The notes beneath the pieces were generated by a model, which ran no database searches, had not been told where the DNA came from, and was given only the letters and a program-made list of their open reading frames with translations. A stretch of DNA of 64,000 nt from Puniceicoccaceae bacterium 5H (GTDB taxonomy: Bacteria; Verrucomicrobiota; Verrucomicrobiia; Opitutales; Oceanipulchritudinaceae): NCBI GenBank assembly GCA_009772895.1, contig WOUP01000001.1, positions 62,001-126,000 on the forward strand, in the 5' to 3' direction. This document shows positions 1 to 64,000 of this stretch, piece by piece. The stretch's first letter is position 1, and each line of letters opens with the position of its first letter. The translations under genes and the position numbers were made by a program.

Positions 1-1265
1 ACCTTCAGGGCCTCCTCCATCGCGGCGATGCCTTCATCGATCTGGTTCAGGCGAAAGTGCATTTGAGCGATCTGGATGTAGGCACTAACTTCGGTGGGGC
101 GCAGGTCGCGGGACTTTTCAAACGCCTGCAGGGCGGCGGCAAAGTGGCCATCGTCGGCCAGCAGTTTACCCTTGTACATGAGCAGCGGCGGCGATTCCGG
201 ATTGTAGGACAAGCCTTTCCAAACGGCGTCTTCAGCTTCCTGCTCCAGGCCGCGCTCATGCAGAAATTGCGACATGTAGCTCCAATTGTCGGAGTCCTCG
301 GGCTCCAGTTCCGCTGCCTTGCGAAATTGACTCAGCGCCTTTTCGTCCTCTCCCATGGATGAGAGGTGCATCGCCAGTTCGCGGTGGAGCTGGGCGTTTT
401 GCGGATCCAGACTCAGTGCGCGCTGGAACAGTTTGAGGGCCAATTCGCGATTGCCGGCGGCTCGCACTGACGAAGCGGAGACGCGCAGCTGGTAAACATC
501 GTAGCTATAGAGCGCCAGCTCGTCCGTCCAGGGGTCGCTGTATTCGCCTCCTGCGGGATTGGCTGCCGTTTCGCGCCGTGCCTCGGCCGCTTGCTCGGGT
601 AGTTCGAGCCGGTCGTAAACGCTGGAGAGTGCGGACCAGGCCGTGCCGTCTGTTGGATCGTTTGCGACGGCCTGCTCCAGATCTTTCCGCGCTTGCGCCC
701 AGTCCTCGTCCCGCATGGCGATACGGGCGAGCCCTACCAAGGCTGGCCCATTCTGGGGGGCGATTTTCAAGGCCGCCGCATAGGCCTCGCGAGCCGCTTG
801 CAGTTCGTTTTGGGCGACATGGATCTTCGCGATGCGCAGTTGGGCCGGGGCATAAGCCGGCGCCAGCTCCACCACCGTCTGCAAGACGCCGAGGGCGGCT
901 TCGAAGTCGCTCTGCGATTCGTAGAGCGCGGCCAGCCGATACCAATGCTTCGCGTCGCCGCGCAGCTCGATCAGGCCTTCCAACGCCGTCTCGGCGGGGT
1001 CCAGTTGCCAGTTGGCCTGGTAGACGGCGGCCAGCTCGTCGAGAGCTTCGACTGGATCGGGGCCATTGAGGGCGCGGTCGGTGGCATCTTCCAGGCGCGC
1101 TTGCAGGAGATCGTTGTTGAGGCTGGCGGTCGGCACCTCCGGCACATAAGCCCGAATTTGAGCCTTTTGACTGTTTCGCAGCCACCCGTAGCCGGCACCA
1201 CCGGCCACAGCGATGAGCACGACGATCACAGCAACGATTTTCCAGCGCGCACCTTGTTGATTCAT
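1..1265 (-). CDS. Membrane-anchored TPR protein (3' part beyond window)
   Basis: The reading frame opens at the ATG at 1265-1263 and stays open to the window edge, giving at least 421 residues with the C-terminus missing. Residues about 8-28 form a hydrophobic N-terminal anchor after a short positively charged start, so the rest probably lies in the periplasm. It is followed by many TPR-like helical repeats; one visible unit reads IAKIHVAQNELQAAREAY and the last reads IAAMEEALKV. TPR proteins of this kind are protein-protein scaffolds, and no catalytic domain is visible in the part seen. It is transcribed divergently from the HhH-GPD gene at 1431. It could continue into an enzyme domain beyond position 1, so no function is assigned. 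Confidence 0.8.
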   Translation of the reverse strand, partial: MNQQGARWKIVAVIVVLIAVAGGAGYGWLRNSQKAQIRAYVPEVPTASLNNDLLQARLEDATDRALNGPDPVEALDELAAVYQANWQLDPAETALEGLIELRGDAKHWYRLAALYESQSDFEAALGVLQTVVELAPAYAPAQLRIAKIHVAQNELQAAREAYAAALKIAPQNGPALVGLARIAMRDEDWAQARKDLEQAVANDPTDGTAWSALSSVYDRLELPEQAAEARRETAANPAGGEYSDPWTDELALYSYDVYQLRVSASSVRAAGNRELALKLFQRALSLDPQNAQLHRELAMHLSSMGEDEKALSQFRKAAELEPEDSDNWSYMSQFLHERGLEQEAEDAVWKGLSYNPESPPLLMYKGKLLADDGHFAAALQAFEKSRDLRPTEVSAYIQIAQMHFRLNQIDEGIAAMEEALK

Positions 1266-1430
1266 TCCTGAAGCGGGGATCTAGTGGGGGTAAGGAAGGA
1301 GTCGGGAGCTGGCTCAGCCTCCGGCCTGTTGCATGTGTAGCATTCTTGTGTCGTCAGCTACAATCAAATCTTGCCCTTTTGCCGGGGTGCAGGCGGTTGC
1401 GCGGGCTGGAGTGCGGGACTATCTTGAGCG

Positions 1431-2081
1431 GTGACCCAGGACAAAAAACTGATGGGTGAACTGCTGGATCGCTACGGGCAGACATATGCGGAGGAGATCG
1501 GCATTCGCCTCGACGACTACCCAGCTTCGCTGTTCCAACTGCTGACGGCGGCGCTTTTGTTCAGCGCGCGGATCGGTGCCCCGCAGGCGGTCAGGGCGGC
1601 TCGTGCGCTCCTGGATGCGGGGCTTACCACGCCGGACAAGATGGCAGCGGCGACGTGGGAGCATCGCGTGAAGATCCTGAACGAAAACGGGTATGCCCGC
1701 TACGACGAAAGCACTGCGCGCATGTTGGCCGATACCTGCGATATTCTGCAGGAGCAGTATGGAGGCGACTTGCGCAAACTGCATCAGCAGGCCGGAGGCG
1801 ACGTCGATGTGCTACGCAAGCACCTGCAGGCGTTCAAGGGCATCGGTGCGACCGGCTCGGGTATATTCCTGCGTGAAGCGCAGGCGGTGTGGACCGATGT
1901 GGCGCCTTTCGTGGATCAAAAGGCGGCCAAGGCCGCGCAAAAACTGGGACTGTCGGGGGATCCTCAGCAGCTGTTCAAGCAGGTGGAGGAGAAGCCGCTG
2001 CAGATGGCGCGACTCGTGGCGGCGCTCGTCCGAGTCGACCTCGCGAACGACATAGACTCGCTCAAGCCGGACGCACGTTAG
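1431..2081 (+). CDS. HhH-GPD (endonuclease III-like) protein lacking the catalytic lysine
   Basis: A 216-residue protein resembling the endonuclease III / DNA glycosylase superfamily: an N-terminal helical domain (LLTAALLFSARIGAPQAV), a helix-hairpin-helix around residues 134-146 (FKGIGATGSGIF), then APFVD. The VD motif matches the conserved catalytic Asp. The Lys of bifunctional enzymes (LPGVGRKTA) is replaced by ATG, and the C-terminal four-cysteine Fe-S loop is missing. A monofunctional glycosylase or a non-catalytic DNA-binding relative is more likely than true Nth. Start: the GTG at 1431 gives the longest product; an ATG at 1452 is an alternative. The gene ends tail-to-tail with the VOC gene, overlapping it by 4 bases. 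Confidence 0.7.
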   Translation: MTQDKKLMGELLDRYGQTYAEEIGIRLDDYPASLFQLLTAALLFSARIGAPQAVRAARALLDAGLTTPDKMAAATWEHRVKILNENGYARYDESTARMLADTCDILQEQYGGDLRKLHQQAGGDVDVLRKHLQAFKGIGATGSGIFLREAQAVWTDVAPFVDQKAAKAAQKLGLSGDPQQLFKQVEEKPLQMARLVAALVRVDLANDIDSLKPDAR

Positions 2082-2515
2082 TCCATCGAAACCGCCTGGC
2101 CGGTGAACTGGCAGCTGTCCTTGGTGTATTCCTGGAACTCGACGCCCATGCCGTTCGGATCCTTGACCCAGAATTGGTAGGTATTGTCCTTGGGCATGAT
2201 GATCTCGCCCGGGGCGTAGCCAGCGTCGAGCAGCTTCTGCCGCGTCGCCTTGAGGTCTTCGCATTCCAGGCAGAAGTGGAAGAGCACGTGGCTGCCGTTG
2301 TCCGCTTCGATCTTGTCCTCGTAGAAGACTTCGATGAATTGCGCTTCGGCGACCTGAAAATAAAAGCCGACAACCTCACCTTTGCGAAAGAAGTCGAAAA
2401 CGTGGGTGAAGCCGAGCACGTCGCAGTAAAACTGGCGAGTCGCCGCTAGATCAGAAGTGCGCAGGCAGACGTGAGCAAGGCGTTTGACCAGGGATGGGGA
2501 TGAGGAGGTAGACAT
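2078..2515 (-). CDS. VOC-family (glyoxalase I-like) protein
   Basis: A 145-residue single-domain vicinal-oxygen-chelate protein. It shows the beta-alpha-beta-beta-beta duplication of glyoxalase I: an N-terminal LAHVCLRTSDL with the first metal-ligand His, VLFHFCLECEDL opening the second half, and VKDPNGMGVEFQEY with a Glu at the last ligand position. A lactoylglutathione-lyase-like activity is plausible, but VOC substrates cannot be read from sequence. The ATG at 2515 puts the first strand at the usual distance from the N-terminus. It is the last gene of a probable lexA - methyltransferase - VOC operon, 44 bases after the methyltransferase stop. Confidence 0.8.
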   Translation of the reverse strand: MSTSSSPSLVKRLAHVCLRTSDLAATRQFYCDVLGFTHVFDFFRKGEVVGFYFQVAEAQFIEVFYEDKIEADNGSHVLFHFCLECEDLKATRQKLLDAGYAPGEIIMPKDNTYQFWVKDPNGMGVEFQEYTKDSCQFTGQAVSMD

Positions 2516-2559
2516 GGCATCAGCTTGAGTGGAGAAAGTGCTGAGGGCAAGGAGCGCGC

Positions 2560-3492
2560 TCAAGTTTTCTGGGGCGTGGAATTGCGCTCCCAGAAAACCT
2601 GGGCGGCATAGCCTTGGATGCTCGGTTGTCTGGGTGCTCTTTCGAGCCGCTTTTGGGCGAGCAGACAATACTCGGGGTCTTGCTCGATGCCGAGCACGTT
2701 GCGCCCGAGCTTGCGGCCGACGACGGCCGTCGTGCCGCTGCCCAGAAACGGGTCGAGGATCCAGCCTCCGTCCGGACAGCTTGCGAGGATCAGCTTGGCC
2801 AGCAGCTTTTCGCTCTTCTGTGTCGGATGGTCCGTATTTTCCGGCATCGACCAGAATGGGATCGTGATGTCGGTCCACACATTCGAAGGATGGGTGTCGC
2901 GAAACTTGCCGTTGGCGGAGTGATTCCAGTCCTTGGGTTGGCCGGCGGCATCCCGGTAAGGGGCGACCACCCGGCGGCGCAGCTTGACGGATTCGAGATC
3001 GAAATAGTAATCAGGACCGCAAGTGCAAAACCAGATGTCTTCGGTGCAGTTCTTCCAGTTGCGGGCGGCACCGCGGCCTTTTTCACGCTCCCAGGTGATG
3101 CGGTTGCGCACCTGAAAGTGTCGACTCGCGACCTCGTAAATGGAGTGAGACGTCAGCCAGTCTCCGCAGATATAAACCGTGGCGTGCGCCTTAAGCAGCG
3201 GCTTGAGTGGCAAGATGATATGTTCCAGCCACGCTGTGTAATCCGTTACGCCCTGCTTCCCGTATTTGAGCCCATTGAAATTCTTCGGCAGGTTGTAGGG
3301 CGGGTCGAGGATCAGCAGGTCAAAGCTCGCTTCGGGTAGAATGGAGGCTATCTGCTGAAAATCTGCCTGCACGACGCCGGGCTTGAGCCCTTGGCGGAGC
3401 GCATCAACTCCGAGTAGCTGGCCGGGCAGGCGTTCCCGGTCGGCGTCGGAGAGCGTGAGGGTGCGGTTGCGAGGAGCGCGTGTCTTTTCCAT
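2560..3492 (-). CDS. DNA adenine-type methyltransferase (beta-class)
   Basis: A 310-residue SAM-dependent DNA methyltransferase. The catalytic motif DPPY (residues 63-66) comes first and the SAM-binding motif DPFLGSGTT near residue 250 comes last, which is the beta-class order (as in CcrM and HinfI-type enzymes); DPPY fits N6-adenine methylation, though N4-cytosine cannot be excluded. Nearby motifs include TWEREKGRG and NVWTDI. No restriction endonuclease gene flanks it, so it looks like an orphan methylase. It starts 47 bases after the lexA stop on the same strand, so it may be co-transcribed with lexA and respond to DNA damage. Recognition sequence unknown. Confidence 0.85.
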   Translation of the reverse strand: MEKTRAPRNRTLTLSDADRERLPGQLLGVDALRQGLKPGVVQADFQQIASILPEASFDLLILDPPYNLPKNFNGLKYGKQGVTDYTAWLEHIILPLKPLLKAHATVYICGDWLTSHSIYEVASRHFQVRNRITWEREKGRGAARNWKNCTEDIWFCTCGPDYYFDLESVKLRRRVVAPYRDAAGQPKDWNHSANGKFRDTHPSNVWTDITIPFWSMPENTDHPTQKSEKLLAKLILASCPDGGWILDPFLGSGTTAVVGRKLGRNVLGIEQDPEYCLLAQKRLERAPRQPSIQGYAAQVFWERNSTPQKT

Positions 3493-3539
3493 GAACCCGC
3501 GGCAGGAGAACAGATACAGGATGGAGCGGCAAACTCGAT

Positions 3540-4175
3540 CTAGAGGTTGCGCACCACCGATTTGGCGATGCCCTGCACGACCAGTTCCGAAACGGGAAAG
3601 AGGGCAGGGTAGTTCTTGTTCTCGGCCTTGAGGTAGGGCGCCTTGCCCGGCAGCGAGATGAAGCGCTTCAAGGTCGTTTCGCCGTCGATCAGGGCCGCGA
3701 CGATGTCGTTGTGACGTGGCGGAGCCTGCTCGATGATGACCGTATCGCCGTCGAGGATACCCACGTCGATCATGCTTTCACCGCGCACCTTCAAGGCGAA
3801 GCAGCGACGGCTCCGGCGGATGCCCGCGCTCTCCACATCGATCTGCAGGCGACCGATCTCACCTGCGGGTTCGACGCCGTCGGGATAACCGGCGGCGATA
3901 TGGCCGTAAATGGGGATCTCGATCACATCCTCGGCCTCCTCAGGACGCTCTTCCTCGTCCAGGGCGAGGTTGATGCGAAACGTGCGCGCCTGACCCGGCA
4001 CGCGACTGATGTAGCCCTTGCGTTCCAAGGCCTTGATGTGCCCCATCACAGCATTGGTGCTTTTGAAGCCAAAGTGCTGTTCGATTTCTCGAAAGCTGGG
4101 CCAAGTGCCATGATCCTTCATGTGCACCTGGATATACCCAAGCACCTCCTGCTGCCGATAGGTGAGCTCCTTCAT
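3540..4175 (-). CDS. lexA: LexA repressor
   Basis: A 211-residue SOS repressor of normal length. Residues 1-65 are the winged-helix DNA-binding domain (LTYRQQEVLGYIQVHMKDHG, then PSFREIEQHFGFKSTNAVMG). The C-terminal S24 peptidase domain shows the Ala-Gly self-cleavage site in HIAAGYPDG, the nucleophile Ser in VRGESMIDVGI and the general-base Lys in TTLKRF. RecA-stimulated self-cleavage would derepress damage-response genes. The ATG at 4175 gives the canonical MKELTYRQ start. A perfect 14-bp palindrome lies 11 bases upstream and is the likely autoregulatory operator. Downstream are a methyltransferase and a VOC gene, not the usual imuAB/dnaE2 cassette. Confidence 0.95.
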   Translation of the reverse strand: MKELTYRQQEVLGYIQVHMKDHGTWPSFREIEQHFGFKSTNAVMGHIKALERKGYISRVPGQARTFRINLALDEEERPEEAEDVIEIPIYGHIAAGYPDGVEPAGEIGRLQIDVESAGIRRSRRCFALKVRGESMIDVGILDGDTVIIEQAPPRHNDIVAALIDGETTLKRFISLPGKAPYLKAENKNYPALFPVSELVVQGIAKSVVRNL

Positions 4176-4185
4176 AGTGATGCTT

Positions 4186-4199
4186 TGTATACGTATACA
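4186..4199. promoter_or_regulatory. Candidate LexA operator (14-bp perfect palindrome)
   Basis: TGTATACGTATACA is a perfect inverted repeat placed 11 bases upstream of the lexA start codon, the usual position for LexA autoregulation. It does not match the E. coli CTG-N10-CAG box or the GAAC-N4-GTTC type. The same palindrome was not noticed elsewhere in the window. Confidence 0.6.
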
Positions 4200-4252
4200 T
4201 CTCAACAGTGTCAAGATGTTTACCACTTCGTAAGCCGCTATACCTTTTGGAA

Positions 4253-4279
4253 TAAAGCTGGAGTCGCGCTCGTCGATTT
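4253..4279 (+). promoter_or_regulatory. Candidate sigma-28 promoter of the luxR pair
   Basis: TAAAGCTG, an 11-bp gap, then GTCGATTT. The -35 box matches 6 of 8 positions of TAAAGTTT, the spacing is the consensus 11, and the -10 box resembles the other sigma-28-like boxes in the window. It ends 18 bases before the ATG at 4297, and no Shine-Dalgarno is visible there. Confidence 0.45.
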
Positions 4280-4296
4280 GTAAAAAATCACTACAG

Positions 4297-4593
4297 ATGG
4301 ACGTGCCACCCCACCTTGAACTCAAAGACTTGCGCAAGGAAGTCGCGCAACGGCAGCGGCAGCTCGACGCCTGGGATCGCCTGGCCAAGGCGCTGATGGC
4401 TGGAGACGGGCCGGGAGCGGACCGCCTGAGTGGGCGTGAGCGGGAAGTTTTCGCCTGGCTCGAGCAGGGTAAGTCCAGCCAGGAGGTGGCCCGGGTGCTG
4501 GGAATCAGCCCGCGCACCGTCGAAAAGCACGTCCAGGCGATCTACAAAAAGCTGGGTGTGAGCCAGCGTCACGAGATCTGGCAGGGAAGATAA
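4297..4593 (+). CDS. Small LuxR-type DNA-binding protein
   Basis: A 98-residue protein: a short helical, charged N-terminus (about residues 6-35), then a full GerE/LuxR helix-turn-helix, LSGREREVFAWLEQGKSSQE followed by VARVLGISPRTVEKHVQAIYKKLGV. The diagnostic residues (SxRE, GxS, I/L-S-x-x-TVxxH, I-x-KLxV) are all present. There is no receiver or autoinducer domain, so it belongs with stand-alone LuxR regulators of the GerE kind, or acts with its neighbour. Its stop codon directly abuts the ATG of the next LuxR-type gene, with no spacer, indicating translational coupling. Confidence 0.85.
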   Translation: MDVPPHLELKDLRKEVAQRQRQLDAWDRLAKALMAGDGPGADRLSGREREVFAWLEQGKSSQEVARVLGISPRTVEKHVQAIYKKLGVSQRHEIWQGR

Positions 4594-5400
4594 ATGGGCT
4601 TTGAAGGCGTCAGAAGCGCGGATTGGAAGCGGATTCTCGAGCTGCAGCGGGCGATGGCGGACGCCCGGGATGTCGATATGGCGGCCCGCTGTCTTGCACT
4701 GCACATTACGCAGGTGGTCGACAACGAGTATCCGGGGTTGAACCTCTTTACGCTGCAGCCCGATGGCGGTCTGTTGATGGACCGCTGGTACAGCACGCCC
4801 AGTCTGGCTTCGGCTCTGGACGATTACCTCGAGCCGATCAACGCCTATATGGAAGAACACCCCGTGCTGGTGCATGCCTCAATGGAGGCTACGCTCATGC
4901 GCCCGCTGTCGATGTCCGACTGTTGCAGCCAGCGTCAGCTCTACCGGACGGGTTTGTATCGGGAAGCCTACTGCCATCTGGCCGGCAATTATCAGGTGAT
5001 CTTTACACTCGGCCATTTCGACGGCCACCTGCAGGTGCTCTCGATCAATCGCTCGGCGCGGGACTTCAGTGCGGGGGAACGTCAGACGCTGCATCTTTGC
5101 TGTCTGGCCGCCCGGGAAGCCTTGAGTCTGCTCGACCAGCGGCAGTCTCTACGCTCGCGGATCCTCCAGATCCAGCAGCAACTGGGGCTGCCTTTCGGAG
5201 ACGAGGTGCTCAACGGCTTGTCTCTGACCGATTTGAATCTGCTTGCAGCCTTGGCGGAAGGAGGCTCATTGCGACAGATCGCGGCGAGGCAAGGGGTCGG
5301 CTACGGCACGTTGCGAAATCGCTGTGCGGCGCTCTATGAGAAGGTAGGGCTGGAGTCGCGAGCACAACTCATGGCTTCCCTGCGACCGCAGAATACGTAG
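4594..5400 (+). CDS. LuxR-type regulator with GAF-like sensor domain
   Basis: A 268-residue protein. Residues about 10-185 look like a GAF/PAS-type ligand domain (LHITQVVDNEYPGLNLFTLQ at the front, YQVIFTLGHF and ERQTLHLCCLAAREAL further on), with a CC pair in MSDCCSQRQLY. The last 65 residues form a divergent LuxR-like helix-turn-helix: LSLTDLNLLAALAEGGSLRQ, then IAARQGVGYGTLRNRCAALY and EKVGLESRAQLMASL. The ligand is unknown. It starts immediately after the stop of the smaller LuxR gene, so both are probably made from one transcript; the pair may have arisen by duplication. Confidence 0.75.
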   Translation: MGFEGVRSADWKRILELQRAMADARDVDMAARCLALHITQVVDNEYPGLNLFTLQPDGGLLMDRWYSTPSLASALDDYLEPINAYMEEHPVLVHASMEATLMRPLSMSDCCSQRQLYRTGLYREAYCHLAGNYQVIFTLGHFDGHLQVLSINRSARDFSAGERQTLHLCCLAAREALSLLDQRQSLRSRILQIQQQLGLPFGDEVLNGLSLTDLNLLAALAEGGSLRQIAARQGVGYGTLRNRCAALYEKVGLESRAQLMASLRPQNT

Positions 5401-5444
5401 TTTGTCACCTTACCCCGGCTGCCAATTTTTGCTATTATGCCAGT

Positions 5445-5535
5445 ATCAGGTCCAAGGGGAGTTCCCCGACCTGGGTTCCTGTTTGCATTCCATGGTGGCC
5501 GACGAGTTTGTTCCGACTCGTCGGCTTCTTTTTTG
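5445..5535 (+). ncRNA. Candidate small RNA ending in an intrinsic terminator
   Basis: A -10-like TATTAT at 5433-5438 (with a weak TTACCC 17 bp upstream) precedes a roughly 90-nt segment. The segment holds one hairpin (CAGGTC at 5447-5452 paired with GACCTG at 5468-5473, with GGGGA/TCCCC inside) and then the strong terminator hairpin at 5498-5533. No convincing ORF is present. It could equally be the 3' untranslated region of the luxR gene ending at 5400. Not assigned to a known RNA family. Confidence 0.3.
5498..5533 (+). terminator. Intrinsic terminator
   Basis: A 10-bp perfect stem GCCGACGAGT / ACTCGTCGGC with an 8-nt loop, followed by TTCTTTTTT. It points in the + direction, so it ends the luxR-pair transcript and/or the small-RNA candidate. 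The ccsA gene on the other strand ends at 5551. Confidence 0.8.
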
Positions 5536-5550
5536 GAGATGCGGAGAAGA

Positions 5551-7461
5551 CTAGGTGAGGCGCACCGGGTGTTCCGGGCGCGGGCGAATGAACGAAGCGA
5601 GCACAATCAGGATAATCTGGCTGGCGATGAAATACATCAGGTTCCAGAAGGCCTTGTCCATAAACCCGTAGCTGTGCAGGCCGACGCCAAGCATGTTGGT
5701 GCCGAACCAACTCCACGCGGTGATGATGTTGCCCACTAGGGCCATCTGCATAAAGCCGGTGGGCCCGACGAGGCGCCCCCAGCGCGCGTGCAGCATGGTG
5801 GCGGTCCACAGGACGATCATCAGGGCGCCATTCTCCTTCGGATCCCAGCCCCAGAAGCGGCCCCAGCTCTGGTCGGCCCAGATACCGCCGAGCACGGTGC
5901 CGGTGAAGCTGAAGAGCAGCGCAAAGCCTGTCACGCCATAGACCATGCCCCGCAGCGCCTTTTCTGAACGCGGGTCGAGCCGCCCCGGGATGCGTGCGAG
6001 CACGAGGTATATGATCGCCAGAAAGCCGGCCAGAAAGGTCGCAGAATAGCCGATCGTTACCGTGGGGACGTGGGTGGCGAGCCAGAAATTGCTGTCCAGC
6101 ACCGCCCGCATCGGTCCCATCGTGTCGCCCTCCTGCTTGGTGAGGTGAGCGGCAATGATGAGGGTGGCGTAGCCGATAGCTGAACCGGCGGCGGAAGCAA
6201 AGCCGTAGCGGAACCGGTCTTCGATGAACCAGCAAAGCAGGATCACGAACCAGCCGATAAAGATGGCCGACGAATAGAGCGAGGTGACGGGTGGCCGTTC
6301 CTGGATGTAGATGCGAGCGCCGAGGCCGTAGGTGTGCATCAGGAAGGCCACGATCATCAGGATGTAGGCGGCGGGACGCAGCGTCTTGGGCATGAAGACC
6401 CAACTGAGCGCGGCGATGATGAAGGCCAGCAGATAGACGATCTCGCTGAAGAGGAAGGGATTCAGGCGGTTGAGGAAAAACTCGAACTGGACCTTGCCGC
6501 CCGAGCTGCCCAGCTTGTCCCGATACTGCTCATTGATGATACGGACCTGGCTGTCGAACTGCTCGACGCTGTGGTTTTTGTAAGCCCGGGCCACGACCGC
6601 CCACTGCATGACGCTGCCGGGGAGGCGTTCGCCTTCGAGGGCCGCCAGCATGACCCCGCCAAGGCTGCGCCAGCTGTCGGCCTTGACGTCGGCCGAAGAG
6701 GGCACATCCCCTTCGCGCTGGACGGGCGCCCCGCTGGCGTTGCGCGCGGGGAAGGCCTGGATCAGCTGCTGGTTGGCGAGTTGACTGTAGTAGATTTGCA
6801 GGGCTTGGCGCATCTGCTGCACGCTCACCGCCAGGTTTTCGTCCGCGGGGGCATGATCCTTGGCGCGTCCCAGCCCCTGCACCAATTCGTAGATCGAGGA
6901 TGGGTTGGGGAAGTCCTCGTTGAGCGGCGGCATCAGCGGTGGCGTTACCACCTGACCGGAAAGCGAATCGTAGATGTGCAGCGCGTTCTGGAGCTTGGCC
7001 AGGCCCTTCTGGTAGGCGTCGCGTTGCTGGGCCTCCGGGGCGATCAGCTCGAACTGCTCCTGCAAGGTCTGCATGTGGGGCATGATGTCGAGCAGGGAGA
7101 AATACTTCTTCTTGTCTCCTTCGGCGTGGAGGATGCCCTTGATATCCGGGTGATCGATGCGGAAGATGGTGGCCTCGGCGGCTTTGGCCGGATCGAACCA
7201 CAAGTCGGCCAGCCAGTTGAGGGCTTCGCGTCGCTCGCCCTCCGCGTTGGTGTAGTGATCCTTCTGCGCCATCAGCACCATGTTGATGCGCGCGACGCTG
7301 TCGATCGGCATGATGCGGCCGCTCGACTGCACCGGGATGGCGCCGAAGCCGGTCAGGTTCAAGTCCGAGTGGTAGTCCACCGGTTTGAAGTGGCGCACGA
7401 GCAGGGCCCCGACAAGCAGGGCGAGCGCAGCGTAAAAGACGTAACGGACGGAGAACTTCAT
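5551..7461 (-). CDS. ccsA: Cytochrome c assembly protein CcsA/ResC
   Basis: A 636-residue System II cytochrome c biogenesis protein. Residues about 7-24 are a signal anchor, 25-345 form a large extracytoplasmic domain, and the C-terminal 290 residues form a multi-helix membrane domain carrying the tryptophan-rich WWD-type heme signature (ADQSWGRFWGWDPKENGAL), with conserved His residues in flanking helices (for example MLHARWGRLV and FLMHTYG). CcsA and ResB together carry heme across the membrane and attach it to apocytochrome c. The long N-terminal domain is larger than in typical CcsA. Its ATG overlaps the resB stop by 4 bases (ATGA), so the two are translationally coupled. Confidence 0.9.
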   Translation of the reverse strand: MKFSVRYVFYAALALLVGALLVRHFKPVDYHSDLNLTGFGAIPVQSSGRIMPIDSVARINMVLMAQKDHYTNAEGERREALNWLADLWFDPAKAAEATIFRIDHPDIKGILHAEGDKKKYFSLLDIMPHMQTLQEQFELIAPEAQQRDAYQKGLAKLQNALHIYDSLSGQVVTPPLMPPLNEDFPNPSSIYELVQGLGRAKDHAPADENLAVSVQQMRQALQIYYSQLANQQLIQAFPARNASGAPVQREGDVPSSADVKADSWRSLGGVMLAALEGERLPGSVMQWAVVARAYKNHSVEQFDSQVRIINEQYRDKLGSSGGKVQFEFFLNRLNPFLFSEIVYLLAFIIAALSWVFMPKTLRPAAYILMIVAFLMHTYGLGARIYIQERPPVTSLYSSAIFIGWFVILLCWFIEDRFRYGFASAAGSAIGYATLIIAAHLTKQEGDTMGPMRAVLDSNFWLATHVPTVTIGYSATFLAGFLAIIYLVLARIPGRLDPRSEKALRGMVYGVTGFALLFSFTGTVLGGIWADQSWGRFWGWDPKENGALMIVLWTATMLHARWGRLVGPTGFMQMALVGNIITAWSWFGTNMLGVGLHSYGFMDKAFWNLMYFIASQIILIVLASFIRPRPEHPVRLT

Positions 7462-8711
7462 GCTTCTTGCTGGGGAGCCGGCTGGGCTTTGTTACGACGG
7501 GTGACGCCTTGGAACAGACCCAGGCAGAATTGAAAGAGCAGGCCGATCGTGACGATGATGCACGAAATGTAGGGTACGACCTGAGCCGGGTTGTGCACGA
7601 CCTGGAACATCGAGGCGGTATCGCCATTGCCGAACGAAGCCTGGTAGAACGTCAGCCCGTGGTAGCGCAGCGGGTGGTTCATGTAGATCAGCGTTTCGCG
7701 CGGGTGCTCCTTGCCCGCTTCATGCAGCTTTACCTCGCTGGAGAAATTGTAGGGCACGTTCGTGCCCGGGTAGCGGTCGTGGGAGAAGTCGACCAGTTCC
7801 ACCGAGGCGGGCAGGTATTCCCGCTGCTTGCGCAGGGCGATCTCGTAGGTGTGCCCATTGTATTCAAAACGCTGCGGCGGGAACCACATGACCATGGGGC
7901 GCTCCTGCCGGAACATTTCGGAGACGACCCAGCGGCCCAGCGCCTGACCACCTGGGCCCTGCAGCTCCACAATGGCGGTTGCCCAGTTTTCCGCGCCCTG
8001 TTGATAGCTGACGCGGGCCGGCATCACGACCAGGTCGCGTTCACTGACGATACCGCGATCGACTTGATAAAAGGCGGCTGCATCGGTCGCGCCTTCCGGG
8101 GCCATTGCCTTGGCCTGGATGGCTGCGTTGGGAAAGTAGTCGAGCACCTGCACGTGGAAGGGCAGTTCGGCTTGCTTCAAGACCGGGCGGTCGCGGAAGG
8201 AAAGCGGGTCTACATCCCAGGCTACCACGTGATCCTGGCCCTCCTGCGGCGCGTTCTTTTCGGTAACGACGATCTCGGTATCGTAAAAGTGCTCGACGTA
8301 GTTCTTCTGCTGTCCCTCGTTGAGCCACAGGGCGTATTCGTCCTGCTGGATCTGCGTCCAGAGTTGGCCGATCAGCAACAGCAGCACGCCCGTGTGGATC
8401 AGCACGATGCCCGCCTTTTTCCAGCTCGCGCGGAAGTAGCGCACATGGGCGAAAGCCAGGTTGATCACCAGCAGCGGCCCGATCAGATACCCGCCTGGGA
8501 TCGGCAGTTGCAGCCAGCTGAAAAATTCATGCCCCGGCCACTGCTCTGGATAGTGCCAGATGGCGACCACGTGCTCAAAGTAGAGATTCTGCGTATGGTA
8601 GATGCCATACTGGGCCTGATCCAGGGTCCCGAAGAAAACCAGTGCCAGGCTGGCGATCAACAGGATCACGGTCAGTTGTAGCGAACTGAAGAACTTAGTC
8701 AGTGATTTCAC
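7458..8711 (-). CDS. resB: ResB-like cytochrome c biogenesis protein
   Basis: A 417-residue ResB/Ccs1-family protein. Hydrophobic segments lie at about residues 10-28 (LQLTVILLIASLALVFFGTL), 73-90 and 101-117, then a large extracytoplasmic domain to about residue 370, and a last membrane helix near 380-400 (VVPYISCIIVTIGLLFQFCL). This topology, with RYHGLTFYQASFG just before the final helix, is typical of ResB. It partners CcsA in System II heme delivery and cytochrome c ligation. It overlaps ccsA by 4 bases and lies 124 bases after the small membrane protein gene on the same strand. Confidence 0.9.
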   Translation of the reverse strand: MKSLTKFFSSLQLTVILLIASLALVFFGTLDQAQYGIYHTQNLYFEHVVAIWHYPEQWPGHEFFSWLQLPIPGGYLIGPLLVINLAFAHVRYFRASWKKAGIVLIHTGVLLLLIGQLWTQIQQDEYALWLNEGQQKNYVEHFYDTEIVVTEKNAPQEGQDHVVAWDVDPLSFRDRPVLKQAELPFHVQVLDYFPNAAIQAKAMAPEGATDAAAFYQVDRGIVSERDLVVMPARVSYQQGAENWATAIVELQGPGGQALGRWVVSEMFRQERPMVMWFPPQRFEYNGHTYEIALRKQREYLPASVELVDFSHDRYPGTNVPYNFSSEVKLHEAGKEHPRETLIYMNHPLRYHGLTFYQASFGNGDTASMFQVVHNPAQVVPYISCIIVTIGLLFQFCLGLFQGVTRRNKAQPAPQQEA

Positions 8712-8772
8712 GTCAGGTCGGGAGGGCGGGCAGGTGAGGGACCCGTTTAGGAAAGGGATTCAGCCTTATCAA

Positions 8773-8822
8773 CGCAGCTAAAGCGGGAACGTTCCAAGGG
8801 AAAACCGCATCTATAAGCTGCG
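8773..8822 (-). repeat. Intercistronic inverted repeat upstream of resB
   Basis: Nested inverted repeats lie between the small membrane gene and resB: CGCAGCT at 8773-8779 pairs with AGCTGCG at 8816-8822, and GCGG at 8783-8786 with CCGC at 8805-8808, with a perfect GGAACGTTCC palindrome at 8786-8795 inside. No U-run follows on the minus strand, so this looks like a leader, processing or operator structure rather than a terminator. Confidence 0.4.
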
Positions 8823-8835
8823 CTGCATGGCTTGT

Positions 8836-9102
8836 TTAGTGTGTTGATTCGCTGGCGTCATCCGCCTGCGGCTTCCGTGTCTGCTTCTTGGTGAAGAAAC
8901 TGGGCACGAGTGCCAGCACGGCGAAGAAGCCGGTCGACAGCATCAAGCCGGGCAGGTTTTCCCGCGCAACGGCGGGCACGAAATGAGCCGTGTTCTGCGC
9001 GATCCCGCTGACGTTGCCGATCAGCGTCAGGGCGCCGCACAGGGCGAGAATGAGGCCGGCGAGGCCGAGGCTGGTGAGGAAAGGACGGGGTGGGCGGGCC
9101 AT
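8836..9102 (-). CDS. Small membrane protein of the resB-ccsA cluster
   Basis: An 88-residue protein with two predicted membrane helices (about residues 8-30, SLGLAGLILALCGALTLIG, and 50-67, NLPGLMLSTGFFAVLALVPS) and a charged cytoplasmic-looking tail (KKQTRKPQADD). I do not recognise the family. Its ATG lies 3 bases after the stop of the lipoprotein gene, and resB follows on the same strand, so a role in cytochrome maturation or envelope redox assembly is suggested by context only. Confidence 0.65.
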   Translation of the reverse strand: MARPPRPFLTSLGLAGLILALCGALTLIGNVSGIAQNTAHFVPAVARENLPGLMLSTGFFAVLALVPSFFTKKQTRKPQADDASESTH

Positions 9103-9105
9103 GGT

Positions 9106-9732
9106 CTACGGGTAGTCGACGGATTGCAGGTAGCGGATGAAGGCTTCACGCTCACTCTGGACGAGTTCGAGCGGCCCGGTGAGTTTGAAGAACCAGGTGT
9201 TGCCTTCGTGCGGGACGATAGCGGCGATCGTGGCCTTCTGTTCCTCTGGGTTGGCCATCTCGACCAGTTTGGCCTCGATGCCGTCTACTTCGATGGGTTG
9301 CAGTTGAGCCGGCAGGTCTCCCGCGCCGATCGGAGCGAGGTTGAGTTGACGGCGCCAGCGGTTGACGTTTGCCAGGTCGCCGCCCACATCGCCGGGGAAG
9401 GACGTGACCGAAACATCGCCATTGCCGTTGTCTCCCGGGACGACGAAGCTGGCGCGGCGCACGGACGAAGCCTGGGCTTCCTGCCAACCCTCGGGCACCT
9501 GCCAGTCGGGGTTGTTGCCACCATTGTTGACGGCGCCCGAGGGCAGATCCTGTGAGGCCATGTTGCCTCCGGCATTGGCGGCGAAGGGTGCATTGGCCAT
9601 GCCCCCGTTGCTGGGAGGCGGTTCCACTTCCTCGGTCGGCACGTTGTAGGTGCGGGCTTCCGGTTCGCCCCCGCCACAACCGCCCAAGAGCAGGCCGCAG
9701 GCCAAGGCGGGCATCCATTTCCAAAGGTGCAT
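9106..9732 (-). CDS. Predicted lipoprotein
   Basis: A 208-residue exported protein. The N-terminus (MHLWKWMPALACGLL followed by LGGCGGG) is a lipoprotein signal peptide with a clear lipobox and the lipidated Cys near residue 19. A Gly/Asn/Ala-rich linker follows (about residues 40-75). The folded C-terminal half has repeated FVVPGDNGNGDVSVTSFPG-type strands and ends in an ERE-containing helix. The pattern of a strand-rich domain beginning PEGWQEAQASSVRRASF recalls small lipoproteins of Planctomycetes and Verrucomicrobia, but no activity can be named. It is first in a likely operon with a small membrane gene, resB and ccsA. Confidence 0.7.
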   Translation of the reverse strand: MHLWKWMPALACGLLLGGCGGGEPEARTYNVPTEEVEPPPSNGGMANAPFAANAGGNMASQDLPSGAVNNGGNNPDWQVPEGWQEAQASSVRRASFVVPGDNGNGDVSVTSFPGDVGGDLANVNRWRRQLNLAPIGAGDLPAQLQPIEVDGIEAKLVEMANPEEQKATIAAIVPHEGNTWFFKLTGPLELVQSEREAFIRYLQSVDYP

Positions 9733-9854
9733 GAACTGCGATTAAGTACAGCCCCTCCGTGGTGTCAAAGGCATCCGGTCTGCTGCGGCTGCAAGTTTTT
9801 CTCGCGACAAGGGCTTTTTTGCCTCCCTAATGGCCCTGAAGGCAGGAAATATCT

Positions 9855-9884
9855 TTGCCAAGCGGCCTTCATATGCCCTAAATA
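9855..9884 (+). promoter_or_regulatory. Candidate housekeeping promoter of the RNA helicase gene
   Basis: TTGCCA (5 of 6 to TTGACA), an 18-bp gap, then TAAATA. The predicted start near 9891 would place the long 9902-9961 hairpin inside the 5' leader. The -10 box is only a partial match. Confidence 0.35.
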
Positions 9885-9901
9885 GAGGCTTTAATGTCCA
9901 G

Positions 9902-9961
9902 CCACGAATTTCCGCGAGTGACCACGGCCCCGAGTTGGTGGTCACCCGCGTCGATTCGTGG
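9902..9961 (+). promoter_or_regulatory. Long hairpin in the leader of the DEAD-box helicase gene
   Basis: CCACGAAT (9902-9909) pairs with ATTCGTGG (9954-9961). After a 3x3 internal loop, CGCG pairs with CGCG, and after one mismatch GTGACCAC (9918-9925) pairs with GTGGTCAC (9938-9945), closing a 12-nt loop. That is 20 base pairs ending 48 bases before the start codon, a plausible substrate for autoregulation by the helicase. No U-run follows, so it is not a normal terminator. Confidence 0.6.
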
Positions 9962-10009
9962 TTGGGAACCGCCGCTCCCGGATTTTGGAGCCACGTCAAC
10001 CCAGTAACC

Positions 10010-11287
10010 ATGATCGATACAGCTACCGAAACGACCTCGACCCCCGAAAATAACGCAACGCTCCCCAATTTCTCTGACCTCGGTCTCGCCGAACCGGTGC
10101 TGAAGGCCGTGCTCGAGAAGGGCTACGAACGCCCCACGCCGATCCAGGCCGAAGCGATTCCCCTGCTGCTTCAGGGCAAGGACGTGATTGGGGGTTCGCA
10201 GACCGGTACCGGTAAGACGGCCGCCTTCTGCCTGCCGATTTTGACGCGCCTGTTGGAAGGCGGGCACCAGAAAAACCCCCGCTGCCTCATCCTCGAGCCG
10301 ACGCGCGAACTCGCGCAACAGGTGATCGCCCAGCTCGAAACCTACGGCAAATACCTCGACCTGAAGGTCGTGCTGTTGCACGGCGGGGTCAAGTATGGTC
10401 GCCAGCGTGAAGCGCTCGATGCCGGCGTCGATATCGTGGTGGCCACCCCCGGGCGCCTGCTCGACCATATGCAGCAGAAGGCCCTGACGCTCAAGGACCT
10501 CGACGTGCTGGTGCTGGACGAGGCCGACCGGATGCTCGACATGGGCTTCATGCCCGATGTGCGCCGCATTCTGGACAAGTGTCCGGACAAGCGCCAGAGC
10601 CTGCTCTTTTCCGCCACCATCCCGCCGGCGATCGAAAAGCTCTCCGAGCGCATGCTGCACGAGCCTTCGCAGATCCGCATCGGCGGAGGTCGCAAGCCGG
10701 CTGAAACGATCAACCACGCGATTTATCCGGTGGACGATCGTCAGAAGTTCGACCTGCTGGTCTCGCTACTGGAGCGCATCGAATACCATAGCGTACTGAT
10801 CTTTACCCGCACCAAGGCCGGGGCCGACATCATTGGCAACTGGCTCAACGGTCGGGAAGAGGGCTCTGCCTCCGTCCTGCACAGCGACCGGACGCAAAGC
10901 CAGCGCGACAAAGCGCTGAAGGAGTTCAAGGACGGCAAGTGCGACATCCTCGTGGCGACGGACATCGTAGCGCGCGGGATCGACATCAGCGGGGTCAGCC
11001 ACGTTATCAACTACGATGTGCCGGAAAACGCCGAAGACTATGTCCACCGAATCGGGCGGACGGGCCGCGCCGAGCGTTCGGGCGACGCCGTGACGCTCTA
11101 CACCGCTCAGGACAAGGACTTCCTCGGCGCGATCGAACGCTTCATCGGCAAGAGCATCGAACGCAAGCAGCTCGAGGGCTTTGACTACGCCTATACGCCG
11201 GCCATGCAGCACGACAAGCCGCGCAAGAAAAAGCGCAACCGCGGCTATCAAGCGCCGGATTCCTACAAGCCACGCTGGCGCCGCTAG
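10010..11287 (+). CDS. rhlE: DEAD-box RNA helicase (RhlE-like)
   Basis: A 425-residue ATP-dependent RNA helicase core with a short basic tail. All motifs are visible in order: Q motif (GYERPTPIQ), motif I (SQTGTGKT), Ia (PTRELAQQ), Ib (TPGR), II (DEAD in VLDEADRMLDMGF), III (SAT), IV (VLIFTRT), V (ATDIVARGIDI) and VI (HRIGRTGRAERSG). The GRTGRA and MLDMGF variants and the RKKKRNRG tail fit the RhlE group, which remodels RNA in ribosome assembly and cold adaptation. The ATG at 10010 gives a start just ahead of the Q motif; an in-frame ATG at 9830 is rejected because the extra region contains a strong hairpin and lacks family similarity. Confidence 0.9.
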   Translation: MIDTATETTSTPENNATLPNFSDLGLAEPVLKAVLEKGYERPTPIQAEAIPLLLQGKDVIGGSQTGTGKTAAFCLPILTRLLEGGHQKNPRCLILEPTRELAQQVIAQLETYGKYLDLKVVLLHGGVKYGRQREALDAGVDIVVATPGRLLDHMQQKALTLKDLDVLVLDEADRMLDMGFMPDVRRILDKCPDKRQSLLFSATIPPAIEKLSERMLHEPSQIRIGGGRKPAETINHAIYPVDDRQKFDLLVSLLERIEYHSVLIFTRTKAGADIIGNWLNGREEGSASVLHSDRTQSQRDKALKEFKDGKCDILVATDIVARGIDISGVSHVINYDVPENAEDYVHRIGRTGRAERSGDAVTLYTAQDKDFLGAIERFIGKSIERKQLEGFDYAYTPAMQHDKPRKKKRNRGYQAPDSYKPRWRR

Positions 11288-12033
11288 CGCCCGACCTCGC
11301 TCAGCGCACGGATCGCTACGCGCTGGCAAAAGAGCGCATCATTTTCACTCAACGACAGGATGGTGGCCACCGAGCCGTCATCCTGTTTTGTTTGGAAGGT
11401 GCGCGGCAGGCCTTCGGGCGAAGTCCCCGTCAGGCAACTATAGAGCACGCAAGCAGTGAGGTAAGCCCCCGCCGCACTCGGCTCGCCGCGGTCGGCGTAG
11501 AGCTTGAGGGACGGATTGTGCTGGGCGGCTATCTGCCAGGCTTGGGCAACCGGCGCAACGGCGACATTCGCCTGGCTTTCCAGCTCTTGGTAGGCGTCGA
11601 TCAATTTCAGGCGGTTACGGTCGTTGCCCAATGGTGGAAAAGGTACTACAAAAACCGGCTCGCTACCCGCCTGGCGCAGGGCAGTCGACATTTTGCCTGC
11701 GACGAAGACCATGCCTTCCGTATCCCCCAAGGCCGCCTCGGCAGCTTCCTGCACGACAACGAAAGTCGGCTTTTCCTCCGCCACCATGCGCATAGACTGC
11801 AGTCCCTTCAAGCCGCGGATATGGTCGTCCAGAGTGGCGCCTGGGGCGATCGCCTGCAGCACACGTCCCTGCAGTCCCCGGTGGAGCAGCATGCTTTGCA
11901 GCAGGGTGGGGACTTCGTAGGCCTGCATTTGGTCACCGCCCAGCACGGCGATTTTGACTTCGCCCTGCAACGGCAAGGCGGGACACAGGGCAAGCAACAG
12001 GACGCAGACGCGGCGGATCAGCAGCCAAGGCAT
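11284..12033 (-). CDS. Secreted SGNH-like protein, catalytic residues degenerate
   Basis: A 249-residue protein starting with a signal peptide (MPWLLIRRVCVLLLALCPAL). The body follows the layout of SGNH/GDSL-like hydrolases: a first strand IAVLGGDQMQ, a middle FVVVQEAAEA, and the late segment DRGEPSAAGAYLTACVLYS, which mirrors the usual Asp-x-x-His-Pro block. The nucleophile Ser near the N-terminus and the late His are not seen (Gly-Gly-Asp and Glu instead), so it may be a non-catalytic binding protein. The ATG at 12033 avoids overlap with the sulfotransferase stop at 12036; a TTG at 12042 would lengthen it by three residues. Probably co-transcribed with the sulfotransferase. Confidence 0.6.
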   Translation of the reverse strand: MPWLLIRRVCVLLLALCPALPLQGEVKIAVLGGDQMQAYEVPTLLQSMLLHRGLQGRVLQAIAPGATLDDHIRGLKGLQSMRMVAEEKPTFVVVQEAAEAALGDTEGMVFVAGKMSTALRQAGSEPVFVVPFPPLGNDRNRLKLIDAYQELESQANVAVAPVAQAWQIAAQHNPSLKLYADRGEPSAAGAYLTACVLYSCLTGTSPEGLPRTFQTKQDDGSVATILSLSENDALFCQRVAIRALSEVGR

Positions 12034-12035
12034 GG

Positions 12036-12872
12036 CTACCAAGTGTAACCAAGCTTCTCGATAAGGCCAGGAAAACGTTCCTTGAATGCGGCTTCGATTT
12101 CCGGCGTGAAGTGCCCCATCCAGTCGCCCGCGACCCCTTTGCGGTAGTGGCTCTTGGTATCTTCCTCGCCCTCGCGGCGGCCACCTGTCAACTTGGAGAA
12201 GCGCGTCTCATGGCACTTGTAGAGCAATAGGTAGTGGGGGATTTGCTCGCGACGCGGGAAGAGGGGCCAGAAGGGCAGTTTGTTGTGCACCTTGTGATTG
12301 TAGAGCACCAGGAAGCTCTCGAGCCACTGAGCTTTGCTGGGCTCGTCCCAGTCAACCAGGTTCACGAAGTCGAACGCATCGAGCATCGCTTGATAGGGGT
12401 TGACCAGGAACTCCTCATATTTGAGCTCCAGCACGTTCGACTGGTTGTAGTCCCACCCATCCAGGTCGCGAAAGACGTTTTCGCTAAACTCGATTTCGGC
12501 GATGAGTCCTTCTTCCTTGCTGATTTTCTTCAGCTTTTCACGGTGCGGCTCCAAGCCTTTCCAGGACTTGGTCGGGTGGGTATTGAGGTGCGAGAAATAA
12601 CCGGAAACAAGGATGTCGCGGGGGTCGCGAATCATGTGAAAGCCTCGAAACTCCGGCAGTTGACGTCGCTCAGCATCCTTGGCGTTACGCAGGCACAGGA
12701 TCTCGGGCTGGTATTGCTTGAGATCTGCTACCAGATCGTGGTTGTACTGGGTAGAGTTGTCGTAGCTACGCAGCGTCATGCCAGTATATTTGGCGACGAA
12801 CCGGCAGATGGTGACCACCCAGGTAGACGCGCATTTATGGTGCCCGAAGTAGACGCAGAGACGAGTCGACAT
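12036..12872 (-). CDS. PAPS-dependent sulfotransferase family protein
   Basis: A 278-residue cytosolic-type sulfotransferase. The 5'-phosphosulfate loop is seen at the N-terminus (YFGHHKCASTWVV, residues 8-20), the 3'-phosphate-binding block in IRDPRDILVSGYFSHL, and a C-terminal KGVAGDWMGHFTPEI with the Gly-x-x-Gly-like element that closes over PAPS. It would transfer sulfate from PAPS to a hydroxyl or amine on a glycan or small molecule; the acceptor cannot be read from sequence. It overlaps neither neighbour and has the degenerate SGNH-like gene immediately downstream, so the two may modify or bind the same extracellular substrate. Confidence 0.85.
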   Translation of the reverse strand: MSTRLCVYFGHHKCASTWVVTICRFVAKYTGMTLRSYDNSTQYNHDLVADLKQYQPEILCLRNAKDAERRQLPEFRGFHMIRDPRDILVSGYFSHLNTHPTKSWKGLEPHREKLKKISKEEGLIAEIEFSENVFRDLDGWDYNQSNVLELKYEEFLVNPYQAMLDAFDFVNLVDWDEPSKAQWLESFLVLYNHKVHNKLPFWPLFPRREQIPHYLLLYKCHETRFSKLTGGRREGEEDTKSHYRKGVAGDWMGHFTPEIEAAFKERFPGLIEKLGYTW

Positions 12873-12948
12873 AATCGGCAGATGCTGATCAGGCTGCCAG
12901 AGGAGTCAAACTGGAAGTGCCCCTGGTTCAGGGCTTAAACCTTTTTTT

Positions 12949-12988
12949 ATAAACAAAACGAGGTGATCACGGACGTGATCACCTCGTT
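12949..12988 (-). terminator. Intrinsic terminator of the cheX operon
   Basis: A perfect 14-bp stem (12957-12970 with 12975-12988, GTGATCACCTCGTT on the + strand) with a 4-nt loop. Read on the minus strand it is followed by TTTTGTTTAT. It sits 23 bases downstream of the stop codon of the REC-REC-STAS gene. Confidence 0.85.
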
Positions 12989-13011
12989 GCAAAATCGTAG
13001 TTGCGATGGGC

Positions 13012-14181
13012 TTACAGCTCGATTTCGGCCGCTTCCGGCTGCGCAGCGCCGGAGCCGCCCATCGGCTGATTCTTGGCCTCGTCAACGCTGTTGAAGAACG
13101 TCCAGTTGCGGGTTTCTTCGTAGGCGCGGCACTCGCCCTTCACCGCTTCGTTGCCGACCAGGATCAGCGTCAACGTGAGGTCCTGGCAGATCTCCTTGGC
13201 CTGAACCATCAGCTTGATGGTTTCCATGTCGATCTTTTGCAGGCGGCCAGCGTCGAGGATGACCTTGTAGAAGCCCTTGTCCACCGCGTCCGCAATCTTC
13301 CCCTTCATGTAGTTCTGCACTTCCGTCAGCATGTAGGAGTTGGTGTTGTGCGGCAGGTTGATGGTGAGGTAGTCCTCGTCGTAGGTAAAGTAGCGCTCGG
13401 AGGTATCGAGGTTGATGGCCTTGGCGACCTTCGTCTCGAGGTCCGCAAAGTCGATCGGCTTGGTTACGATGCTGTTGAAGCCGAGCTGCTGGGCCTTTTG
13501 CTGCAACTCCGTGTCCGTTTTTACCGCGAGACCGAAGACCGGGACATACTTGGTCTTGTGCTGGGCGCGCAGAATGCGGAAGAGGGAGAACGCACCATCT
13601 TCAGGCAGCGAGAGGCTGATGATGATCAGGTCGGGCATCTGCTTTTGGCAGAAGTCGATCGTGCCGCCCGTGGTCGAGACGCCGTGGATCTTCCAGTGCA
13701 GGTGGGCGAGGCCCTTGCTGATCTGGTCGATGATGATCGGCTTGTCTTCGACGACCAGGATGTCGACCGTGTCGGAGAGGCGTTTGGCCTTGCTGACCTT
13801 TTCGTCGGCGGGGCGCAGATCGATTACGCGGCCGGCCTTCTCGATCAGGACTTCTTCCTTGAAAGGCTTTACGATATAATCCCGGATGCCGAGTTTGGCG
13901 ATGCGGAGCACCGATTCGCGGCCGGCTTCTGCGGTCAACATGATGACCGGGATGGATTTCAGGGAGGGGTCGGCCTTCAGCTTGGTCAGCATCTCGATGC
14001 CATCCATCACCGGCATGGTGACGTCCAGAAGGATGATATCGGGTTGCTCCTTTGCCGCCAGCGCCAGACCCTCAACACCGTTGGAGGCTTCCAGCACTTC
14101 GCAGTCGTAGCTCCGGAAAGCTTTTTTGACAATGATGCGTACGGCGCGGGAGTCGTCGACTGTGAGGATTTTAAGACTCAT
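13012..14181 (-). CDS. REC - degenerate REC - STAS-like signalling protein
   Basis: A 389-residue cytoplasmic signalling protein. Residues 3-120 form an intact CheY-like receiver (D9, D10, phospho-acceptor D53 in LLDVTMP, K105 in VKPF). Residues 140-255 form a second receiver that keeps the fold and K241 but has Ser189 where the acceptor Asp should be (IIISLSLPEDG), so it cannot be phosphorylated normally. Residues about 265-360 resemble a STAS domain (VILDAGRLQKIDMETIKLMV). The combination suggests a phosphorylation-controlled adaptor rather than a transcription factor. It follows cheX by 43 bases on the same strand and ends at a strong terminator. Confidence 0.8.
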   Translation of the reverse strand: MSLKILTVDDSRAVRIIVKKAFRSYDCEVLEASNGVEGLALAAKEQPDIILLDVTMPVMDGIEMLTKLKADPSLKSIPVIMLTAEAGRESVLRIAKLGIRDYIVKPFKEEVLIEKAGRVIDLRPADEKVSKAKRLSDTVDILVVEDKPIIIDQISKGLAHLHWKIHGVSTTGGTIDFCQKQMPDLIIISLSLPEDGAFSLFRILRAQHKTKYVPVFGLAVKTDTELQQKAQQLGFNSIVTKPIDFADLETKVAKAINLDTSERYFTYDEDYLTINLPHNTNSYMLTEVQNYMKGKIADAVDKGFYKVILDAGRLQKIDMETIKLMVQAKEICQDLTLTLILVGNEAVKGECRAYEETRNWTFFNSVDEAKNQPMGGSGAAQPEAAEIEL

Positions 14182-14224
14182 GGGTGGGGCGTCGGAAAAA
14201 AGATTAGAAAATGGAAAGTAGGAG

Positions 14225-14791
14225 CTAGGCGGTCTTCTTGAACATCATGTCCAGGAGGAGAACTTCTTGATACAGTTTGAACTGGAACCGTTGGCGGTGC
14301 ACGCCCGAAGCCGATTGAATGGTGAAATTGCTGCCGCGCACGATCGAGGGGACCGTAAGGCGGCACTCGTAGCCAAACTGCGACAGCGTGTTCTTGATCG
14401 TGCCGATGGTCATGTTGGCGACTTCGCCGAGGGCGTCGTTGACCACTTCGTGGTTGCCGCGGACGTCCTCCATTTCCATGCCCAGAAAACCGCAGGTCAC
14501 GTTCTCGGCCAGGGTTTCGGTAAAGTAGAGATAGGCGACGCCGTCGAGTTCACCGCAAAAGCCTACCGCCGCGACTACAAGGCCTTTGGTCTTGATGGGC
14601 AATTCTTCTGCGGGCGGCGGTTCGTCCGCCTCCAGATCGCGCTGGGCGGCGGCCTTTTCTTCGACCACGTCCGAATTCATGAACAAGACATCCGTTCCCA
14701 CCATGGTGGTGAAGAACCGATCAACTGCCTCAGTCACCAAAGCTTCGAGGCGTTCTCCGGAAATCTTTTCAGGTAAGGCAGTTGTTTTCAT
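14225..14791 (-). CDS. cheX: CheX-like CheY-phosphate phosphatase
   Basis: A 188-residue CheC/CheX/FliY-family protein. The phosphatase signature Glu-x3-Asn is visible in HEVVNDALGEVANMTIGTIK, with the GE-AN-GxxKN continuation typical of CheX. It also has the characteristic VAYLYFTETLAENV strand-helix unit. CheX dephosphorylates CheY-P and so resets the flagellar switch signal. An acidic, proline-rich insert (EEKAAAQRDLEADEPPPAEE) near residues 43-62 lengthens the N-terminal half compared with short CheX. The ATG at 14791 is preferred over a TTG 21 bases upstream. The STAS-containing receiver gene follows in the same operon. Confidence 0.85.
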   Translation of the reverse strand: MKTTALPEKISGERLEALVTEAVDRFFTTMVGTDVLFMNSDVVEEKAAAQRDLEADEPPPAEELPIKTKGLVVAAVGFCGELDGVAYLYFTETLAENVTCGFLGMEMEDVRGNHEVVNDALGEVANMTIGTIKNTLSQFGYECRLTVPSIVRGSNFTIQSASGVHRQRFQFKLYQEVLLLDMMFKKTA

Positions 14792-14855
14792 ACTCAATAC
14801 TTGGCGGGACAAAATAGATGGTCGTTGTTAGCGGTAGACTTGAAGTTAACTAGGT

Positions 14856-14882
14856 ATATCGGCTTAGGTCCGGTAAAATTGA
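14856..14882 (-). promoter_or_regulatory. Candidate sigma-28 promoter of cheX
   Basis: Read on the minus strand: TCAATTTT (6 of 8 to TAAAGTTT), an 11-bp gap, then GCCGATAT (7 of 8 to GCCGATAA is close: it keeps GCCGAT). The predicted start is about 58 bases upstream of the cheX ATG. Confidence 0.6.
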
Positions 14883-14912
14883 GCGCCTCTCGCATTTTTA
14901 TCTGGATCGTCG

Positions 14913-16709
14913 CTAGCAGTCTACCGGAGCCTCTTCCAACAACGGCATCGAAGGCAGATCCTGAAGTGTGTCGACCAGGCGTGGGACGCGCTTGATCAGC
15001 GGTTCCATCGCCGCCAGCAATTCCGAAGGCGAAAGCGAAAGCTCGACTTGCGAGGCGTCGAGGACGTGCCAGGCCGTGGCATGAATGAAGGCATCGGTGC
15101 CGTCTTCGTTCAGGTAACCTCGGAAACCGATGGAGGCGCCGGCAATCAACGTTTCCGCCAGCTGAGCCATGGAGGCGACCACCCGGGCCTGTTCGCCTTC
15201 GGCGCGATCCGGGTTTGTGTAATCGCGAGCGGCGGCCACCAGAGGGGAGGGGGCCTGCTGTTCGACCAGCCAGCGCTGGGCGGCATCTTCGGCCAGTTCG
15301 CCGAAAATACGATAACTGGCTTCGTGAAACGACGACATGCTAGCCTGAGCCCACGCCACCAGCAGCGAATAGCGCAGGGGCTGGGCGGTCGCCCAGAGCC
15401 ATTGGCCAAGCAGGGGCATCATGCCGGCCAATGCGGCTTCACGTGCGACCGGTAGTTTGCGGGTCAGATCCCAATAAAGGATGCTCGAGCCGAGAGTGTA
15501 ACGCGCCAGAGGACGCAAATCGATGGGGTTCCCGAGACGTCGCGCTTCATCTTGCCACAGGTTGAGCAGCAGAGCGACAATCAGCGGACCGGCGCCGAAC
15601 TTTTCGAGACCTTTTTTCAAGGCTGCCGTGCCGGTGATCCGCTCTCCTTCTTCCGAGACGAGCCGGCTGAGGTGCACGTTCAGACCCGGCACGGTGGCGA
15701 GGGCCCCCAGCGCGCGTCCGGGCGTAAACAGCTCATCCACCCAATGGCTCAGGCTGGCGGGCAGATAGTCGACGAGCTTGAGGCCCGGCACGGATTCATC
15801 CCAGCGCTGCGCGGGCAGATTGAGTTGGCTGAAGAGCTTGGAGTATTGGTAAAACGGAGCCTTCGTCATCTGCTGCCAGGCCTCCCGGGCAGCGTGACGG
15901 GCTTGCTGCGCCCATTCTTGTTTGCGCTGCTGGCGGCGGGCGGAACCCAGGGGCTCCTTTTCGCGGATGTTCTCACTCAGATCGCTCTCGCTCTGTATCT
16001 CGAAGTGAACGGCGAAGCGGTGCTGCATCAGCTTGGCGATAAACTCGGCTTGGCGCAGGTCGGCGATCGACTGATTCAGATCTTCGCTCTGCAAGTGCTG
16101 GTGCAGGCCATCGGCGATGTCATCGAGGGCGGTGACCCCCAGGGCCTTGGAAATGCTGTGGAGCTTGTCGAGGTAGGCCGCGCTCTTGCGCATTCGGGCG
16201 GTGCCGATCGCCCCCTTCAGGTTATGGACCACGTCGAGAATGCTTTCCGCATTCATGTGCAGCATGCGGTAATACTCGTCGTCGGAAAGATCCAGTCGGT
16301 GGCAAACGTGTTCGGCGGGTTCAAACAGTTTGTCTCGCCAGGAGAAGCTCAGGGCCTTTTCCAGCTCCTGCATCACACGCCCTTTCGCGTAGGGCTTTAC
16401 GAGGATGTTCTGGACCCCCAGCTTGAGATACTTGATGACCGAGCCACGGTCCGAGGTGGCGGTGTAGACGAGGACGGGGATGTGCTTGAAAATCGGGTCT
16501 GCCCGTAAGTCGCGGAGAAACTGCCAGCCATATTCCTCCCCCAGGACGTTGTCCAGGATGATCAGGTCCACGGAAATGGTGGACTGCATCAGCTGCCAAC
16601 CGCCCAGAACGGTATCCGCGAAACAGGCGTTGTGGCCGGCGCCTTCCAGCATCCTCTTCAGTAGCGTGCGCGCGAGGAGATCGTCCTCGACAATCAAAAC
16701 GGTGGCCAT
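14913..16709 (-). CDS. REC - HPt-like - HDOD-like signalling protein
   Basis: A 598-residue protein. Residues 1-120 are a receiver (E8-D9-D10, acceptor D53 in IILDNVLG, K105 in LVKPY). Residues about 145-215 contain HNLKG (His162) in a helical context, matching the HPt phospho-His motif. Residues about 310-480 look like an HDOD output domain (GRALGALATVPGLNVHLSRL, then AALKKGLEKFGAG). The last 100 residues are unassigned. A receiver, a possible His phosphotransfer site and an HDOD-like domain on one chain point to a phosphorelay hub that controls motility or development; partners are unknown. The HPt call is from a short motif and less sure than the receiver. Confidence 0.7.
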   Translation of the reverse strand: MATVLIVEDDLLARTLLKRMLEGAGHNACFADTVLGGWQLMQSTISVDLIILDNVLGEEYGWQFLRDLRADPIFKHIPVLVYTATSDRGSVIKYLKLGVQNILVKPYAKGRVMQELEKALSFSWRDKLFEPAEHVCHRLDLSDDEYYRMLHMNAESILDVVHNLKGAIGTARMRKSAAYLDKLHSISKALGVTALDDIADGLHQHLQSEDLNQSIADLRQAEFIAKLMQHRFAVHFEIQSESDLSENIREKEPLGSARRQQRKQEWAQQARHAAREAWQQMTKAPFYQYSKLFSQLNLPAQRWDESVPGLKLVDYLPASLSHWVDELFTPGRALGALATVPGLNVHLSRLVSEEGERITGTAALKKGLEKFGAGPLIVALLLNLWQDEARRLGNPIDLRPLARYTLGSSILYWDLTRKLPVAREAALAGMMPLLGQWLWATAQPLRYSLLVAWAQASMSSFHEASYRIFGELAEDAAQRWLVEQQAPSPLVAAARDYTNPDRAEGEQARVVASMAQLAETLIAGASIGFRGYLNEDGTDAFIHATAWHVLDASQVELSLSPSELLAAMEPLIKRVPRLVDTLQDLPSMPLLEEAPVDC

Positions 16710-16718
16710 CGTCTACAT

Positions 16719-16744
16719 AGATCGGCAATAAGTAGTCCGCTTTA
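16719..16744 (-). promoter_or_regulatory. Possible sigma-28 promoter of the REC-HPt gene
   Basis: Minus strand: TAAAGCGG, a 10-bp gap, GCCGATCT. The -10 box ends only 10 bases before the ATG at 16709, so the predicted transcript would be almost leaderless; no Shine-Dalgarno is visible. The spacing is one base short of consensus. Confidence 0.35.
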
Positions 16745-16759
16745 CAAGCGTTTTTAGGA

Positions 16760-18493
16760 CTACTCAATCAATAAGCCCTCTTCACGATACTGATTGATTT
16801 TGTTGCGAAGCGTGCGGGTGCTTATTTTCAGCATTTCGGCTGCCTTTGCCCGATTTCCTTCCGTCACTTCGAGGGCCTTTAAAATCTGTCGGCGCTCGAG
16901 GTCCTCAAGGCTCAGCAACTCGCTCGAAGAATCGGCCTCGGAGGTCGCTTGAGGGCCTGCCTTGGAGGTTGGTTCGGGCGGCGCTTCTTCGGCTGGGGGG
17001 TAAGCAGGGCTGTGGTTGTCCGGAACCTCCGGAGGCATCTGGGGCTCGGGGGGCATCTGCGGCGCCGGGCTGTACACATCGTATGGGGCGGCAGTGGCGG
17101 GTGGCGGCGGCACGGCGCCGGGATACTGCGGAAAATGACCGGGGTGGCCCGGGTAGCCGACATAAGGATAGCCGTAACCCTGCTGGGGCTGGTTTGCCGA
17201 GAAAGTGCCGTTGTTGACGATGGGCGGGACTTCGCCGTGTCCTCCCGGGCGCGGGTAGTTGCCATAGATGCCTGCTGGCGGATAGCCATGCCCTTGAGGT
17301 GCGCCGTAACCGGGAGCGGATTGCCGGGGTAACGGCAGGTGCAGGGCGGCGAGCTCAATCGGCTGGTTGGGCTCGGTCAGGATGACCGCGCGCTCGATCG
17401 TGTTGTGCAGCTCGCGCACATTACCGGGCCAGGGGTGGGCCAGAATGCGTTGTTCTGCCTCGGGCGTGAAACCGACAAACGCCTGATGGTGCTTCTGGGA
17501 AAAGCGCTGCGCAAAGGTGCGGGCCAGCAGCAGGATGTCCTCGCCCCGCTCGCGCAAGGAGGGGACATCGATCGGAAAAACGCTGAGGCGGTAGTAAAGG
17601 TCTTCGCGAAACTCGCCCCGGTGCACGGCCTCGAGCAGATCGCGGTTGGTGGTGGCGATCACGCGCACTTTCACCGAAATCGTCTTGGTGCCGCCTACGC
17701 GCTCGAATTCACGCTCTTGCAGCACGCGCAGCAGTTTCGCCTGGATACGGGGAGAGATTTCACCGATTTCGTCCAGCAGAATTGTGCCGCCGTCAGCCAA
17801 TTCGAAGCGACCGGGCTTGCGCGTGTTCGCGCCCGTAAACGCGCCCTTTTCATGCCCAAAAAACTCGCTCTCGATCAGGCTTTCCGAGATTGCGGCGCAG
17901 TTGACCTTGATGAAAGGCCGGTCTGCCAGATTACTCAGCCGGTGCAGCTCCCCGGCGACGAGCTCCTTGCCGGTGCCGTTTTCCCCTAAAACCAGGACCG
18001 TGGCCTCGGTGGCCGCCACCTTGCGGATGACCTTCTTGAGCTGGAGCATGGGCGGCGATTGGCCAATCAGCTCACTCTTCTGGTTCAGTTCTTTGGTGTA
18101 GTATTGATTGACCCGGACGAGCTGGTCGTAATTTTCCGCGCGTTTCAGCGCCACGTCGATCTGCTCGAGCGAAAAAGGCTTCACGATGTAATCAAACGCA
18201 CCCTGGCGCATGCACTGCAAGGCGCCGTCGAGGGTGGCGTAGCCCGACATCATAATGACAAATCCGCTGGACGAAGCGGTCTGCTTGATATCTCCCAGCA
18301 GGTCAGACCCAACGCCGTCGGGCAAACGCTCGTCAAGCAGGATCAAATCGAAGGCATCCTGTTGCAGGATCTTGAGGGCGTCGGCGATATTTTCCGTGTT
18401 GGCGACCTTATAGTGCTGCTTCTGCAGGTGCGCCGTGAGGGTTTTGCGGATGATGAGATCGTCGTCGACCACCAATATTTTTTCGAATGCCAT
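16760..18493 (-). CDS. Sigma-54-dependent response regulator (FlgR/NtrC type)
   Basis: A 577-residue enhancer-binding protein. The receiver (about 1-120) has D-D and acceptor D in LILLDERLPDG; the AAA+ domain (about 145-380) has Walker A GENGTGKE, the GAFTGA sigma-54 contact loop, Walker B GGTILLDEIGE and the arginine-finger region; the last 52 residues are a Fis-type helix-turn-helix (GNRAKAAEMLKISTRTLRNK). Between AAA+ and the HTH lies a Pro/Gly/Tyr-rich low-complexity linker, residues about 390-525, unusual for this family. Its position in the motility block suggests it activates sigma-54 flagellar promoters, possibly the flgB operon. Last gene of the cheW operon. Confidence 0.9.
   Translation of the reverse strand: MAFEKILVVDDDLIIRKTLTAHLQKQHYKVANTENIADALKILQQDAFDLILLDERLPDGVGSDLLGDIKQTASSSGFVIMMSGYATLDGALQCMRQGAFDYIVKPFSLEQIDVALKRAENYDQLVRVNQYYTKELNQKSELIGQSPPMLQLKKVIRKVAATEATVLVLGENGTGKELVAGELHRLSNLADRPFIKVNCAAISESLIESEFFGHEKGAFTGANTRKPGRFELADGGTILLDEIGEISPRIQAKLLRVLQEREFERVGGTKTISVKVRVIATTNRDLLEAVHRGEFREDLYYRLSVFPIDVPSLRERGEDILLLARTFAQRFSQKHHQAFVGFTPEAEQRILAHPWPGNVRELHNTIERAVILTEPNQPIELAALHLPLPRQSAPGYGAPQGHGYPPAGIYGNYPRPGGHGEVPPIVNNGTFSANQPQQGYGYPYVGYPGHPGHFPQYPGAVPPPPATAAPYDVYSPAPQMPPEPQMPPEVPDNHSPAYPPAEEAPPEPTSKAGPQATSEADSSSELLSLEDLERRQILKALEVTEGNRAKAAEMLKISTRTLRNKINQYREEGLLIE
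16919..17326 (-). repeat. Pro/Gly/Tyr-rich low-complexity coding segment
   Basis: This stretch of the sigma-54 regulator gene encodes about 136 residues dominated by P, G, Y, Q and H (for example GYGYPYVGYPGHPGH and VPPPP), merging into a Pro/Glu/Ala-rich part. It is in frame and separates the ATPase from the DNA-binding domain. Confidence 0.8.
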
Positions 18494-18508
18494 CGCGGAT
18501 CAGATAGT

Positions 18509-18898
18509 TCAGGCGGTGGTGGAACTCAGCGACCGCTGCCAGGTCATGAACACCTCTTGACCGACCGTTTCTACGTGGGGATGCAGCGCGTGTTCACTGC
18601 CGGCGATCTGGAGATAGCGGCGGTCCTGATTGACAGCTGGCATGACGACGCGGACCTCAAACGTCTGGTTCTCTTCTTCACGGCCTGGGTGGTGTCGCAC
18701 GATCACGCGCAGGGAAGAGGTTCCCAGGCCTTGATGATGCGGCCAGCTGAGGCGAAGCGTTGCCTCGCTGCGCTGAAAGTTGAAAAAGCGCTGCCGCTCT
18801 ATTTGCTGGCCCAATTCGCTATCGGGATCAAGGTAAGACTCCAGCAGATGTCGCTCCAGTAGGTCTATATAGAGAACCTCGTTCAGCAGCATGGTCAT
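18509..18898 (-). CDS. Conserved-context protein of unknown function
   Basis: A 129-residue soluble protein that I do not recognise. The N-terminal 35 residues are helical and acidic (NEVLYIDLLERHLLESYL), followed by what looks like a strand-rich domain (ATLRLSWPHH, SSLRVIVRHH, QTFEVRVVMP, RRYLQIAG). No signal peptide or membrane segment. It lies 15 bases upstream of the sigma-54 regulator and downstream of cheD on the same strand, so it is probably part of the cheW - cheD - regulator operon. Confidence 0.6.
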   Translation of the reverse strand: MTMLLNEVLYIDLLERHLLESYLDPDSELGQQIERQRFFNFQRSEATLRLSWPHHQGLGTSSLRVIVRHHPGREEENQTFEVRVVMPAVNQDRRYLQIAGSEHALHPHVETVGQEVFMTWQRSLSSTTA

Positions 18899-19002
18899 AT
18901 CCTGAATTAAAGGACATTCCTCTGCTTATTTCAACGACACCCTTGCCGTAGACTTAAGTCTTTTTGACTCAAGCCGGTGGGTCTCGGACGGCAGCTGGGG
19001 GA

Positions 19003-19566
19003 TTACCCGAGCACGACAGACTTGGTCCCCTGGGGCATGCGCAAGGTCATTTTGCCGCTGCCGATCTCGAGGTGGACGCTCCGGTTGGCGTTGCCGCCGA
19101 CGGAGGAGAATTTGGGCTGGATGCCCTCGTGGGCGAGAATCTGGCGGGTGGCCGCCACGTTTCGCTCACCGATTTTGAAGAGATCGTTGTCCTGGTTGAG
19201 CGTCAAGGCGCCCCCACCGATGAACACGATCAGGCGGCCGGGACGAGCCCCGAGGGAGACCAGGCTCTTCAGAAATTGAGGGATGCCGGTGTCGGCGAAC
19301 ACCGCCGGGTGTTGGCGGGCACGTTCGGGTGACAACTTGCTCTCCGGCAGCATCAGGTGAAGGATGCCGCCCGCCTGGACCGTCGGGTCATACGCCACGA
19401 CGCCGACGCAGGAACCCAGCGCGTAGGTGCTGGTCGTGATATACTGACGGTTGGAGACGGCCATGTCGCCTACGCCGACCACAATCCGTTCTGACAGAAG
19501 TGAGCCAAGGGTGGGGGCTCCCGCGGATTGGGCGGAGTTGGGCGATGCTACGGAGGAAAGTGACAT
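19003..19566 (-). CDS. cheD: Chemoreceptor glutamine deamidase CheD
   Basis: A 187-residue CheD. The catalytic Cys is in STYALGSCVGVVAYD and the His in GGILHLMLPES; the GGGAL and NVAATRQILA segments match the family core. CheD deamidates specific Gln residues on chemoreceptors and in many bacteria interacts with CheC/CheX; a CheX-like gene is present about 4.5 kb away. The ATG at 19566 leaves a Ser/Ala-rich 25-residue leader before the conserved VVGVGDMAVS. An imperfect hairpin follows in the gap before the next gene (18953-18973). No chemoreceptor gene is in the window. Confidence 0.93.
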   Translation of the reverse strand: MSLSSVASPNSAQSAGAPTLGSLLSERIVVGVGDMAVSNRQYITTSTYALGSCVGVVAYDPTVQAGGILHLMLPESKLSPERARQHPAVFADTGIPQFLKSLVSLGARPGRLIVFIGGGALTLNQDNDLFKIGERNVAATRQILAHEGIQPKFSSVGGNANRSVHLEIGSGKMTLRMPQGTKSVVLG

Positions 19567-19580
19567 GGGGACGAAAAAGG

Positions 19581-20060
19581 TTATGCGTGAATATCGGCCT
19601 GTTTCACGACTTCTTGCACGGAAAGTGAGGGATGCTGCTCCCAATTGCTCGCCAGTGCTTGAAGTTGTTGATACTGATCAGCCTGTGTGGCCAGTGACGA
19701 GCCCGCGACCAGTTCGAGTCGGTGCTGACCGTCAGTCAAAAGCCAATTATCGCCCGGGCTGGCGGGCTGCATTAAAGTCAACGAGTCGGCGCTGGCGTCT
19801 CCGCCGGCTTGGCCGAAGGCGGTCCGCATCTGTTCCATCATCTGGTCCAGCACGCGTTGAAGATCGTCGAGGTCCTTGATCCCATACTCCGACATCAGCT
19901 TTTGCAGCTCGCTGGGGGGCTGGGAAGCTTTCTGGGCTTCCAGCAGCTTGGCGAACTCGGCCTCGTCACTGCTCCGGGTGGCGGCAGAGGCCATGGAGCT
20001 GACGCCATCTACGAGCTTCTCCGCCGCGTAGGTGAGGGTGCTGATGAGGATGGGATTCAT
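19581..20060 (-). CDS. Unknown protein between cheW and cheD
   Basis: A 159-residue protein of unrecognised family. Residues 1-25 are mildly amphipathic (ILISTLTYAAEKLVDGVSSM); 30-85 are helical and charged (FAKLLEAQKAS, ELQKLMSEYGIKDLDDLQRV) and could form a coiled coil; the rest has a strand-like NWLLTDGQHRLELV and an acidic helical end. There is no signal peptide. It is 14 bases upstream of cheD and 17 bases downstream of cheW, so it belongs to the chemotaxis operon. It may be a small adaptor specific to this lineage. Confidence 0.6.
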   Translation of the reverse strand: MNPILISTLTYAAEKLVDGVSSMASAATRSSDEAEFAKLLEAQKASQPPSELQKLMSEYGIKDLDDLQRVLDQMMEQMRTAFGQAGGDASADSLTLMQPASPGDNWLLTDGQHRLELVAGSSLATQADQYQQLQALASNWEQHPSLSVQEVVKQADIHA

Positions 20061-20077
20061 CGAAGGGCTTTCTCGCC

Positions 20078-20575
20078 TTACATGCGAACGACGTCCTCTT
20101 CGGCGATCAGCTTGTCGATATCCAGAAGCGTCTTCACTTCCTGATCGATCTTGGCAATGCCGTGGATGTATTCGTTTTTGCGAGTCGCGCCCAGTTCAGG
20201 GTTCTTCTCGATGTGTTCGCCGGAAATGGTGGTGACTTCCTCCACGGCATCCACGATGAGGCCGACGGGTACCTCTTCTTCGCCCTTGATCGCTACCTGG
20301 ACCACGACGATACAGGTGCGTTCGTCTTCTACCGCTTCGGGCAGCGCGAACTTCAGGCGCATGTCGATGACCGGGATGATCTTGCCGCGCAGATTGATCA
20401 CGCCGCGCGTGTAGTGCGGCATCTGGGGGACCGGGGTGATCTTCTGGAGGCGGATGATCTCTCGGATCTTCAGGACGGCAATGCCGTAAGACTCATCGCA
20501 CAGTCGGAAGGTCAGGAACTTACCGCCTTGGAAGACCTTTTTCTTTTCGGTGGGGGCTACGTCCGTTGTCGGCAT
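20078..20575 (-). CDS. cheW: Chemotaxis coupling protein CheW
   Basis: A 165-residue single-domain CheW. The two SH3-like beta-barrel halves are recognisable: FLTFRLCDESYGIAVLKIRE with IREIIR, the conserved HYTRGVINLRGKIIPVIDMR, and the second half VGLIVDAVEEVTTI. CheW links CheA to chemoreceptors; neither is encoded in this window, so the array partners must lie elsewhere. The N-terminal 15 residues (TTDVAPTEKKKVF) form a short charged lead-in. It heads a probable operon of cheW, the unknown gene, cheD, the 129-residue gene and the sigma-54 regulator. Confidence 0.95.
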   Translation of the reverse strand: MPTTDVAPTEKKKVFQGGKFLTFRLCDESYGIAVLKIREIIRLQKITPVPQMPHYTRGVINLRGKIIPVIDMRLKFALPEAVEDERTCIVVVQVAIKGEEEVPVGLIVDAVEEVTTISGEHIEKNPELGATRKNEYIHGIAKIDQEVKTLLDIDKLIAEEDVVRM

Positions 20576-20619
20576 GGAAGCAAAAGTGTTAGCAGAGTGA
20601 AAACCGGGTGATACACACT

Positions 20620-20646
20620 ATATCGGCACCACAGAATGCAGCTTGA
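20620..20646 (-). promoter_or_regulatory. Candidate sigma-28 promoter of cheW
   Basis: Minus strand: TCAAGCTG, an 11-bp gap, then GCCGATAT, the same -10 octamer as in front of cheX and fliA. The predicted start lies about 38 bases upstream of the cheW ATG. Confidence 0.55.
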
Positions 20647-20693
20647 TAGGCAGAGCGCGTTTTTCCTCGTTAAAACACGTTCTCAAAATGCCA

Positions 20694-21953
20694 TTACTGA
20701 TTGTAAACCAGCAGCCGGTGTTGCAGCGGATACGCCTCGTCGATGCCGCGTACCTTTTCAATCATATGCCGGTCGAGCTTCTGCCCGGCGGGGATCAGGA
20801 GCAGGCCGGCCGCGCTATAGACATCCTTCGCCAGCGTCATGCCGACACGCAATTCTCCGGGGCTTACCTCCTTCAATGTGCGGGGGAGCCGGGCGGGGCG
20901 GCTGGCATCCACAAACAACTGCACGGCCTCCGGGGCAAAGCGGTTTCCAGACTCGTCCAGGATGGTCGCCAGAGCCTCTTCGCGAGAGAGGCCGCACTCC
21001 ACATAGTACACGGCTACGGCCAGGAAGCGCGCCGGGCGTGGGATCAGGTTGCCCGCAAGCCCATCCGGGAAGCCCTTGCCGTCCCAGCGCTCGTATTGCG
21101 CGCGGATCGTGACCCCGACCCCTTTCAGGCTGTCGACGAACGAGGCCAGCGATTGAGCGAAAATGGGGGTGTGCTCGACCTTGGCGATCTCCTCTTCCGT
21201 CAGCTCACTGCGCTTCTTGCGGTAGCGGTTGTGCAGGTCGCGGGGGATGGTGAGTAAGCCGATGTTCTTGAGCCAGGCGCTGACCTTCAGCGTGTGCGCG
21301 TCGGTCTCGTTGAACTTGCCCAGGTCGATCATGTGCTGGCAGAGGTCGACCACGGCGCGCGTTTCTTCTCCCAGTAGCGGATTGTAGGTCTCCAGTAGGC
21401 GCAGATACAGTTGCAGGGAATGGTCAAAATTCTTGCTCAATGCCAGGTGGGCCTGATCCAGTTCGGCCCGGCTCTTGGCCAGCGCCTCTACCTGCTCCTC
21501 GAGCTTGGCGTTGGTTTCGGTCAACGTCTCGTTGAGCTGGAGGGCGTCTTCTTGCAGCCGTTGGTTGGCCGTGATGAGCGTGTACCGTTGCTGGGCGTTG
21601 TGGACGGTGGCGATGATTTCCTCGCGGATCCACGGCTTGGCCACGAAACGATAGATCTCCCCTTCATTGACGGCCTGAATGATCGTGTTGAGGGTCAGTA
21701 CGCCTGTGATCAGTACACGGGAAGCGTTGGGCTGGATCCGCTTGGCGTGCTCGAAAAACTCGAGCCCCGTCATGTCCGGCATGCGTTGATCGGAGATGAT
21801 GATCGAAAATTCCTGCTCTTCCAGTAGCTTGATCGCGTCGTGCGGGCGGTCCGCGGTCACGATTTCGAAGCCCTCGGGCGCGATGGTTTCCCGCAGGGCG
21901 ATGAGGATGATCTTGTCGTCATCCAGAATAAGGACCGAACGCAGTTCTTTCAT
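20694..21953 (-). CDS. Response regulator with degenerate HD-GYP domain
   Basis: A 419-residue protein. Residues 1-125 are a receiver (LILDDD, acceptor D in IIISDQRMPDMTG, K in VAKPW). A coiled coil (about 130-175) joins it to an HD-GYP-like domain (about 180-345). The metal-binding HD is absent (SAWLKNIGLL where ALLHDIGK is usual) and HExWDGxGYP reads QYERWDGKGFP, so cyclic-di-GMP hydrolysis is unlikely. The last 70 residues (GMTLAKDVYSAAGLLLIPAG) are a small domain often found after such regions. The family members of this kind are usually output modules of c-di-GMP turnover; here a binding or protein-interaction role is more likely. Last gene of the cheR operon. Confidence 0.85.
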   Translation of the reverse strand: MKELRSVLILDDDKIILIALRETIAPEGFEIVTADRPHDAIKLLEEQEFSIIISDQRMPDMTGLEFFEHAKRIQPNASRVLITGVLTLNTIIQAVNEGEIYRFVAKPWIREEIIATVHNAQQRYTLITANQRLQEDALQLNETLTETNAKLEEQVEALAKSRAELDQAHLALSKNFDHSLQLYLRLLETYNPLLGEETRAVVDLCQHMIDLGKFNETDAHTLKVSAWLKNIGLLTIPRDLHNRYRKKRSELTEEEIAKVEHTPIFAQSLASFVDSLKGVGVTIRAQYERWDGKGFPDGLAGNLIPRPARFLAVAVYYVECGLSREEALATILDESGNRFAPEAVQLFVDASRPARLPRTLKEVSPGELRVGMTLAKDVYSAAGLLLIPAGQKLDRHMIEKVRGIDEAYPLQHRLLVYNQ

Positions 21954-21967
21954 GGGGTAGGGGCGGC

Positions 21968-23887
21968 TCAGCCGAGTAGATCCAGTATTTGCATGACCAG
22001 GCGGCGTTGCTTGCCTCCCGGGGGTATCGTCAGTTCGAGCAGGTGTTCAAATTCGGCGGGCAGGTCTCCCTCGTCGTGGGCGGGGTGCACGTGTACCATC
22101 CGGAGCCCCGGGAAACGCTTCTCCACCTCGCGCGCCACCTTTTGCATGGCGGGTCCGAAGTGGGAGCCCACGAGTAGTAGCAGGCTGCTCTCGGGAGGTA
22201 CGTCCGGCAGGTAGCGCAGCAGCCGCTCGGCTTGGGCGAAGGCGATCACCTCGCACTGCTGGTCACGCAGATGGTCGATCAATTCGGCGGCGTTGGATTC
22301 GTTAAAGATCACCACCGTCCGGCGCTCGGTGCGGCGACCGCCGTCGCGCTTTTCGCCTGTGGGCTTGAGCGATTCGGTAAAGTCTGCCGTGGGCAGAAAC
22401 AGGCGGATGGTTGTGCCTTGGTTCTGCTGGCTTTGGATGGTGATCTCGCCGCCGTGGTCCTGAATGAAAATCTTGGTGTTATAAAGTCCGAGCCCGGAGC
22501 CTTTGGAGATCTCCTTGGTCGTGTAGTAGGGGTTGAATACGTGCGGCAGGTTTTCCGGGGGGATACCGTGGCCCTCGTCGGCAATCTCGATCAGCGCACC
22601 CTCCTTGGGGGAGACAAATCCGGAGGGCGGTACATCGCCCTCGATGTTCGTGCCCGCTTCGAGGGCGCGCATGTTGATGGTGATCGTGCCATCGTGGGGG
22701 CTGGCATCCCGGCTGTTAATGACCAGGTTGAGCATCATCTGGCGGAACGCGACCTCGTCGAGGTAGACGGGGATATCCGTTTCCGCGATGTCGGTCTCGA
22801 TGCGCATGTGTTTGGGCAGGACGATGCGCACGAGGTCGATCTGGTCCTTGATCAGCTCACGCAGGTTATGGTAATTGCGTTTGCCCGCCTCCTCACGGTT
22901 GAGGTCGATGATGCGCTGGACGATCTTTTGGGCCTCCAGGGCATTCTTGCGGATCATCGTCATGCCCTCGTGCCAGGGATGGCTGGGGTCCATGGAGCGG
23001 CAATACAGCTCGCTGAGGGTGCCGATGCCCGTCATGCTGTTTTTAAAATCGTGCAGCAGCCCGCTGGTCAGCGTGGCGAGGCTTTCCTTCCACCCCGCGC
23101 TCGAGAGCCGCTTTTCAGCCACGGACTGGCGCGTGATGTCGAGCCACACGCCTTCGTATCCCAGGAGCAGCCCGTTGGCTGACTTCACAGGCGAGCGAAA
23201 GTCCTGCAGGTAGATGATCTGACCCGTGTGCGGGAGCTTGAGGCGGTAATTGAGCGTGAAGCGTTCGTTGTTCTTTGCGCCCTGCTGCACCTCGTGCAGG
23301 TAGTAGTCGCGGTCCTTCTCGTAAATCAGGTCCATCAGCGCGCCGCCGCTGCGTTGCAGCAGGTTCACGTCGAGCCCGAAGGCATCGCGCAGCGAGGGGT
23401 CGAGGTAGGAGAAGGACAAGTCCGGGCGCTGTTGATACATGAAGCCCGGGAAGTGGTGGCTGTAGATCTTGACGCGATTCTCCGACTTCTTCAGCCGCAT
23501 GAAGAGCGCCGGGCCCCACTGCTCGGTGTCTGGAAAGTCATGCATTCCCGCTTCAGCCACCGCCTGGGCGGTCCCGAGCGCCGGGGTGAGCGAGCAGCAG
23601 ATGATTTCGCCCGTGCGCAGGGTCTGCAGACGCATGCCGTGAGGGCTGGCTGGCGGGCCAGGCTCCCACGGCAGAAATTGCGTATTGTTTTCCGCCTCGA
23701 AAAACGGCGCTTTCGGCAACTCCCACTCCGGATTGATCGCCTTGAGCACGACTGCCAGCTCCAGCTTCTCCCCGGCGCTGCCGACGAGTGGTTGCAGCGC
23801 GGGATCGAGTTTCACTACTCGTAGATCCTGGTCTACAACAAGTTGTAGCGGATCATAGTGAACTGATTCAGACACTGGAGACTTCAT
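21968..23887 (-). CDS. PAS sensor histidine kinase with C-terminal receiver-like domain
   Basis: A 639-residue soluble kinase (no membrane helices). A PAS region occupies about residues 150-290; the phospho-acceptor His is in SGLLHDFKNSMTGIG, followed by the N box (LNLVINSRDAS), G1 (EIADEGHGIPPENL), F and G2 (KGSGLGLYNTK) of the ATPase domain. The last 120 residues resemble a receiver lacking the phospho-acceptor Asp (VVIFNESNAAELIDHL). The kinase is not CheA: no P1 or CheW-like domain. The ATG at 23887 lies inside the end of cheB (20-base overlap), so it is translationally coupled to the methylesterase; it probably phosphorylates one of the stand-alone receivers in this block. Confidence 0.88.
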   Translation of the reverse strand: MKSPVSESVHYDPLQLVVDQDLRVVKLDPALQPLVGSAGEKLELAVVLKAINPEWELPKAPFFEAENNTQFLPWEPGPPASPHGMRLQTLRTGEIICCSLTPALGTAQAVAEAGMHDFPDTEQWGPALFMRLKKSENRVKIYSHHFPGFMYQQRPDLSFSYLDPSLRDAFGLDVNLLQRSGGALMDLIYEKDRDYYLHEVQQGAKNNERFTLNYRLKLPHTGQIIYLQDFRSPVKSANGLLLGYEGVWLDITRQSVAEKRLSSAGWKESLATLTSGLLHDFKNSMTGIGTLSELYCRSMDPSHPWHEGMTMIRKNALEAQKIVQRIIDLNREEAGKRNYHNLRELIKDQIDLVRIVLPKHMRIETDIAETDIPVYLDEVAFRQMMLNLVINSRDASPHDGTITINMRALEAGTNIEGDVPPSGFVSPKEGALIEIADEGHGIPPENLPHVFNPYYTTKEISKGSGLGLYNTKIFIQDHGGEITIQSQQNQGTTIRLFLPTADFTESLKPTGEKRDGGRRTERRTVVIFNESNAAELIDHLRDQQCEVIAFAQAERLLRYLPDVPPESSLLLLVGSHFGPAMQKVAREVEKRFPGLRMVHVHPAHDEGDLPAEFEHLLELTIPPGGKQRRLVMQILDLLG

Positions 23888-25043
23888 GTTCAGTAGGCGG
23901 AGACGGACGGCGGCGGGTGCGGGTGGCTTCTTGTAAAAAGGCAGCCATTCGGTGCAAGGGCAGGACGCGTTGGGCGGCGCCAATCTCCTTGGCGGCGCGG
24001 GGCATACCATACACGACAGAGGTTTCTTCGTCTTGGGCGAACGTTAGCGCACCGCGCCGACGCAATGCAAGCAAACCTTCTGCACCATCGCGGCCCATGC
24101 CGGTGAGCACGCCCGCTACGGCATGCATGCCGGCAGCCTGGGCTCCGCTTTTCATCAACAAGTCCACGGCGGGGCGTTGGTGCCATACGCGGGGGCCTTC
24201 GTCAAGTTTCACGCGGTAGCCGCCCGTGGTCGGGTGGACGGTCATGTGATAGTTGCCCGGCGCAACCAGGACGTGCCCGGGTTGGCAGACGTCGCCATGT
24301 TTGGCCTCCTTCACCCGCAGCTTGCACAGCGAGTCCAGGCGATTGGCAAAACTGGCGGAAAAATAGGCGGGGATGTGCTGCACGATCAGGATCGGCGGCA
24401 TATCGGCCGGCAGATCGACCAGCACGTTCTTGAGCGCTTCGGTGCCGCCGGTCGAAGCGCCGAGCAGCACGAGGGCCTTGGGATCGAGATGCGAGCAGTC
24501 GACCGGTTCCTTCTCCGGCGTATGCGTGCGGGTAAAGGCGGTGGCGACCTGGTTCCCCTTGAGGGCGGCAACAGGAGAAGGCGCCTTGCTGGACGCCACG
24601 GCTGCATCCACATGGCTCTGGAAGCTCTTGCCCCGGCCCGCCAGGGCGGCCGCCTTGAGCTTGTAAATGAGAATCGGGGCCAGGTCATGCAGCTCACGCG
24701 GAGAACGCGGCTTGCCGAGCACTTCGATCGCACCGCGCTGCATGGCGTCCCACGCAATGCGGGAGCCCTGCTGGCTGAGCGAGCTAAAGATAACGACCGG
24801 CATGGGGCGCTCGCGCATGATGATGCCGAGGAAACTCAGGCCATCCATGCGCGGCATTTCGAGGTCGAGCAACAAAACCTCGGGGTTCAGCTCGAGGATC
24901 TTGTCGCGCGCCTGATAGGGGTTCTCTGCCGAGCCCACGATTTCCAGCTCCGGGTCTTTGCGCAGCAATTGGGAGACCGTGGAGCGGATGACGGCGGAGT
25001 CGTCGCAGATCAGGACACGTATAGGGGAAGATAGATCAGCCAT
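23868..25043 (-). CDS. cheB: Chemotaxis methylesterase CheB
   Basis: A 391-residue CheB. The receiver (about 8-125) has DD at 14-15 and acceptor D in VLLLDLEMPRMDG. The methylesterase domain (about 195-370) shows the catalytic triad: Ser in LLGASTGGTEAL, His in IVQHIPA and Asp in LTGMGRDGAEG. It removes methyl groups from receptor glutamates and may deamidate glutamines, opposing CheR. It is preceded by cheR with an 8-base overlap and overlaps the following kinase gene by 20 bases, a tightly coupled cheR-cheB-kinase unit. Confidence 0.95.
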   Translation of the reverse strand: MADLSSPIRVLICDDSAVIRSTVSQLLRKDPELEIVGSAENPYQARDKILELNPEVLLLDLEMPRMDGLSFLGIIMRERPMPVVIFSSLSQQGSRIAWDAMQRGAIEVLGKPRSPRELHDLAPILIYKLKAAALAGRGKSFQSHVDAAVASSKAPSPVAALKGNQVATAFTRTHTPEKEPVDCSHLDPKALVLLGASTGGTEALKNVLVDLPADMPPILIVQHIPAYFSASFANRLDSLCKLRVKEAKHGDVCQPGHVLVAPGNYHMTVHPTTGGYRVKLDEGPRVWHQRPAVDLLMKSGAQAAGMHAVAGVLTGMGRDGAEGLLALRRRGALTFAQDEETSVVYGMPRAAKEIGAAQRVLPLHRMAAFLQEATRTRRRPSPPTEHEVSSV

Positions 25044-25899
25044 GACTCTTTTGGTGGATCGAAGGACGAATAACTTTCAGGGCCTTGATGTTGTGGCCCA
25101 GCGATTCACTCTGGCCGGTGATGAGGTAGCCACCGGGTCGGATCCAAGGCAGAATACGTTGGATGAGATCACTTTGAGTTTCGCGGTCAAAGTAGATCAT
25201 CACGTTGCGAAGGAAAACGACGTCGAACGGTTCACGCCAAGGATAGTTGGCAAAAAGGTTGAGGTGGACGAACTTCAGCCGCTGACGCAACTGCGGTCGT
25301 GCCTGGAAGAGGGGATCGTCGCCTGGCTGGGGCTGGCGCAGGAAATAGCGCTTGAGCACCTCGGGCGGCATCGATTGCAGGCGGTTGGCGGGGTAGATGC
25401 CCTGCTGCGCCTTGGCCAGCACACGGGTCGAGATATCGGTGGCAACCACCTCAAAGCTCTCGTGCGCACTCGCCGGTAGGGTTTCGGCGAGCGTGATGGC
25501 GATGGAGTAGGGCTCTTCACCGCTCGAGCACGCGGCGCTCCATACTCGCAAGGGGCGCCGTCCCGCATCCTTTACGTGGTCCGGCACGACGGTCGACGCC
25601 ATGAACTCGAAGTGGAGGACTTCGCGGAAGAAGAACGTGTGATTGGTCGAGATGGCGTCGACGAAATTAGTCAACTCTTCACGGCCGGCGCTACTATTGA
25701 TGAATTCGTAGTAGTCGCTGAAGCTGCGCAGCCCCAGTGCGCGGAGACGCTTGGAGAGGCGCGCCGTCACCAGTTCCTTCTTGTGGGGGCCGAGATTGAT
25801 CCGAGCCAGTTTGTAAATGGCTTGGCTAAAGCGATCGTACTCTTCCTGAGAAAGAGGGCCGATCGTCAATGAAGATGAAATCGAAGGCACCCGAGACAT
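25036..25899 (-). CDS. cheR: Chemotaxis methyltransferase CheR
   Basis: A 287-residue CheR. The N-terminal helical domain (about 15-85) contains KLARINLGPHKKELVTARLS; the SAM-dependent domain begins at FFREVLHFEF and has the SAM loop WSAACSSGEEPYSIAI, ATDIS and the FLRNVMIYFD block. It methylates glutamates on chemoreceptors using S-adenosylmethionine. No TPR extension is present. First gene of the minus-strand che operon; divergent from the flagellar operon on the other strand. A sigma-28-like promoter ends 11 bases before the ATG, and no Shine-Dalgarno is visible. Confidence 0.95.
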   Translation of the reverse strand: MSRVPSISSSLTIGPLSQEEYDRFSQAIYKLARINLGPHKKELVTARLSKRLRALGLRSFSDYYEFINSSAGREELTNFVDAISTNHTFFFREVLHFEFMASTVVPDHVKDAGRRPLRVWSAACSSGEEPYSIAITLAETLPASAHESFEVVATDISTRVLAKAQQGIYPANRLQSMPPEVLKRYFLRQPQPGDDPLFQARPQLRQRLKFVHLNLFANYPWREPFDVVFLRNVMIYFDRETQSDLIQRILPWIRPGGYLITGQSESLGHNIKALKVIRPSIHQKSHG

Positions 25900-25909
25900 A
25901 TTGTCTATT

Positions 25910-25936
25910 ATTTCGGCGAAAGCCTCTGAGGGTTTA
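25910..25936 (-). promoter_or_regulatory. Candidate sigma-28 promoter of cheR
   Basis: Minus strand: TAAACCCT, an 11-bp gap, GCCGAAAT. TAAA-N15-GCCGA is the exact consensus spacing. The -10 box ends 11 bases before the cheR ATG, implying a very short leader. Confidence 0.45.
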
Positions 25937-25963
25937 GTAGCATTGCAGGTAATACGTGAATTT

Positions 25964-26015
25964 ACCTAGTGGCTAGGTTTTCTTCTTGCTTCAGACAAGC
26001 GGAAAAAGTTTCCGC
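25964..26015. promoter_or_regulatory. Two dyads between cheR and flgB
   Basis: ACCTAG tgg CTAGGT (25964-25978, followed by TTTTCTTCTT) and GCGGAAA aag TTTCCGC (25999-26015) are perfect short inverted repeats. They lie about 100-155 bp upstream of the flgB start, a position typical of enhancer sites for sigma-54 activators, but could also be operators or leader hairpins. Confidence 0.35.
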
Positions 26016-26090
26016 AGCACTTCCGGGTGAAGAAGATGAATGATTTATAAGTCGCTGATTGTTATTTAATAATGAAGAGTCATGTTTGGG

Positions 26091-26108
26091 TTGGTATCGG
26101 CTCTGCTT
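26091..26108 (+). promoter_or_regulatory. Weak sigma-54-like element upstream of flgB
   Basis: TTGGTATC-GGCT-CTGCTT keeps the GG and GC doublets 10 bases apart as in -24/-12 promoters. The predicted start would fall one base before the flgB ATG at 26119, so either the transcript is leaderless or the match is chance. Confidence 0.25.
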
Positions 26109-26118
26109 CAGGGCGGGC

Positions 26119-26508
26119 ATGCTTGAAGCCATTGCCTCCCAACCCAACTATGCCGCTGCCCGCGTCTGGCTCGATGCCACGGCGATGCGGCATCAGGCGT
26201 TGGCGGCAAACCTGGCGAATGCCTCGACGCCGGGCTACCAGCGCGTCGATCTCAACGCCGACTTTACCGACACCCTCCGCCGTGAACTCGAGACCGGCCA
26301 CATCGGCAACGGGCAGAATTTTCCGCTCGCGATCGAAACCGATCCCACCGCCCGGACCGTCGGCCCCGACGGCAACAACGTCTCGATGGAAGAGGAGCTG
26401 CAGGAGATCAACCAGAACGCCCTGCGCTACCAGTTCATGACTCAATATATGAGCATGTCGCTCAAGCATATTGAAACCGCCATCACCGGCCGGACACAAA
26501 CCAGCTAA
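26119..26508 (+). CDS. flgB: Flagellar proximal rod protein FlgB
   Basis: A 129-residue rod protein. The N-terminal flagellar rod motif is clear (LAANLANASTPGYQRVDLNADF), and the C-terminal helix (RYQFMTQYMSMSLKHIETAI) matches FlgB. It forms part of the rod that crosses the periplasm, next to FliE and the MS ring. The ATG at 26119 gives the usual 30 residues before the ANLANASTPGY motif. First gene of a 26-gene plus-strand cluster; a 20-base gap separates it from flgC. Confidence 0.92.
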   Translation: MLEAIASQPNYAAARVWLDATAMRHQALAANLANASTPGYQRVDLNADFTDTLRRELETGHIGNGQNFPLAIETDPTARTVGPDGNNVSMEEELQEINQNALRYQFMTQYMSMSLKHIETAITGRTQTS

Positions 26509-26527
26509 TCCCTGACCCTTTTCTGCC

Positions 26528-26938
26528 ATGGAGCTCATGCCCGCCTCACATTTGACCGCCGATGCCCTGCAAGCGACCCGCATGCAGATGGAGGTGGTGG
26601 CGCAGAATCTGGCCAACGCCCAGACCACCCGCGACGTCGACGGTATGCCCTACCAGCGCCGCCAGGTGGTATTTGAAAGCTACTTGCCCAAGGGCGCGGA
26701 AGCGGGCTCACAGGCCCGGAGCGTGCGTGTCTCCAAGATCGACGTCGACGAGACCCCCGGCGAACGCGTCTACCTGCCCGGCCACCCCCATGCCGACGAG
26801 AACGGCATGGTCTCCCTCCCCAACGTCAAGACGTCGATGGAGATGGTGGACCTCATCAATGTTTCTCGCGCCTACGAAGCCAACCTGAGTGTCGTCCGCA
26901 CCTCGCGGCAGATGGCCATTCAGGCGATGCAAATCTAA
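26528..26938 (+). CDS. flgC: Flagellar proximal rod protein FlgC
   Basis: A 136-residue rod protein. N-terminal motif MQMEVVAQNLANAQTTRD is the FlgC-type form of the rod signature, the middle has YQRRQVVFES and the C-terminal EMVDLINVSRAYEANLSVVR is diagnostic. FlgC is polymerised after export through the flagellar type III system. The ATG at 26528 follows 19 bases after flgB; fliE follows 14 bases later, matching the common flgB-flgC-fliE order. Confidence 0.94.
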   Translation: MELMPASHLTADALQATRMQMEVVAQNLANAQTTRDVDGMPYQRRQVVFESYLPKGAEAGSQARSVRVSKIDVDETPGERVYLPGHPHADENGMVSLPNVKTSMEMVDLINVSRAYEANLSVVRTSRQMAIQAMQI

Positions 26939-26952
26939 GCCTCCCCTAGATC

Positions 26953-27456
26953 ATGGCCGGTATTTCTTCCCTAGGTTCCCTCAATCCTGCCCTGCTGACG
27001 CGTCTGGACCCCCAGCGCGCCATGGATCAGGCGCGCCAGCTGCAAAACCAGGTGGGCGGCGCGCAGAAGCTGCAGGCCGACATCAACCAGCAGATCGGCC
27101 AGTTCGGCAACGGACAGGAGTGGATGGACAAGCTGGCGGCGGCCTCGCAGCGCCCGGTCGAAGGACCCGGCGCGGTGCAGCAGGCCCCCGATGCGGTAGC
27201 CCGCACCCAATTCACTGGCGTCCCCGGTGTTTCGACCGAAGGCATCGGCAATCTCGCCACGGACTTCATCCGCGAGGTGGACGCCAAGCAGGATGTCGCC
27301 GCGACGGAAGTCCGTGAGCTGATGACGGGTGAGAGCACCAACCTCCACCAGGCCATGATCAGCATGCGCGAGTCCGGCTTGGCCTTCACCATGATGGTGG
27401 AAGTCCGTAACAAGTTGATGGAGTCGTTTCAGGAACTGATGCGCATGCAGGTGTAG
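26953..27456 (+). CDS. fliE: Flagellar hook-basal body protein FliE (long form)
   Basis: A 167-residue protein whose last 75 residues match FliE: FIREVDAKQDVAATEVRELM, then LHQAMISMRESGLAFTMMVE and VRNKLMESFQELMRMQV. FliE links the MS ring to the rod. Typical FliE is about 100 residues; here a Gln/Ala-rich, coiled-coil-like N-terminal extension of about 65 residues is present (for example ARQLQNQVGGAQKLQAD). The MS-ring gene fliF follows, as is usual. Confidence 0.88.
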   Translation: MAGISSLGSLNPALLTRLDPQRAMDQARQLQNQVGGAQKLQADINQQIGQFGNGQEWMDKLAAASQRPVEGPGAVQQAPDAVARTQFTGVPGVSTEGIGNLATDFIREVDAKQDVAATEVRELMTGESTNLHQAMISMRESGLAFTMMVEVRNKLMESFQELMRMQV

Positions 27457-27485
27457 AACCCCTTTTATCGAGAGGCGATTGACGA

Positions 27486-29033
27486 ATGAACAACGTGGTC
27501 GAACAGTTTACACAGTTCTGGAAGGAACTGGGGACCAACCAGAAGGTTTCGGTCATCCTGGCGGGGCTCTTTATCTTTGGCATCATGGGCGCGCTCCTGT
27601 GGTGGTCCGGGCGTCCGCAGATGAGTCTGCTTTATGGCGAGCTGGACAACGAAGACCTCTCTGCGATCGTGAAGGTCGTTCAGGACAACGGCGTGCAGTA
27701 CGAGATCCGCGGTAACGCGGTGTATGTGCCGCGCGAGTCGATGTCGCAACTGCGCATGGATCTCGCCTCCCAAGGCTTGCCGGAAGGCGGCGGTGTGGGC
27801 TTTGAGATCTTCGACCAGACCAATTTCGGCATCAGCGACTTTGTGCAGCGCACGAACTACATGCGCGCCATCCAGGGGGAGCTGGCCCGGACCATCACGC
27901 AGATCAACGGTGTGCGTTCGGCCCGCGTCATGGTGGTGCAGCCCGAGAGCCGCCTGGTGGTGACTCCCGGCGGTTCCAGGCCCACGGCCTCCGTCTTTGT
28001 CGAAACCGGCGGTAAGCCCATCGCACTCGACGCGGTCAACTCCATCCGTTTCCTCGTCGCCAATGCCGTCGAAGGGCTGAACGTGGACGATGTGGCGGTG
28101 GTCGACAACCGCGGCAACGTGTTGAGCGAAGCCCTGCGCACCGACGAGGGCCTGGCGGAAGTGACCGGGCAGCTCAAGTTCCGCCGCGAGATCGAGCGCT
28201 ACTACTCCCAGAAGGTCGAGTCCATGCTCATGCCGGTCGTCGGGCCGGGCGGCGTGGTCGCTCGGGTCTCCGTGGAGGTCAACACCGATGCCGCGACCCG
28301 CACGGAAGTGATTTACGATCCGGAAAGCCAGGTCATCCGTCAGGAGAGCGTGAGCGAAGACACCAACCAGAGCCAGGAATCCCGGCCGACGCAAGGGGCC
28401 GGCGTGGCTGCGAACCTGCCGGATGGCGGGGATGCCGCCCCGAGTTCCGAAGCTTCCAGCACGACCAACGAGTCGCGCAAGGAGCGCCAGACCTCCTATG
28501 AGATCAATTCCACCCGCGTGGAGGTGGTGCAGGCGCCCGGCACGATCCAGCGCATGACGGCCTCGGTCGTCGTGGCGCAACAACTGGATGCGGAAGGGAC
28601 CCCCGTGATCCGCACACCGGAAGAAATTTCCCGCCTGCAACGCATGGTCGGCAACGCCCTCGGCGTCGCCCCCGACCAGCGCCTCGAAGACCTCGTGACA
28701 GTGCAGGAAATGCCCTTCATGGTGGCGGATGAAGCCGAAGAGGCCAAGCCGGGCTTTGTCGAAATGCTCTTCCAATACCAGGAGTTTATCCGCAACTTCC
28801 TCGCCCTTGGTGTCGCAATTGTCATGTTTGGTATCTTCCTGCGTTTACTGCAGCGCCAGAAGACCGATTTCGAAATTGTGCAACCGACCCAGGAAAAACC
28901 CACCAACGAGCCCCGCGACGTAACGCCGAAGCTGACTCCGGAATTGCTCAACGAGCTGATCCAGTCCAAGCCGCAAAACGTCAGCATGGCGCTCAAAAAC
29001 TGGGTGACGGAGGGCCAGGGCAACAAGGGCTAG
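27486..29033 (+). CDS. fliF: Flagellar MS-ring protein FliF
   Basis: A 515-residue FliF. Membrane helices lie at about residues 22-41 (VSVILAGLFIFGIMGALLWW) and 437-455 (FLALGVAIVMFGIFLRLL). Between them is the YscJ-like ring-building region (SLLYGELDNEDLSAIVKVVQ, MRAIQGELARTITQINGVRS), then a Ser/Thr-rich loop near 290-330 (NQSQESRPTQGAGVAANLPD) and the C-terminal domain. The cytoplasmic tail (VTPKLTPELLNELIQSKPQN) is the FliG-binding segment. The protein builds the MS ring that houses the export gate. fliG follows after 22 bases. Confidence 0.95.
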   Translation: MNNVVEQFTQFWKELGTNQKVSVILAGLFIFGIMGALLWWSGRPQMSLLYGELDNEDLSAIVKVVQDNGVQYEIRGNAVYVPRESMSQLRMDLASQGLPEGGGVGFEIFDQTNFGISDFVQRTNYMRAIQGELARTITQINGVRSARVMVVQPESRLVVTPGGSRPTASVFVETGGKPIALDAVNSIRFLVANAVEGLNVDDVAVVDNRGNVLSEALRTDEGLAEVTGQLKFRREIERYYSQKVESMLMPVVGPGGVVARVSVEVNTDAATRTEVIYDPESQVIRQESVSEDTNQSQESRPTQGAGVAANLPDGGDAAPSSEASSTTNESRKERQTSYEINSTRVEVVQAPGTIQRMTASVVVAQQLDAEGTPVIRTPEEISRLQRMVGNALGVAPDQRLEDLVTVQEMPFMVADEAEEAKPGFVEMLFQYQEFIRNFLALGVAIVMFGIFLRLLQRQKTDFEIVQPTQEKPTNEPRDVTPKLTPELLNELIQSKPQNVSMALKNWVTEGQGNKG

Positions 29034-29055
29034 TGCCTCGAACGGAATCAAGAAG

Positions 29056-30081
29056 ATGAGCGACGCCGTCCAGGACATTAAATACGAAGGGTTGAACCGC
29101 ATGCAGAAGCTTGCGCTGTTCCTCATCGTGATCGGGCCCGAACAGGCCGCCCAGATCCTCCAGCAGTTCGACGAGTTCGAGATCGAGCAGCTAGTGCGTG
29201 AGATCGCCAATTTCCGCATCATCGGTGACGATGTGCAGCGAGCCGTGGTCGATGAGTTTTCCGAGATCATCGGGACCAGCTTCGGCGCCATCCTCGGCGG
29301 CACGGCCTTCGCTCAGAAGGCCCTCGAGATGGCGAAGGGCGATTACAAGGCTTCTTCGCTCATGGGCCGGATCTCGCCCGTCAGCACCTCCACCGAGGTG
29401 ATGAGCGAGCTGAGCGAGATGGATACTCGCCTGATCTTTAACCTGATCCGCAACGAGCAGGCGCAGACGCTGGCGTTCGTCATGTCTTACCTCAGCCCGC
29501 AAAAGGCCTCGGAGATCCTGATGATGGTTCCGCTCGAGACCCGTGAAGAAGTGATCGAGCGCATCGGCACGATGGACCAGACGACGCCGGAGAATGTGCA
29601 GAAGGTGATCGAGAATATCCGCCGCCACGCCAACCTGAAGGAGACGACCTCCATGAGCCAGAGTGGCGGTGTGCGCGCGGTGGCCGACCTGCTCAATCTG
29701 CTGGACAAGAACCTCAGCAAGACGCTGCTCACCAAACTTACCGAGCGCAACCCGACCCTGGGGCAGTCCATCCAGCGCAAGATGTTCTCCTTCGAGAACC
29801 TCATCTCCCTTTCCCAGCGCGACCTCCAGCGCGTCATGCGCGAGATCGACAGCACCGACCTGGTGGTGGCCCTCAAGTCCGCCAACAAGCCGCTGCAGCA
29901 GGCCCTGCTGGGCGCCGTTTCCAAGCGTGCGGCCGAGACCCTCATGGAAGAAATGGACATGCTCGGCCCAGTGCGCCTGAAGGAAGTGGAAGCCGCGCAG
30001 GACCGTATCATCCAAAACGTGCGCCAGCTCGAAGAAGAGGGCGAAATCACGATCGAAGGAGGCGGCGATGTCATGGTCTGA
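29056..30081 (+). CDS. fliG: Flagellar motor switch protein FliG
   Basis: A 341-residue FliG. The N-terminal FliF-binding domain, the middle domain (EQAQTLAFVMSYLSPQKASE replaces the usual EHPQ form) and the C-terminal torque domain (FSFENLISLSQRDLQRVMRE) are all present; charged residues of the torque helix occur in RVMREIDSTDLVVALKSANK. FliG transmits force from the stator (MotA) to the rotor. Its end overlaps fliH by 14 bases. Length is normal. Confidence 0.95.
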   Translation: MSDAVQDIKYEGLNRMQKLALFLIVIGPEQAAQILQQFDEFEIEQLVREIANFRIIGDDVQRAVVDEFSEIIGTSFGAILGGTAFAQKALEMAKGDYKASSLMGRISPVSTSTEVMSELSEMDTRLIFNLIRNEQAQTLAFVMSYLSPQKASEILMMVPLETREEVIERIGTMDQTTPENVQKVIENIRRHANLKETTSMSQSGGVRAVADLLNLLDKNLSKTLLTKLTERNPTLGQSIQRKMFSFENLISLSQRDLQRVMREIDSTDLVVALKSANKPLQQALLGAVSKRAAETLMEEMDMLGPVRLKEVEAAQDRIIQNVRQLEEEGEITIEGGGDVMV

Positions 30082-30667
30082 TTCACAGGTCTTCGATTTG
30101 CACCTGACGCGTCGCTTGCGCGGCGTGGAGCTGGTCAGCTTCGGCCCTCCGCCCGTGCCTTACGACGCACACGAACAGGCCGTCGCGGAAGCTTACGAGC
30201 GTGGCAAGCGTGCGGCTGAGCAATCCTATCAGGCGCAACTCAGCAGCCAGCGCGATGAAGTCGTCGATTTTCAACACAACGTGCTCGAACGTCTGGAGCA
30301 GGAGGTGGGGCAATTGCTCACCCGTAGCTCTGAGCGTCTGCCTTCGCTGGTCTTCTCTCTGGTGGAGAAAGTGCTCGAGGGCATGCAGTTCGACGGGCCG
30401 CAGCTCGAAAACGCCGTCGCCAGCGTCCTGGATGAAATGCAGCCGGCGGAAGGCGAGCGGGTGGAAGTCCATTTGAACCCGGCCGACCTCGAACGCCTGA
30501 CCGAGCATCTCGAGCAGGAGGGCACTCTCAACCTGACCTACCTCGATCTGCGGGCCGACGAGCGTCTGCGCTCCGGCGATCTGACCGTGCGTAGCCGCTT
30601 CGGCCTGATCGACGCGCGTCTCGACACCCGCTTGAGCAAGCTTTGGAAGGAGGTGCACGCCGGATGA
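30068..30667 (+). CDS. fliH: Flagellar assembly protein FliH
   Basis: A 199-residue protein with the FliH/YscL pattern: a short N-terminal VFDLHLTRR, a charged coiled coil (about 40-90, EAYERGKRAAEQSYQAQLSS) and a C-terminal domain with VEVHLNPADLERL. FliH regulates the FliI ATPase and delivers export substrates. It overlaps fliG by 14 bases and its stop overlaps the fliI ATG (ATGA). Confidence 0.88.
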   Translation: MSWSDSQVFDLHLTRRLRGVELVSFGPPPVPYDAHEQAVAEAYERGKRAAEQSYQAQLSSQRDEVVDFQHNVLERLEQEVGQLLTRSSERLPSLVFSLVEKVLEGMQFDGPQLENAVASVLDEMQPAEGERVEVHLNPADLERLTEHLEQEGTLNLTYLDLRADERLRSGDLTVRSRFGLIDARLDTRLSKLWKEVHAG

Positions 30668-31983
30668 ACATGCTCGACCGCATGGATTGGCTGGAAGGCC
30701 GGGTGCGCCGTGCCACCACGGTGGAGCGTTCCGGTCGCGTGGTGGAAGTCCGCGGCCTGATCATCGAGTCCGAAGGCCCGGAAGCCGGGGTGGGGGACAT
30801 CATCGAGATTCACTCCGACCAGCGTGACCACAAGATTGTGGCCGAAGTCGTAGGCTTTCGCGGTAGTCGCCTGTTGTTGATGCCTTATTGGCAGACGCAG
30901 CACATCCACCCGGGCTGCCGCACCGTAGCTGCCGAAGGGCAGTCTTACGTGCCCGTCGGGCCTTCGCTCGTGGGGCGTGTGGTCGACGGTCTGGGCCGCC
31001 CGATGGACGGCCTGGGGCCGTTGGATACGGCCGAAAAGGTGCCGTTGCACCGCGACCCGCCCAACCCGATGCTGCGCAAGCCGATCCAGGAGCCTTTCAA
31101 GACCGGCGTGCGGGCGATCGATCTGTTCACGCCGGTTGGTGTCGGTCAGCGTCTCGGCGTCTTCGCGGGCTCCGGCGTGGGTAAGTCGACCCTCATGGGC
31201 ATGATCGCGCGCGGGGCTTCGGCCGATATCAATGTGATTTGCCTCGTCGGTGAACGTGGCCGTGAGCTGCGCGAATTCATCGAAAACGACCTGGGGCCGG
31301 AAGGTCTTGCCCGCAGCGTGGTCGTGGTCTCGACGTCGGACCAGGCGGCGCCGCTGCGCCTCCGGGCGGCATTTCTCGCGACGGCCATCGCCGAGTATTT
31401 CCGCGACAACGGCGCCAGCGTGATGATGCTGATGGATTCGCTGACCCGCTTTGCCATGGCACAACGCGAGATCGGTCTCGCCGTGGGCGAACCGCCCGCC
31501 AGCCGCGGCTACACCCCCAGCGTCTTCGCTCAGTTGCCGCGCCTGCTCGAGCGCACGGGGCAGGGGGAAAACGGATCCATCACAGCCCTCTATACGGTGC
31601 TCGTCGAAGGCGACGACATGAACGAGCCGGTGGCCGACACCGTGCGCGGTATCCTCGATGGTCACTTGCTGCTCAGCCGTGAGTTGGCCACGTCCAACCA
31701 CTATCCGGCGATCGACGTGCTGGGGTCCGTCAGCCGCTTGATCCGTGCCGTTTGTACGTCGCAGCAGCAGCAACAGATCGGGCGTGCGCGCGACTTGCTT
31801 TCGCTCTACAAGAAGAACGAAGACATGATCAACCTCGGTGCTTACGCCAAGGGCAGCAGTCCGAAGCTGGATGAGGCGATCACCAAGCGCGAGGGCCTGA
31901 TGAAAGTCCTGCGCCAGCAACAGCACGAGCACACGCCGCGCGAACAAGCCTTTCAACTCCTCTCTGCCGTCCTCGGTGTATGA
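30664..31983 (+). CDS. fliI: Flagellar type III export ATPase FliI
   Basis: A 439-residue F1-beta-like ATPase. Walker A is GSGVGKST (in VFAGSGVGKSTLMG), followed by Walker B in VMMLMDSLTRFAMAQREIG, and the signature RGYTPSVFAQLPRLLERTG. It energises unfolding and export of flagellar proteins. The ATG at 30664 overlaps the fliH stop; longer upstream forms are unlikely. fliJ overlaps its end by 4 bases. Confidence 0.96.
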   Translation: MNMLDRMDWLEGRVRRATTVERSGRVVEVRGLIIESEGPEAGVGDIIEIHSDQRDHKIVAEVVGFRGSRLLLMPYWQTQHIHPGCRTVAAEGQSYVPVGPSLVGRVVDGLGRPMDGLGPLDTAEKVPLHRDPPNPMLRKPIQEPFKTGVRAIDLFTPVGVGQRLGVFAGSGVGKSTLMGMIARGASADINVICLVGERGRELREFIENDLGPEGLARSVVVVSTSDQAAPLRLRAAFLATAIAEYFRDNGASVMMLMDSLTRFAMAQREIGLAVGEPPASRGYTPSVFAQLPRLLERTGQGENGSITALYTVLVEGDDMNEPVADTVRGILDGHLLLSRELATSNHYPAIDVLGSVSRLIRAVCTSQQQQQIGRARDLLSLYKKNEDMINLGAYAKGSSPKLDEAITKREGLMKVLRQQQHEHTPREQAFQLLSAVLGV

Positions 31984-32447
31984 AGCGTTTTCACTTCAGC
32001 CTTCAAGCCCTGATCACCCTGCGTCAACAAGCGCTGGACCGGGCCATGCAGGCCTTTGGCCAAGCCTCGCAGCAGCTTGACGCCGCCCAGCAGAAGTCCC
32101 AGCGTGCGCGCGAAGAGCAGCAGCAGTTCGGACGTCAGTTGCTCGGGATGCGCGATGGCCAGTCGGTGCCCGTCGGGCAACACCGCCAGGGGCTCGCGGG
32201 GCTGCAGGCACGACAAGAGGCGCTACGCCAGGCCGAGCGCGAACGAGTGCAGCGCTCGCAGGAGCTGGAGAAGGCGCGCCAGGCATATCTGGAAGCTAAA
32301 AAAGAGCTGGAAGTGGTCGAGAAACTGAAGGAGCGCCATTACGAACGTTTTTTGCGCGAGCAAGCCCACGCCGAAGAGATGGAGCGGGAAGACCTCGTCC
32401 AGGTTCTTTACCTGCGCCAGCAGATGGCGGGAGGTGACGCACGATGA
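31980..32447 (+). CDS. fliJ: Flagellar export protein FliJ
   Basis: A 155-residue almost wholly helical protein; the N-terminal FSLQALITLRQQALDRAMQA is the FliJ signature and the remainder is a long antiparallel coiled coil rich in Arg, Gln and Glu. FliJ resembles the ATP synthase gamma subunit and acts as a chaperone cycler with FliI. It overlaps fliI and the MotE-like gene by 4 bases each. Confidence 0.88.
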   Translation: MKRFHFSLQALITLRQQALDRAMQAFGQASQQLDAAQQKSQRAREEQQQFGRQLLGMRDGQSVPVGQHRQGLAGLQARQEALRQAERERVQRSQELEKARQAYLEAKKELEVVEKLKERHYERFLREQAHAEEMEREDLVQVLYLRQQMAGGDAR

Positions 32448-33046
32448 AGATTCTTCAGAACATTTGGTTACTCGCCATCGTCGGCCTGTTCATCAACCTC
32501 GGGGTGGTGATGGGCACGATCTACTCCATGCGGGCTCAATACCTGCCCGATCCCGCGGAGGCTGAAGCGCATTCGGAGGAGCCGGACAAGAATACGCCCG
32601 AATACTGGACGTTTGCCTTTACGCGCTTCGAGGAAATGCAGCGCACGCTCAACGATAAGGAAGTGGAGCTCAACAAGCGCTCGCAGGATCTCGATGACCG
32701 CAAGGCGGCACTCGAGGCCGAGATGAGTGAGCTGGAGGAGTTTCGCACTAGCCTTGCCAACGAGCGCAACGCTTTGACCAAGATCCTCAAGGAGGTCGGT
32801 GCCGAGGAGGAAAAGAACCTGAAGTTCCTCGCTTCCACCTACTCGCAGATGCCGCCGGAACAGGTGGTGCCGATTCTCGATGAGATGGAGGACGAGGAGG
32901 TGATCAAGCTGCTGTTGCAGATGAAGCCCGATAACATCGGCGCGATCTTCGCCTCGATGGTCACGAACGACCCCGACGGCAAACAAGCCCAGCGCGTCGC
33001 CTACTTTAGCAAAGAGCTCATGCGTTACCGCCGCGGCGGTCGCTAA
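32444..33046 (+). CDS. MotE-like flagellar protein (MgtE-N-like domain)
   Basis: A 200-residue protein: an N-terminal membrane helix (about 5-27, IWLLAIVGLFINLGVVMG), a coiled coil (about 60-125, with KEVELNKRSQDLDDRKAALE) and a C-terminal MgtE-N-like domain (MPPEQVVPILDEMEDEEVIK, then LLLQMKPDNIGAIFASM). This is the layout of MotE, a periplasmic chaperone for MotC described in Sinorhizobium; in many other phyla the gene sits right after fliJ as here. Function is by family position. Confidence 0.75.
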   Translation: MKILQNIWLLAIVGLFINLGVVMGTIYSMRAQYLPDPAEAEAHSEEPDKNTPEYWTFAFTRFEEMQRTLNDKEVELNKRSQDLDDRKAALEAEMSELEEFRTSLANERNALTKILKEVGAEEEKNLKFLASTYSQMPPEQVVPILDEMEDEEVIKLLLQMKPDNIGAIFASMVTNDPDGKQAQRVAYFSKELMRYRRGGR

Positions 33047-33138
33047 GGGCCGAAGTCGCGGGCAGAAGCCCCGACGCCAGACTCACCAACAGGACCGACA
33101 GGCCAGAAGGCAGGACGGTGCCCCATCCACCACCTACC

Positions 33139-34203
33139 ATGCAGGTCTCCAATCTGGGCGGTGCGGGTCTTACACCGACCGCCAACGCCGGTTCGAACAC
33201 TTCTTCCAAGGCCTCCGCCGATGCGGATCCTCTGGCGGAAGGTTTTGCCGCATTGATGTCTTTCGGATGGCTGGGCGAATCTGCGTCCACGCCCCTCTCC
33301 TTGAACGCGGGCTCCAGCGGCGGCGACGGCCCTACGGCCTTCGACGGTGAGCGCGAAGTCGCACAGCAAGACGCCCAGCGCCGGCAGCCCGGCGGGAGCA
33401 GAAACGTCTCGCAGGGTGAGATGACGCGTCGGGGCGCGGAAACGAAGGGGGCGACCGACAGTGCGGCCAAAACCACCACCGCCAGCACCACGAATGCAGC
33501 GGAGACGGCCACGACCGCGGCGAAATCCCAGGTGGACGCATCGGCGCAGGCGAAGACGGAAGGTCAAGCCGCCAACGCACCGCTTACCCCGCCACCCTCC
33601 ATGCGCCAGATGCGGCTGCAAAATCAGGAGGCCGACGCGGCGAAAGCTCAACGCAACGCCCAGGTGTCGGCGGCGAAGGCAGCGGAAAAGTTTTCCTCAG
33701 CCCAAAAAGCGGCAGCAGCGCAAGGTGTGAATTCAAATGCGCAAATTGCAGAAGATCAAGTAGTAGCGCCAGTAAAGGCTTCTGCTGGTATGCCTAGTGC
33801 TTCATCCTCAGATAGAATGATGCCGAACACGACGACCCAACCGACGACTGCTCGCGCCGAGAATGCTTCCGGCGGAAATGGCAGCGCGGCGGTCGCTGCG
33901 TCCGAGTCTCCGGACGCGGCACGCATGGTCGATCGCGTTAATCAGATCGTGAACGCGTTGGCCAAGACGCCGCAGCAACAGGTCGTCACCCAGCTCTCGC
34001 TTGAGGGCGGTGAGCAACTGGGTGTCGTCTTCCGGCTGCGCGACGCGCAGCTGCAGGTCCGCTTCGTGACGTCCAACCAGGAACTCAAAGGCGCTCTGTC
34101 CCGTGACTGGGAACGCGTTCAGACCAACGGACGCCAGAACGGCCTCACGATTTCCACCCCCGATTTTGTAGATCCCACCGCTTCCAACCAACTTGCTTCC
34201 TAA
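33139..34203 (+). CDS. fliK: Flagellar hook-length control protein FliK
   Basis: A 354-residue protein. The first 250 residues are Ala/Thr/Ser/Gln-rich and disordered (for example KTTTASTTNAAETATTAAKS), as in FliK rulers; the last 90 residues form the conserved Flg_hook domain (QVVTQLSLEGGEQLGVVFRL, then LRDAQLQVRFVTSNQELKGA). FliK measures the hook and switches export specificity. The ATG at 33139 is chosen over a GTG 21 bases upstream. The codons around 33720-33830 are AT-richer than the flanks, as if the ruler region evolves quickly. Confidence 0.85.
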   Translation: MQVSNLGGAGLTPTANAGSNTSSKASADADPLAEGFAALMSFGWLGESASTPLSLNAGSSGGDGPTAFDGEREVAQQDAQRRQPGGSRNVSQGEMTRRGAETKGATDSAAKTTTASTTNAAETATTAAKSQVDASAQAKTEGQAANAPLTPPPSMRQMRLQNQEADAAKAQRNAQVSAAKAAEKFSSAQKAAAAQGVNSNAQIAEDQVVAPVKASAGMPSASSSDRMMPNTTTQPTTARAENASGGNGSAAVAASESPDAARMVDRVNQIVNALAKTPQQQVVTQLSLEGGEQLGVVFRLRDAQLQVRFVTSNQELKGALSRDWERVQTNGRQNGLTISTPDFVDPTASNQLAS

Positions 34204-34207
34204 GGCC

Positions 34208-34660
34208 ATGGACATTTCCACCGCGCTTTCTTCATCTACCGACACCGCCGCGATCCGCGACGCCGTCAACTCCCAACTCGAGGCTAACGAAGCCGAGGGC
34301 ATGGGGCAGGAAGACTTCTTCAGCCTTTTGCTGACCCAGCTGACCAATCAGAACCCGCTCGATCCGATGAACGACCAGGAGTTCGTGGCGCAGATGGCCC
34401 AGTTCAGTTCCTTGGAGAAGATGACCGACATGAACACCCAGATGAGCACGCTCACGCAATCGCAGTCGAGCCTCATCGCCCAGAGCTACCTCGGGCAGGA
34501 TGTGACGGTGCAGGTCGACGATACGACCACCGTCCAGGGCAAGATCGAATCCGTGAGCCTGAACAAGGGCGAGGTGAAGATCCAGATCGACGGCCAGAGC
34601 TACTCGCTCGATCAGATCACCGAAGTCCACCAACCCGCGACCACCTCCAAGGAAGCTTAA
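34208..34660 (+). CDS. flgD: Flagellar hook capping protein FlgD (short form)
   Basis: A 150-residue protein with the FlgD core QEDFFSLLLTQLTNQNPLDP followed by MNDQEFVAQMAQFSSLEKMT, and a short C-terminal beta region (VTVQVDDTTTVQGKIESVSL). It lacks the larger Ig-like FlgD domain of enteric bacteria. FlgD caps the growing hook. The start at 34208 lies 4 bases after fliK. Confidence 0.93.
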   Translation: MDISTALSSSTDTAAIRDAVNSQLEANEAEGMGQEDFFSLLLTQLTNQNPLDPMNDQEFVAQMAQFSSLEKMTDMNTQMSTLTQSQSSLIAQSYLGQDVTVQVDDTTTVQGKIESVSLNKGEVKIQIDGQSYSLDQITEVHQPATTSKEA

Positions 34661-34663
34661 GCC

Positions 34664-36169
34664 ATGGCCCTGCTCGCATCCCTCAATAGCGGCGTTTCCG
34701 CCCTCAATGCCTTTAGCCGGGGGCTGGAAGTCATCGGCGACAACATCGCCAACGTCAATACTGTCGGTTACAAGGGCAGCCGCGCCGACTTCTCCGACAC
34801 CTTCAGCCAGTTCCTCAACCGGACGGCGCAGGAAGGCGGTTCGGTCAACGGCGCCGCCTCGCAGATCGGTTATGGGGTCGGGGTTTCGAAAGTCAGCCAG
34901 GACTTTGGTCAAGGTTACATCGACCAGACGGGCAAGAGCACCGACCTCGCCATCGCGGGCAACGGCTTCTTCAAAGTGATCGATCCGGTGACAGGCGATG
35001 CGTATGCCACGCGCAAAGGTGGCTTCACGACGAACACGGCGGGTGACATCATTACCTCCGAAGGCTATGAGCTGCAGGGCATTGGCAATGGCACGATGAA
35101 TTACCAGGTCTATGCGGACAGCACCGGCCGCCTCGTCTATCAGGCGCAGACGCCGACCCAGCCGGACCCCAGCGTGGAAACCACCCTGAACGTCAATCCG
35201 CCCGAGCTGTCACTGACGAACCAGAATCTGATTTTCGGGGCAACCCCGACGAATGGACTCACTTCGATCCCACTATCCAGCTCCGGCCAACCCTATTCGC
35301 TGACGGAAGGGGAGACTGCATTGCTGGGCACTGGTAATGGCGGCCTGGCCGTAGGCCCAGCATATGGGAGCTGGCTGGGGCTCGAAAATGCCGTGCTTGG
35401 CCAACAGGTCAACGAAACCCAGTTCGACGCGGCCTTTGCGGCCCAGAACGGCGGCCTCGGCATCGATGTCAACGGCACCTCCTACACCACGGTACAAAGC
35501 CTGCGCGAAGCGCTGAACGGTGGAACCGTGACGGTAGCCGATATCGACACCGCCCTGGCTGCGGCTGATACCGTGGGCCTGCAAGCCCGCTATACCGGTG
35601 TGGCCGAGCTGCGCGAGGGGGTGGAAAACGGCGTCCTGGCCGAAGCCGACATCGACGCGGTGCTGGCGACGACACCGATCGTGCTCGACGGCACGACCTA
35701 CGACGGTTCGGCTACGGCCAATTACCGCGAGTTCGACGCACAGTTCAAGATCAACCCCGACACTGGCTCCACCTACACGCTGAGTGACATCAATGCCTCC
35801 GCGCCTCAGGTGGTGGATTTCGAGATCGGGGTGGATGGCACGCTCGATCTGGTGATGAGCGATGGTCAGCGTTACGAGAGCGGCTCCATCCGTATGCTCA
35901 ACTTCAGCGATCCGCAAGCGTTGAACCAGGAAGGGAACGGCCTCTATTCCAACTTCGACGCCGCTGGCTTAACCGGCAATTTCCTCGACAACGTACCTTC
36001 GGAGGGTTCCATGGGCCAAGTGTTGCAAGGACACCTTGAGCGTTCCAATGTAGACCTCACGTCCGAGTTTGCTAGAATGATCACCATGCAGCGCAGTTTC
36101 CAGGCAGGCTCGCGTATCATTACGGTTTCCGACGAAATCCTGAACGAAGCCGTTAATCTGAAGCGCTAA
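34664..36169 (+). CDS. flgE: Flagellar hook protein FlgE with a repeat-bearing insert
   Basis: A 501-residue hook protein. The N-terminal ANVNTVGYKGSRADFSD and the C-terminal SFQAGSRIITVSDEILNEAV are the conserved D0 helices, with QGYIDQTGKSTDLAIAGNGF typical of FlgE. Between about residues 180 and 350 lies a segment with two 23-residue repeats (V-x-x-LRE...ADID-x-x-LA) not seen in ordinary FlgE. The repeat region is in frame and probably forms a surface domain of the hook. Confidence 0.93.
   Translation: MALLASLNSGVSALNAFSRGLEVIGDNIANVNTVGYKGSRADFSDTFSQFLNRTAQEGGSVNGAASQIGYGVGVSKVSQDFGQGYIDQTGKSTDLAIAGNGFFKVIDPVTGDAYATRKGGFTTNTAGDIITSEGYELQGIGNGTMNYQVYADSTGRLVYQAQTPTQPDPSVETTLNVNPPELSLTNQNLIFGATPTNGLTSIPLSSSGQPYSLTEGETALLGTGNGGLAVGPAYGSWLGLENAVLGQQVNETQFDAAFAAQNGGLGIDVNGTSYTTVQSLREALNGGTVTVADIDTALAAADTVGLQARYTGVAELREGVENGVLAEADIDAVLATTPIVLDGTTYDGSATANYREFDAQFKINPDTGSTYTLSDINASAPQVVDFEIGVDGTLDLVMSDGQRYESGSIRMLNFSDPQALNQEGNGLYSNFDAAGLTGNFLDNVPSEGSMGQVLQGHLERSNVDLTSEFARMITMQRSFQAGSRIITVSDEILNEAVNLKR
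35492..35668 (+). repeat. Tandem repeats in the FlgE insert
   Basis: Residues 277-299 (LREALNGGTVTVADIDTALA) and 313-335 (LREGVENGVLAEADIDAVLA) align with the LRE, ADID and LA positions conserved, separated by 13 residues. This looks like an internal duplication of a short helical unit within the hook protein. Confidence 0.7.
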
Positions 36170-36204
36170 CCGGCGTAAACTAAAGCTGAACCCCATTTTA
36201 CGTC

Positions 36205-36807
36205 ATGGCCAAAGAACCCAAAGACAAGGAAACGATTGAAGAGTTGCCCACTCCCAAGAAGAGCGGCGGCGGTGGCAACCCCTTGATTCCTGTTCTCGCC
36301 GTTGTCATTCTGTTGCCTTTGCTTTCCTACGCAATGACGGCCTTCGTGCTGGTGCCCATGCTCAAGTCGGAGCTCGCCGGCGGGGGCGATCACGCCGAGG
36401 AGGCCGCTCATGCGGCCCCAGCAGCCAGCAGTCACGGCAGTAGCGGTGGCGGTGGCAGCCATGGCGGGGGTGACAGCCACGGTGGTGGCGGAGGAGATTC
36501 TGCGGCACACGGTAACATGGTGACGTTCGACTTGATGAAGACGAACCTCGCGCGCCCTTCCAGCACGCTGATTATCGTCAAGTTTGCCGTCGAAGGCAGC
36601 GACCCCAATTTTGCCGGCATCGTCGAATCGCGCAAACCCGCACTCATCGATGCGACCCTCAAGATCTTGAGTCTGCTGACCCTCGTGGATACGCAGACGC
36701 CCGGTATCCAGAACATTGTGAAGACCGACCTCATTACGGCCTACAACGAGATCCTCGGCGGGCCGTACGTGGAGAATCTTTACTTTACCGATTTCGTGAC
36801 CCAGTAG
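36205..36807 (+). CDS. fliL: Flagellar basal-body protein FliL
   Basis: A 200-residue FliL. A membrane helix at about residues 28-52 (LIPVLAVVILLPLLSYAM) follows a short cytoplasmic tail; then comes a linker of Gly, His and Ser (residues about 60-103, GSSGGGGSHGGGDSHGGGG), and a C-terminal periplasmic domain (STLIIVKFAVEGSDPNFAGI). FliL associates with the stator near the rotor. The glycine-histidine linker is unusual for FliL and could bind metal. Confidence 0.88.
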   Translation: MAKEPKDKETIEELPTPKKSGGGGNPLIPVLAVVILLPLLSYAMTAFVLVPMLKSELAGGGDHAEEAAHAAPAASSHGSSGGGGSHGGGDSHGGGGGDSAAHGNMVTFDLMKTNLARPSSTLIIVKFAVEGSDPNFAGIVESRKPALIDATLKILSLLTLVDTQTPGIQNIVKTDLITAYNEILGGPYVENLYFTDFVTQ

Positions 36808-36846
36808 CGCCCCAACGCTCCATCACCCTTTTTGTCAGGAGAATCC

Positions 36847-38172
36847 ATGGCTGACTTTCCCGGAGACTCGCAGGAGGAAAACCTCGACTTTCAGGAAGAG
36901 AATCTCGACGAGAATCTCGAGCCTTCCGCTGGCTCGGAGGGCGACGCGAGCGAGAACCTGAGCGAGGACGACATTGCGAACCTGCTCAATCAGGAGCAGG
37001 ACTCGGATGAAGGTGCCTCCGCCGAGGACATTCTCAGCGAAGAGAGCATTTCCGATATCCTCAAGGAGGGCGGCGGCTCGGACTTCGGAGACGGAGATGG
37101 CGATGATATGATGCTGCAGGAGGAAGAAGCCGACATCCTGCAGGAAGACTCGCCCAGCGACTTCTTTAACCAGAACGATGTCGACGATATCCTCAACCAG
37201 ACGGACATCGACGCCATCATGGCGGAGGCGGGGACTTCGCCTCGTTCCCTGGTATTCCGGCACACTGGTGCCCGGGTCGGAGCTGATGAGAAGATCACGA
37301 TCGAGGAGTATGACTTTTCGAATCCGGTTTTCATGACCGAGTCGGAGATGCGGCAAGTCCGTATCCGCCATGAACAATTCGTCCACCATCTCTCGGCCCG
37401 TCTTTCCATGTTTTTGCGCATGGATGTGGGCCTGAAGATGTCCAAGCTCTTCACAACCCAGTACCAGAACCACACCAGCTCTATCCCGAGCCCCACGCAC
37501 ATCTCGTTGTTCAAGCTACAGCAGTTCAACGGCGTGGGCATTGTCGACATCAACCCCCGTCTGGCCATGACAATGGTCGACCGCCTGCTCGGTGGTCCGG
37601 GCCACTCGATCCGCGGCGAGCGCTACCTGACGGAGCTCGAAGTCGTGCTGATCGAAGACGTGGTGGAGGTGATCGTCAACGAATGGTGCCAGCAGTGGGA
37701 AGACATCTACGAGCTGAACGCCTCGCTGATCGGCAACGAAAACAATGGCCGCTTTCTGCAGACCTCACCGCGCGACACCATCTTGCTCGTCGTGGTGATC
37801 GAGGCGATCATGGGCGACTGCACCGAAACGCTCGAGATCGCGCTGCCGTATTACACCATCCAGCCCGTGTTGAAGACGCTGCAGGATGAGGCCAAGAAGT
37901 TCAGCCAGCTCAATACGACCGAGAAAAGCCAGCGCTGGTGGAATACCTACGACCACATCCAGGTGCCGATCCAGGCCGAATGGAGTGGGGTGGAGTGCAA
38001 CGTGCGCGACCTGCTGATGCTGCGACCCGGCGACGTGATCATGATGCCGAACGACGTTCTGGAAAAAACTCTTTTGCGGATGAACAACACCGCGCCCTAT
38101 CGTGGAAAAGTCGGGGTGCAGGACGGCCACGTTGCCGTGCAAGTCACCGAACAACTCATCGACTTCGAATAA
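36847..38172 (+). CDS. fliM: Flagellar motor switch protein FliM with extended N-terminus
   Basis: A 441-residue FliM. Residues about 160-345 are the middle CheC-like domain (HHLSARLSMFLRMDVGLKMS and INPRLAMTMVDRLLGGPGHS), and 370-440 the FliN-like surface (SGVECNVRDLLMLRPGDVI). The first 130 residues are acidic and carry four spaced copies of a motif like the CheY-P-binding LSQxEIDALL: LSEDDIANLL (38-47), LSEESISDIL (63-72), FNQNDVDDIL (107-116) and LNQTDIDAIM (116-125). Classical FliM has one. A clear Shine-Dalgarno (AGGAG) precedes the ATG at 36847. Confidence 0.94.
   Translation: MADFPGDSQEENLDFQEENLDENLEPSAGSEGDASENLSEDDIANLLNQEQDSDEGASAEDILSEESISDILKEGGGSDFGDGDGDDMMLQEEEADILQEDSPSDFFNQNDVDDILNQTDIDAIMAEAGTSPRSLVFRHTGARVGADEKITIEEYDFSNPVFMTESEMRQVRIRHEQFVHHLSARLSMFLRMDVGLKMSKLFTTQYQNHTSSIPSPTHISLFKLQQFNGVGIVDINPRLAMTMVDRLLGGPGHSIRGERYLTELEVVLIEDVVEVIVNEWCQQWEDIYELNASLIGNENNGRFLQTSPRDTILLVVVIEAIMGDCTETLEIALPYYTIQPVLKTLQDEAKKFSQLNTTEKSQRWWNTYDHIQVPIQAEWSGVECNVRDLLMLRPGDVIMMPNDVLEKTLLRMNNTAPYRGKVGVQDGHVAVQVTEQLIDFE
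36958..37221 (+). repeat. Fourfold CheY-binding-like motif array in FliM
   Basis: This coding segment holds the four copies of a ten-residue motif resembling the FliM CheY-P site, spaced by 15, 34 and 0 residues (the last two share a Leu). Acidic low-complexity linkers separate them. Confidence 0.65.
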
Positions 38173-38181
38173 GCTACACCG

Positions 38182-38442
38182 ATGGATATACGCGAAGCCA
38201 AGAATTTCAGCCGGGTGATGGACATCAAGGTGGAAGTCACCATCCAGCTCGGCTCCTGTGAGTTGCCGATGCGCGAGATCGTCGAACTGACGCCGGGCGC
38301 GGTGCTGCAGCTCAAGCAAAACGCCAAGGAACCCGTCGCACTGCTCGTCAATGGCAAGCTGATTGCCTACGGCGAAGTCGTGGTGGTCGAAAACAATTTC
38401 GGCGTCAAAATCACGGAGTTGGTAGGAGACGCCAATGCCTAG
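38182..38442 (+). CDS. fliN: Flagellar motor switch protein FliN (minimal)
   Basis: An 86-residue C-ring subunit consisting only of the SpoA domain (VEVTIQLGSCELPMREIVEL, LTPGAVLQLKQNAKEPVALL, KLIAYGEVVVVENNFGVKIT). No FliY-like phosphatase extension. FliN forms the base of the C ring and docks FliH. It overlaps fliO by 8 bases. Confidence 0.94.
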   Translation: MDIREAKNFSRVMDIKVEVTIQLGSCELPMREIVELTPGAVLQLKQNAKEPVALLVNGKLIAYGEVVVVENNFGVKITELVGDANA

Positions 38443-38890
38443 CCGGCGCCTCATCCTGCTGGCAGTCGTCTCCGTTTTCGGCCTGGGCGGGCCCCTCGGG
38501 GCTCAGACGACCGGTAACGCGGACGCGGGTGACATATTTTACCCCTCCGAGCGCAACCAGGTGGCGGATGCCGACCGTGGAGCGGTCGATCTCGGGCTGT
38601 GGGTGCAGATTATCGCCATTCTCGCCCTGGGTGGGGCAGGTGCTTGGCTGATCGCCGCCAAGAAGGGCGTCAACCCCTTTGCCAAGCTCCAGGGCCAGAG
38701 CGGCGGGGGCACCCTTAAAATCCTCGAAACGCGTCCTTTGGGGCAGCGCCAATACCTGATGGTCGTTTCGGCCGACGGTAAGCGCCTGCTGCTGGCCGCG
38801 GGGCCGCAGGGTGTGAGGTTGCTCAAGGAACTCGACGAGCCCGATTTCGGGGATGCGTTTGGTTCCGAAAGCCCGGAGGATGCGCAATGA
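38435..38890 (+). CDS. fliO: Flagellar biosynthetic protein FliO
   Basis: A 151-residue protein: a signal-peptide-like N-terminus (ILLAVVSVFGLGGPLGAQ), a short periplasmic stretch, a membrane helix at about residues 50-70 (LGLWVQIIAILALGGAGAWL) and a C-terminal domain (LKILETRPLGQRQYLMVVSA) with the FliO pattern. It aids assembly of the FliP ring. It overlaps fliN by 8 bases and fliP by 4. Confidence 0.85.
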   Translation: MPSRRLILLAVVSVFGLGGPLGAQTTGNADAGDIFYPSERNQVADADRGAVDLGLWVQIIAILALGGAGAWLIAAKKGVNPFAKLQGQSGGGTLKILETRPLGQRQYLMVVSADGKRLLLAAGPQGVRLLKELDEPDFGDAFGSESPEDAQ

Positions 38891-39639
38891 AGCGCTGGCT
38901 CACGATCATCTTTCTGCTGGTTTTGCCGCTCTTTGCCTTCGCCCAGGATACGGGCGGCGGAGCTACCGGCGTAAACCTCGAGCTGAGCCTCAACGGCCAG
39001 GACGGCGTGAACGACGTCGGCGTCGGCATCCAGATCGTGGTGCTGATGACGCTGCTGACGCTTGCGCCGACGATCATCCTGCTCATGACAAGCTTTGTGC
39101 GCATCGTCATCGTACTCGGTTTTGTGCGACAGGCGATCGGCACCCCGACCGCGCCGCCCAACCAGGTCATCGTGGGCCTCGCGCTCATCCTGACGTTCTT
39201 TATCATGAGTCCCGTCTGGCAACGCATCAACGAGCAGGCGGTGCAGCCCTATCAGGAGGAGAGCATCACTTCGGGAGAGGCGCTCGACATCGCCACGACC
39301 GAGATGAAGGGCTTCATGCTCAACCAGACGCGGCGGGAAGACATCGAGTTCTTCCTCTCCATCTCACAGCAGGGGCCGACCGCGGTGAACGATTTGCCGC
39401 TTTCGGTCGTAGCGCCCTCCTTCCTGCTGAGTGAAATGCGTACGGCCTTCCAGATGGGCGTGATCATTTTCATCCCCTTCCTGGTGATCGACTTCGTCGT
39501 CGCCAGCACGCTCATGTCCCTCGGTATGATGATGATGCCGCCGGTCATGATCTCGCTGCCCTTCAAGATCCTGCTCTTCGTCCTGGTCGACGGTTGGACG
39601 CTGGTGCTGCAGGGCCTCGTCGAAAGTTTCAATTTCTAG
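38887..39639 (+). CDS. fliP: Flagellar export gate protein FliP
   Basis: A 250-residue FliP: a cleavable signal sequence (ILLVLPLFAFAQ-like), then four membrane helices. Recognised segments are LTLAPTIILLMTSFVRIVIV, GTPTAPPNQVIVGLALILTF, the loop ETRREDIEFFLSI-like stretch, PSFLLSEMRTAFQMGVIIFI and the C-terminal SLGMMMMPPVMISLPFKILL. It assembles with FliQ and FliR into the export channel. Confidence 0.95.
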   Translation: MKRWLTIIFLLVLPLFAFAQDTGGGATGVNLELSLNGQDGVNDVGVGIQIVVLMTLLTLAPTIILLMTSFVRIVIVLGFVRQAIGTPTAPPNQVIVGLALILTFFIMSPVWQRINEQAVQPYQEESITSGEALDIATTEMKGFMLNQTRREDIEFFLSISQQGPTAVNDLPLSVVAPSFLLSEMRTAFQMGVIIFIPFLVIDFVVASTLMSLGMMMMPPVMISLPFKILLFVLVDGWTLVLQGLVESFNF

Positions 39640-39645
39640 GTAAAA

Positions 39646-39915
39646 ATGACGATCGAATATACCGTAGATCTCCTACAGCAGATGATCTTTCAGGGCCTGT
39701 CCCTGGTGTCGCCTCTCTTGATGGCGGCCGTGGCCATCGGCGTCGGAATCAGCCTCTTTCAAACGGTGACCAGCATTCAGGAACAAACGCTTACCTTCGC
39801 GCCGAAGATCATCGGCGTGGGCCTGATCGGCATTGCCGTGTTGCCCTGGATGCTGCGCTCCTCGGTTGACTTCACGACGCAGGTCCTCTCGCGCCTGGCC
39901 GAAATGGCCCCCTAG
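39646..39915 (+). CDS. fliQ: Flagellar export gate protein FliQ
   Basis: An 89-residue protein with two membrane helices (LVSPLLMAAVAIGVGISLFQ and IIGVGLIGIAVLPWMLRS), the TSIQEQTLTFAPKI loop being characteristic of FliQ. Six bases separate it from fliP; fliR begins 5 bases later. Confidence 0.94.
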   Translation: MTIEYTVDLLQQMIFQGLSLVSPLLMAAVAIGVGISLFQTVTSIQEQTLTFAPKIIGVGLIGIAVLPWMLRSSVDFTTQVLSRLAEMAP

Positions 39916-39919
39916 ATCC

Positions 39920-40681
39920 ATGCTGCCTTTCAACCCCAACTTCATCTACCTCGCGCTGCTGATCTTTATCCGGATCGGCGTGATCCTGGCGCTATGCCCC
40001 CCGCTGGGTGGGCAAGCGATCCCGGTGCGCATGCGGGTGTTGTTGGGGCTGTTGCTCACGTATCTGGCCATTGGGGCAGCCCCGGCGGTCACGATTCCCG
40101 AAAGCTATCTCGGCGTCATTGTGGCTGGCCTCCAGGAAGCGGTCGTTGGCCTGATGATGGGTATGGCCGTGCGGTTGTTCTTTGCCGTGGCCGAGATGGC
40201 CGGGCAGTTCATCGCTCGTGAAATCGGCCTCGCCATGAGCCTTACGATCAATCCGGTCGAAGGCACGCAAGACAGCAGCATGAGCCTGCTCCTTTACTAC
40301 ATCGCGGGCGTGATCTTCTTTCTCGGCCAGTTTCACCACGACGTGATCGAGTCCTTTGTGGCCAGCCTGCACTGGGCTCCGGTGGGGCACGCACTGTCCG
40401 CCGGCTACGGCGTTGGCCAAATCATCGCGATCAGCGCCCATGTGATCTATACGGCCCTGCAGATGGCCGCGCCCTTTCTGGCCGTGATGTTCCTCGTCAA
40501 CCTGGCGTTCGCGGTCCTCGGCAAGGTGGCGCCCAACGTCAACGTCTTTATCGTCAGCTTCGCGGTGCGCACGGGGCTGGGCCTCTGGCTGGTGGCTGCG
40601 TCCGCCGGTCTGCTGATTCAACTGCTTTACCAACAAGGCGAACGGGTGGGCTCAGGCATGCTGAGCTGGCTGCCCAACTAG
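39920..40681 (+). CDS. fliR: Flagellar export gate protein FliR
   Basis: A 253-residue membrane protein with about six helices (FIYLALLIFIRIGVILALCP at the start, VFIVSFAVRTGLGLWLVAA near the end). GGQAIPVRMRVLLGLLLTY and EIGLAMSLTINPVEGTQDSS are FliR features. It completes the FliPQR gate. The ATG at 39920 is preferred; an upstream in-frame start would run through the end of fliQ. Confidence 0.93.
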   Translation: MLPFNPNFIYLALLIFIRIGVILALCPPLGGQAIPVRMRVLLGLLLTYLAIGAAPAVTIPESYLGVIVAGLQEAVVGLMMGMAVRLFFAVAEMAGQFIAREIGLAMSLTINPVEGTQDSSMSLLLYYIAGVIFFLGQFHHDVIESFVASLHWAPVGHALSAGYGVGQIIAISAHVIYTALQMAAPFLAVMFLVNLAFAVLGKVAPNVNVFIVSFAVRTGLGLWLVAASAGLLIQLLYQQGERVGSGMLSWLPN

Positions 40682-40685
40682 TCCC

Positions 40686-41804
40686 ATGGCCGACCAGGAC
40701 AAATCCAGCAAGACGGAGGATCCCACACCCAAGCGGCTGCGGGAAGCCTACGAGCAGGGCAACTTCCCGAAGGCCCCGGAGGTTGGCGCCGCGTTTTCAT
40801 TGGCGGCCGCTTTTGCGGTGCTGGCCTTTCAAGCCCCCCACAAGGCCGAGCAGCTCCAGTTGTTTTCCAAGACGCTCTTCTACCGGATGAGCGAGTTCAA
40901 CGTGAACCTCGAGGGTGCGACTTTCTGGAGCCAACGCCTGGCGAAAGAGGGGATCGGCTTTCTCATGCCGCTGTTGGGTGCGGTAACGCTTTCGGCGGTG
41001 ATCGCCGGCGGCCTGCAGACCGGCTTCCGTCTCAGTCCCAAGGCACTGGAGCCGAAGCTGGACAAGTTGAGCCCGGCCAAGGGCGTGCAGAACCTCGTAT
41101 CGCCCAAGAAATTCGTCCAGCTGGGCGTGGATCTGGGCAAGTTTGCGGCAGTCGGTTCCGTTATCTATGTGCTGGTGCGCGAGGTGATGAAAGACCCCGT
41201 CTTTCACATGCCCGTCTCGATTACCCACCTCGCCAGCTTCATGTACGAGACGATGCTCGAAATGCTCATTTATTTGCTGCTGGCAATGACGATTATCGCA
41301 GCAGTGCACTTCTTCTATCAGAAGCAGTCGAAGTGGAATGAGCTCAAGATGACGCGGCAGGAAGTAGTTGACGAATTCAAGAACCAGGAGGGCAACCCCG
41401 AGGTCAAGCGGCAGCGTCGCCAGATGGCGGCACGCCTGCTGCAAAACAAGATGCTCGGGGAAGTACCCAATGCCGACGTCGTCGTGACCAACCCGACTCA
41501 CTTTGCCGTCGCCCTGCGCTACGAGCGCGGGCGCGATGCCGCGCCGGTCGTGCTGGCCAAGGGCGAAAACCGCTTTGCCCAACGCATCAAGAAGGTGGCC
41601 CGGGAGAATGGCGTGCCCATGGTGGAAAACCGTCCCGTGGCCCGCATGCTCTTCAAGGTCGGCAAGGTGGGTTCGCCCATCCCGCGTGAGATGTTCCAGG
41701 CCGTGGCCGAAATTCTGGGCCACGTCTACCGCACGCACCGCCAATACTTTTACCAGAAACGCCTGCGCCAACAGCAACAAAGCAAGGGGGTGAACCGTGG
41801 CTGA
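40686..41804 (+). CDS. flhB: Flagellar export switch protein FlhB
   Basis: A 372-residue FlhB with an N-terminal SKTEDPTPKRLREAYEQGNF, four membrane helices and a cytoplasmic domain with the autocleavage site NPTH in DVVVTNPTHFAVALRY. Cleavage between Asn and Pro changes export specificity from rod/hook to filament. The C-terminus (RQYFYQKRLRQQQQ) is basic. It overlaps the flhA GTG start by 8 bases. Confidence 0.95.
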   Translation: MADQDKSSKTEDPTPKRLREAYEQGNFPKAPEVGAAFSLAAAFAVLAFQAPHKAEQLQLFSKTLFYRMSEFNVNLEGATFWSQRLAKEGIGFLMPLLGAVTLSAVIAGGLQTGFRLSPKALEPKLDKLSPAKGVQNLVSPKKFVQLGVDLGKFAAVGSVIYVLVREVMKDPVFHMPVSITHLASFMYETMLEMLIYLLLAMTIIAAVHFFYQKQSKWNELKMTRQEVVDEFKNQEGNPEVKRQRRQMAARLLQNKMLGEVPNADVVVTNPTHFAVALRYERGRDAAPVVLAKGENRFAQRIKKVARENGVPMVENRPVARMLFKVGKVGSPIPREMFQAVAEILGHVYRTHRQYFYQKRLRQQQQSKGVNRG

Positions 41805-43974
41805 TGCAACGCCAGCCGCTGGGCCCGCCAAGAGCCGTTGGGGTGGGGTCGCAAAGAACATCGACCTCGCCTTCACCTTTGGCCTGCTCGGCGTTGTCTC
41901 GCTGCTGATCCTGCCGGTACCGCCGGCGGTCATGGACTTTTTCCTCGCGCTCAGCATCGGTATCTCGCTGCTGACGCTGATGATGGTCGTCTACATCAAG
42001 GATCCGCCCGAGTTTAACGTCTTCCCGACCTTGTTGCTGGCAGTGACCCTGTTTCGCCTCGGCCTCAATATCGCGACCACGCGCTTGATCCTGATCGAAG
42101 GCTACGCCGGCAAGGTGATCGAGTCCTTCGGCAGCTTTGTGGTGCAGGGCAACTTCGTGGTCGGCGCCGTGATCTTCATTATCCTGGTGATCATCAACTT
42201 TGTGGTGATCACCAAGGGTGCCGGTCGTATCGCGGAAGTGACGGCTCGTTTTACCTTGGACGCGATGCCGGGCAAGCAGATGGCGATCGACGCCGAACTG
42301 AATGCCGGCCTGATCGATGAGCCGACCGCGCGCCGCCGCCGCGAGTCGATCATGAAGGAGAGCGACTTTTACGGCGCCATGGACGGTGCCAGCAAGTTCG
42401 TGCGCGGTGACGCCGTCGCGGGCATTCTCATCACCATGGTCAACGTGGTGGGCGGTATCTCCATCGGCGTGCTGCAGCGCGGCTTGTCCCTGACGGACTC
42501 CCTGCAAAAATATACGCTGCTGTCCATCGGTGACGGTCTGGTCTCGCAAATTCCCGCGCTGATCATCTCCGTGGCGGCAGGTATCCTCGTCACGCGTTCC
42601 TCGGACAACAACAACCTGGGCACGCACATGGGCAAGCAGCTCACGAGCTACCCGCGTGCGCTGGGGATTGCCGGGATCATGCTGCTGATGTTCGCCGTCA
42701 TGCCAGGTTTGCCTTTCGTGCCTTTCGCGCTGTTGGGCGGCTGCCTGGTCGCTATTTCCCGCCTGCTGGCCAAAAAAGGCCCGGAGATCTGGGGAGAAGA
42801 AGGCGACGAAGCGCAAAACGCGCTGCCGGGCGGCAAGGCCGGACAACCTGCGTTGCCGGGAGAGGCGGAAGAAGCCGAGAGCGAGGCCAAGGCGGAAGAA
42901 AAGTCTTTTTCGGAGATCATTGCCACGGATTCCATCAGTGTCGAACTCGGTTACAACCTCTTGCCCTTGGCGAACGTGGAGAAAGGCGGGAGCCTGCTGG
43001 AACGCATCACGGGCATCCGCAAAGGGATCGCTGCCGAGTTGGGCTTGATCCTGCCGACGGTGGCCGTGCGCGATAACCTCGAGCTCGAGGCCAACGCTTA
43101 TCGCTTGCTGATCCGCGGACGGGTCGTGGGCGAGGGCACCTTGATGCCCAATCGCTGGATGGCCATGAACGTTGGCGGTGAACCGGTCGAACTGCGCGGC
43201 GTTCCCACCGTGGAGCCGGCCTTCGGTCTCGAAGCGGTGTGGGTGACTGAAGAGGAGCGCCGCAACGCCGAGATACAGGGCTATACCGTGGTCGACAGCG
43301 AGTCGGTCCTCATCACCCACCTCTCGGAGAACCTGAAGACCAACGCGCACCTGTTACTGGAGCGCGAAGACGTGCAGCGCCTGATCGAAGAAGTGCGCGC
43401 CAAGAGTCCGACGCTCGTCAACGAGTTGCTGCCGGACCTGGTGAACGTCGGTCTGATCCAGCGCGTGCTGCAAAACCTGCTTTCGGAAAAGATTCCGATT
43501 CGGAACCTGCCGGTCATCCTCGAAACGATCGCGGACTTTGCCCCGGTGACCAAAAACCCGGACGACCTTTCCGAACAAGTGCGCCGCCGCCTGGGCCGCT
43601 ACTTCGTGGCGCAGTACGAGGTGGAAAACCATCGCATGTTTGCCATCACGCTCGATCCGATGCTCGAGCAACAGCTGCTGCCCCGCGTCAAGCGCACGCA
43701 GTTCGAGATCGGCCTCGCGATGGACCCCTCGCTGACCGATCACATCCTTAAGACGCTCGCCCCGAAGGTCGATCAGATGATAGAGCAGGGCATGGTTCCG
43801 ATATTGCTGATCACCGCCGAGTTGCGACTGGCCTTCCGCCGGTTCTTCGAGCCAAGCTTCCCGCAACTCCACGTGCTTGCTTACCAGGAGCTTCCGAACG
43901 AGACGCAGGTCGAGGCCGTCGGTTACGTTCCTGCCCCGCTCTCTGCTCAACAAGCCCAATCTGCTAACACCTGA
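41797..43974 (+). CDS. flhA: Flagellar export protein FlhA
   Basis: A 725-residue FlhA starting from GTG. The N-terminal 330 residues hold eight membrane helices (for example VSLLILPVPPAVMDFFLALS, PTLLLAVTLFRLGLNIATTR) and the FHIPEP-type region (KGAGRIAEVTARFTLDAMPG, KQMAIDAELNAGLIDE). The remainder is the cytoplasmic export platform (ELLPDLVNVGLIQRVLQNLL). It uses the proton motive force for protein export. The stop overlaps the flhF start by one base. Confidence 0.96.
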   Translation: MADATPAAGPAKSRWGGVAKNIDLAFTFGLLGVVSLLILPVPPAVMDFFLALSIGISLLTLMMVVYIKDPPEFNVFPTLLLAVTLFRLGLNIATTRLILIEGYAGKVIESFGSFVVQGNFVVGAVIFIILVIINFVVITKGAGRIAEVTARFTLDAMPGKQMAIDAELNAGLIDEPTARRRRESIMKESDFYGAMDGASKFVRGDAVAGILITMVNVVGGISIGVLQRGLSLTDSLQKYTLLSIGDGLVSQIPALIISVAAGILVTRSSDNNNLGTHMGKQLTSYPRALGIAGIMLLMFAVMPGLPFVPFALLGGCLVAISRLLAKKGPEIWGEEGDEAQNALPGGKAGQPALPGEAEEAESEAKAEEKSFSEIIATDSISVELGYNLLPLANVEKGGSLLERITGIRKGIAAELGLILPTVAVRDNLELEANAYRLLIRGRVVGEGTLMPNRWMAMNVGGEPVELRGVPTVEPAFGLEAVWVTEEERRNAEIQGYTVVDSESVLITHLSENLKTNAHLLLEREDVQRLIEEVRAKSPTLVNELLPDLVNVGLIQRVLQNLLSEKIPIRNLPVILETIADFAPVTKNPDDLSEQVRRRLGRYFVAQYEVENHRMFAITLDPMLEQQLLPRVKRTQFEIGLAMDPSLTDHILKTLAPKVDQMIEQGMVPILLITAELRLAFRRFFEPSFPQLHVLAYQELPNETQVEAVGYVPAPLSAQQAQSANT

Positions 43975-45188
43975 TGAGTGCCGCCGAAATACAGTATCCT
44001 GACATTGCCCCCGGTATCGTGCCGGGAAAGAAATACCGTTTTACGGTCAAGAGTGCGCAGGAGGCGGTCGAGATCATTCGCGAACGCATGGGCTCAAAGG
44101 CCCGCGTGCTCGAGGTCAATCAGGTAGGCGGGCAGGGGCTCTCCCGTTTCATTTCTTCGCCCAAGCTCGAGATCATCGCGATGGTCCCGAACGAAGCGTT
44201 GCCAGGCCCTGAAGCTCAAGAGCCGGAAGCCCCACAGGCAACGCCGCCGCAGTCGACCCAGCCCGGGGCCTCGGCGGCCAATGCCCAGCCCCAGACGCCG
44301 CCCGTGCCCGAGGAGGCACCGCAACAGCCAGTACGCCGTAGCGGCCCCGAGGCCCTCAATGCCTATCGCTCCGCCGCCCGCAGGGAGACGCTCGACCAGG
44401 AGCTGCGCGGTGCGCCCGAGCACAACCAGGGACGCGGCCTGCTCACGGTTTTGGGCCGATTGGGCTTCGACTCGGCCCTGCTCAGCGTATTCGAGAGCCG
44501 CGAAGACTGGGGCCGCATCAGCCAGCTGCCGCTGCGCCGCGGTCTGCTCGAATTTACCTCGCTCCTGCGCGATGTGTTCATGGCCCGCACCGATGCGCCG
44601 CTCAGCGGTCGGATCGTGTTCCTCGGCAGCCCCGGGAGCGGCAAGACGACGGCCCTGTGCAAGCGCATCACCCAGGACGTGATCTTTGCCCAGGAGCAGC
44701 CGCGCGTGGTGAAGCTCGAGAATGAGCAGCCTAACGCCAGCGATGCGCTACATACCTTCTGCGAAGTCATGGGCGTCAACTTCCGTCGCGAGCCGGTGAC
44801 CTCCAGCGACCTGCAGAACAACCAGGGCCGCCTCTACCTCGACACGCCCGGCATCACGATCAACGACGCCGAGAGCTGGCAGGAAATGGCACGCCGCCTC
44901 GACCACCTCAACGTCCGCACGCGCGTGGTCGTTGTCAACGCCGCCTATGACCCGGAGCTGATCAAGGATCAGCTGGCCGAAGCCCGGCACTACGGAGCCA
45001 CGCACTGGGTCTTGAGCCACCTCGACGAAGTCCGCTCACCCGCGCGCCTCTGGCGCCCCCTGCTGGGCAGCGAGCTGTCGCCCTTTTTCGTCACCCACAG
45101 CCAAAGCGTGTTGGATGCGATCCGCGAGGACGTGTTCGCATGCCTGCTCGAGCGGACCTTCCCGCCCGCGCTGTTGGAGCAACCTTGA
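43974..45188 (+). CDS. flhF: FlhF-like SRP-family GTPase with divergent motifs
   Basis: A 404-residue FlhF-like protein. The N-terminal B domain (YRFTVKSAQEAVEIIRERMG) and Pro/Gln-rich linker (about 75-120) are typical. The P loop is LGSPGSGKTTAL, but the family's DTYR motif is absent at the usual place, DTAG reads DTPG (YLDTPGI) and TKLD reads SHLD (LSHLDEVR). FlhF normally sets flagellar number and place with FlhG; no flhG follows here. GTP hydrolysis may be altered. Confidence 0.8.
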   Translation: MSAAEIQYPDIAPGIVPGKKYRFTVKSAQEAVEIIRERMGSKARVLEVNQVGGQGLSRFISSPKLEIIAMVPNEALPGPEAQEPEAPQATPPQSTQPGASAANAQPQTPPVPEEAPQQPVRRSGPEALNAYRSAARRETLDQELRGAPEHNQGRGLLTVLGRLGFDSALLSVFESREDWGRISQLPLRRGLLEFTSLLRDVFMARTDAPLSGRIVFLGSPGSGKTTALCKRITQDVIFAQEQPRVVKLENEQPNASDALHTFCEVMGVNFRREPVTSSDLQNNQGRLYLDTPGITINDAESWQEMARRLDHLNVRTRVVVVNAAYDPELIKDQLAEARHYGATHWVLSHLDEVRSPARLWRPLLGSELSPFFVTHSQSVLDAIREDVFACLLERTFPPALLEQP

Positions 45189-45207
45189 TCCCTAATCCAC
45201 CCGAATC

Positions 45208-45450
45208 ATGCGCCTGATACCTGAGAAAACAAGCATGCTCGTCGGCGGCTTCGTTGGATTCGCCGTACCCTTTATGGCCAACCTGGCCCTGAACAATGGA
45301 CCGATGCGCGCTTTGCTGGACGGTTCAATCGGCTGTCTGGTCGGCGGCCTGGTCGTGCGATTGGTCGTCCACTCGTTGAACGTCAGCATAGCGGAGTCAG
45401 CCGTTCGTCAACAGGTCGACGAAAGTCAGCAGACAGAATCGGAGGAATAG
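45208..45450 (+). CDS. Small membrane protein between flhF and fliA
   Basis: An 80-residue protein with two probable membrane helices (about 10-30, MLVGGFVGFAVPFMANLA, and 37-55, LLDGSIGCLVGGLVVRLVV) and an acidic, Gln-rich tail (SQQTESEE). Unrecognised. It occupies the position where flhG usually is in other flagellar operons; its small size rules out a MinD-type ATPase. Possible stator or C-ring accessory by context only. Confidence 0.6.
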   Translation: MRLIPEKTSMLVGGFVGFAVPFMANLALNNGPMRALLDGSIGCLVGGLVVRLVVHSLNVSIAESAVRQQVDESQQTESEE

Positions 45451-45451
45451 G

Positions 45452-45478
45452 TATAAAACGCCTGGATTGTGCCGATAT
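45452..45478 (+). promoter_or_regulatory. Candidate sigma-28 promoter of fliA
   Basis: GCCGATAT at 45471-45478 matches the -10 box seen before cheW and cheX. The -35 side is ambiguous: TAAA at 45454 gives a 13-base gap, and TATAAAAC at 45452 gives the standard 11. The predicted start is about 35 bases before the fliA ATG, so fliA may be autoregulated. Confidence 0.45.
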
Positions 45479-45519
45479 AAGGGTGTCAAAACCCTAGATT
45501 TTCCTACGCATCTTCTTCG

Positions 45520-46296
45520 ATGAGCGCATCTAAACAGCCTGCAAGCAGCGGTTCTGGCGTATATAACGCCTCCGGGACGGTAGTTCACTCTACGTCCGAG
45601 CTTGCGGAGCGCTACCTGCCGCTCGTGAAGTCTATTGTCGGAAAGATGCGGATGCACTTGCCGCCCGCCCTCGAGGTGGCCGACGTCTACAGCATTGGTG
45701 TTTCAGGCTTGATGCAGGCCCTGCACCACTACGACCCGAAGAAGGGGACCGCCTTTGGCGCCTATGCCTCTCTGCGCATTCGGGGGGCTATTCTCGACGA
45801 GTTACGCCGGCTGGACTGGTTGCCGCGCAAGATGCGCAGCCAGGCTAAGCAGCTGAACGAAATCCGCGATCAGCTAACCCAGGCGTTGGGCCGTGAGCCG
45901 CAAGACGAAGAGCTCGCCGAAGCGTTGGGAATGCCGGTGCAGGATTTCAAGCAGCTGCAGGAGCAGGTCCAGCCGATCACGCTGGTCAACCTCGATCAGT
46001 TGTTTGGAGACGGGGGCCAGGACAGCCAGCGCGGCTCACTGCATGAAGCGATCGAAGACCGCACGCAGGCGAACGCCCGCGACCGGGTCGAAGACTCCGA
46101 AACGATCGACTTGATCCGCGAGGGCATCAAGCAGCTGCCCGACATTCAGCGCAAGATCCTGGCCATGTATTATTTCGAGGACATGCGCCTCGCCGAAATC
46201 GCCGCCGCTTTCGAGCTTTCTGAATCGCGCATCAGCCAGATCCACTCCAAGGCCATCTCCCGCCTGCGCAGCATCGTCCAGCGTATGGACCGCTAG
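45520..46296 (+). CDS. fliA: Flagellar sigma factor FliA (sigma-28)
   Basis: A 258-residue RNA polymerase sigma factor of group 3. Region 2 shows EVADVYSIGVSGLMQALHHY and FGAYASLRIRGAILDELRRL (with DWLPRKMRS), region 3 follows, and region 4 shows YYFEDMRLAEIAAAFELSES plus RISQIHSKAISRLRS. It directs late flagellar and chemotaxis genes. Several sigma-28-like promoters occur in this same window. No flgM anti-sigma gene is in view. Confidence 0.95.
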   Translation: MSASKQPASSGSGVYNASGTVVHSTSELAERYLPLVKSIVGKMRMHLPPALEVADVYSIGVSGLMQALHHYDPKKGTAFGAYASLRIRGAILDELRRLDWLPRKMRSQAKQLNEIRDQLTQALGREPQDEELAEALGMPVQDFKQLQEQVQPITLVNLDQLFGDGGQDSQRGSLHEAIEDRTQANARDRVEDSETIDLIREGIKQLPDIQRKILAMYYFEDMRLAEIAAAFELSESRISQIHSKAISRLRSIVQRMDR

Positions 46297-46304
46297 ATCA
46301 CGCC

Positions 46305-47159
46305 ATGTTTATCATTATCGGATTCGTCATTGTCTTTATCTCCGCCATGGGTGGCTTTATCCTGGCGGGCGGTAACCCGATGGTCCTGCTCCACATCTCG
46401 GAGTTTGTGGTGATCGGTGGCGTCAGTCTGGGCATCCTCATCATTTCCACGCCGATCAACGTGCTGAAGGCACTGATGGGCGACGTCCTCGGCTCTTTCA
46501 AGGGATCCCCGCTGACGCAGGCAGAAGTGGACGACCTCTTCAAAATGCTCTACGAGCTGTTCATGCTGGGCCGGCGCAATGGTTTGCTGGCGCTGGACGA
46601 GCACATGTCGGATCCGGCCAATAGCACACTTTTCAGCAAATACCCGTCGTTCATGAAGAATCACAAGCGCCAGGAGTTTCTGATCAACTCCTTGCGTCCG
46701 ATCATCGACGGCAAGATCAAGCCTGAGCAGCTCTCCTCCATCATGGAAAAGGAGGTGGATGCGATGGAAGAAGAGTCGCACCATACCACCGGCGTCTTGC
46801 TGCTGGTGGGCGACTCTCTGCCCGGGGTGGGCATCGTGGCTGCCGTGTTGGGGATCATCAATACGATGTCGGCCATTTCCGAAGGCCCGGGGGCGGTAGG
46901 TCACAAGGTGGCGGCAGCGCTTACCGGCACCTTTCTCGGTATTTTCATGGCCTATGGTTTTATCAACCCCTTGGCCAAGAACCTCGAATTTCGCCACAGC
47001 ACCGCGCTCTCCTACTACCGCGCGATGATGAACGCTGTGGTCAGCTTCACCCGCGGCCTTTCGCCCATCATGGCGCTGGAAATCGCCCGTCGCGGCTTGC
47101 CGGAGGATCTCATGATCGAGGCCGACAAGCTCGAGGAAATGCTCAAGGAACTGGGTTGA
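46305..47159 (+). CDS. motA: Flagellar stator protein MotA
   Basis: A 284-residue MotA with four membrane helices (FIIIGFVIVFISAMGGFILA, EFVVIGGVSLGILIISTPIN; then the pair around LPGVGIVAAVLGIINTMSAI and VGHKVAAALTGTFLGIFMAY). The cytoplasmic loop (KYPSFMKNHKRQEFLINSLR) carries the charged residues that contact FliG. It forms the ion channel with MotB. 8 bases after fliA; motB follows after 15 bases. Confidence 0.94.
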   Translation: MFIIIGFVIVFISAMGGFILAGGNPMVLLHISEFVVIGGVSLGILIISTPINVLKALMGDVLGSFKGSPLTQAEVDDLFKMLYELFMLGRRNGLLALDEHMSDPANSTLFSKYPSFMKNHKRQEFLINSLRPIIDGKIKPEQLSSIMEKEVDAMEEESHHTTGVLLLVGDSLPGVGIVAAVLGIINTMSAISEGPGAVGHKVAAALTGTFLGIFMAYGFINPLAKNLEFRHSTALSYYRAMMNAVVSFTRGLSPIMALEIARRGLPEDLMIEADKLEEMLKELG

Positions 47160-47174
47160 GGAGGTTGATGCGCA

Positions 47175-47882
47175 ATGGCCGGTAAAGGAGGAGGAGCCTG
47201 GAAGGTGGCCTACGCGGACTTCGTGACCGCGCTGATGGCCCTGTTCATGGTCTTGTGGATCATGTCACAGGATACGGAAGTCCTGGTGGCAACTTCACGC
47301 TACTTCCAAAACCCGTTCAATTCACCATTGGAGCGTTCTTCAGGTCTGCTGGATGATGGAGATACAACCATCGTCTCGCAACCGCAGGAAAAAGAGCTGA
47401 TGTCGGCCGCGGTCGACATGGGCCTGCTGCACGACATGGCACGCGAGTTTTATCGCATGCTCGATCTGGAGAACGAAGAGGCTGATCCGGTGATCATCAA
47501 GGTGACGGACAATGGTCTGAACGTAACGATCTTCGACCGTCCCCAGCGCCCGCTCTTCAAGGAAAACGCGGCTGACTTTACGCCTTGGGGGGAGTTGGTG
47601 ATGCGTAACCTGGCCTGGCTGATGGACAGCTACGTCTTGCAGGTCAAGATCGACGCCTACTCTTCCAAGGGCCATTCCATTGCAGACCCCGATTATACGC
47701 TTTTCGAACTGACGGCAGACCGGGCCAACGCCACCCGGCGGGCCTTGGTCTTCTACGCTCTGGCACCCTCTCGCGTGGAGGAAGTCAGCGGCCATGCGGA
47801 TCGCGACCCTCTGCCGCAATACGAGCCGGGCGACCCGTCGCAGGATCGGATTGAGTTGAGCCTGGCCATTCCGCGCCGATAA
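47175..47882 (+). CDS. motB: Flagellar stator protein MotB
   Basis: A 235-residue MotB. The membrane helix contains the ion-binding Asp in VAYADFVTALMALFMVLWIM, a proton-type motif. The C-terminal OmpA-like domain is recognisable but degenerate (IDAYSSKGHSIADPD, TADRANATRRALVFYALAPS, GHADRDPLPQY, DRIELSL). It anchors the stator to peptidoglycan. It follows motA by 15 bases. Confidence 0.9.
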   Translation: MAGKGGGAWKVAYADFVTALMALFMVLWIMSQDTEVLVATSRYFQNPFNSPLERSSGLLDDGDTTIVSQPQEKELMSAAVDMGLLHDMAREFYRMLDLENEEADPVIIKVTDNGLNVTIFDRPQRPLFKENAADFTPWGELVMRNLAWLMDSYVLQVKIDAYSSKGHSIADPDYTLFELTADRANATRRALVFYALAPSRVEEVSGHADRDPLPQYEPGDPSQDRIELSLAIPRR

Positions 47883-47896
47883 AAGGAACTGTTGTT

Positions 47897-48151
47897 ATGG
47901 ACGATTTTCTTGCCAACCGACCGACGATCGAATGGGGCCACCAGCCCACTGCCGGAGCCAAGGCGGCTTCCGGCGCTGCCGCCACCGACGCGCTCCCGGC
48001 GCTGAAAGGGCAGAACCACCAGGTGGTGTGCGAAGCCGAAGGAGCGCGCCCCCGGGTGGAGACGGTAGCGGAAGACGGCGTCGTCAAACGCGTCGTCATC
48101 ACCTGCAGCGACGGGCAGCGGATCGAGCTGCGGTGTGTCTACGACGGCTAG
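47897..48151 (+). CDS. Small unknown protein at the end of the flagellar cluster
   Basis: An 84-residue protein, no signal peptide. The first 40 residues are Ala/Pro-rich (GAKAASGAAATDALPALKG) and the rest form two or three probable strands with CEAEG and TCSDG each carrying a Cys (VETVAEDGVVKRVVITCSDG, RIELRCVYDG). The gene follows motB by 14 bases and is probably co-transcribed. No family assigned. Confidence 0.55.
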   Translation: MDDFLANRPTIEWGHQPTAGAKAASGAAATDALPALKGQNHQVVCEAEGARPRVETVAEDGVVKRVVITCSDGQRIELRCVYDG

Positions 48152-48182
48152 CCGGACGGCCAACAATTTGCTGGCTTCCGGC
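48151..48182 (+). repeat. Inverted repeat after the flagellar cluster
   Basis: GCCGGA (48151-48156) pairs with TCCGGC (48177-48182), and GCCA (48159-48162) with TGGC (48172-48175), a 9-nt loop. It overlaps the stop codon of the 84-residue gene. No U-run follows, so it is at best a weak terminator. Confidence 0.35.
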
Positions 48183-48200
48183 GCCCGGGGTGCATTACCC

Positions 48201-48227
48201 TAAAATTACCGGTGAAATAACCGACTA
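48201..48227 (+). promoter_or_regulatory. Weak sigma-28-like element upstream of a hybrid kinase
   Basis: TAAAATTA, an 11-bp gap, ACCGACTA. The -35 side matches 6 of 8 and the spacing is exact, but the -10 box only partly matches. It ends 11 bases before the ATG at 48238. Confidence 0.25.
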
Positions 48228-48237
48228 ATAGTAGTTG

Positions 48238-50712
48238 ATGTTAACCGCAGTACAGGAGCTCTCGCAGAAGTTGGCCCGGGGAGAAGGCGGGCATATCGTC
48301 ACCTCCTGTAACAGGCTTGTTTCGCGTGCCTTGGAACTGACGCAGACCGATTGGGTCGCCGTGGTGCACTTCAGCTCCGCAAGCGGTAACATCCATTGGG
48401 TGACGGTCGCCAATCAGGATCACCCCGCCGGCTATGTGCCAGCTGCGGATGACGCGAATCCGGATCTTTCGCCCGACTGGTTTCAGTTGCCCATTGTGCT
48501 GCCCAAAGGCATCTGGGGCTATCTGGTCGTACCGACTCTGGCCTCGGTGGAAGAAACCTACACTTGGCAAAACCAGCTCGCATCTTTGGTGTGGGATCTT
48601 GCCCAGCGCCTGGCCTCGGCTCAGCCGCCGGTGATTGAAGAGGCGCTCGTTCAGCAACTGCGCGAAGGCCTGGATTGCCAGGCAGACGAGATCAAGCCTT
48701 CGCCCAGCTTCTGGGAGATCACGGAACACCTTTTGAACAGCCAGGGCGGTGCGCTACTCTACCAGGACAATCAGGAGACGCACGGCGACACCCCCTCGGA
48801 GGGACAACGTCTCGAGTTGCTGCAATTGCTGCGGGAATATAATACCGGCCTGGAGCCACTGATGTTGCCGGGGGAACCCCGTTTCGATCAGTGGAGCGGC
48901 ACCAGAGAATGGTCTGTGGCCGCAGTGCCTTTCGAATCCGAAGAAGGGTCTTACTTCCTCTTTTTCAGGCGCCGCGAGGTCGGCGACTGGTCGCACCACG
49001 AGCGGTTGACAGCCGGGGTGCTGCAACGGGTGATCCTGCAGGCGCTGCAACAGCGCAACCGAGCCCAGAAGCGCATCTTTTGGGAGTCCACCCAGCGCAT
49101 GGTTGAAGAGCTGCGGCAGCTCTCGGTGGTGGCTTCACGCACGACTTGCGGCGTTTTCATCGCCGACCGGCATGGGCATCTCAACTGGGCCAACGAAGCT
49201 CTCCTGGGCATGGTCTCGGTGTCGCTCGAGCAATTGCTAGGCAAGGATCCGCTCCAGATTCTGGAGGGCTCGGAAGGCTTGCTGACCTCCCTTTCCGGCA
49301 ACGACAAACGCTATCAACGCGAATGTCGGCTGCGCCAGGTAACCGACGGTCTGGAGCGTTGGGTCAGTGTCGAAATCACGCCACTGGGTGGGCGCGAGGG
49401 GCACCATGGCTACATCGGCATCATCACCGATGTAACGCAGTTGAAGCTGGCGGAGGCGGAGCTGAATCGCAAAAACGCCAAACTGGAGGAGGCCAATGCC
49501 GAACTGCGGGTCTCGCTCGAGCGCGCGCAGGAGCTGCAACGTCTGGCCGACCAGGCCGCCCAGGCCAAAACCGACTTCCTCGCGGTCATGAGCCACGAAA
49601 TCCGGACGCCGCTCAACGGTATCTCCGGCATGGCTTCGCTCCTGCAAGGCAGCGGCATGGACAAGGAGCAGCAGGAGTGCGTGAGCATCATCCAGAGCTG
49701 TAGCCAGACGCTGACCGAGATCATTTCCAACATCCTCGACTTCATCAAACTCGAGAGCGGCCGTGGCTTCTTCCACGAAAGCGCTTTCGGGCTGGAAGAA
49801 CTGGTGCGTGGCGCTATGCAAACCGTTGAGGCACAGGCACGACAGAAGGGCCTGAGTCTGGTCGCGGCGGTGGAACCCTCTCTGCCCCAAGTCTTCTGTG
49901 GTGACATCGTGCGACTCAAGCAAGTGTTGGTAAACCTGCTGGGCAACGCGGTGAAGTTCACCGAAGAGGGGGAAGTGCGGCTCAAGATTACGGGCCAGCA
50001 GACCGGGGGCGGCGTCTATCGTCTTCGTCTGGTCGTGCGCGATACGGGGATCGGAATCGACCCGGGCAAGCGCAATCAGCTCTTCAAGGTTTTCAGCCAA
50101 CTCGACAGCTCCACGACGCGCCGCTACGGTGGGACCGGCTTGGGGCTCGCGATCTGCAAGCGCGTCGTGGACGCCATGGGAGGCGAAATCGGCCTGAATC
50201 CCGACTGCCGTCACGGCTCCGAATTTTTTGTCGAACTGGATCTGGCGAGTCAGGAACTGGCCGAAAACCGAGTGGGCCAACGCATGCAGATCATGCCTGA
50301 AGCCGACTTTGAGGAAAAGCTGGCCGTGTTGGTGGTCGACGACGACCGGATCAACCAGCGGGTTGCTTCCCACATCCTCAAGCGTTACAACCTGACGGCC
50401 GACGTGGCGGATCGAGGTGAAGTGGCGCTACAGATGGTGGCGGAGCGAGATTACGACGTGATCTTTATGGACATGCAGATGCCGGGCATCGACGGGTTGG
50501 AAACGACCCGCCGCATCCGGAGCCGAGAGGGGCATCAGCCGTGGATTGTCGCATTGACCGCCAATACGCTGGGGCAGGTGCGCGGAGAGGCCAAGGATGC
50601 CGGCATGAACGATTTCCTCACCAAGCCTGTTTATGCGAGCCATCTCCTGGAAGCCTTGCGCAAATATCAGGAAGACAGCCCCGCCGCCGACACGATGGCG
50701 ACGGCCGGGTAG
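48238..50712 (+). CDS. Hybrid sensor histidine kinase (GAF-like, PAS, HK, REC)
   Basis: An 824-residue soluble hybrid kinase. The N-terminal 280 residues hold two GAF-like regions (AVVHFSSASGNIHWVTVANQ and WSVAAVPFESEEGSYFLFFR). A PAS domain spans about 300-410 (GVFIADRHGHLNWANEALLG). The kinase His is in FLAVMSHEIRTPLNGISGMA, followed by N (LVNLLGNAVKFTEEG), G1 (VRDTGIGIDPGK) and G2 (YGGTGLGLAICKR). The C-terminal receiver (about 695-815) has acceptor Asp in VIFMDMQMPGIDG. The signal is unknown. It follows the flagellar operon, and converges with the minus-strand regulator at 50722. Confidence 0.88.
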   Translation: MLTAVQELSQKLARGEGGHIVTSCNRLVSRALELTQTDWVAVVHFSSASGNIHWVTVANQDHPAGYVPAADDANPDLSPDWFQLPIVLPKGIWGYLVVPTLASVEETYTWQNQLASLVWDLAQRLASAQPPVIEEALVQQLREGLDCQADEIKPSPSFWEITEHLLNSQGGALLYQDNQETHGDTPSEGQRLELLQLLREYNTGLEPLMLPGEPRFDQWSGTREWSVAAVPFESEEGSYFLFFRRREVGDWSHHERLTAGVLQRVILQALQQRNRAQKRIFWESTQRMVEELRQLSVVASRTTCGVFIADRHGHLNWANEALLGMVSVSLEQLLGKDPLQILEGSEGLLTSLSGNDKRYQRECRLRQVTDGLERWVSVEITPLGGREGHHGYIGIITDVTQLKLAEAELNRKNAKLEEANAELRVSLERAQELQRLADQAAQAKTDFLAVMSHEIRTPLNGISGMASLLQGSGMDKEQQECVSIIQSCSQTLTEIISNILDFIKLESGRGFFHESAFGLEELVRGAMQTVEAQARQKGLSLVAAVEPSLPQVFCGDIVRLKQVLVNLLGNAVKFTEEGEVRLKITGQQTGGGVYRLRLVVRDTGIGIDPGKRNQLFKVFSQLDSSTTRRYGGTGLGLAICKRVVDAMGGEIGLNPDCRHGSEFFVELDLASQELAENRVGQRMQIMPEADFEEKLAVLVVDDDRINQRVASHILKRYNLTADVADRGEVALQMVAERDYDVIFMDMQMPGIDGLETTRRIRSREGHQPWIVALTANTLGQVRGEAKDAGMNDFLTKPVYASHLLEALRKYQEDSPAADTMATAG

Positions 50713-50721
50713 ACGATACGC

Positions 50722-52110
50722 CTAGCAATCGGCGGTCTGGGCTCGCTTCAGCTTGTTGTAGATACTCTTTTCGCTGATGCCCAGGACCCGTGCCGCCTGC
50801 GCCTTGTTCCCGCCGCAGCGCACCAGCGTTTGCTCGATCGCGAGCGCTTCTACCTCGCGCAGCGTCCGGCCTGCCAACAGATCCTGACCCCAGGTAACCT
50901 CCGCGGCTGCCGTCGGCGAATGGGCCGCTCCGCGCAGTTCTCGGGGCAGTTGGTCGACTCCAATGAGCTCGCCCGGATCGTTGAACGTCGCCAGGCGCTC
51001 CATCATGTTTTCCAACTCGCGCACATTGCCTGGCCAGTCATATGCCCGGATGGCATCCAGAGCGCTAGGGCTAAAGTAGTCGTGGATGTTGTCGTCGCGT
51101 TTATAGCAACGGTTGAGGAAACGCTCTGCCAGGCCCGGCAAATCTTCCCGCCGCTCCCGCAATGCAGGCACCTCGACCGGCAAGACATTCACGCGGTAGT
51201 ACAAGTCCTCGCGGAAGTTGCCGGCGTGCACCATTTTGAGCAAATCCCGGTTGGTCGCAGCAATTACGCGGATATCGACTTCGACCGGTTGGGAGCCACC
51301 GACGCGGTAGAAAAAGCGGTCCTGCAGGAAGTTCAACAGCTTGGCTTGCAAGTCCAGCGGCATCTCGCCCAACTCGTCGAGGAACAAGGTCCCCCCGGCC
51401 GCCATTTCCGCCTTGCCGATACGTTTGTTGATCGCGCCGGAGAATGCGCCTTTTTCGTGCCCGAATAACTCCGATTCGATCAGGTCGCGAGGAATGGCCG
51501 GACAGCTGACCGTGATCAAGGGAGCGTGAGCACGTGGGCTGATGCTATGGATATAGCGGGCCATGACGCCCTTGCCGGTGCCACTTTCACCCGTCAGGAG
51601 CACCGTGTTATCGCTCTGGGCGATGCGCGGTACTTTGTCCAGGATGTTGCGCATAATGCGGCTTGATGCGACCAGATCCGGCCGGTGGGAAGGTCCTGCC
51701 ACGCTCGCCCGCAAGTCGCGGTTTTCCTGGTTCAGGTGGTAGACGCGTTGGGCCTGCCGGACAGAGTGGATCAGTTCCACCGGGTCGAATGGCTTCGTCA
51801 GGTATTCGAAGGCGCCTTCTTTCAGGGCGTTGACGGCCGAGCGTGCCTCATTGAGCGACGTCAGCAGGATCACCTCGGTGTTCGGAAATTGTTTCTTGAT
51901 CTCACGCAGCAGTTCGAGCCCGTTGATGCCGGGCATATCCAGGTCCGTCACCACGACTTCGATATCGGGATGCATGGCGGCAAGCAAGTCGTTGCCGTTT
52001 TCGAAGCCGCGAGCCGTGACGTTACCCCCGCGTAGTTGATAATCGATCAACAAGCGTGCCTGAGGGTCGTCTTCGGCAAAATACAGGTAAGGCTGAGCCG
52101 CACGCGTCAT
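50722..52110 (-). CDS. NtrC-family regulator with a GAFSGA loop
   Basis: A 462-residue protein with receiver (YFAEDD, acceptor Asp in VVVTDLDMPGING), AAA+ (Walker A GESGTGKG, Walker B GGTLFLDELGEMP, arginine region) and Fis-type HTH (GNKAQAARVLGISEKSIYNK). The sigma-54 contact loop reads GAFSGA rather than GAFTGA. Ser for Thr occurs in some active regulators, but can weaken sigma-54 contact. It is last in a three-gene operon after two kinases; the start overlaps the REC-kinase stop by 4 bases. Confidence 0.88.
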   Translation of the reverse strand: MTRAAQPYLYFAEDDPQARLLIDYQLRGGNVTARGFENGNDLLAAMHPDIEVVVTDLDMPGINGLELLREIKKQFPNTEVILLTSLNEARSAVNALKEGAFEYLTKPFDPVELIHSVRQAQRVYHLNQENRDLRASVAGPSHRPDLVASSRIMRNILDKVPRIAQSDNTVLLTGESGTGKGVMARYIHSISPRAHAPLITVSCPAIPRDLIESELFGHEKGAFSGAINKRIGKAEMAAGGTLFLDELGEMPLDLQAKLLNFLQDRFFYRVGGSQPVEVDIRVIAATNRDLLKMVHAGNFREDLYYRVNVLPVEVPALRERREDLPGLAERFLNRCYKRDDNIHDYFSPSALDAIRAYDWPGNVRELENMMERLATFNDPGELIGVDQLPRELRGAAHSPTAAAEVTWGQDLLAGRTLREVEALAIEQTLVRCGGNKAQAARVLGISEKSIYNKLKRAQTADC

Positions 52111-53261
52111 GGGGTGGGGGAAAAGTTGGCGGATGGAAGTAGAAAGTAAAAGCGGGTGCCGCCTTGGGGGGTGGCGGGTTCCACGCCGACGCTGCCCCCG
52201 AGCTTTTCGATGATGCGTTTTACGATGGAGAGGCCGAGGCCGTGGCCTTGGGCCCTGACGCGTTCCAGGCGCTGGAAAGGCTTGAACAGGCGGTCTTGCA
52301 TCTCGGCATTGACGCCCGGCCCATTGTCTTCGATGGCGTAGTAAACTGTTTGCTCGTGCCGTTGCTCTGCCACGATGCGGATGTGGGGAGGGTTGCCGCC
52401 ATACTTGACCGCATTGCTGATGAAGTTGACCCATACTTCCTCGAGCCAGGGCCCGTAGCCGGTGCAGAGCGGCCAGCTTTGGGGCAGCTCGAACTCTGCT
52501 TGAGAATTTTCGACGGTGGAAGCGAGGCGACGCATGGCTTCATCAAAGCAAGCCTTCATCGGGACGGGCTGGACCGGGACATCTTCATCGCGGACGCTGG
52601 CTAGCAGGAGTAACTCGTTGATGATGTTGCTCATCCGGATCGAAGACTGGTAGATGATGCCGCAGAAGTCCTGCAGCTTTTCCATCGGCATCTTTTGGGC
52701 ATCGCGCTCCAGGATCTGGGCAAAGCCGCTCATGTTGTTCAACGGCCCCTTTAGATCGTGTGCGACGGTGTGGGCGTAGGCATCGAGGTCGGATATCGCC
52801 TGGTTTTTGGCTTCGACTTCGTGCTGCAAGTCCAGTTGTAGCTGGCGCAAGGTCAGGTGGGTACGCAGGCGGGCCAAGACTTCCTCGGCATCAAGTGGCT
52901 TGGTGATGTAGTCGACGGCACCCATCTGGAAGCCCCGGACCTTGTTCGTCGTTTCATCCAGTGCCGTCATGAAGATGACCGGAATATCGCGGGTCTGCGG
53001 ATCGGCTTTCAGCTGCTCGCAGGTTTCAAACCCGGAGATCCCCGGCATCATGATATCGAGCAGGATGATGTCGGGGCGGCGGAATTGGACCCGTTTCAAG
53101 GCGCTGCTACCGCTTTCGGCGATGATTACGTCGTAGCCGTGCGCGCTGAGGAAATCCTCCAGCAGCGCGAGGTTGGTGGGCACGTCGTCGACGATCAGGA
53201 CGGTCTGGGCCTGCGCCTCTATCGGGCTGGCTCGGCGAGGATCTGTTGCAGCAACAGGCAT
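52107..53261 (-). CDS. Receiver-linked histidine kinase
   Basis: A 384-residue kinase with the receiver at the N-terminus (about 18-140; acceptor Asp in IILLDIMMPGISG, K in YITKP), a coiled-coil linker (LRQLQLDLQHEVEAKNQAIS) and HisKA (AYAHTVAHDLKGPLNNMSGF) plus ATPase (VWVNFISNAVKYGG, IEDNGPGVNAEMQ, GHGLGLSIVKR). REC-kinase arrangement suggests a relay or a phosphorylation-gated kinase. It overlaps the upstream hybrid kinase by 43 bases and the downstream sigma-54-type regulator by 4. Confidence 0.88.
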   Translation of the reverse strand: MPVAATDPRRASPIEAQAQTVLIVDDVPTNLALLEDFLSAHGYDVIIAESGSSALKRVQFRRPDIILLDIMMPGISGFETCEQLKADPQTRDIPVIFMTALDETTNKVRGFQMGAVDYITKPLDAEEVLARLRTHLTLRQLQLDLQHEVEAKNQAISDLDAYAHTVAHDLKGPLNNMSGFAQILERDAQKMPMEKLQDFCGIIYQSSIRMSNIINELLLLASVRDEDVPVQPVPMKACFDEAMRRLASTVENSQAEFELPQSWPLCTGYGPWLEEVWVNFISNAVKYGGNPPHIRIVAEQRHEQTVYYAIEDNGPGVNAEMQDRLFKPFQRLERVRAQGHGLGLSIVKRIIEKLGGSVGVEPATPQGGTRFYFLLPSANFSPTP

Positions 53262-55942
53262 AACGCTTCAACTTCGTAGGATTCAGCCATGCGGCGGAGC
53301 TGAGCCAGCGATTGGCTGTTTGCGGGCAGCTCTTTCAAGGTTTCCCGGACCGCACGCATATTGCCGTCATTGGAAAAAGACAGCAGGCGTTCCAGGTATT
53401 CGGGCGGGATGGCAGGTTCTTCGGTTTGGGCGGATGGGGCGTCTTCCGGCTTCATCTCGTCAGCGGCTTGCCACACCCAATCCAGCTCGAGATGGCGGGT
53501 CAGCACGTCCTTTACGTGAGCGAGGTCGAGCGGTTTGCTGAGGAAGGCATTGAAGAGCGCGCTTTGACCAAATTCGGCCAAAGAGCCGGAGGAAAAGGCA
53601 GTCGTGGCGAAAGTCGGGAGGTGCTGCCACTGGGGTTGATTGCGCAGAAATTGGGCGAATTCGACGCCGTCCATCTCTGGCATCGCGATGTCGATGAAGC
53701 AGGCTGCGACCGGCGTTTCCTCCAGACGGCGAATGGCCTCGAGCCCGTTGCTGGCCTCGACTACGTGGAAGTTGAGCTGCTGGAGGAACGTGCACAAGAC
53801 CCGTCGGTTGTGGGAGACATCGTCCGCCACCAGCAGGGTCTTGGTCGCTCCCCGGTAGCCTAGCAAGGTGCAGGAAGGCTGGGTCTGCTCCGGGGTGGAA
53901 GATAAAGTGGATTCATCGAGGGGGATCTCGAACCAGAAGGTCGCGCCGGAACCCAACTGACTGTCGAGCCGTAGCTCGCCCCCCATGGCGCGCACGAGAC
54001 GGCGGCTGATGGCAAGGCCTAGCCCGGTGCCAGTCCCGTGGTAGGTCTGCTCGGGATTGCCCTGGTAAAATTCTTCGAAGATGACCTCCTGTTGGTCGGG
54101 ATGAATGCCCGGACCTGTGTCGGAAACCTGAACGACGAGGCGGGGGCGGTCCGATGTCGCTCGGCAGGAAACCGAGAGCACTACGCGGCCAGATTCGGTG
54201 AATTTCACCGCGTTGCCCAGCAGGTTGATCAGGATCTGGCGCAAGGCCCGGCGATCCAAGAGCACGTTTTCGGGTAGACCTTGCGAGGGCAGTTCCAGGT
54301 CGGCCTGCAAGCCCTTGGCCTGGGCCTTGATACGCAGCATCTCGATCAATTCGGCGAGGAAGGCGCGCAAGTTGAAACTCTGCGGGGAAAGTTCGACCCG
54401 ACCGGCTTCGATCTTGGAAAAGTCCAGCACGTCGTTGATCAGGTCGAGCAGGTGTTCCCCACACTTCTGGATCGTTTCCACCCCCTGTCGGTCACTGCTT
54501 TGCAGCGACTCCTGCCCGAGCAGAATCTGCGAATAGCCCAGGATGCCATTCAAAGGGGTGCGCAGTTCGTGGCTGATGTTCGCCAGAAAGGCGCCCTTGG
54601 CCCGGTTGGCTCGATCGGCTTCCTCGGCCAGGCGCTGCGCCTTCAGGATCTCGCGTTCCAGGCGCTTGTTCAACTGTTCGGCCTCGTTCTTGGCCGTGCG
54701 CAGGTTTTCCTCGGCTTGCGCTTGGGTCGTAGCATCGCGGCAAACACAAAGGATGCCGCCGCCCGGCAGGAGCGTCAGCGAAAAGTCTTCCAGAAACGGC
54801 TCGCCTCCCTGACGGAGGGCGCGGGCACGCCCGTGATAGCGTCGCTCCTGTTGCATGACGGGGAATACTTCCCGCAGAAAGCGTTCCGCCTCCTCTTCGG
54901 AATAGAGAACCGACCAGTCCTGGCCGATCAGGTCTTCTGCGCTGGCGTAGCCGAAGATCACGGCATGAGCCCGGTTCATGTACGTGAACCGGCCCGCAGA
55001 ATCGGTGATCGCGATCCCCTCACTGGAGCTCTCCAGTGCCTGCAGTAACAGGGCTCGCTGGGCCTCGCCCTCCTTGCGGTCGGTAATGTCGAGGCTCGAT
55101 CCTCGGAAGCCCCGGCAACCATGCGCGTCCATCGTCAGCGGAAGCCCGTTGGTCAGGAGCCAGACCACCTTCCCGTTCTTGGAAAGGTAGCGGTGCTCGA
55201 GATCGCGCACGGGTTCCTGATGGAGCAGGGCATCTTCGAAAAATGCCTTTCTCGGGCCGACCTCATCCGCCGGCATGAACTCGAAGCAGAGGTTGCCAAT
55301 CATCTCCTCGGGGCGATAGCCCAGGATATCCCGGACTTTTTCGGAGACGTAGGTGATGTAGCCGAGCTCGTCGAGGTCCCAGATGAATTCACCCGAGGCC
55401 TCGGACAGGTCCTGCAGGCGTCGCTGGCTCTGCCGTAGTGCCTCGTGGGTGCGCCGCCGTTCCGTGACATCCGTCTGGATCGCGATAAAGTAGAGGAGCT
55501 CCCCGTCGTCGTTGAAAACCGGATCGGCGTCGATCTCCATCCAGAATCGGCGGCCATCCTTGGCATAGCTGACGATCTCGGTTTGAAACCCGCGCTGGTG
55601 CTGGACGCATTCCTGCATGTAGGCGGCGACCTGGCCGTCGGTATCGGGGCCGGTAAAGAGGGCTCCGGGATACTTGCCCACCATCTCTTGCAGATGGTAG
55701 CCGCTCAGCTCCTCGAAGGCCTTGTTGGTCCAGGCAATGCGCCCCTCCGGGTCCGTCACTACGATGCCCGAGGATGTCTTGCTGACGATCATCGAGTATA
55801 GCTTCAACTGTCGCTGCATTGCCTCGTCGGCTTCCACGAAACGTGAGCAAAACTCCCGGCGTGACAGCTCCTGTTCGAGGTGCTGACACCGAGCCTTTTG
55901 TTGCTCGAGTTCCTGCTGTAGCCTGTGTTTGCCGAATGCCAT
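53219..55942 (-). CDS. Hybrid histidine kinase with three PAS domains
   Basis: A 907-residue soluble hybrid kinase. A coiled coil opens it, followed by three PAS/PAC units (GIVVTDPEGRIAWTNKAFEE; EFIWDLDELGYITYVSEKVR; GIAITDSAGRFTYMNRAHAV), HisKA (FLANISHELRTPLNGILGYS), ATPase (LINLLGNAVKFTESG; VSDTGPGIHPDQQ; GTGTGLGLAISRR) and a receiver (acceptor Asp in AACFIDIAMPEMDG). The final 65 helical residues resemble a tail seen after some hybrid-kinase receivers. First gene of the minus-strand kinase-kinase-regulator operon. Confidence 0.9.
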   Translation of the reverse strand: MAFGKHRLQQELEQQKARCQHLEQELSRREFCSRFVEADEAMQRQLKLYSMIVSKTSSGIVVTDPEGRIAWTNKAFEELSGYHLQEMVGKYPGALFTGPDTDGQVAAYMQECVQHQRGFQTEIVSYAKDGRRFWMEIDADPVFNDDGELLYFIAIQTDVTERRRTHEALRQSQRRLQDLSEASGEFIWDLDELGYITYVSEKVRDILGYRPEEMIGNLCFEFMPADEVGPRKAFFEDALLHQEPVRDLEHRYLSKNGKVVWLLTNGLPLTMDAHGCRGFRGSSLDITDRKEGEAQRALLLQALESSSEGIAITDSAGRFTYMNRAHAVIFGYASAEDLIGQDWSVLYSEEEAERFLREVFPVMQQERRYHGRARALRQGGEPFLEDFSLTLLPGGGILCVCRDATTQAQAEENLRTAKNEAEQLNKRLEREILKAQRLAEEADRANRAKGAFLANISHELRTPLNGILGYSQILLGQESLQSSDRQGVETIQKCGEHLLDLINDVLDFSKIEAGRVELSPQSFNLRAFLAELIEMLRIKAQAKGLQADLELPSQGLPENVLLDRRALRQILINLLGNAVKFTESGRVVLSVSCRATSDRPRLVVQVSDTGPGIHPDQQEVIFEEFYQGNPEQTYHGTGTGLGLAISRRLVRAMGGELRLDSQLGSGATFWFEIPLDESTLSSTPEQTQPSCTLLGYRGATKTLLVADDVSHNRRVLCTFLQQLNFHVVEASNGLEAIRRLEETPVAACFIDIAMPEMDGVEFAQFLRNQPQWQHLPTFATTAFSSGSLAEFGQSALFNAFLSKPLDLAHVKDVLTRHLELDWVWQAADEMKPEDAPSAQTEEPAIPPEYLERLLSFSNDGNMRAVRETLKELPANSQSLAQLRRMAESYEVEALCLLLQQILAEPAR

Positions 55943-55952
55943 CTGCGTTTAC

Positions 55953-55979
55953 TATACGACAGGTTGATCCAACGCTTTA
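55953..55979 (-). promoter_or_regulatory. Weak sigma-28-like element upstream of the PAS hybrid kinase
   Basis: Minus strand: TAAAGCGT, an 11-bp gap, GTCGTATA. The -35 box is good (TAAAG), the -10 is poor. It ends 11 bases before the ATG at 55942, the same near-leaderless layout as cheR and the REC-HPt gene. Confidence 0.2.
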
Positions 55980-56032
55980 TCGCAGGGGAGTCCCTAGATG
56001 CTAAATCCGTGATAAAAAACAGTAAAGGTGGC

Positions 56033-56059
56033 TAAACTACTTATCTACCGGGTCGATAT
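56033..56059 (+). promoter_or_regulatory. Candidate sigma-28 promoter of the DegT-type aminotransferase
   Basis: TAAACTAC, an 11-bp gap, GTCGATAT: TAAA-N15-GTCGATAT has exact consensus spacing, and the -10 box differs by one base from the cheW/cheX/fliA boxes. The predicted start is about 31 bases before the ATG at 56097, which has a GAAGG Shine-Dalgarno-like stretch. Confidence 0.5.
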
Positions 56060-56096
56060 ACCTAGGTGTGAAGCGGGAGACAAAGAAGGTCTTACC

Positions 56097-57218
56097 ATGC
56101 ACCCATCCGAACCGGTATATGTCACCAAGCCTTTTCTGCCTCCCCGGGAAGCCTATGAGCGCTACCTTCCGGGAATTTGGGAGCGCCAATACCTGACGAA
56201 TCAAGGGCCGCTGGCCCTGGAGTTCGAGCGGGGGCTTTCCAGCTACCTGAATGTCGCGCACCTGCGCTGGGTCGCCAACGGTACGATGGCCCTGCAATTG
56301 GCTTTGCGCGCACTGGAGGTGAAGGGCGAAGTCGTGACCACGCCCTTTACCCATATCGCGACGACTTCCGCTATTGTGGCCGAGGGATGTACGCCGCGCT
56401 ACGCAGATGTGGATGCGGTGACGTTCAACCTCGATCCCGCGCAGGTCGAAGCTGCCATTACCTCCCAGACGCGAGCGATCGTGGCGACGCACGTCTTCGG
56501 TAATCCCTGCGACATCGTGGCGCTTGAAGCCATTGCCCGTCGTCGTGGCATCAAGCTGATATTCGATGCTGCCCACTGCTTTGGCGTCCAGTGGCAAGGG
56601 CGCTCGGTGCTGGAATGCGGCGATGCGTCGATCCTCAGCCTGCATGCGACCAAGCTGTTTCATTCTACCGAAGGTGGGGCCGTCGTCCTCCGCGATGAAG
56701 CAGCGGCCAAGCGGGTGGATCAGCATCGTAACTTCGGCATGGAGCAAGGCGACCTGACGGAGCTGATCGGCGTCAACGGCAAGAATAGCGAGCTGCATGC
56801 GGCGATGGGCCTGGCGAACCTGCCATTTGCAGACGAAATCCTCGAGCGCCGTCGTCAGCAGCATGTGCGCTACACCAGCTTGCTGGAAGACGCCAAAGGC
56901 CTGCAATTCCAGGGGCTCTCCATCCAGAGCGGCTACAATCACGCCTATTTTCCCGTGCTGCTGCCCAGCGAAGCGGCGGTCGAAACGCTGCTTTCGCGCC
57001 TGGCCAAACAGTTCATCTACCCGCGTCGCTATTTCTCGCCCTCTTTGTCGGAGCAATACCCGCAATACAACGCGCACCCGTGCCCGATTTCAGAAGATCT
57101 CGCGCACCGGATCGTGTGTCTGCCGCTCTACCACACCATGGAGGAGGCCGTGCAGGTGGCGATTGTCGAGGAAATGCGGGAGATGCTCAGCAATTGGACG
57201 AGTGCCCAGGTCGCCTGA
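56097..57218 (+). CDS. DegT/DnrJ/EryC1 family sugar aminotransferase
   Basis: A 373-residue PLP-dependent aminotransferase acting on nucleotide keto-sugars. The fold-type I motifs are clear: VANGTMALQLALRALEV near the phosphate site, VTTPFTHIATTSAIV, FDAAHCFGV (Asp157 for the PLP nitrogen) and the Schiff-base Lys186 in SLHATKLFHSTEGGAVV. The product would be an amino sugar for a surface glycan or flagellin decoration. An upstream in-frame GTG (56028) is rejected because the promoter-like element lies there. It faces the GT2 gene tail-to-tail. Confidence 0.9.
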   Translation: MHPSEPVYVTKPFLPPREAYERYLPGIWERQYLTNQGPLALEFERGLSSYLNVAHLRWVANGTMALQLALRALEVKGEVVTTPFTHIATTSAIVAEGCTPRYADVDAVTFNLDPAQVEAAITSQTRAIVATHVFGNPCDIVALEAIARRRGIKLIFDAAHCFGVQWQGRSVLECGDASILSLHATKLFHSTEGGAVVLRDEAAAKRVDQHRNFGMEQGDLTELIGVNGKNSELHAAMGLANLPFADEILERRRQQHVRYTSLLEDAKGLQFQGLSIQSGYNHAYFPVLLPSEAAVETLLSRLAKQFIYPRRYFSPSLSEQYPQYNAHPCPISEDLAHRIVCLPLYHTMEEAVQVAIVEEMREMLSNWTSAQVA

Positions 57219-57247
57219 GCTTCGGGCGACTCCCGCCGTTGCTCCGA

Positions 57248-58390
57248 CTACGATTGCTGCTGCTGGATCTTCGCCATGTTGGACCGGAACGCCTGTTGCA
57301 GGCGGCCGAAGATTTCCGGCGTAAGGCAAAAGATCGCTTCCAGCAGTTGTGGGTCCTCCGGCAGGTGCTTGATGTAGGCCAACAGCGCTTGTTCGTCCTG
57401 CTTGGCGATCAGCTTCTCCTTGATGTCGTGCAGTTTGAGCATGCGGAAAAACTCGGCTCCTTGCTGCCATAGCTGTTGGATTTCCGGATTGCTGCTCTGT
57501 TGGACTCGCTGCTTGTGGAGCTCATACAGCTTGGCGGGTTCGTAGCGCGGTTGCTTCTCCGGCGGCAAGTGTTGGCGATTGGCACCGGTGGTCATGTCGA
57601 TGTAGAGCTCGCCCATTTCTTGCTCGAGCGGGCTGCGCTTTCCCAACAGGTCGCGGTGTTTTTCCAGCACGCGAAGCTCCGCCTTCACATGTTTCGTATC
57701 GCCGGCCGTGCTCTGGCTGAAGCTGCTTGAGTGCCGCCGGTAAAACACCATCGGCTTGGAGGGGTCGGTGGCGGCAAAGGTCAGGTGGCCGGCCAGCATC
57801 AGCTTTTCCTCGTAGTCCCAGCCGCTATCCATGCTCAAATCCGGCATATAGTGGATGCGTTTGAGATCCTCGAGATACGTCAGGTGATTGCGGAACATGT
57901 TGCCGGTATTGGAAAACAGTTTGCGCATCAGCACCGGCATGAAGACGTCGCCGGTCGGCATCGAGGGCAGGGTGGGGTTGTGGAAATAGCCGAGGATCGT
58001 GCCATTTTCGTCCACCGTTGCCGTATTGGAATAGGCAACGCGCGCTCCCGTGGCCTGCATGGCTTCCCATTCGCGCTGGAGCTTTTCCGGGTGCCAGTAG
58101 TCGTCGCCGTCGATCCAGGCAAAGAGCTCGCGGTTGGGGAACTGGCGGGCAAAGGCGCCGATTTCCTTGGGGCCGATATTTCGCTCCGGCTGGTGCGCCT
58201 CCACGATGTCCGGATAGCGCTGCACGTATTCCTGGATGATCTGCCACGAGTCATCTGGCGAACAATCGTCGGCCACCACGATCTGTGAAGGGCGCAGCGT
58301 CTGGTTGAGCAGACTGTCGAGGCACTGGCGCAGATACGGCCCGAACTTGTAGGAAATAACGAGGATGGAGATGGGAGGAGCGGAGGACAT
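57248..58390 (-). CDS. Family 2 glycosyltransferase
   Basis: A 380-residue GT-A glycosyltransferase. The N-terminal ISILVISYKFGPYLRQCLDS, VVADDCSPDDSWQII and the DXD motif in LFAWIDGDDYWHPEK are the nucleotide-sugar site. It has no membrane helix, so it acts in the cytoplasm, as flagellin glycosyltransferases do. The 160-residue C-terminal part is helical and unassigned. Divergent from the sulfotransferase gene 61 bases away. Confidence 0.88.
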   Translation of the reverse strand: MSSAPPISILVISYKFGPYLRQCLDSLLNQTLRPSQIVVADDCSPDDSWQIIQEYVQRYPDIVEAHQPERNIGPKEIGAFARQFPNRELFAWIDGDDYWHPEKLQREWEAMQATGARVAYSNTATVDENGTILGYFHNPTLPSMPTGDVFMPVLMRKLFSNTGNMFRNHLTYLEDLKRIHYMPDLSMDSGWDYEEKLMLAGHLTFAATDPSKPMVFYRRHSSSFSQSTAGDTKHVKAELRVLEKHRDLLGKRSPLEQEMGELYIDMTTGANRQHLPPEKQPRYEPAKLYELHKQRVQQSSNPEIQQLWQQGAEFFRMLKLHDIKEKLIAKQDEQALLAYIKHLPEDPQLLEAIFCLTPEIFGRLQQAFRSNMAKIQQQQS

Positions 58391-58451
58391 TGGCCGGCGG
58401 TGGTTACCTTTTCAATTGCTGAGGGAGCGGAGACTAGTTTTTATCGGGGCT

Positions 58452-59249
58452 ATGGCGAAGCCAATAATCAGGGTATTGCACCACATGGCCCGTTCAGGGG
58501 GTACGTTGTTATCGCGCTGTCTGGGAGCAATGCCCGGGGTTTACGTCTTTAGCGAGATCCACCCGCGTCTGGGGCAGGTGGCCCCCGTCTACCAGCAGGC
58601 GATCGCGGCGCAAAACCCGTTTGCGCAGGCACAAAAGTGGTATCAGCTGTTTAACGAACAGGAGATGCGCATGCTGCAGGAGCGCGGCGCGATGGGCTTT
58701 GCCGACTTTATGATGGAGCTGCACGTGCGGGTGGAAAAACGCGGCGGTCGCATGTTGATCCGCGACTGGACCCATCTGGACTTTATTGCCCGCCCGTTTC
58801 TGAAGGAGCCGAGCTATCAACTGACGACCGCGCAGGTATTGTCGGAGCTTTTTATCGTGCGCTCGTATATTACCGTGCGCCACCCGCTGGATCAATTTTT
58901 GAGCCTGGCGCGCCTGGACATCATGCAGGGTCAGTTGAGCGCGCTGGAGTTTTTCAAGTCCTACCGCCGCTTTGCGGAAACGGCGCAGCTGATTGGTTTT
59001 ACGCGTTATGAGGATTTCACGCGCCAGCCAGCCGAGCACTTGCGCAAGATCGCGACCGCGCTCGATCTGCCTTATGACGGTTCGGCTTTGCAGAAGTGGC
59101 ACACGAACCCGCATTACACCGGTGACGAATCGAAGTTTACGGTCATTAAGCCTGTCGAGCGCAAGATCCTGGATCCCCGGCAGATGGAGCAGCTGCGCCA
59201 GCTGCCGGATTACGTGCAGGCGTGCAATGCCCTGGGCTACGAACTCTAG
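58452..59249 (+). CDS. Sulfotransferase-like protein
   Basis: A 265-residue sulfotransferase-fold protein. The 5'-phosphosulfate loop is HHMARSGGTLLSRCLGAMPG (residues about 9-28), and the 3'-phosphate site is in YITVRHPLDQFLSLARLDIM. It would modify a hydroxyl on a glycan with PAPS. It differs from the sulfotransferase at 12036 in both motifs. The ATG at 58452 is chosen; upstream extension would run into the divergent GT2 start region. It ends overlapping the Sel1 gene by 4 bases. Confidence 0.75.
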   Translation: MAKPIIRVLHHMARSGGTLLSRCLGAMPGVYVFSEIHPRLGQVAPVYQQAIAAQNPFAQAQKWYQLFNEQEMRMLQERGAMGFADFMMELHVRVEKRGGRMLIRDWTHLDFIARPFLKEPSYQLTTAQVLSELFIVRSYITVRHPLDQFLSLARLDIMQGQLSALEFFKSYRRFAETAQLIGFTRYEDFTRQPAEHLRKIATALDLPYDGSALQKWHTNPHYTGDESKFTVIKPVERKILDPRQMEQLRQLPDYVQACNALGYEL

Positions 59250-59974
59250 TCGGCGCGGAGCTCCTGCAACAGGGCGTTCGCGCGCGGGTGCCCCGCCTGG
59301 GCAGCCTGGACCAGCCAACGCTCGGCCGTATCGAGGTCTTGCTCGACGGACTCCGAACCGGTGGCGTAATACATGCCCAGGTTAAACTGTGCGCTCACGT
59401 GGCCTTGCTCGGCCGCGATGCTGTAGTGTTGGAAAGCGGCTTCCTCCGAGGCTTCGGTGCCGTAGCCTTCGGTCAGGCACACCCCCAGGCTGTAATGCCC
59501 GTCGCGCAGCCCGCCGGCCGCGGCTAACTGGAACTGCTCGAACGCCAAAGCAGGCTTCGGGTTGGGCAGTTGCTGATAGTAATGCAGCATCCCGAGGTTG
59601 AGCGCGGCCGAAGCATTGCCGCTTTCGGAGGCGACGGCATAGTGCTCGGCTGCCTTGGTATAGTCCGGCGATGTTCCGAACCAGCCAGCGGAGAAACCGA
59701 CCCCGAGGTTGAAGTGCGCGTTGGCATTATTCTGCTCGGCGGAAGATTCGAGCCAGATTCGGGCTGCATCGTAATCTTTTTCGACCAGTTTACCGGTGGC
59801 GTAGAGGGTGCCCAGCTCGAGTTGCGCTTCGGCATGGCCGACTTCGGCGGCTGCCGTCAAATGGCGCAGCCCACTGGACACGTCGCTGCGGTCCTGGGCC
59901 TCGCGCAAGGTGGCGCGAGCTGCTTTGTAGTGCTGGGCACCGGTGGAATCACTGTAGGTCAGGGAGGAAGTCAC
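59246..59974 (-). CDS. Sel1-repeat protein
   Basis: A 242-residue protein built from about five Sel1-like repeats of about 36 residues, each with the A-x-x-x-L-G-x-x-Y pattern (AEAQLELGTLYATGKLVEKD; ANAHFNLGVGFSAGW; ASAALNLGMLHYYQQL; RDGHYSLGVCLTEGYGTEAS; VSAQFNLGMYYATGSESVEQ). These solenoids bind other proteins. No signal peptide. It begins 34 bases after the stop of the giant OGT-like gene on the same strand and may be co-transcribed with it, perhaps as an adaptor. Confidence 0.88.
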   Translation of the reverse strand: MTSSLTYSDSTGAQHYKAARATLREAQDRSDVSSGLRHLTAAAEVGHAEAQLELGTLYATGKLVEKDYDAARIWLESSAEQNNANAHFNLGVGFSAGWFGTSPDYTKAAEHYAVASESGNASAALNLGMLHYYQQLPNPKPALAFEQFQLAAAGGLRDGHYSLGVCLTEGYGTEASEEAAFQHYSIAAEQGHVSAQFNLGMYYATGSESVEQDLDTAERWLVQAAQAGHPRANALLQELRAD

Positions 59975-60008
59975 GTCGAAAAATGTCGAAGATGGGGGCT
60001 GATCCGTC

Positions 60009-63000
60009 TCAGGAGACGGGTGAGGGTCGGTTGGCGTTCAGCCGTTGCCGGTAGAGCCGTTCGAGCTCCCGGGTCAGCCTGCGGGCATCGCCCAAGGCCG
60101 ACGAAGAAAGGGTGTGGCGCAGCTGTGCGCGCTCCTGAGCCAGAGGCTCGAGGTCCGAAGCCAAGGCCGCCGCGATGTCGAGGTAGGCCTCCGGCTCCGC
60201 CGCGATCCACTGGGGCTTGCCCAGTTGCTGCAGCAGGCTGGCCGCATGGCGCGCCGCCGGGCGATCTCCGGCGAACGTGACGACGGGCACGCCCATCCAG
60301 AGGGCCTCGCAGGTCGTCGTCACGCCGTTGTAGGGGAAGGGATCGAGCGCGATGTCGACGGTGTGGTAAAACGCCAGGTGCGCGTCCGGCTCCGGGCGGT
60401 AGCCTTCCAGCGATACCCGATCGAGGGGAAAGCCGAGCGCGGCGAGCCGTTCGAAGAACAATCCCGCCAAAGCGGCGTCGGTAAACTGCTTTGCCTTCAG
60501 CTTCAGCCGCGCGTTGGCCTGGCGCTTGAGCAGGCGGCACCACAGGCGCAGCGTGCTCTCGCTCAGCTTGGTGGCCTGGTTGGCGCAGCCAAACGTAATA
60601 TAGCCGCGATGGCTGGCGGGCAGGGCATTGACGTCGGGGGCTGCGGCCGGAGCGGAGAAGGCATGGGCACCGCCTTCGATCAAGAGCGGCGGCACTTCCC
60701 ACTCGCGGTCGCCGGCGATGGTCGCATCCGTCAACCAGCCGTCGCAGTTGGGCAGGCGAGTGGGGAAGGGGTAGCCCAGGTAGCTCAGTTGCAGCGGCAC
60801 GATCCGCTGGGCAAAGAGCTGCAGGCGGTGATGCGCCGTATGGCCGCTCAGCTCTACCAATACATCAATCTTCTCATCGCGGAGGCGCTGGGCGAGGTCA
60901 GCATCGGGGAGCCCGGCTACATTCACGCAATGGTCTGCAACTTCGGCCAGCCGCTTCGTATTGAAGTCGTCGCGCCGGTTGTCATGCAGCATCCACACCT
61001 CGACCTGCTCGCGGTCGTGCGCCCCGAAAAGCCCCTCTACAAAGGAACTGACGGGATGCTGACGGAAGTCGGGCGAGAGGTAGGCTACGCGTAGCGGGCG
61101 GTCGTAGTTGCGCGGCGGCAGTTCGACCCGGTGCAGGTTGGCGTGGCGGACGACCCACGCGTCATGTTGCCCCGCAAGTTCGTCTTCGGTAATACCTTCG
61201 ACGTATTGTAGCGCCATCAACAGATTGCTGTGGGCGTTGGCGTCTTCCGGATCGAGCTCCATGGCCCGGAAAAAGGCCTGAAGCGCGTCGTCGAAGCGAC
61301 CCTGGTCCTTGAGAATGCTGCCGAGATTGCTCCAGGCAGGCGCCAAGTCGGGCATCAATTCGAGGGCCTTGCGGGTCGCCGCTTCGGCTTCCGTCCAATC
61401 GCGGGCCGCTTGCCACGTGGCGCCCAGATTCAACCAGACGCCAGGCCGGTTGGGCTCGAGTTGCAGTGCGGCGGTAAAGTGCTCGATCGCGGCGCGCAGG
61501 TTGCCCAGTTGCTGGCAGCAGCTGCCGAGATTGGCCCGCAGTAGCGCGTTGCGCGGCAAGAGCTCGACCGCATGCTCGTAGGCCGGGCGCGCGGCGGCAA
61601 AATCACCTTCGCGGTAATGGATGTCGGCCAGTGCCTGCCAGGCGAAGGCGATGCCCGGGGCGGCTTTGAGGGCCGCGGTAAAGTGTTCCTTGGCCTCATT
61701 CCATTTGCCGCGCCGCTGCGCAAACATGCCACGACGAGCGCGGCAGCGCGCGGAAACCTGCGCCTCGCGAGCGGAAAGTTTTTCCTCCGCTGCCTGCCGG
61801 GCCTCTTTTTCGGCTCCGGCGTCGGCGCACCAATCGATCCACATGCGGCGGAACGCGTTTTCCAGCTTGCGCGCAAAAGCCGAATAATCACCGAGGGCCG
61901 ATTCGCGGAAGCGACCGCGCAGGCTCTGGCGAAGTTGGGCCAGCACTGGCACGTTTTGCGACAGCCAGAGCGCGCGCGCCACCATGTCGTCGACATCTTG
62001 CGCCACAAACTCGCCCAGATCCAGCTGCTCGAGCAAGCTTGCGCTCACGCGTGATGCGTGACGATCTCCCAGCAAAGTGAGGGTCGGCACGCCTTGATGG
62101 AGCGCTTCGAGCGTAGTCGTGGTACCGTTGTAGGGAAAGGTGTCGAGGGCGACGTCCACTTGCGCATACAGCTCCAGGTGGGCGGCAATGTCAGGCGTGC
62201 GCGGCAGCATCTCTATGCGGTTGCGACTCACGCCCAACTCCTCAAAGGTCTGCAACACCTCCTCCTTGCGGTTGGGGTGCATGTAGCCGCTGTTTTTCAA
62301 GACGAGCCGGGCATCCGGAACCGCCACCAGCACGCGTGCCCAGGCTTCGACGACCTGCGGCGTAATCTTGGAGGAATTGTTGAACGAGCCGAAAGTCAGA
62401 TAGCCATTTGCTTCCGCCGGCAGAGTCGAGACTTCGGGGGCTTCGCGCGGCAGGCGGAAGCAGTGAAAGCCCTCCGGCAGGCGCACGATCTTTTCGCTCG
62501 AATAGCGGTCGGCCTCACCCTCCGGTTCTACCACCGCGTCCACCAGGCGATACTGCATCGCATCCAGGCCGGTCGTATTGGGATACCCGAGCCAGCTGAC
62601 GCGCAGGGGCGCCGGGCGGCGCATGAACACCGGCAGCGAGTGGTAACCGGTATGGCCCGAGAGGTCGACCAGTACATCCAGTTCGAGTTGACGCACCAGC
62701 TTGGCCACGTCCTCCGGGGCCCGCCCATAGATGTCGTGCCAGTGAGAAGCGTGGCTGCGCAGCAGCGCCGTCATGTTGTCCGGGCGGGAGACGTTGCTGA
62801 GGCAATGGATCTCGACCTGACCGCCGTCAAACTGGTCCAGTAACGGCTCGAGAAAAAACGCTACCGAGTGCATCCGGAAGTCGGCCGAGATGATGCCGAC
62901 CTGGAGTGTCCGGGAGGGATTCGGAGCGACGGACTGGGGAAATGCGGGCTCTTCGATCTGCGGCTCAAAGCGGCGGGCGAACTCGCGATGGGCTTCGTAG

Positions 63001-64000
63001 AGGCTCTTGGCGGTCTGCCGGTGGTCGTAGTTCAGGCTGAGCAGGTAATTGCTGTGATACAGCGACGATCCCGGCGAACGTTTGAGGCACTGGTAATACG
63101 CATCGACCGCGGCCTCGCTGTCGCCGAGAGCAGTATGGATCACACCGAGCATGTTGTAGGTGCCCGCGCGTTCCGGATGCTGTTGGCGTACGCGCTCCGT
63201 ATAGTGCAGCGCTTGGGTGTAATCGTTATGATCGCGGTAAAGCGCGGCCAGGTTGAGGGCTGCCTCCGGAAAGTCGGGACGCAACTCGAGCGCACGTTCA
63301 AAGCTTCGAATCGCCTCGTCCCAGCGCTGAACGCGATTATAGGTCTCGCCCAGGTTCAGGTGGAGCTCCGGCGTCTCGGGGGATAGCTCGACCGCCTTTT
63401 GCAGATGGGGCAGCGCTTGATCGGGTCGGCCCAGGCGCGAGTGCAGCAAGCCCAGATTGTTGTGCAGGCGGTAGCTGTCCGGTTGGCGCCGCAATGCTTC
63501 TTCGTACGTCTCCTGGGCTTCGTCGTAGCGCCGGCAAAGGTCGAGCCGGTGTCCCAACTGGGCCAGGTGCTCGACTTTGTCCGGATGGGCGCGCACCTGC
63601 TTCTGGTAATGCGCGAGCATTACCTCGATGGCGGCTTCGGCCATCGGCTCCTGCACGCCGCTCTGGTCCAGCAGCGTCACCAGGGCCTGCAGAGCCGCCT
63701 GGTCTTCGGGAGCTAGCCGGAGACCTTCGGCATATTCCCGGATGGCCTCCGCGAGGCGGCCCTGACGCTGCAGCGCCTTGGCGAGACCATTGTGCAGGTG
63801 GGCGCTGCGCTCCTGCTGGGTAATGGCTTGACGGAAGAGGCGCTCCGCGGCCTCCGGTTCGTCTGCCTCCAAGGTAAAATGGGCATCGATGGCCAAGGCT
63901 CGAACCGACTGCGGGTGACTCTGGCGGTAGCGCGCCAACGCTTGACGCGCGGCGGCCTGTTCTCCGCGCTCATGTTGCCGGAGGATGTTTTCGAGCGTTG
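60009..64000 (-). CDS. Double-headed TPR-GT41 (OGT/SPINDLY-like) glycosyltransferase, 5' end beyond window
   Basis: The frame is open from the right edge to the stop at 60009, at least 1,330 residues. Counting from the codon at 63938, it has TPR repeats (about 1-340), a GT41 domain (about 345-700), TPRs (735-910) and a second GT41 domain (about 948-1300). Both domains keep family signatures: SADFRMHSVAFFLEP (His357) and SPDFRQHPVSSFVEG (His959); SGHT with WLGYP or YLGYP; NNSSKITP (Lys525) and NQATKLSE (Lys1124); FPYNGTTTT and FPYNGVTTT. GT41 enzymes put GlcNAc or fucose on Ser/Thr of proteins; substrates here are unknown. Two complete modules on one chain are uncommon. Confidence 0.9.
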   Translation of the reverse strand, partial: TLENILRQHERGEQAAARQALARYRQSHPQSVRALAIDAHFTLEADEPEAAERLFRQAITQQERSAHLHNGLAKALQRQGRLAEAIREYAEGLRLAPEDQAALQALVTLLDQSGVQEPMAEAAIEVMLAHYQKQVRAHPDKVEHLAQLGHRLDLCRRYDEAQETYEEALRRQPDSYRLHNNLGLLHSRLGRPDQALPHLQKAVELSPETPELHLNLGETYNRVQRWDEAIRSFERALELRPDFPEAALNLAALYRDHNDYTQALHYTERVRQQHPERAGTYNMLGVIHTALGDSEAAVDAYYQCLKRSPGSSLYHSNYLLSLNYDHRQTAKSLYEAHREFARRFEPQIEEPAFPQSVAPNPSRTLQVGIISADFRMHSVAFFLEPLLDQFDGGQVEIHCLSNVSRPDNMTALLRSHASHWHDIYGRAPEDVAKLVRQLELDVLVDLSGHTGYHSLPVFMRRPAPLRVSWLGYPNTTGLDAMQYRLVDAVVEPEGEADRYSSEKIVRLPEGFHCFRLPREAPEVSTLPAEANGYLTFGSFNNSSKITPQVVEAWARVLVAVPDARLVLKNSGYMHPNRKEEVLQTFEELGVSRNRIEMLPRTPDIAAHLELYAQVDVALDTFPYNGTTTTLEALHQGVPTLTLLGDRHASRVSASLLEQLDLGEFVAQDVDDMVARALWLSQNVPVLAQLRQSLRGRFRESALGDYSAFARKLENAFRRMWIDWCADAGAEKEARQAAEEKLSAREAQVSARCRARRGMFAQRRGKWNEAKEHFTAALKAAPGIAFAWQALADIHYREGDFAAARPAYEHAVELLPRNALLRANLGSCCQQLGNLRAAIEHFTAALQLEPNRPGVWLNLGATWQAARDWTEAEAATRKALELMPDLAPAWSNLGSILKDQGRFDDALQAFFRAMELDPEDANAHSNLLMALQYVEGITEDELAGQHDAWVVRHANLHRVELPPRNYDRPLRVAYLSPDFRQHPVSSFVEGLFGAHDREQVEVWMLHDNRRDDFNTKRLAEVADHCVNVAGLPDADLAQRLRDEKIDVLVELSGHTAHHRLQLFAQRIVPLQLSYLGYPFPTRLPNCDGWLTDATIAGDREWEVPPLLIEGGAHAFSAPAAAPDVNALPASHRGYITFGCANQATKLSESTLRLWCRLLKRQANARLKLKAKQFTDAALAGLFFERLAALGFPLDRVSLEGYRPEPDAHLAFYHTVDIALDPFPYNGVTTTCEALWMGVPVVTFAGDRPAARHAASLLQQLGKPQWIAAEPEAYLDIAAALASDLEPLAQERAQLRHTLSSSALGDARRLTRELERLYRQRLNANRPSPVS

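Follow-up and report, generated by a model that had tools for sequence, protein, structure and literature searches.

In textbook accounts of chemotaxis, the output step is the docking of a CheY-type receiver on FliM, for which one motif per subunit is assumed; the receiver binds with its α4-β5-α5 face. The N-terminal CheY-binding motif of FliM is LSQxEIDxLL, and the complex of E. coli CheY with FliM-N is PDB 1F4V, according to the available text of the source (PMC9126983). In the same text, CheY-P first binds FliM-N with high affinity and is passed on from there to the FliM middle domain; the docking groove on CheY is placed at α4 and α5, and affinities range from 27 μM for the FliM-N peptide to 39 nM for residues 1-249 of T. 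maritima FliM (PMC9126983). In Caulobacter, as the available parts of two reports state, the motif is set back from the N-terminal end (Ile57/Asp58), and several CheY-like proteins dock there (PMC5677366, PMC7534056).

The FliM encoded in the window (the whole 64-kb stretch of DNA analysed here) agrees with the E. coli-type protein in its expected domains and in the place of motif 4, directly before the core. It differs in a 115-residue acidic extension, in which one further copy of the motif overlaps motif 4 and one or two others are looser, whereas one motif was the rule among the FliM proteins surveyed here. The contrast with Caulobacter is that there, as far as the text of those reports goes, one motif is common to many ligands, whereas the window FliM has extra motif copies. 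The window also encodes P0002, which over residues 1-296 is built like PleD (REC/pseudo-REC/output; E 7.4e-26), including a second receiver without a phospho-Asp, but it has a weak STAS-like C-terminus instead of GGDEF and is linked to cheX and flagella. As in the CheX/CheY dephosphorylation systems, cheX adjoins a receiver gene; here, however, the receiver is a tandem protein and not a stand-alone CheY. No paper on several CheY motifs in one FliM was found by title or abstract start in the open-licence literature, and none on a CheX-linked REC/pseudo-REC/STAS protein by title or abstract start among the matches listed.

We found that the FliM array is real, modest and unequal, a variant of known docking. 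Our leading interpretation, to which we give a probability of roughly 0.4, is that the FliM tail may combine one canonical docking site with extra sites of lower grade that would raise the receiver concentration at the switch.

Motif strings in the N-terminus of FliM

The fliM gene (Table 1) encodes the sole FliM found in the 4.1-Mb genome (98.64% complete), and the protein has both domains expected of the family. Residues 1-115 contain 36% D+E and a single K/R, compared with 13% D+E from residue 126 on, so that the acidic N-terminus reported in an earlier note on this DNA is borne out. The extension was absent from the five FliM proteins of other genera in the family. An AlphaFold2 model (24 FliM rows, congener excluded) predicted that the extension is disordered, with helices only at residues 40-48 (motif 1) and 118-128 (motif 4) and a pLDDT of ~55-65. 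A PDB search with a one-motif FliM N-terminus gave no match. FliL, encoded at 36205-36807, has a Gly/His/Ser-rich linker ahead of the FliL domain.

Table 1. Positions in the window of the fliM region and of the cheX-P0002 pair
Feature	Position	Strand	Details
fliM	36847..38172	+	441 aa; ATG start preceded by AGGAG
Acidic N-terminal extension of FliM	36847..37191	+	residues 1-115
Motif 1, LSEDDIANLL	36958..36987	+	residues 38-47; 14.9 bits; low-confidence helix 40-48
Motif 2, LSEESISDIL	37033..37062	+	residues 63-72; 0.3 bits
Motif 3, FNQNDVDDIL	37165..37194	+	residues 107-116; 9.8 bits; Q3 and D7 retained
Motif 4, LNQTDIDAIM	37192..37221	+	residues 116-125; 21.0 bits
FliM middle domain (Pfam FliM)	37309..37881	+	residues 155-345; 126.4 bits, over cut-off
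FliM C-terminal domain (Pfam FliMN_C)	37951..38154	+	residues 369-436; 52.8 bits, over cut-off
fliN	38182..38442	+	86 aa; no N-terminal docking motif by eye
P0002, REC/pseudo-REC/STAS-like	13012..14181	-	proposed FliM-motif ligand
cheX (Pfam CheX)	14225..14812	-	directly upstream of the P0002 gene

The earlier note had described four spaced CheY-binding-like variants in this extension. All four strings are present, but motifs 3 and 4 overlap by one residue, L116, and the four are far from equal: their scores fall in the order 4, 1, 3, 2, in a profile made from 33 different motifs of 103 FliM loci (both congeners left out, and several loci being one genome under two handles). In alignments, motif 4 falls on the one docking motif that FliM has in other genera, and it belongs with the docking motifs. 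A crude set of 66 ORFs of the window (20,935 residues) has this motif and motif 1 as its two best-scoring 10-mers; three 10-mers from outside FliM score at least as high there as motif 3, which is borderline. Motif 2 is, by score, not distinguishable from background. A MotA-like protein (46305-47159) contains LTQAEVDDLF, which reaches 10.5 bits in the FliM profile, probably by chance.

The composition of the motifs separated them further. Position 3 is E in motifs 1 and 2 and Q in 103/103 motifs of other genera, for which the search pattern admitted Q or E; position 7 is A in motif 1 and S in motif 2, compared with D (96), E (5) or N (2) in other genera, under a pattern that admitted D, E, N or Q. 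Motif 3 has both Q3 and an acidic or Asn residue at position 7, and this combination is absent from motifs 1 and 2 in both congeners. Motif 3 aligns with a segment that precedes the motif in other genera (such as NENDLNEIL), and may, from this alignment, be an elaborated pre-motif segment rather than a duplicate. At the DNA level, DNA duplication found little support as the origin of the motifs: there was no clear tandem duplication, and the copies share short matches only, namely one exact 12-mer common to the ends of motifs 2 and 3 and a pair of 27-base stretches, 70% alike, that joins motifs 3 and 4.

These features are compatible with another explanation, which we consider somewhat unlikely. 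Docking could occur at motif 4 only, with motif 3 as its N-terminal extension, and the rest of the tail could serve as an acidic, disordered tether through which the FliM core reaches further; motifs 1 and 2 would then be hydrophobic patches that look like motifs by composition. The background score of motif 2, the lack of Q3 and D7 in motifs 1 and 2, and the alignment of motif 3 with a stretch that relatives with one motif also have all favour a tether, but the second rank of motif 1 among the window 10-mers speaks against it. In 20,000 shuffles, the total score of the three best hits ahead of motif 4 in the extension was reached in 0.08% of cases for the window FliM and in 0.76% for the congener. 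Motifs 1 and 3 account for this result in the window FliM, and motif 3 for most of it in the congener; the hit ranked third was in each species an unrelated acidic string, none of the four motifs, and motif 2 contributed nothing to the sum.

The FliM of the congener (G016, the only other genome of the genus in the set) is 77% identical to that of the window. At the places of motifs 1-4 it has ISEDEISKIL, LSEEDLQGIL, FSQADVDSIL and LNQTDIDAIM, scoring 1.3, -2.3, 14.4 and 21.0 bits; motif 4 is thus identical in the two species, and position 7 of motifs 1 and 2 is S and Q. The weak score of motif 1 in this species also favours a tether. On the other side, the motif places outconserve the linkers: 17/29 columns of the extra motifs are identical (59%) and ungapped, compared with 26/86 (30%) for the linkers, in which 17 columns are gapped, and 273/316 for the core. 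The anchors are hydrophobic in both congeners at 12/12 positions (shared L116 included), against 7/14 for other hydrophobic residues when a gap is scored as not kept. Circular shifts of the motif mask were equally conserved in 1/114 cases by BLOSUM sum and 3/114 by identities, values that come from one species pair with an uncertain alignment in the linkers and with motifs defined on the window protein. The congener is thus a fair but single test of motif conservation.

Motifs 1 and 2, which share the pattern [LI]SE[DE], could also bind a partner other than that of motif 4, for instance a different receiver or a component of the C-ring or the export machinery. This appears quite unlikely to us. 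Their E3 and non-acidic position 7 in both congeners set them apart from motifs 3 and 4, the SE-type pattern, drawn post hoc, occurs at two places only in the 66 window ORFs, and the genome offers 81 receiver-domain matches (80 over the cut-off) as possible partners; against this, the score of motif 1 in the window species remains that of a FliM docking motif.

Motif number among other FliM proteins

The survey covered the order and the phylum, plus a few Planctomycetota and Pseudomonas. FliM was present in 7/17 family genomes, 78/273 order genomes and 45/387 phylum genomes, sets that partly overlap. An alignment-based contig scan fetched 62 named loci, of which 61 had a FliM frame and one (L145) did not; the same scan with a single FliM protein as query gave no match. 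The survey set took in the FliM proteins of the 78 order genomes and, from the phylum search, those of the loci listed, the named loci and the genomes with G handles being partly the same.

Across these relatives, the N-termini do vary in motif number, a point that the earlier note had proposed to check. Among 137 distinct FliM proteins, 42 had no hit of at least 8 bits, 90 had one, four had two and one, that of the window, had three; part-length proteins may be included (for example L080, L085, L122, L134 and L144), and some of the 42 may be truncated. The five FliM proteins from other genera of the family had one motif each. Two hits were found in the congener, L026, L030 and L102, the second hit of L102 (8.3 bits) being probably due to chance. 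L026, which is the same as L091 (Verrucomicrobia GWF2_51_19, G028), has motifs of 22.4 and 27.2 bits that start 39 residues apart. L030, the same as L090 (GWC2_42_7, G031), has an overlapping tandem of 8.6 and 19.7 bits with a 9-residue period, as in motifs 3 and 4. Judged from this distribution, the motif array is a genus-level elaboration.

FliM proteins of family f19 (L077, L078, L080) have acidic N-termini of ~60-80 residues and one motif, which favours a tether; the same tails, however, contain no extra hit of at least 8 bits, which speaks against it. For the putative docking at several sites, the picture is mixed. Motif places are kept in the congener while linkers vary in length and sequence, and a second motif occurs elsewhere in the order (L026 = L091; L030 = L090), but neither motif 1 nor motif 2 has Q3 or an acidic residue at position 7, and the score of motif 2 stays at background.

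In family f2 (loci among L036-L075), the canonical motif was absent from FliM in 33 genomes, 32 of which have an FDxSEI-like stretch; the remaining one is cut by a contig end. No f2 genome appears in the sets with CheX or with P0002.

Receiver proteins of the window and the genome

The earlier note had linked the array to many stand-alone receivers encoded in the window and hence to multi-receiver input. We found 10 receiver domains in the 64-kb window, in 9 proteins of 384-907 aa, and none of them is a stand-alone receiver. Nine of the genome's receiver matches lie in open frames of at most 199 aa, all outside the window. These short frames and the large receiver complement would suit an integration in which different stand-alone CheY-type receivers dock at one motif each, and precedents exist for several ligands: in the available text of the reports, each of CheY1-6 of R. 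sphaeroides binds FliM, and FliM is also where several CheY/Cle proteins of Caulobacter act (PMC2829493, PMC5677366, PMC7534056). The Caulobacter receivers, however, share a single motif in those same texts (PMC5677366, PMC7534056). Motif number does not follow receiver number either: by rough counts, the genome with two strong motifs (G028) has 17 receiver candidates, and seven f14 genomes with 114-179 have one motif. With the window free of stand-alone receivers as well, we regard such integration as very unlikely, and the note's multi-receiver input was not supported.

A second chemotaxis set of canonical make-up, consisting of cheA, a stand-alone cheY, STAS, cheW, cheB and cheR, is located on contig C2 (L162, L169). 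The cheA-linked CheY, P0005, has 4hnr as its closest solved match, which we take to be V. cholerae CheY4. None of the 16 other genomes searched in the family, the congener included, gave a match to P0005 at 1e-22. This counts against multi-receiver integration, and on the same ground we reject P0005 as a lineage-wide FliM ligand; it may still be active at FliM in the window species. For the other short receivers, compared between this genome and four relatives, no family-wide orthologue was present among the matches listed, the best case there being a congener pair at 68% plus a 41% match in G013. A second CheA-like kinase is encoded at L171:6255-8450, with a CheW domain match that spans half of the profile.

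The CheX-linked tandem receiver and a putative docking mechanism

P0002 consists of two receiver domains and a C-terminal region whose STAS match is weak (E 0.0042, below the Pfam cut-off). A CheY receiver is recognised by an Asp pair, a phospho-Asp, a Thr, a Tyr and a Lys. The first receiver of P0002 has all of them (D9, D10, D53, T83, Y102 and K105) in 7/7 full-length family members and is of the CheY type; in the second, Ser (residue 189) stands in for the phospho-Asp, again in 7/7. Matches covering at least residues 3-370 were found in 7/7 family genomes with FliM and in 0/10 of the others, two of which had a partial receiver match. In the order, 34/273 genomes have a homologue, by a search at E 1e-45 with at most 7 candidates per genome fully scored, which may have missed distant relatives; 32 of these genomes have FliM, and the two without it have a completeness of 81% and 86%. 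CheX was found in 36/273 order genomes, including all 34 with P0002, and it lies upstream of P0002 on the same strand in 34/34, with 63-119 bases between the matched stretches.

The presence of P0002 accompanied that of the motif. Among FliM genomes with a hit of at least 12 bits, 32/38 have P0002, compared with 0/40 of those below 12 bits (Fisher p 3.5e-16, kinship ignored). This cut-off was chosen post hoc in place of 8 bits, two f2 genomes having scored 9.4 and 10.3 through FDxSE strings; at 8 bits, 32 motif-bearing genomes have P0002 and 8 lack it, against 0 and 38 of the rest. The six genomes with a motif of at least 12 bits and no P0002 are G027, G034, G052, G066, G120 and G211, and 33 of the 40 motif-free genomes come from the one family f2. 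Within f14, G079 and G263 have neither motif nor P0002, and G211 has the motif without P0002. On a tree of the FliM core, independent pairs were concordant in 1.8-2.4 of 4 and never opposed (median p 0.5 and 0.25). The association is thus clade-structured, with independent pairs too few for significance. The idea that P0002 gave rise to the extra motifs was unsupported, P0002 being present in 7/7 family FliM genomes at any motif number. Collectively, these comparisons suggest that P0002 is the most likely, though putative, ligand of the FliM motif in this lineage.

PleD dimerises on phosphorylation, and because P0002 shares the PleD-like build, we infer that it may do the same; a dimeric ligand would be bivalent. 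Binding, the working sites, the ligand, its dimerisation and the switching effect are all inferred in the mechanism that we propose for docking at several sites. Motif 4 would be the one ancestral CheY-type docking helix directly before the FliM core, motif 3 a second register that overlaps it, and motif 1, perhaps also motif 2, looser copies upstream in the disordered acidic tail. Because they overlap, motifs 3 and 4 cannot both dock as full helices simultaneously. A phosphorylated CheY-type receiver could be captured at any site through its α4-β5-α5 face and then be passed to the FliM middle domain and FliN, and the extra sites would increase the capture rate and the dwell time at the ring while leaving the output unchanged. 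By analogy, a flexible tail with additional sites would suit the first step of the two-step model. We consider unlikely the wider proposal that, across the order, CheX-linked P0002 took over the role of CheY at the switch and that the FliM of one genus answered such a dimer-prone partner with a tail of two or more docking sites, for avidity-tuned switching.

If docking at several sites is correct, the switch of one genus may have more than one point at which it captures its signal protein. The naturally graded tail lends itself to testing whether the sensitivity of switching is set by the number of sites. For the order, the linkage of the motif, CheX and the tandem receiver yields a candidate switch ligand. 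Elsewhere in the window, a 598-aa protein (14913-16709) has an N-terminal receiver with weak Hpt and HDOD matches; among the regions compared from four relatives, its near full-length match was in the congener only.
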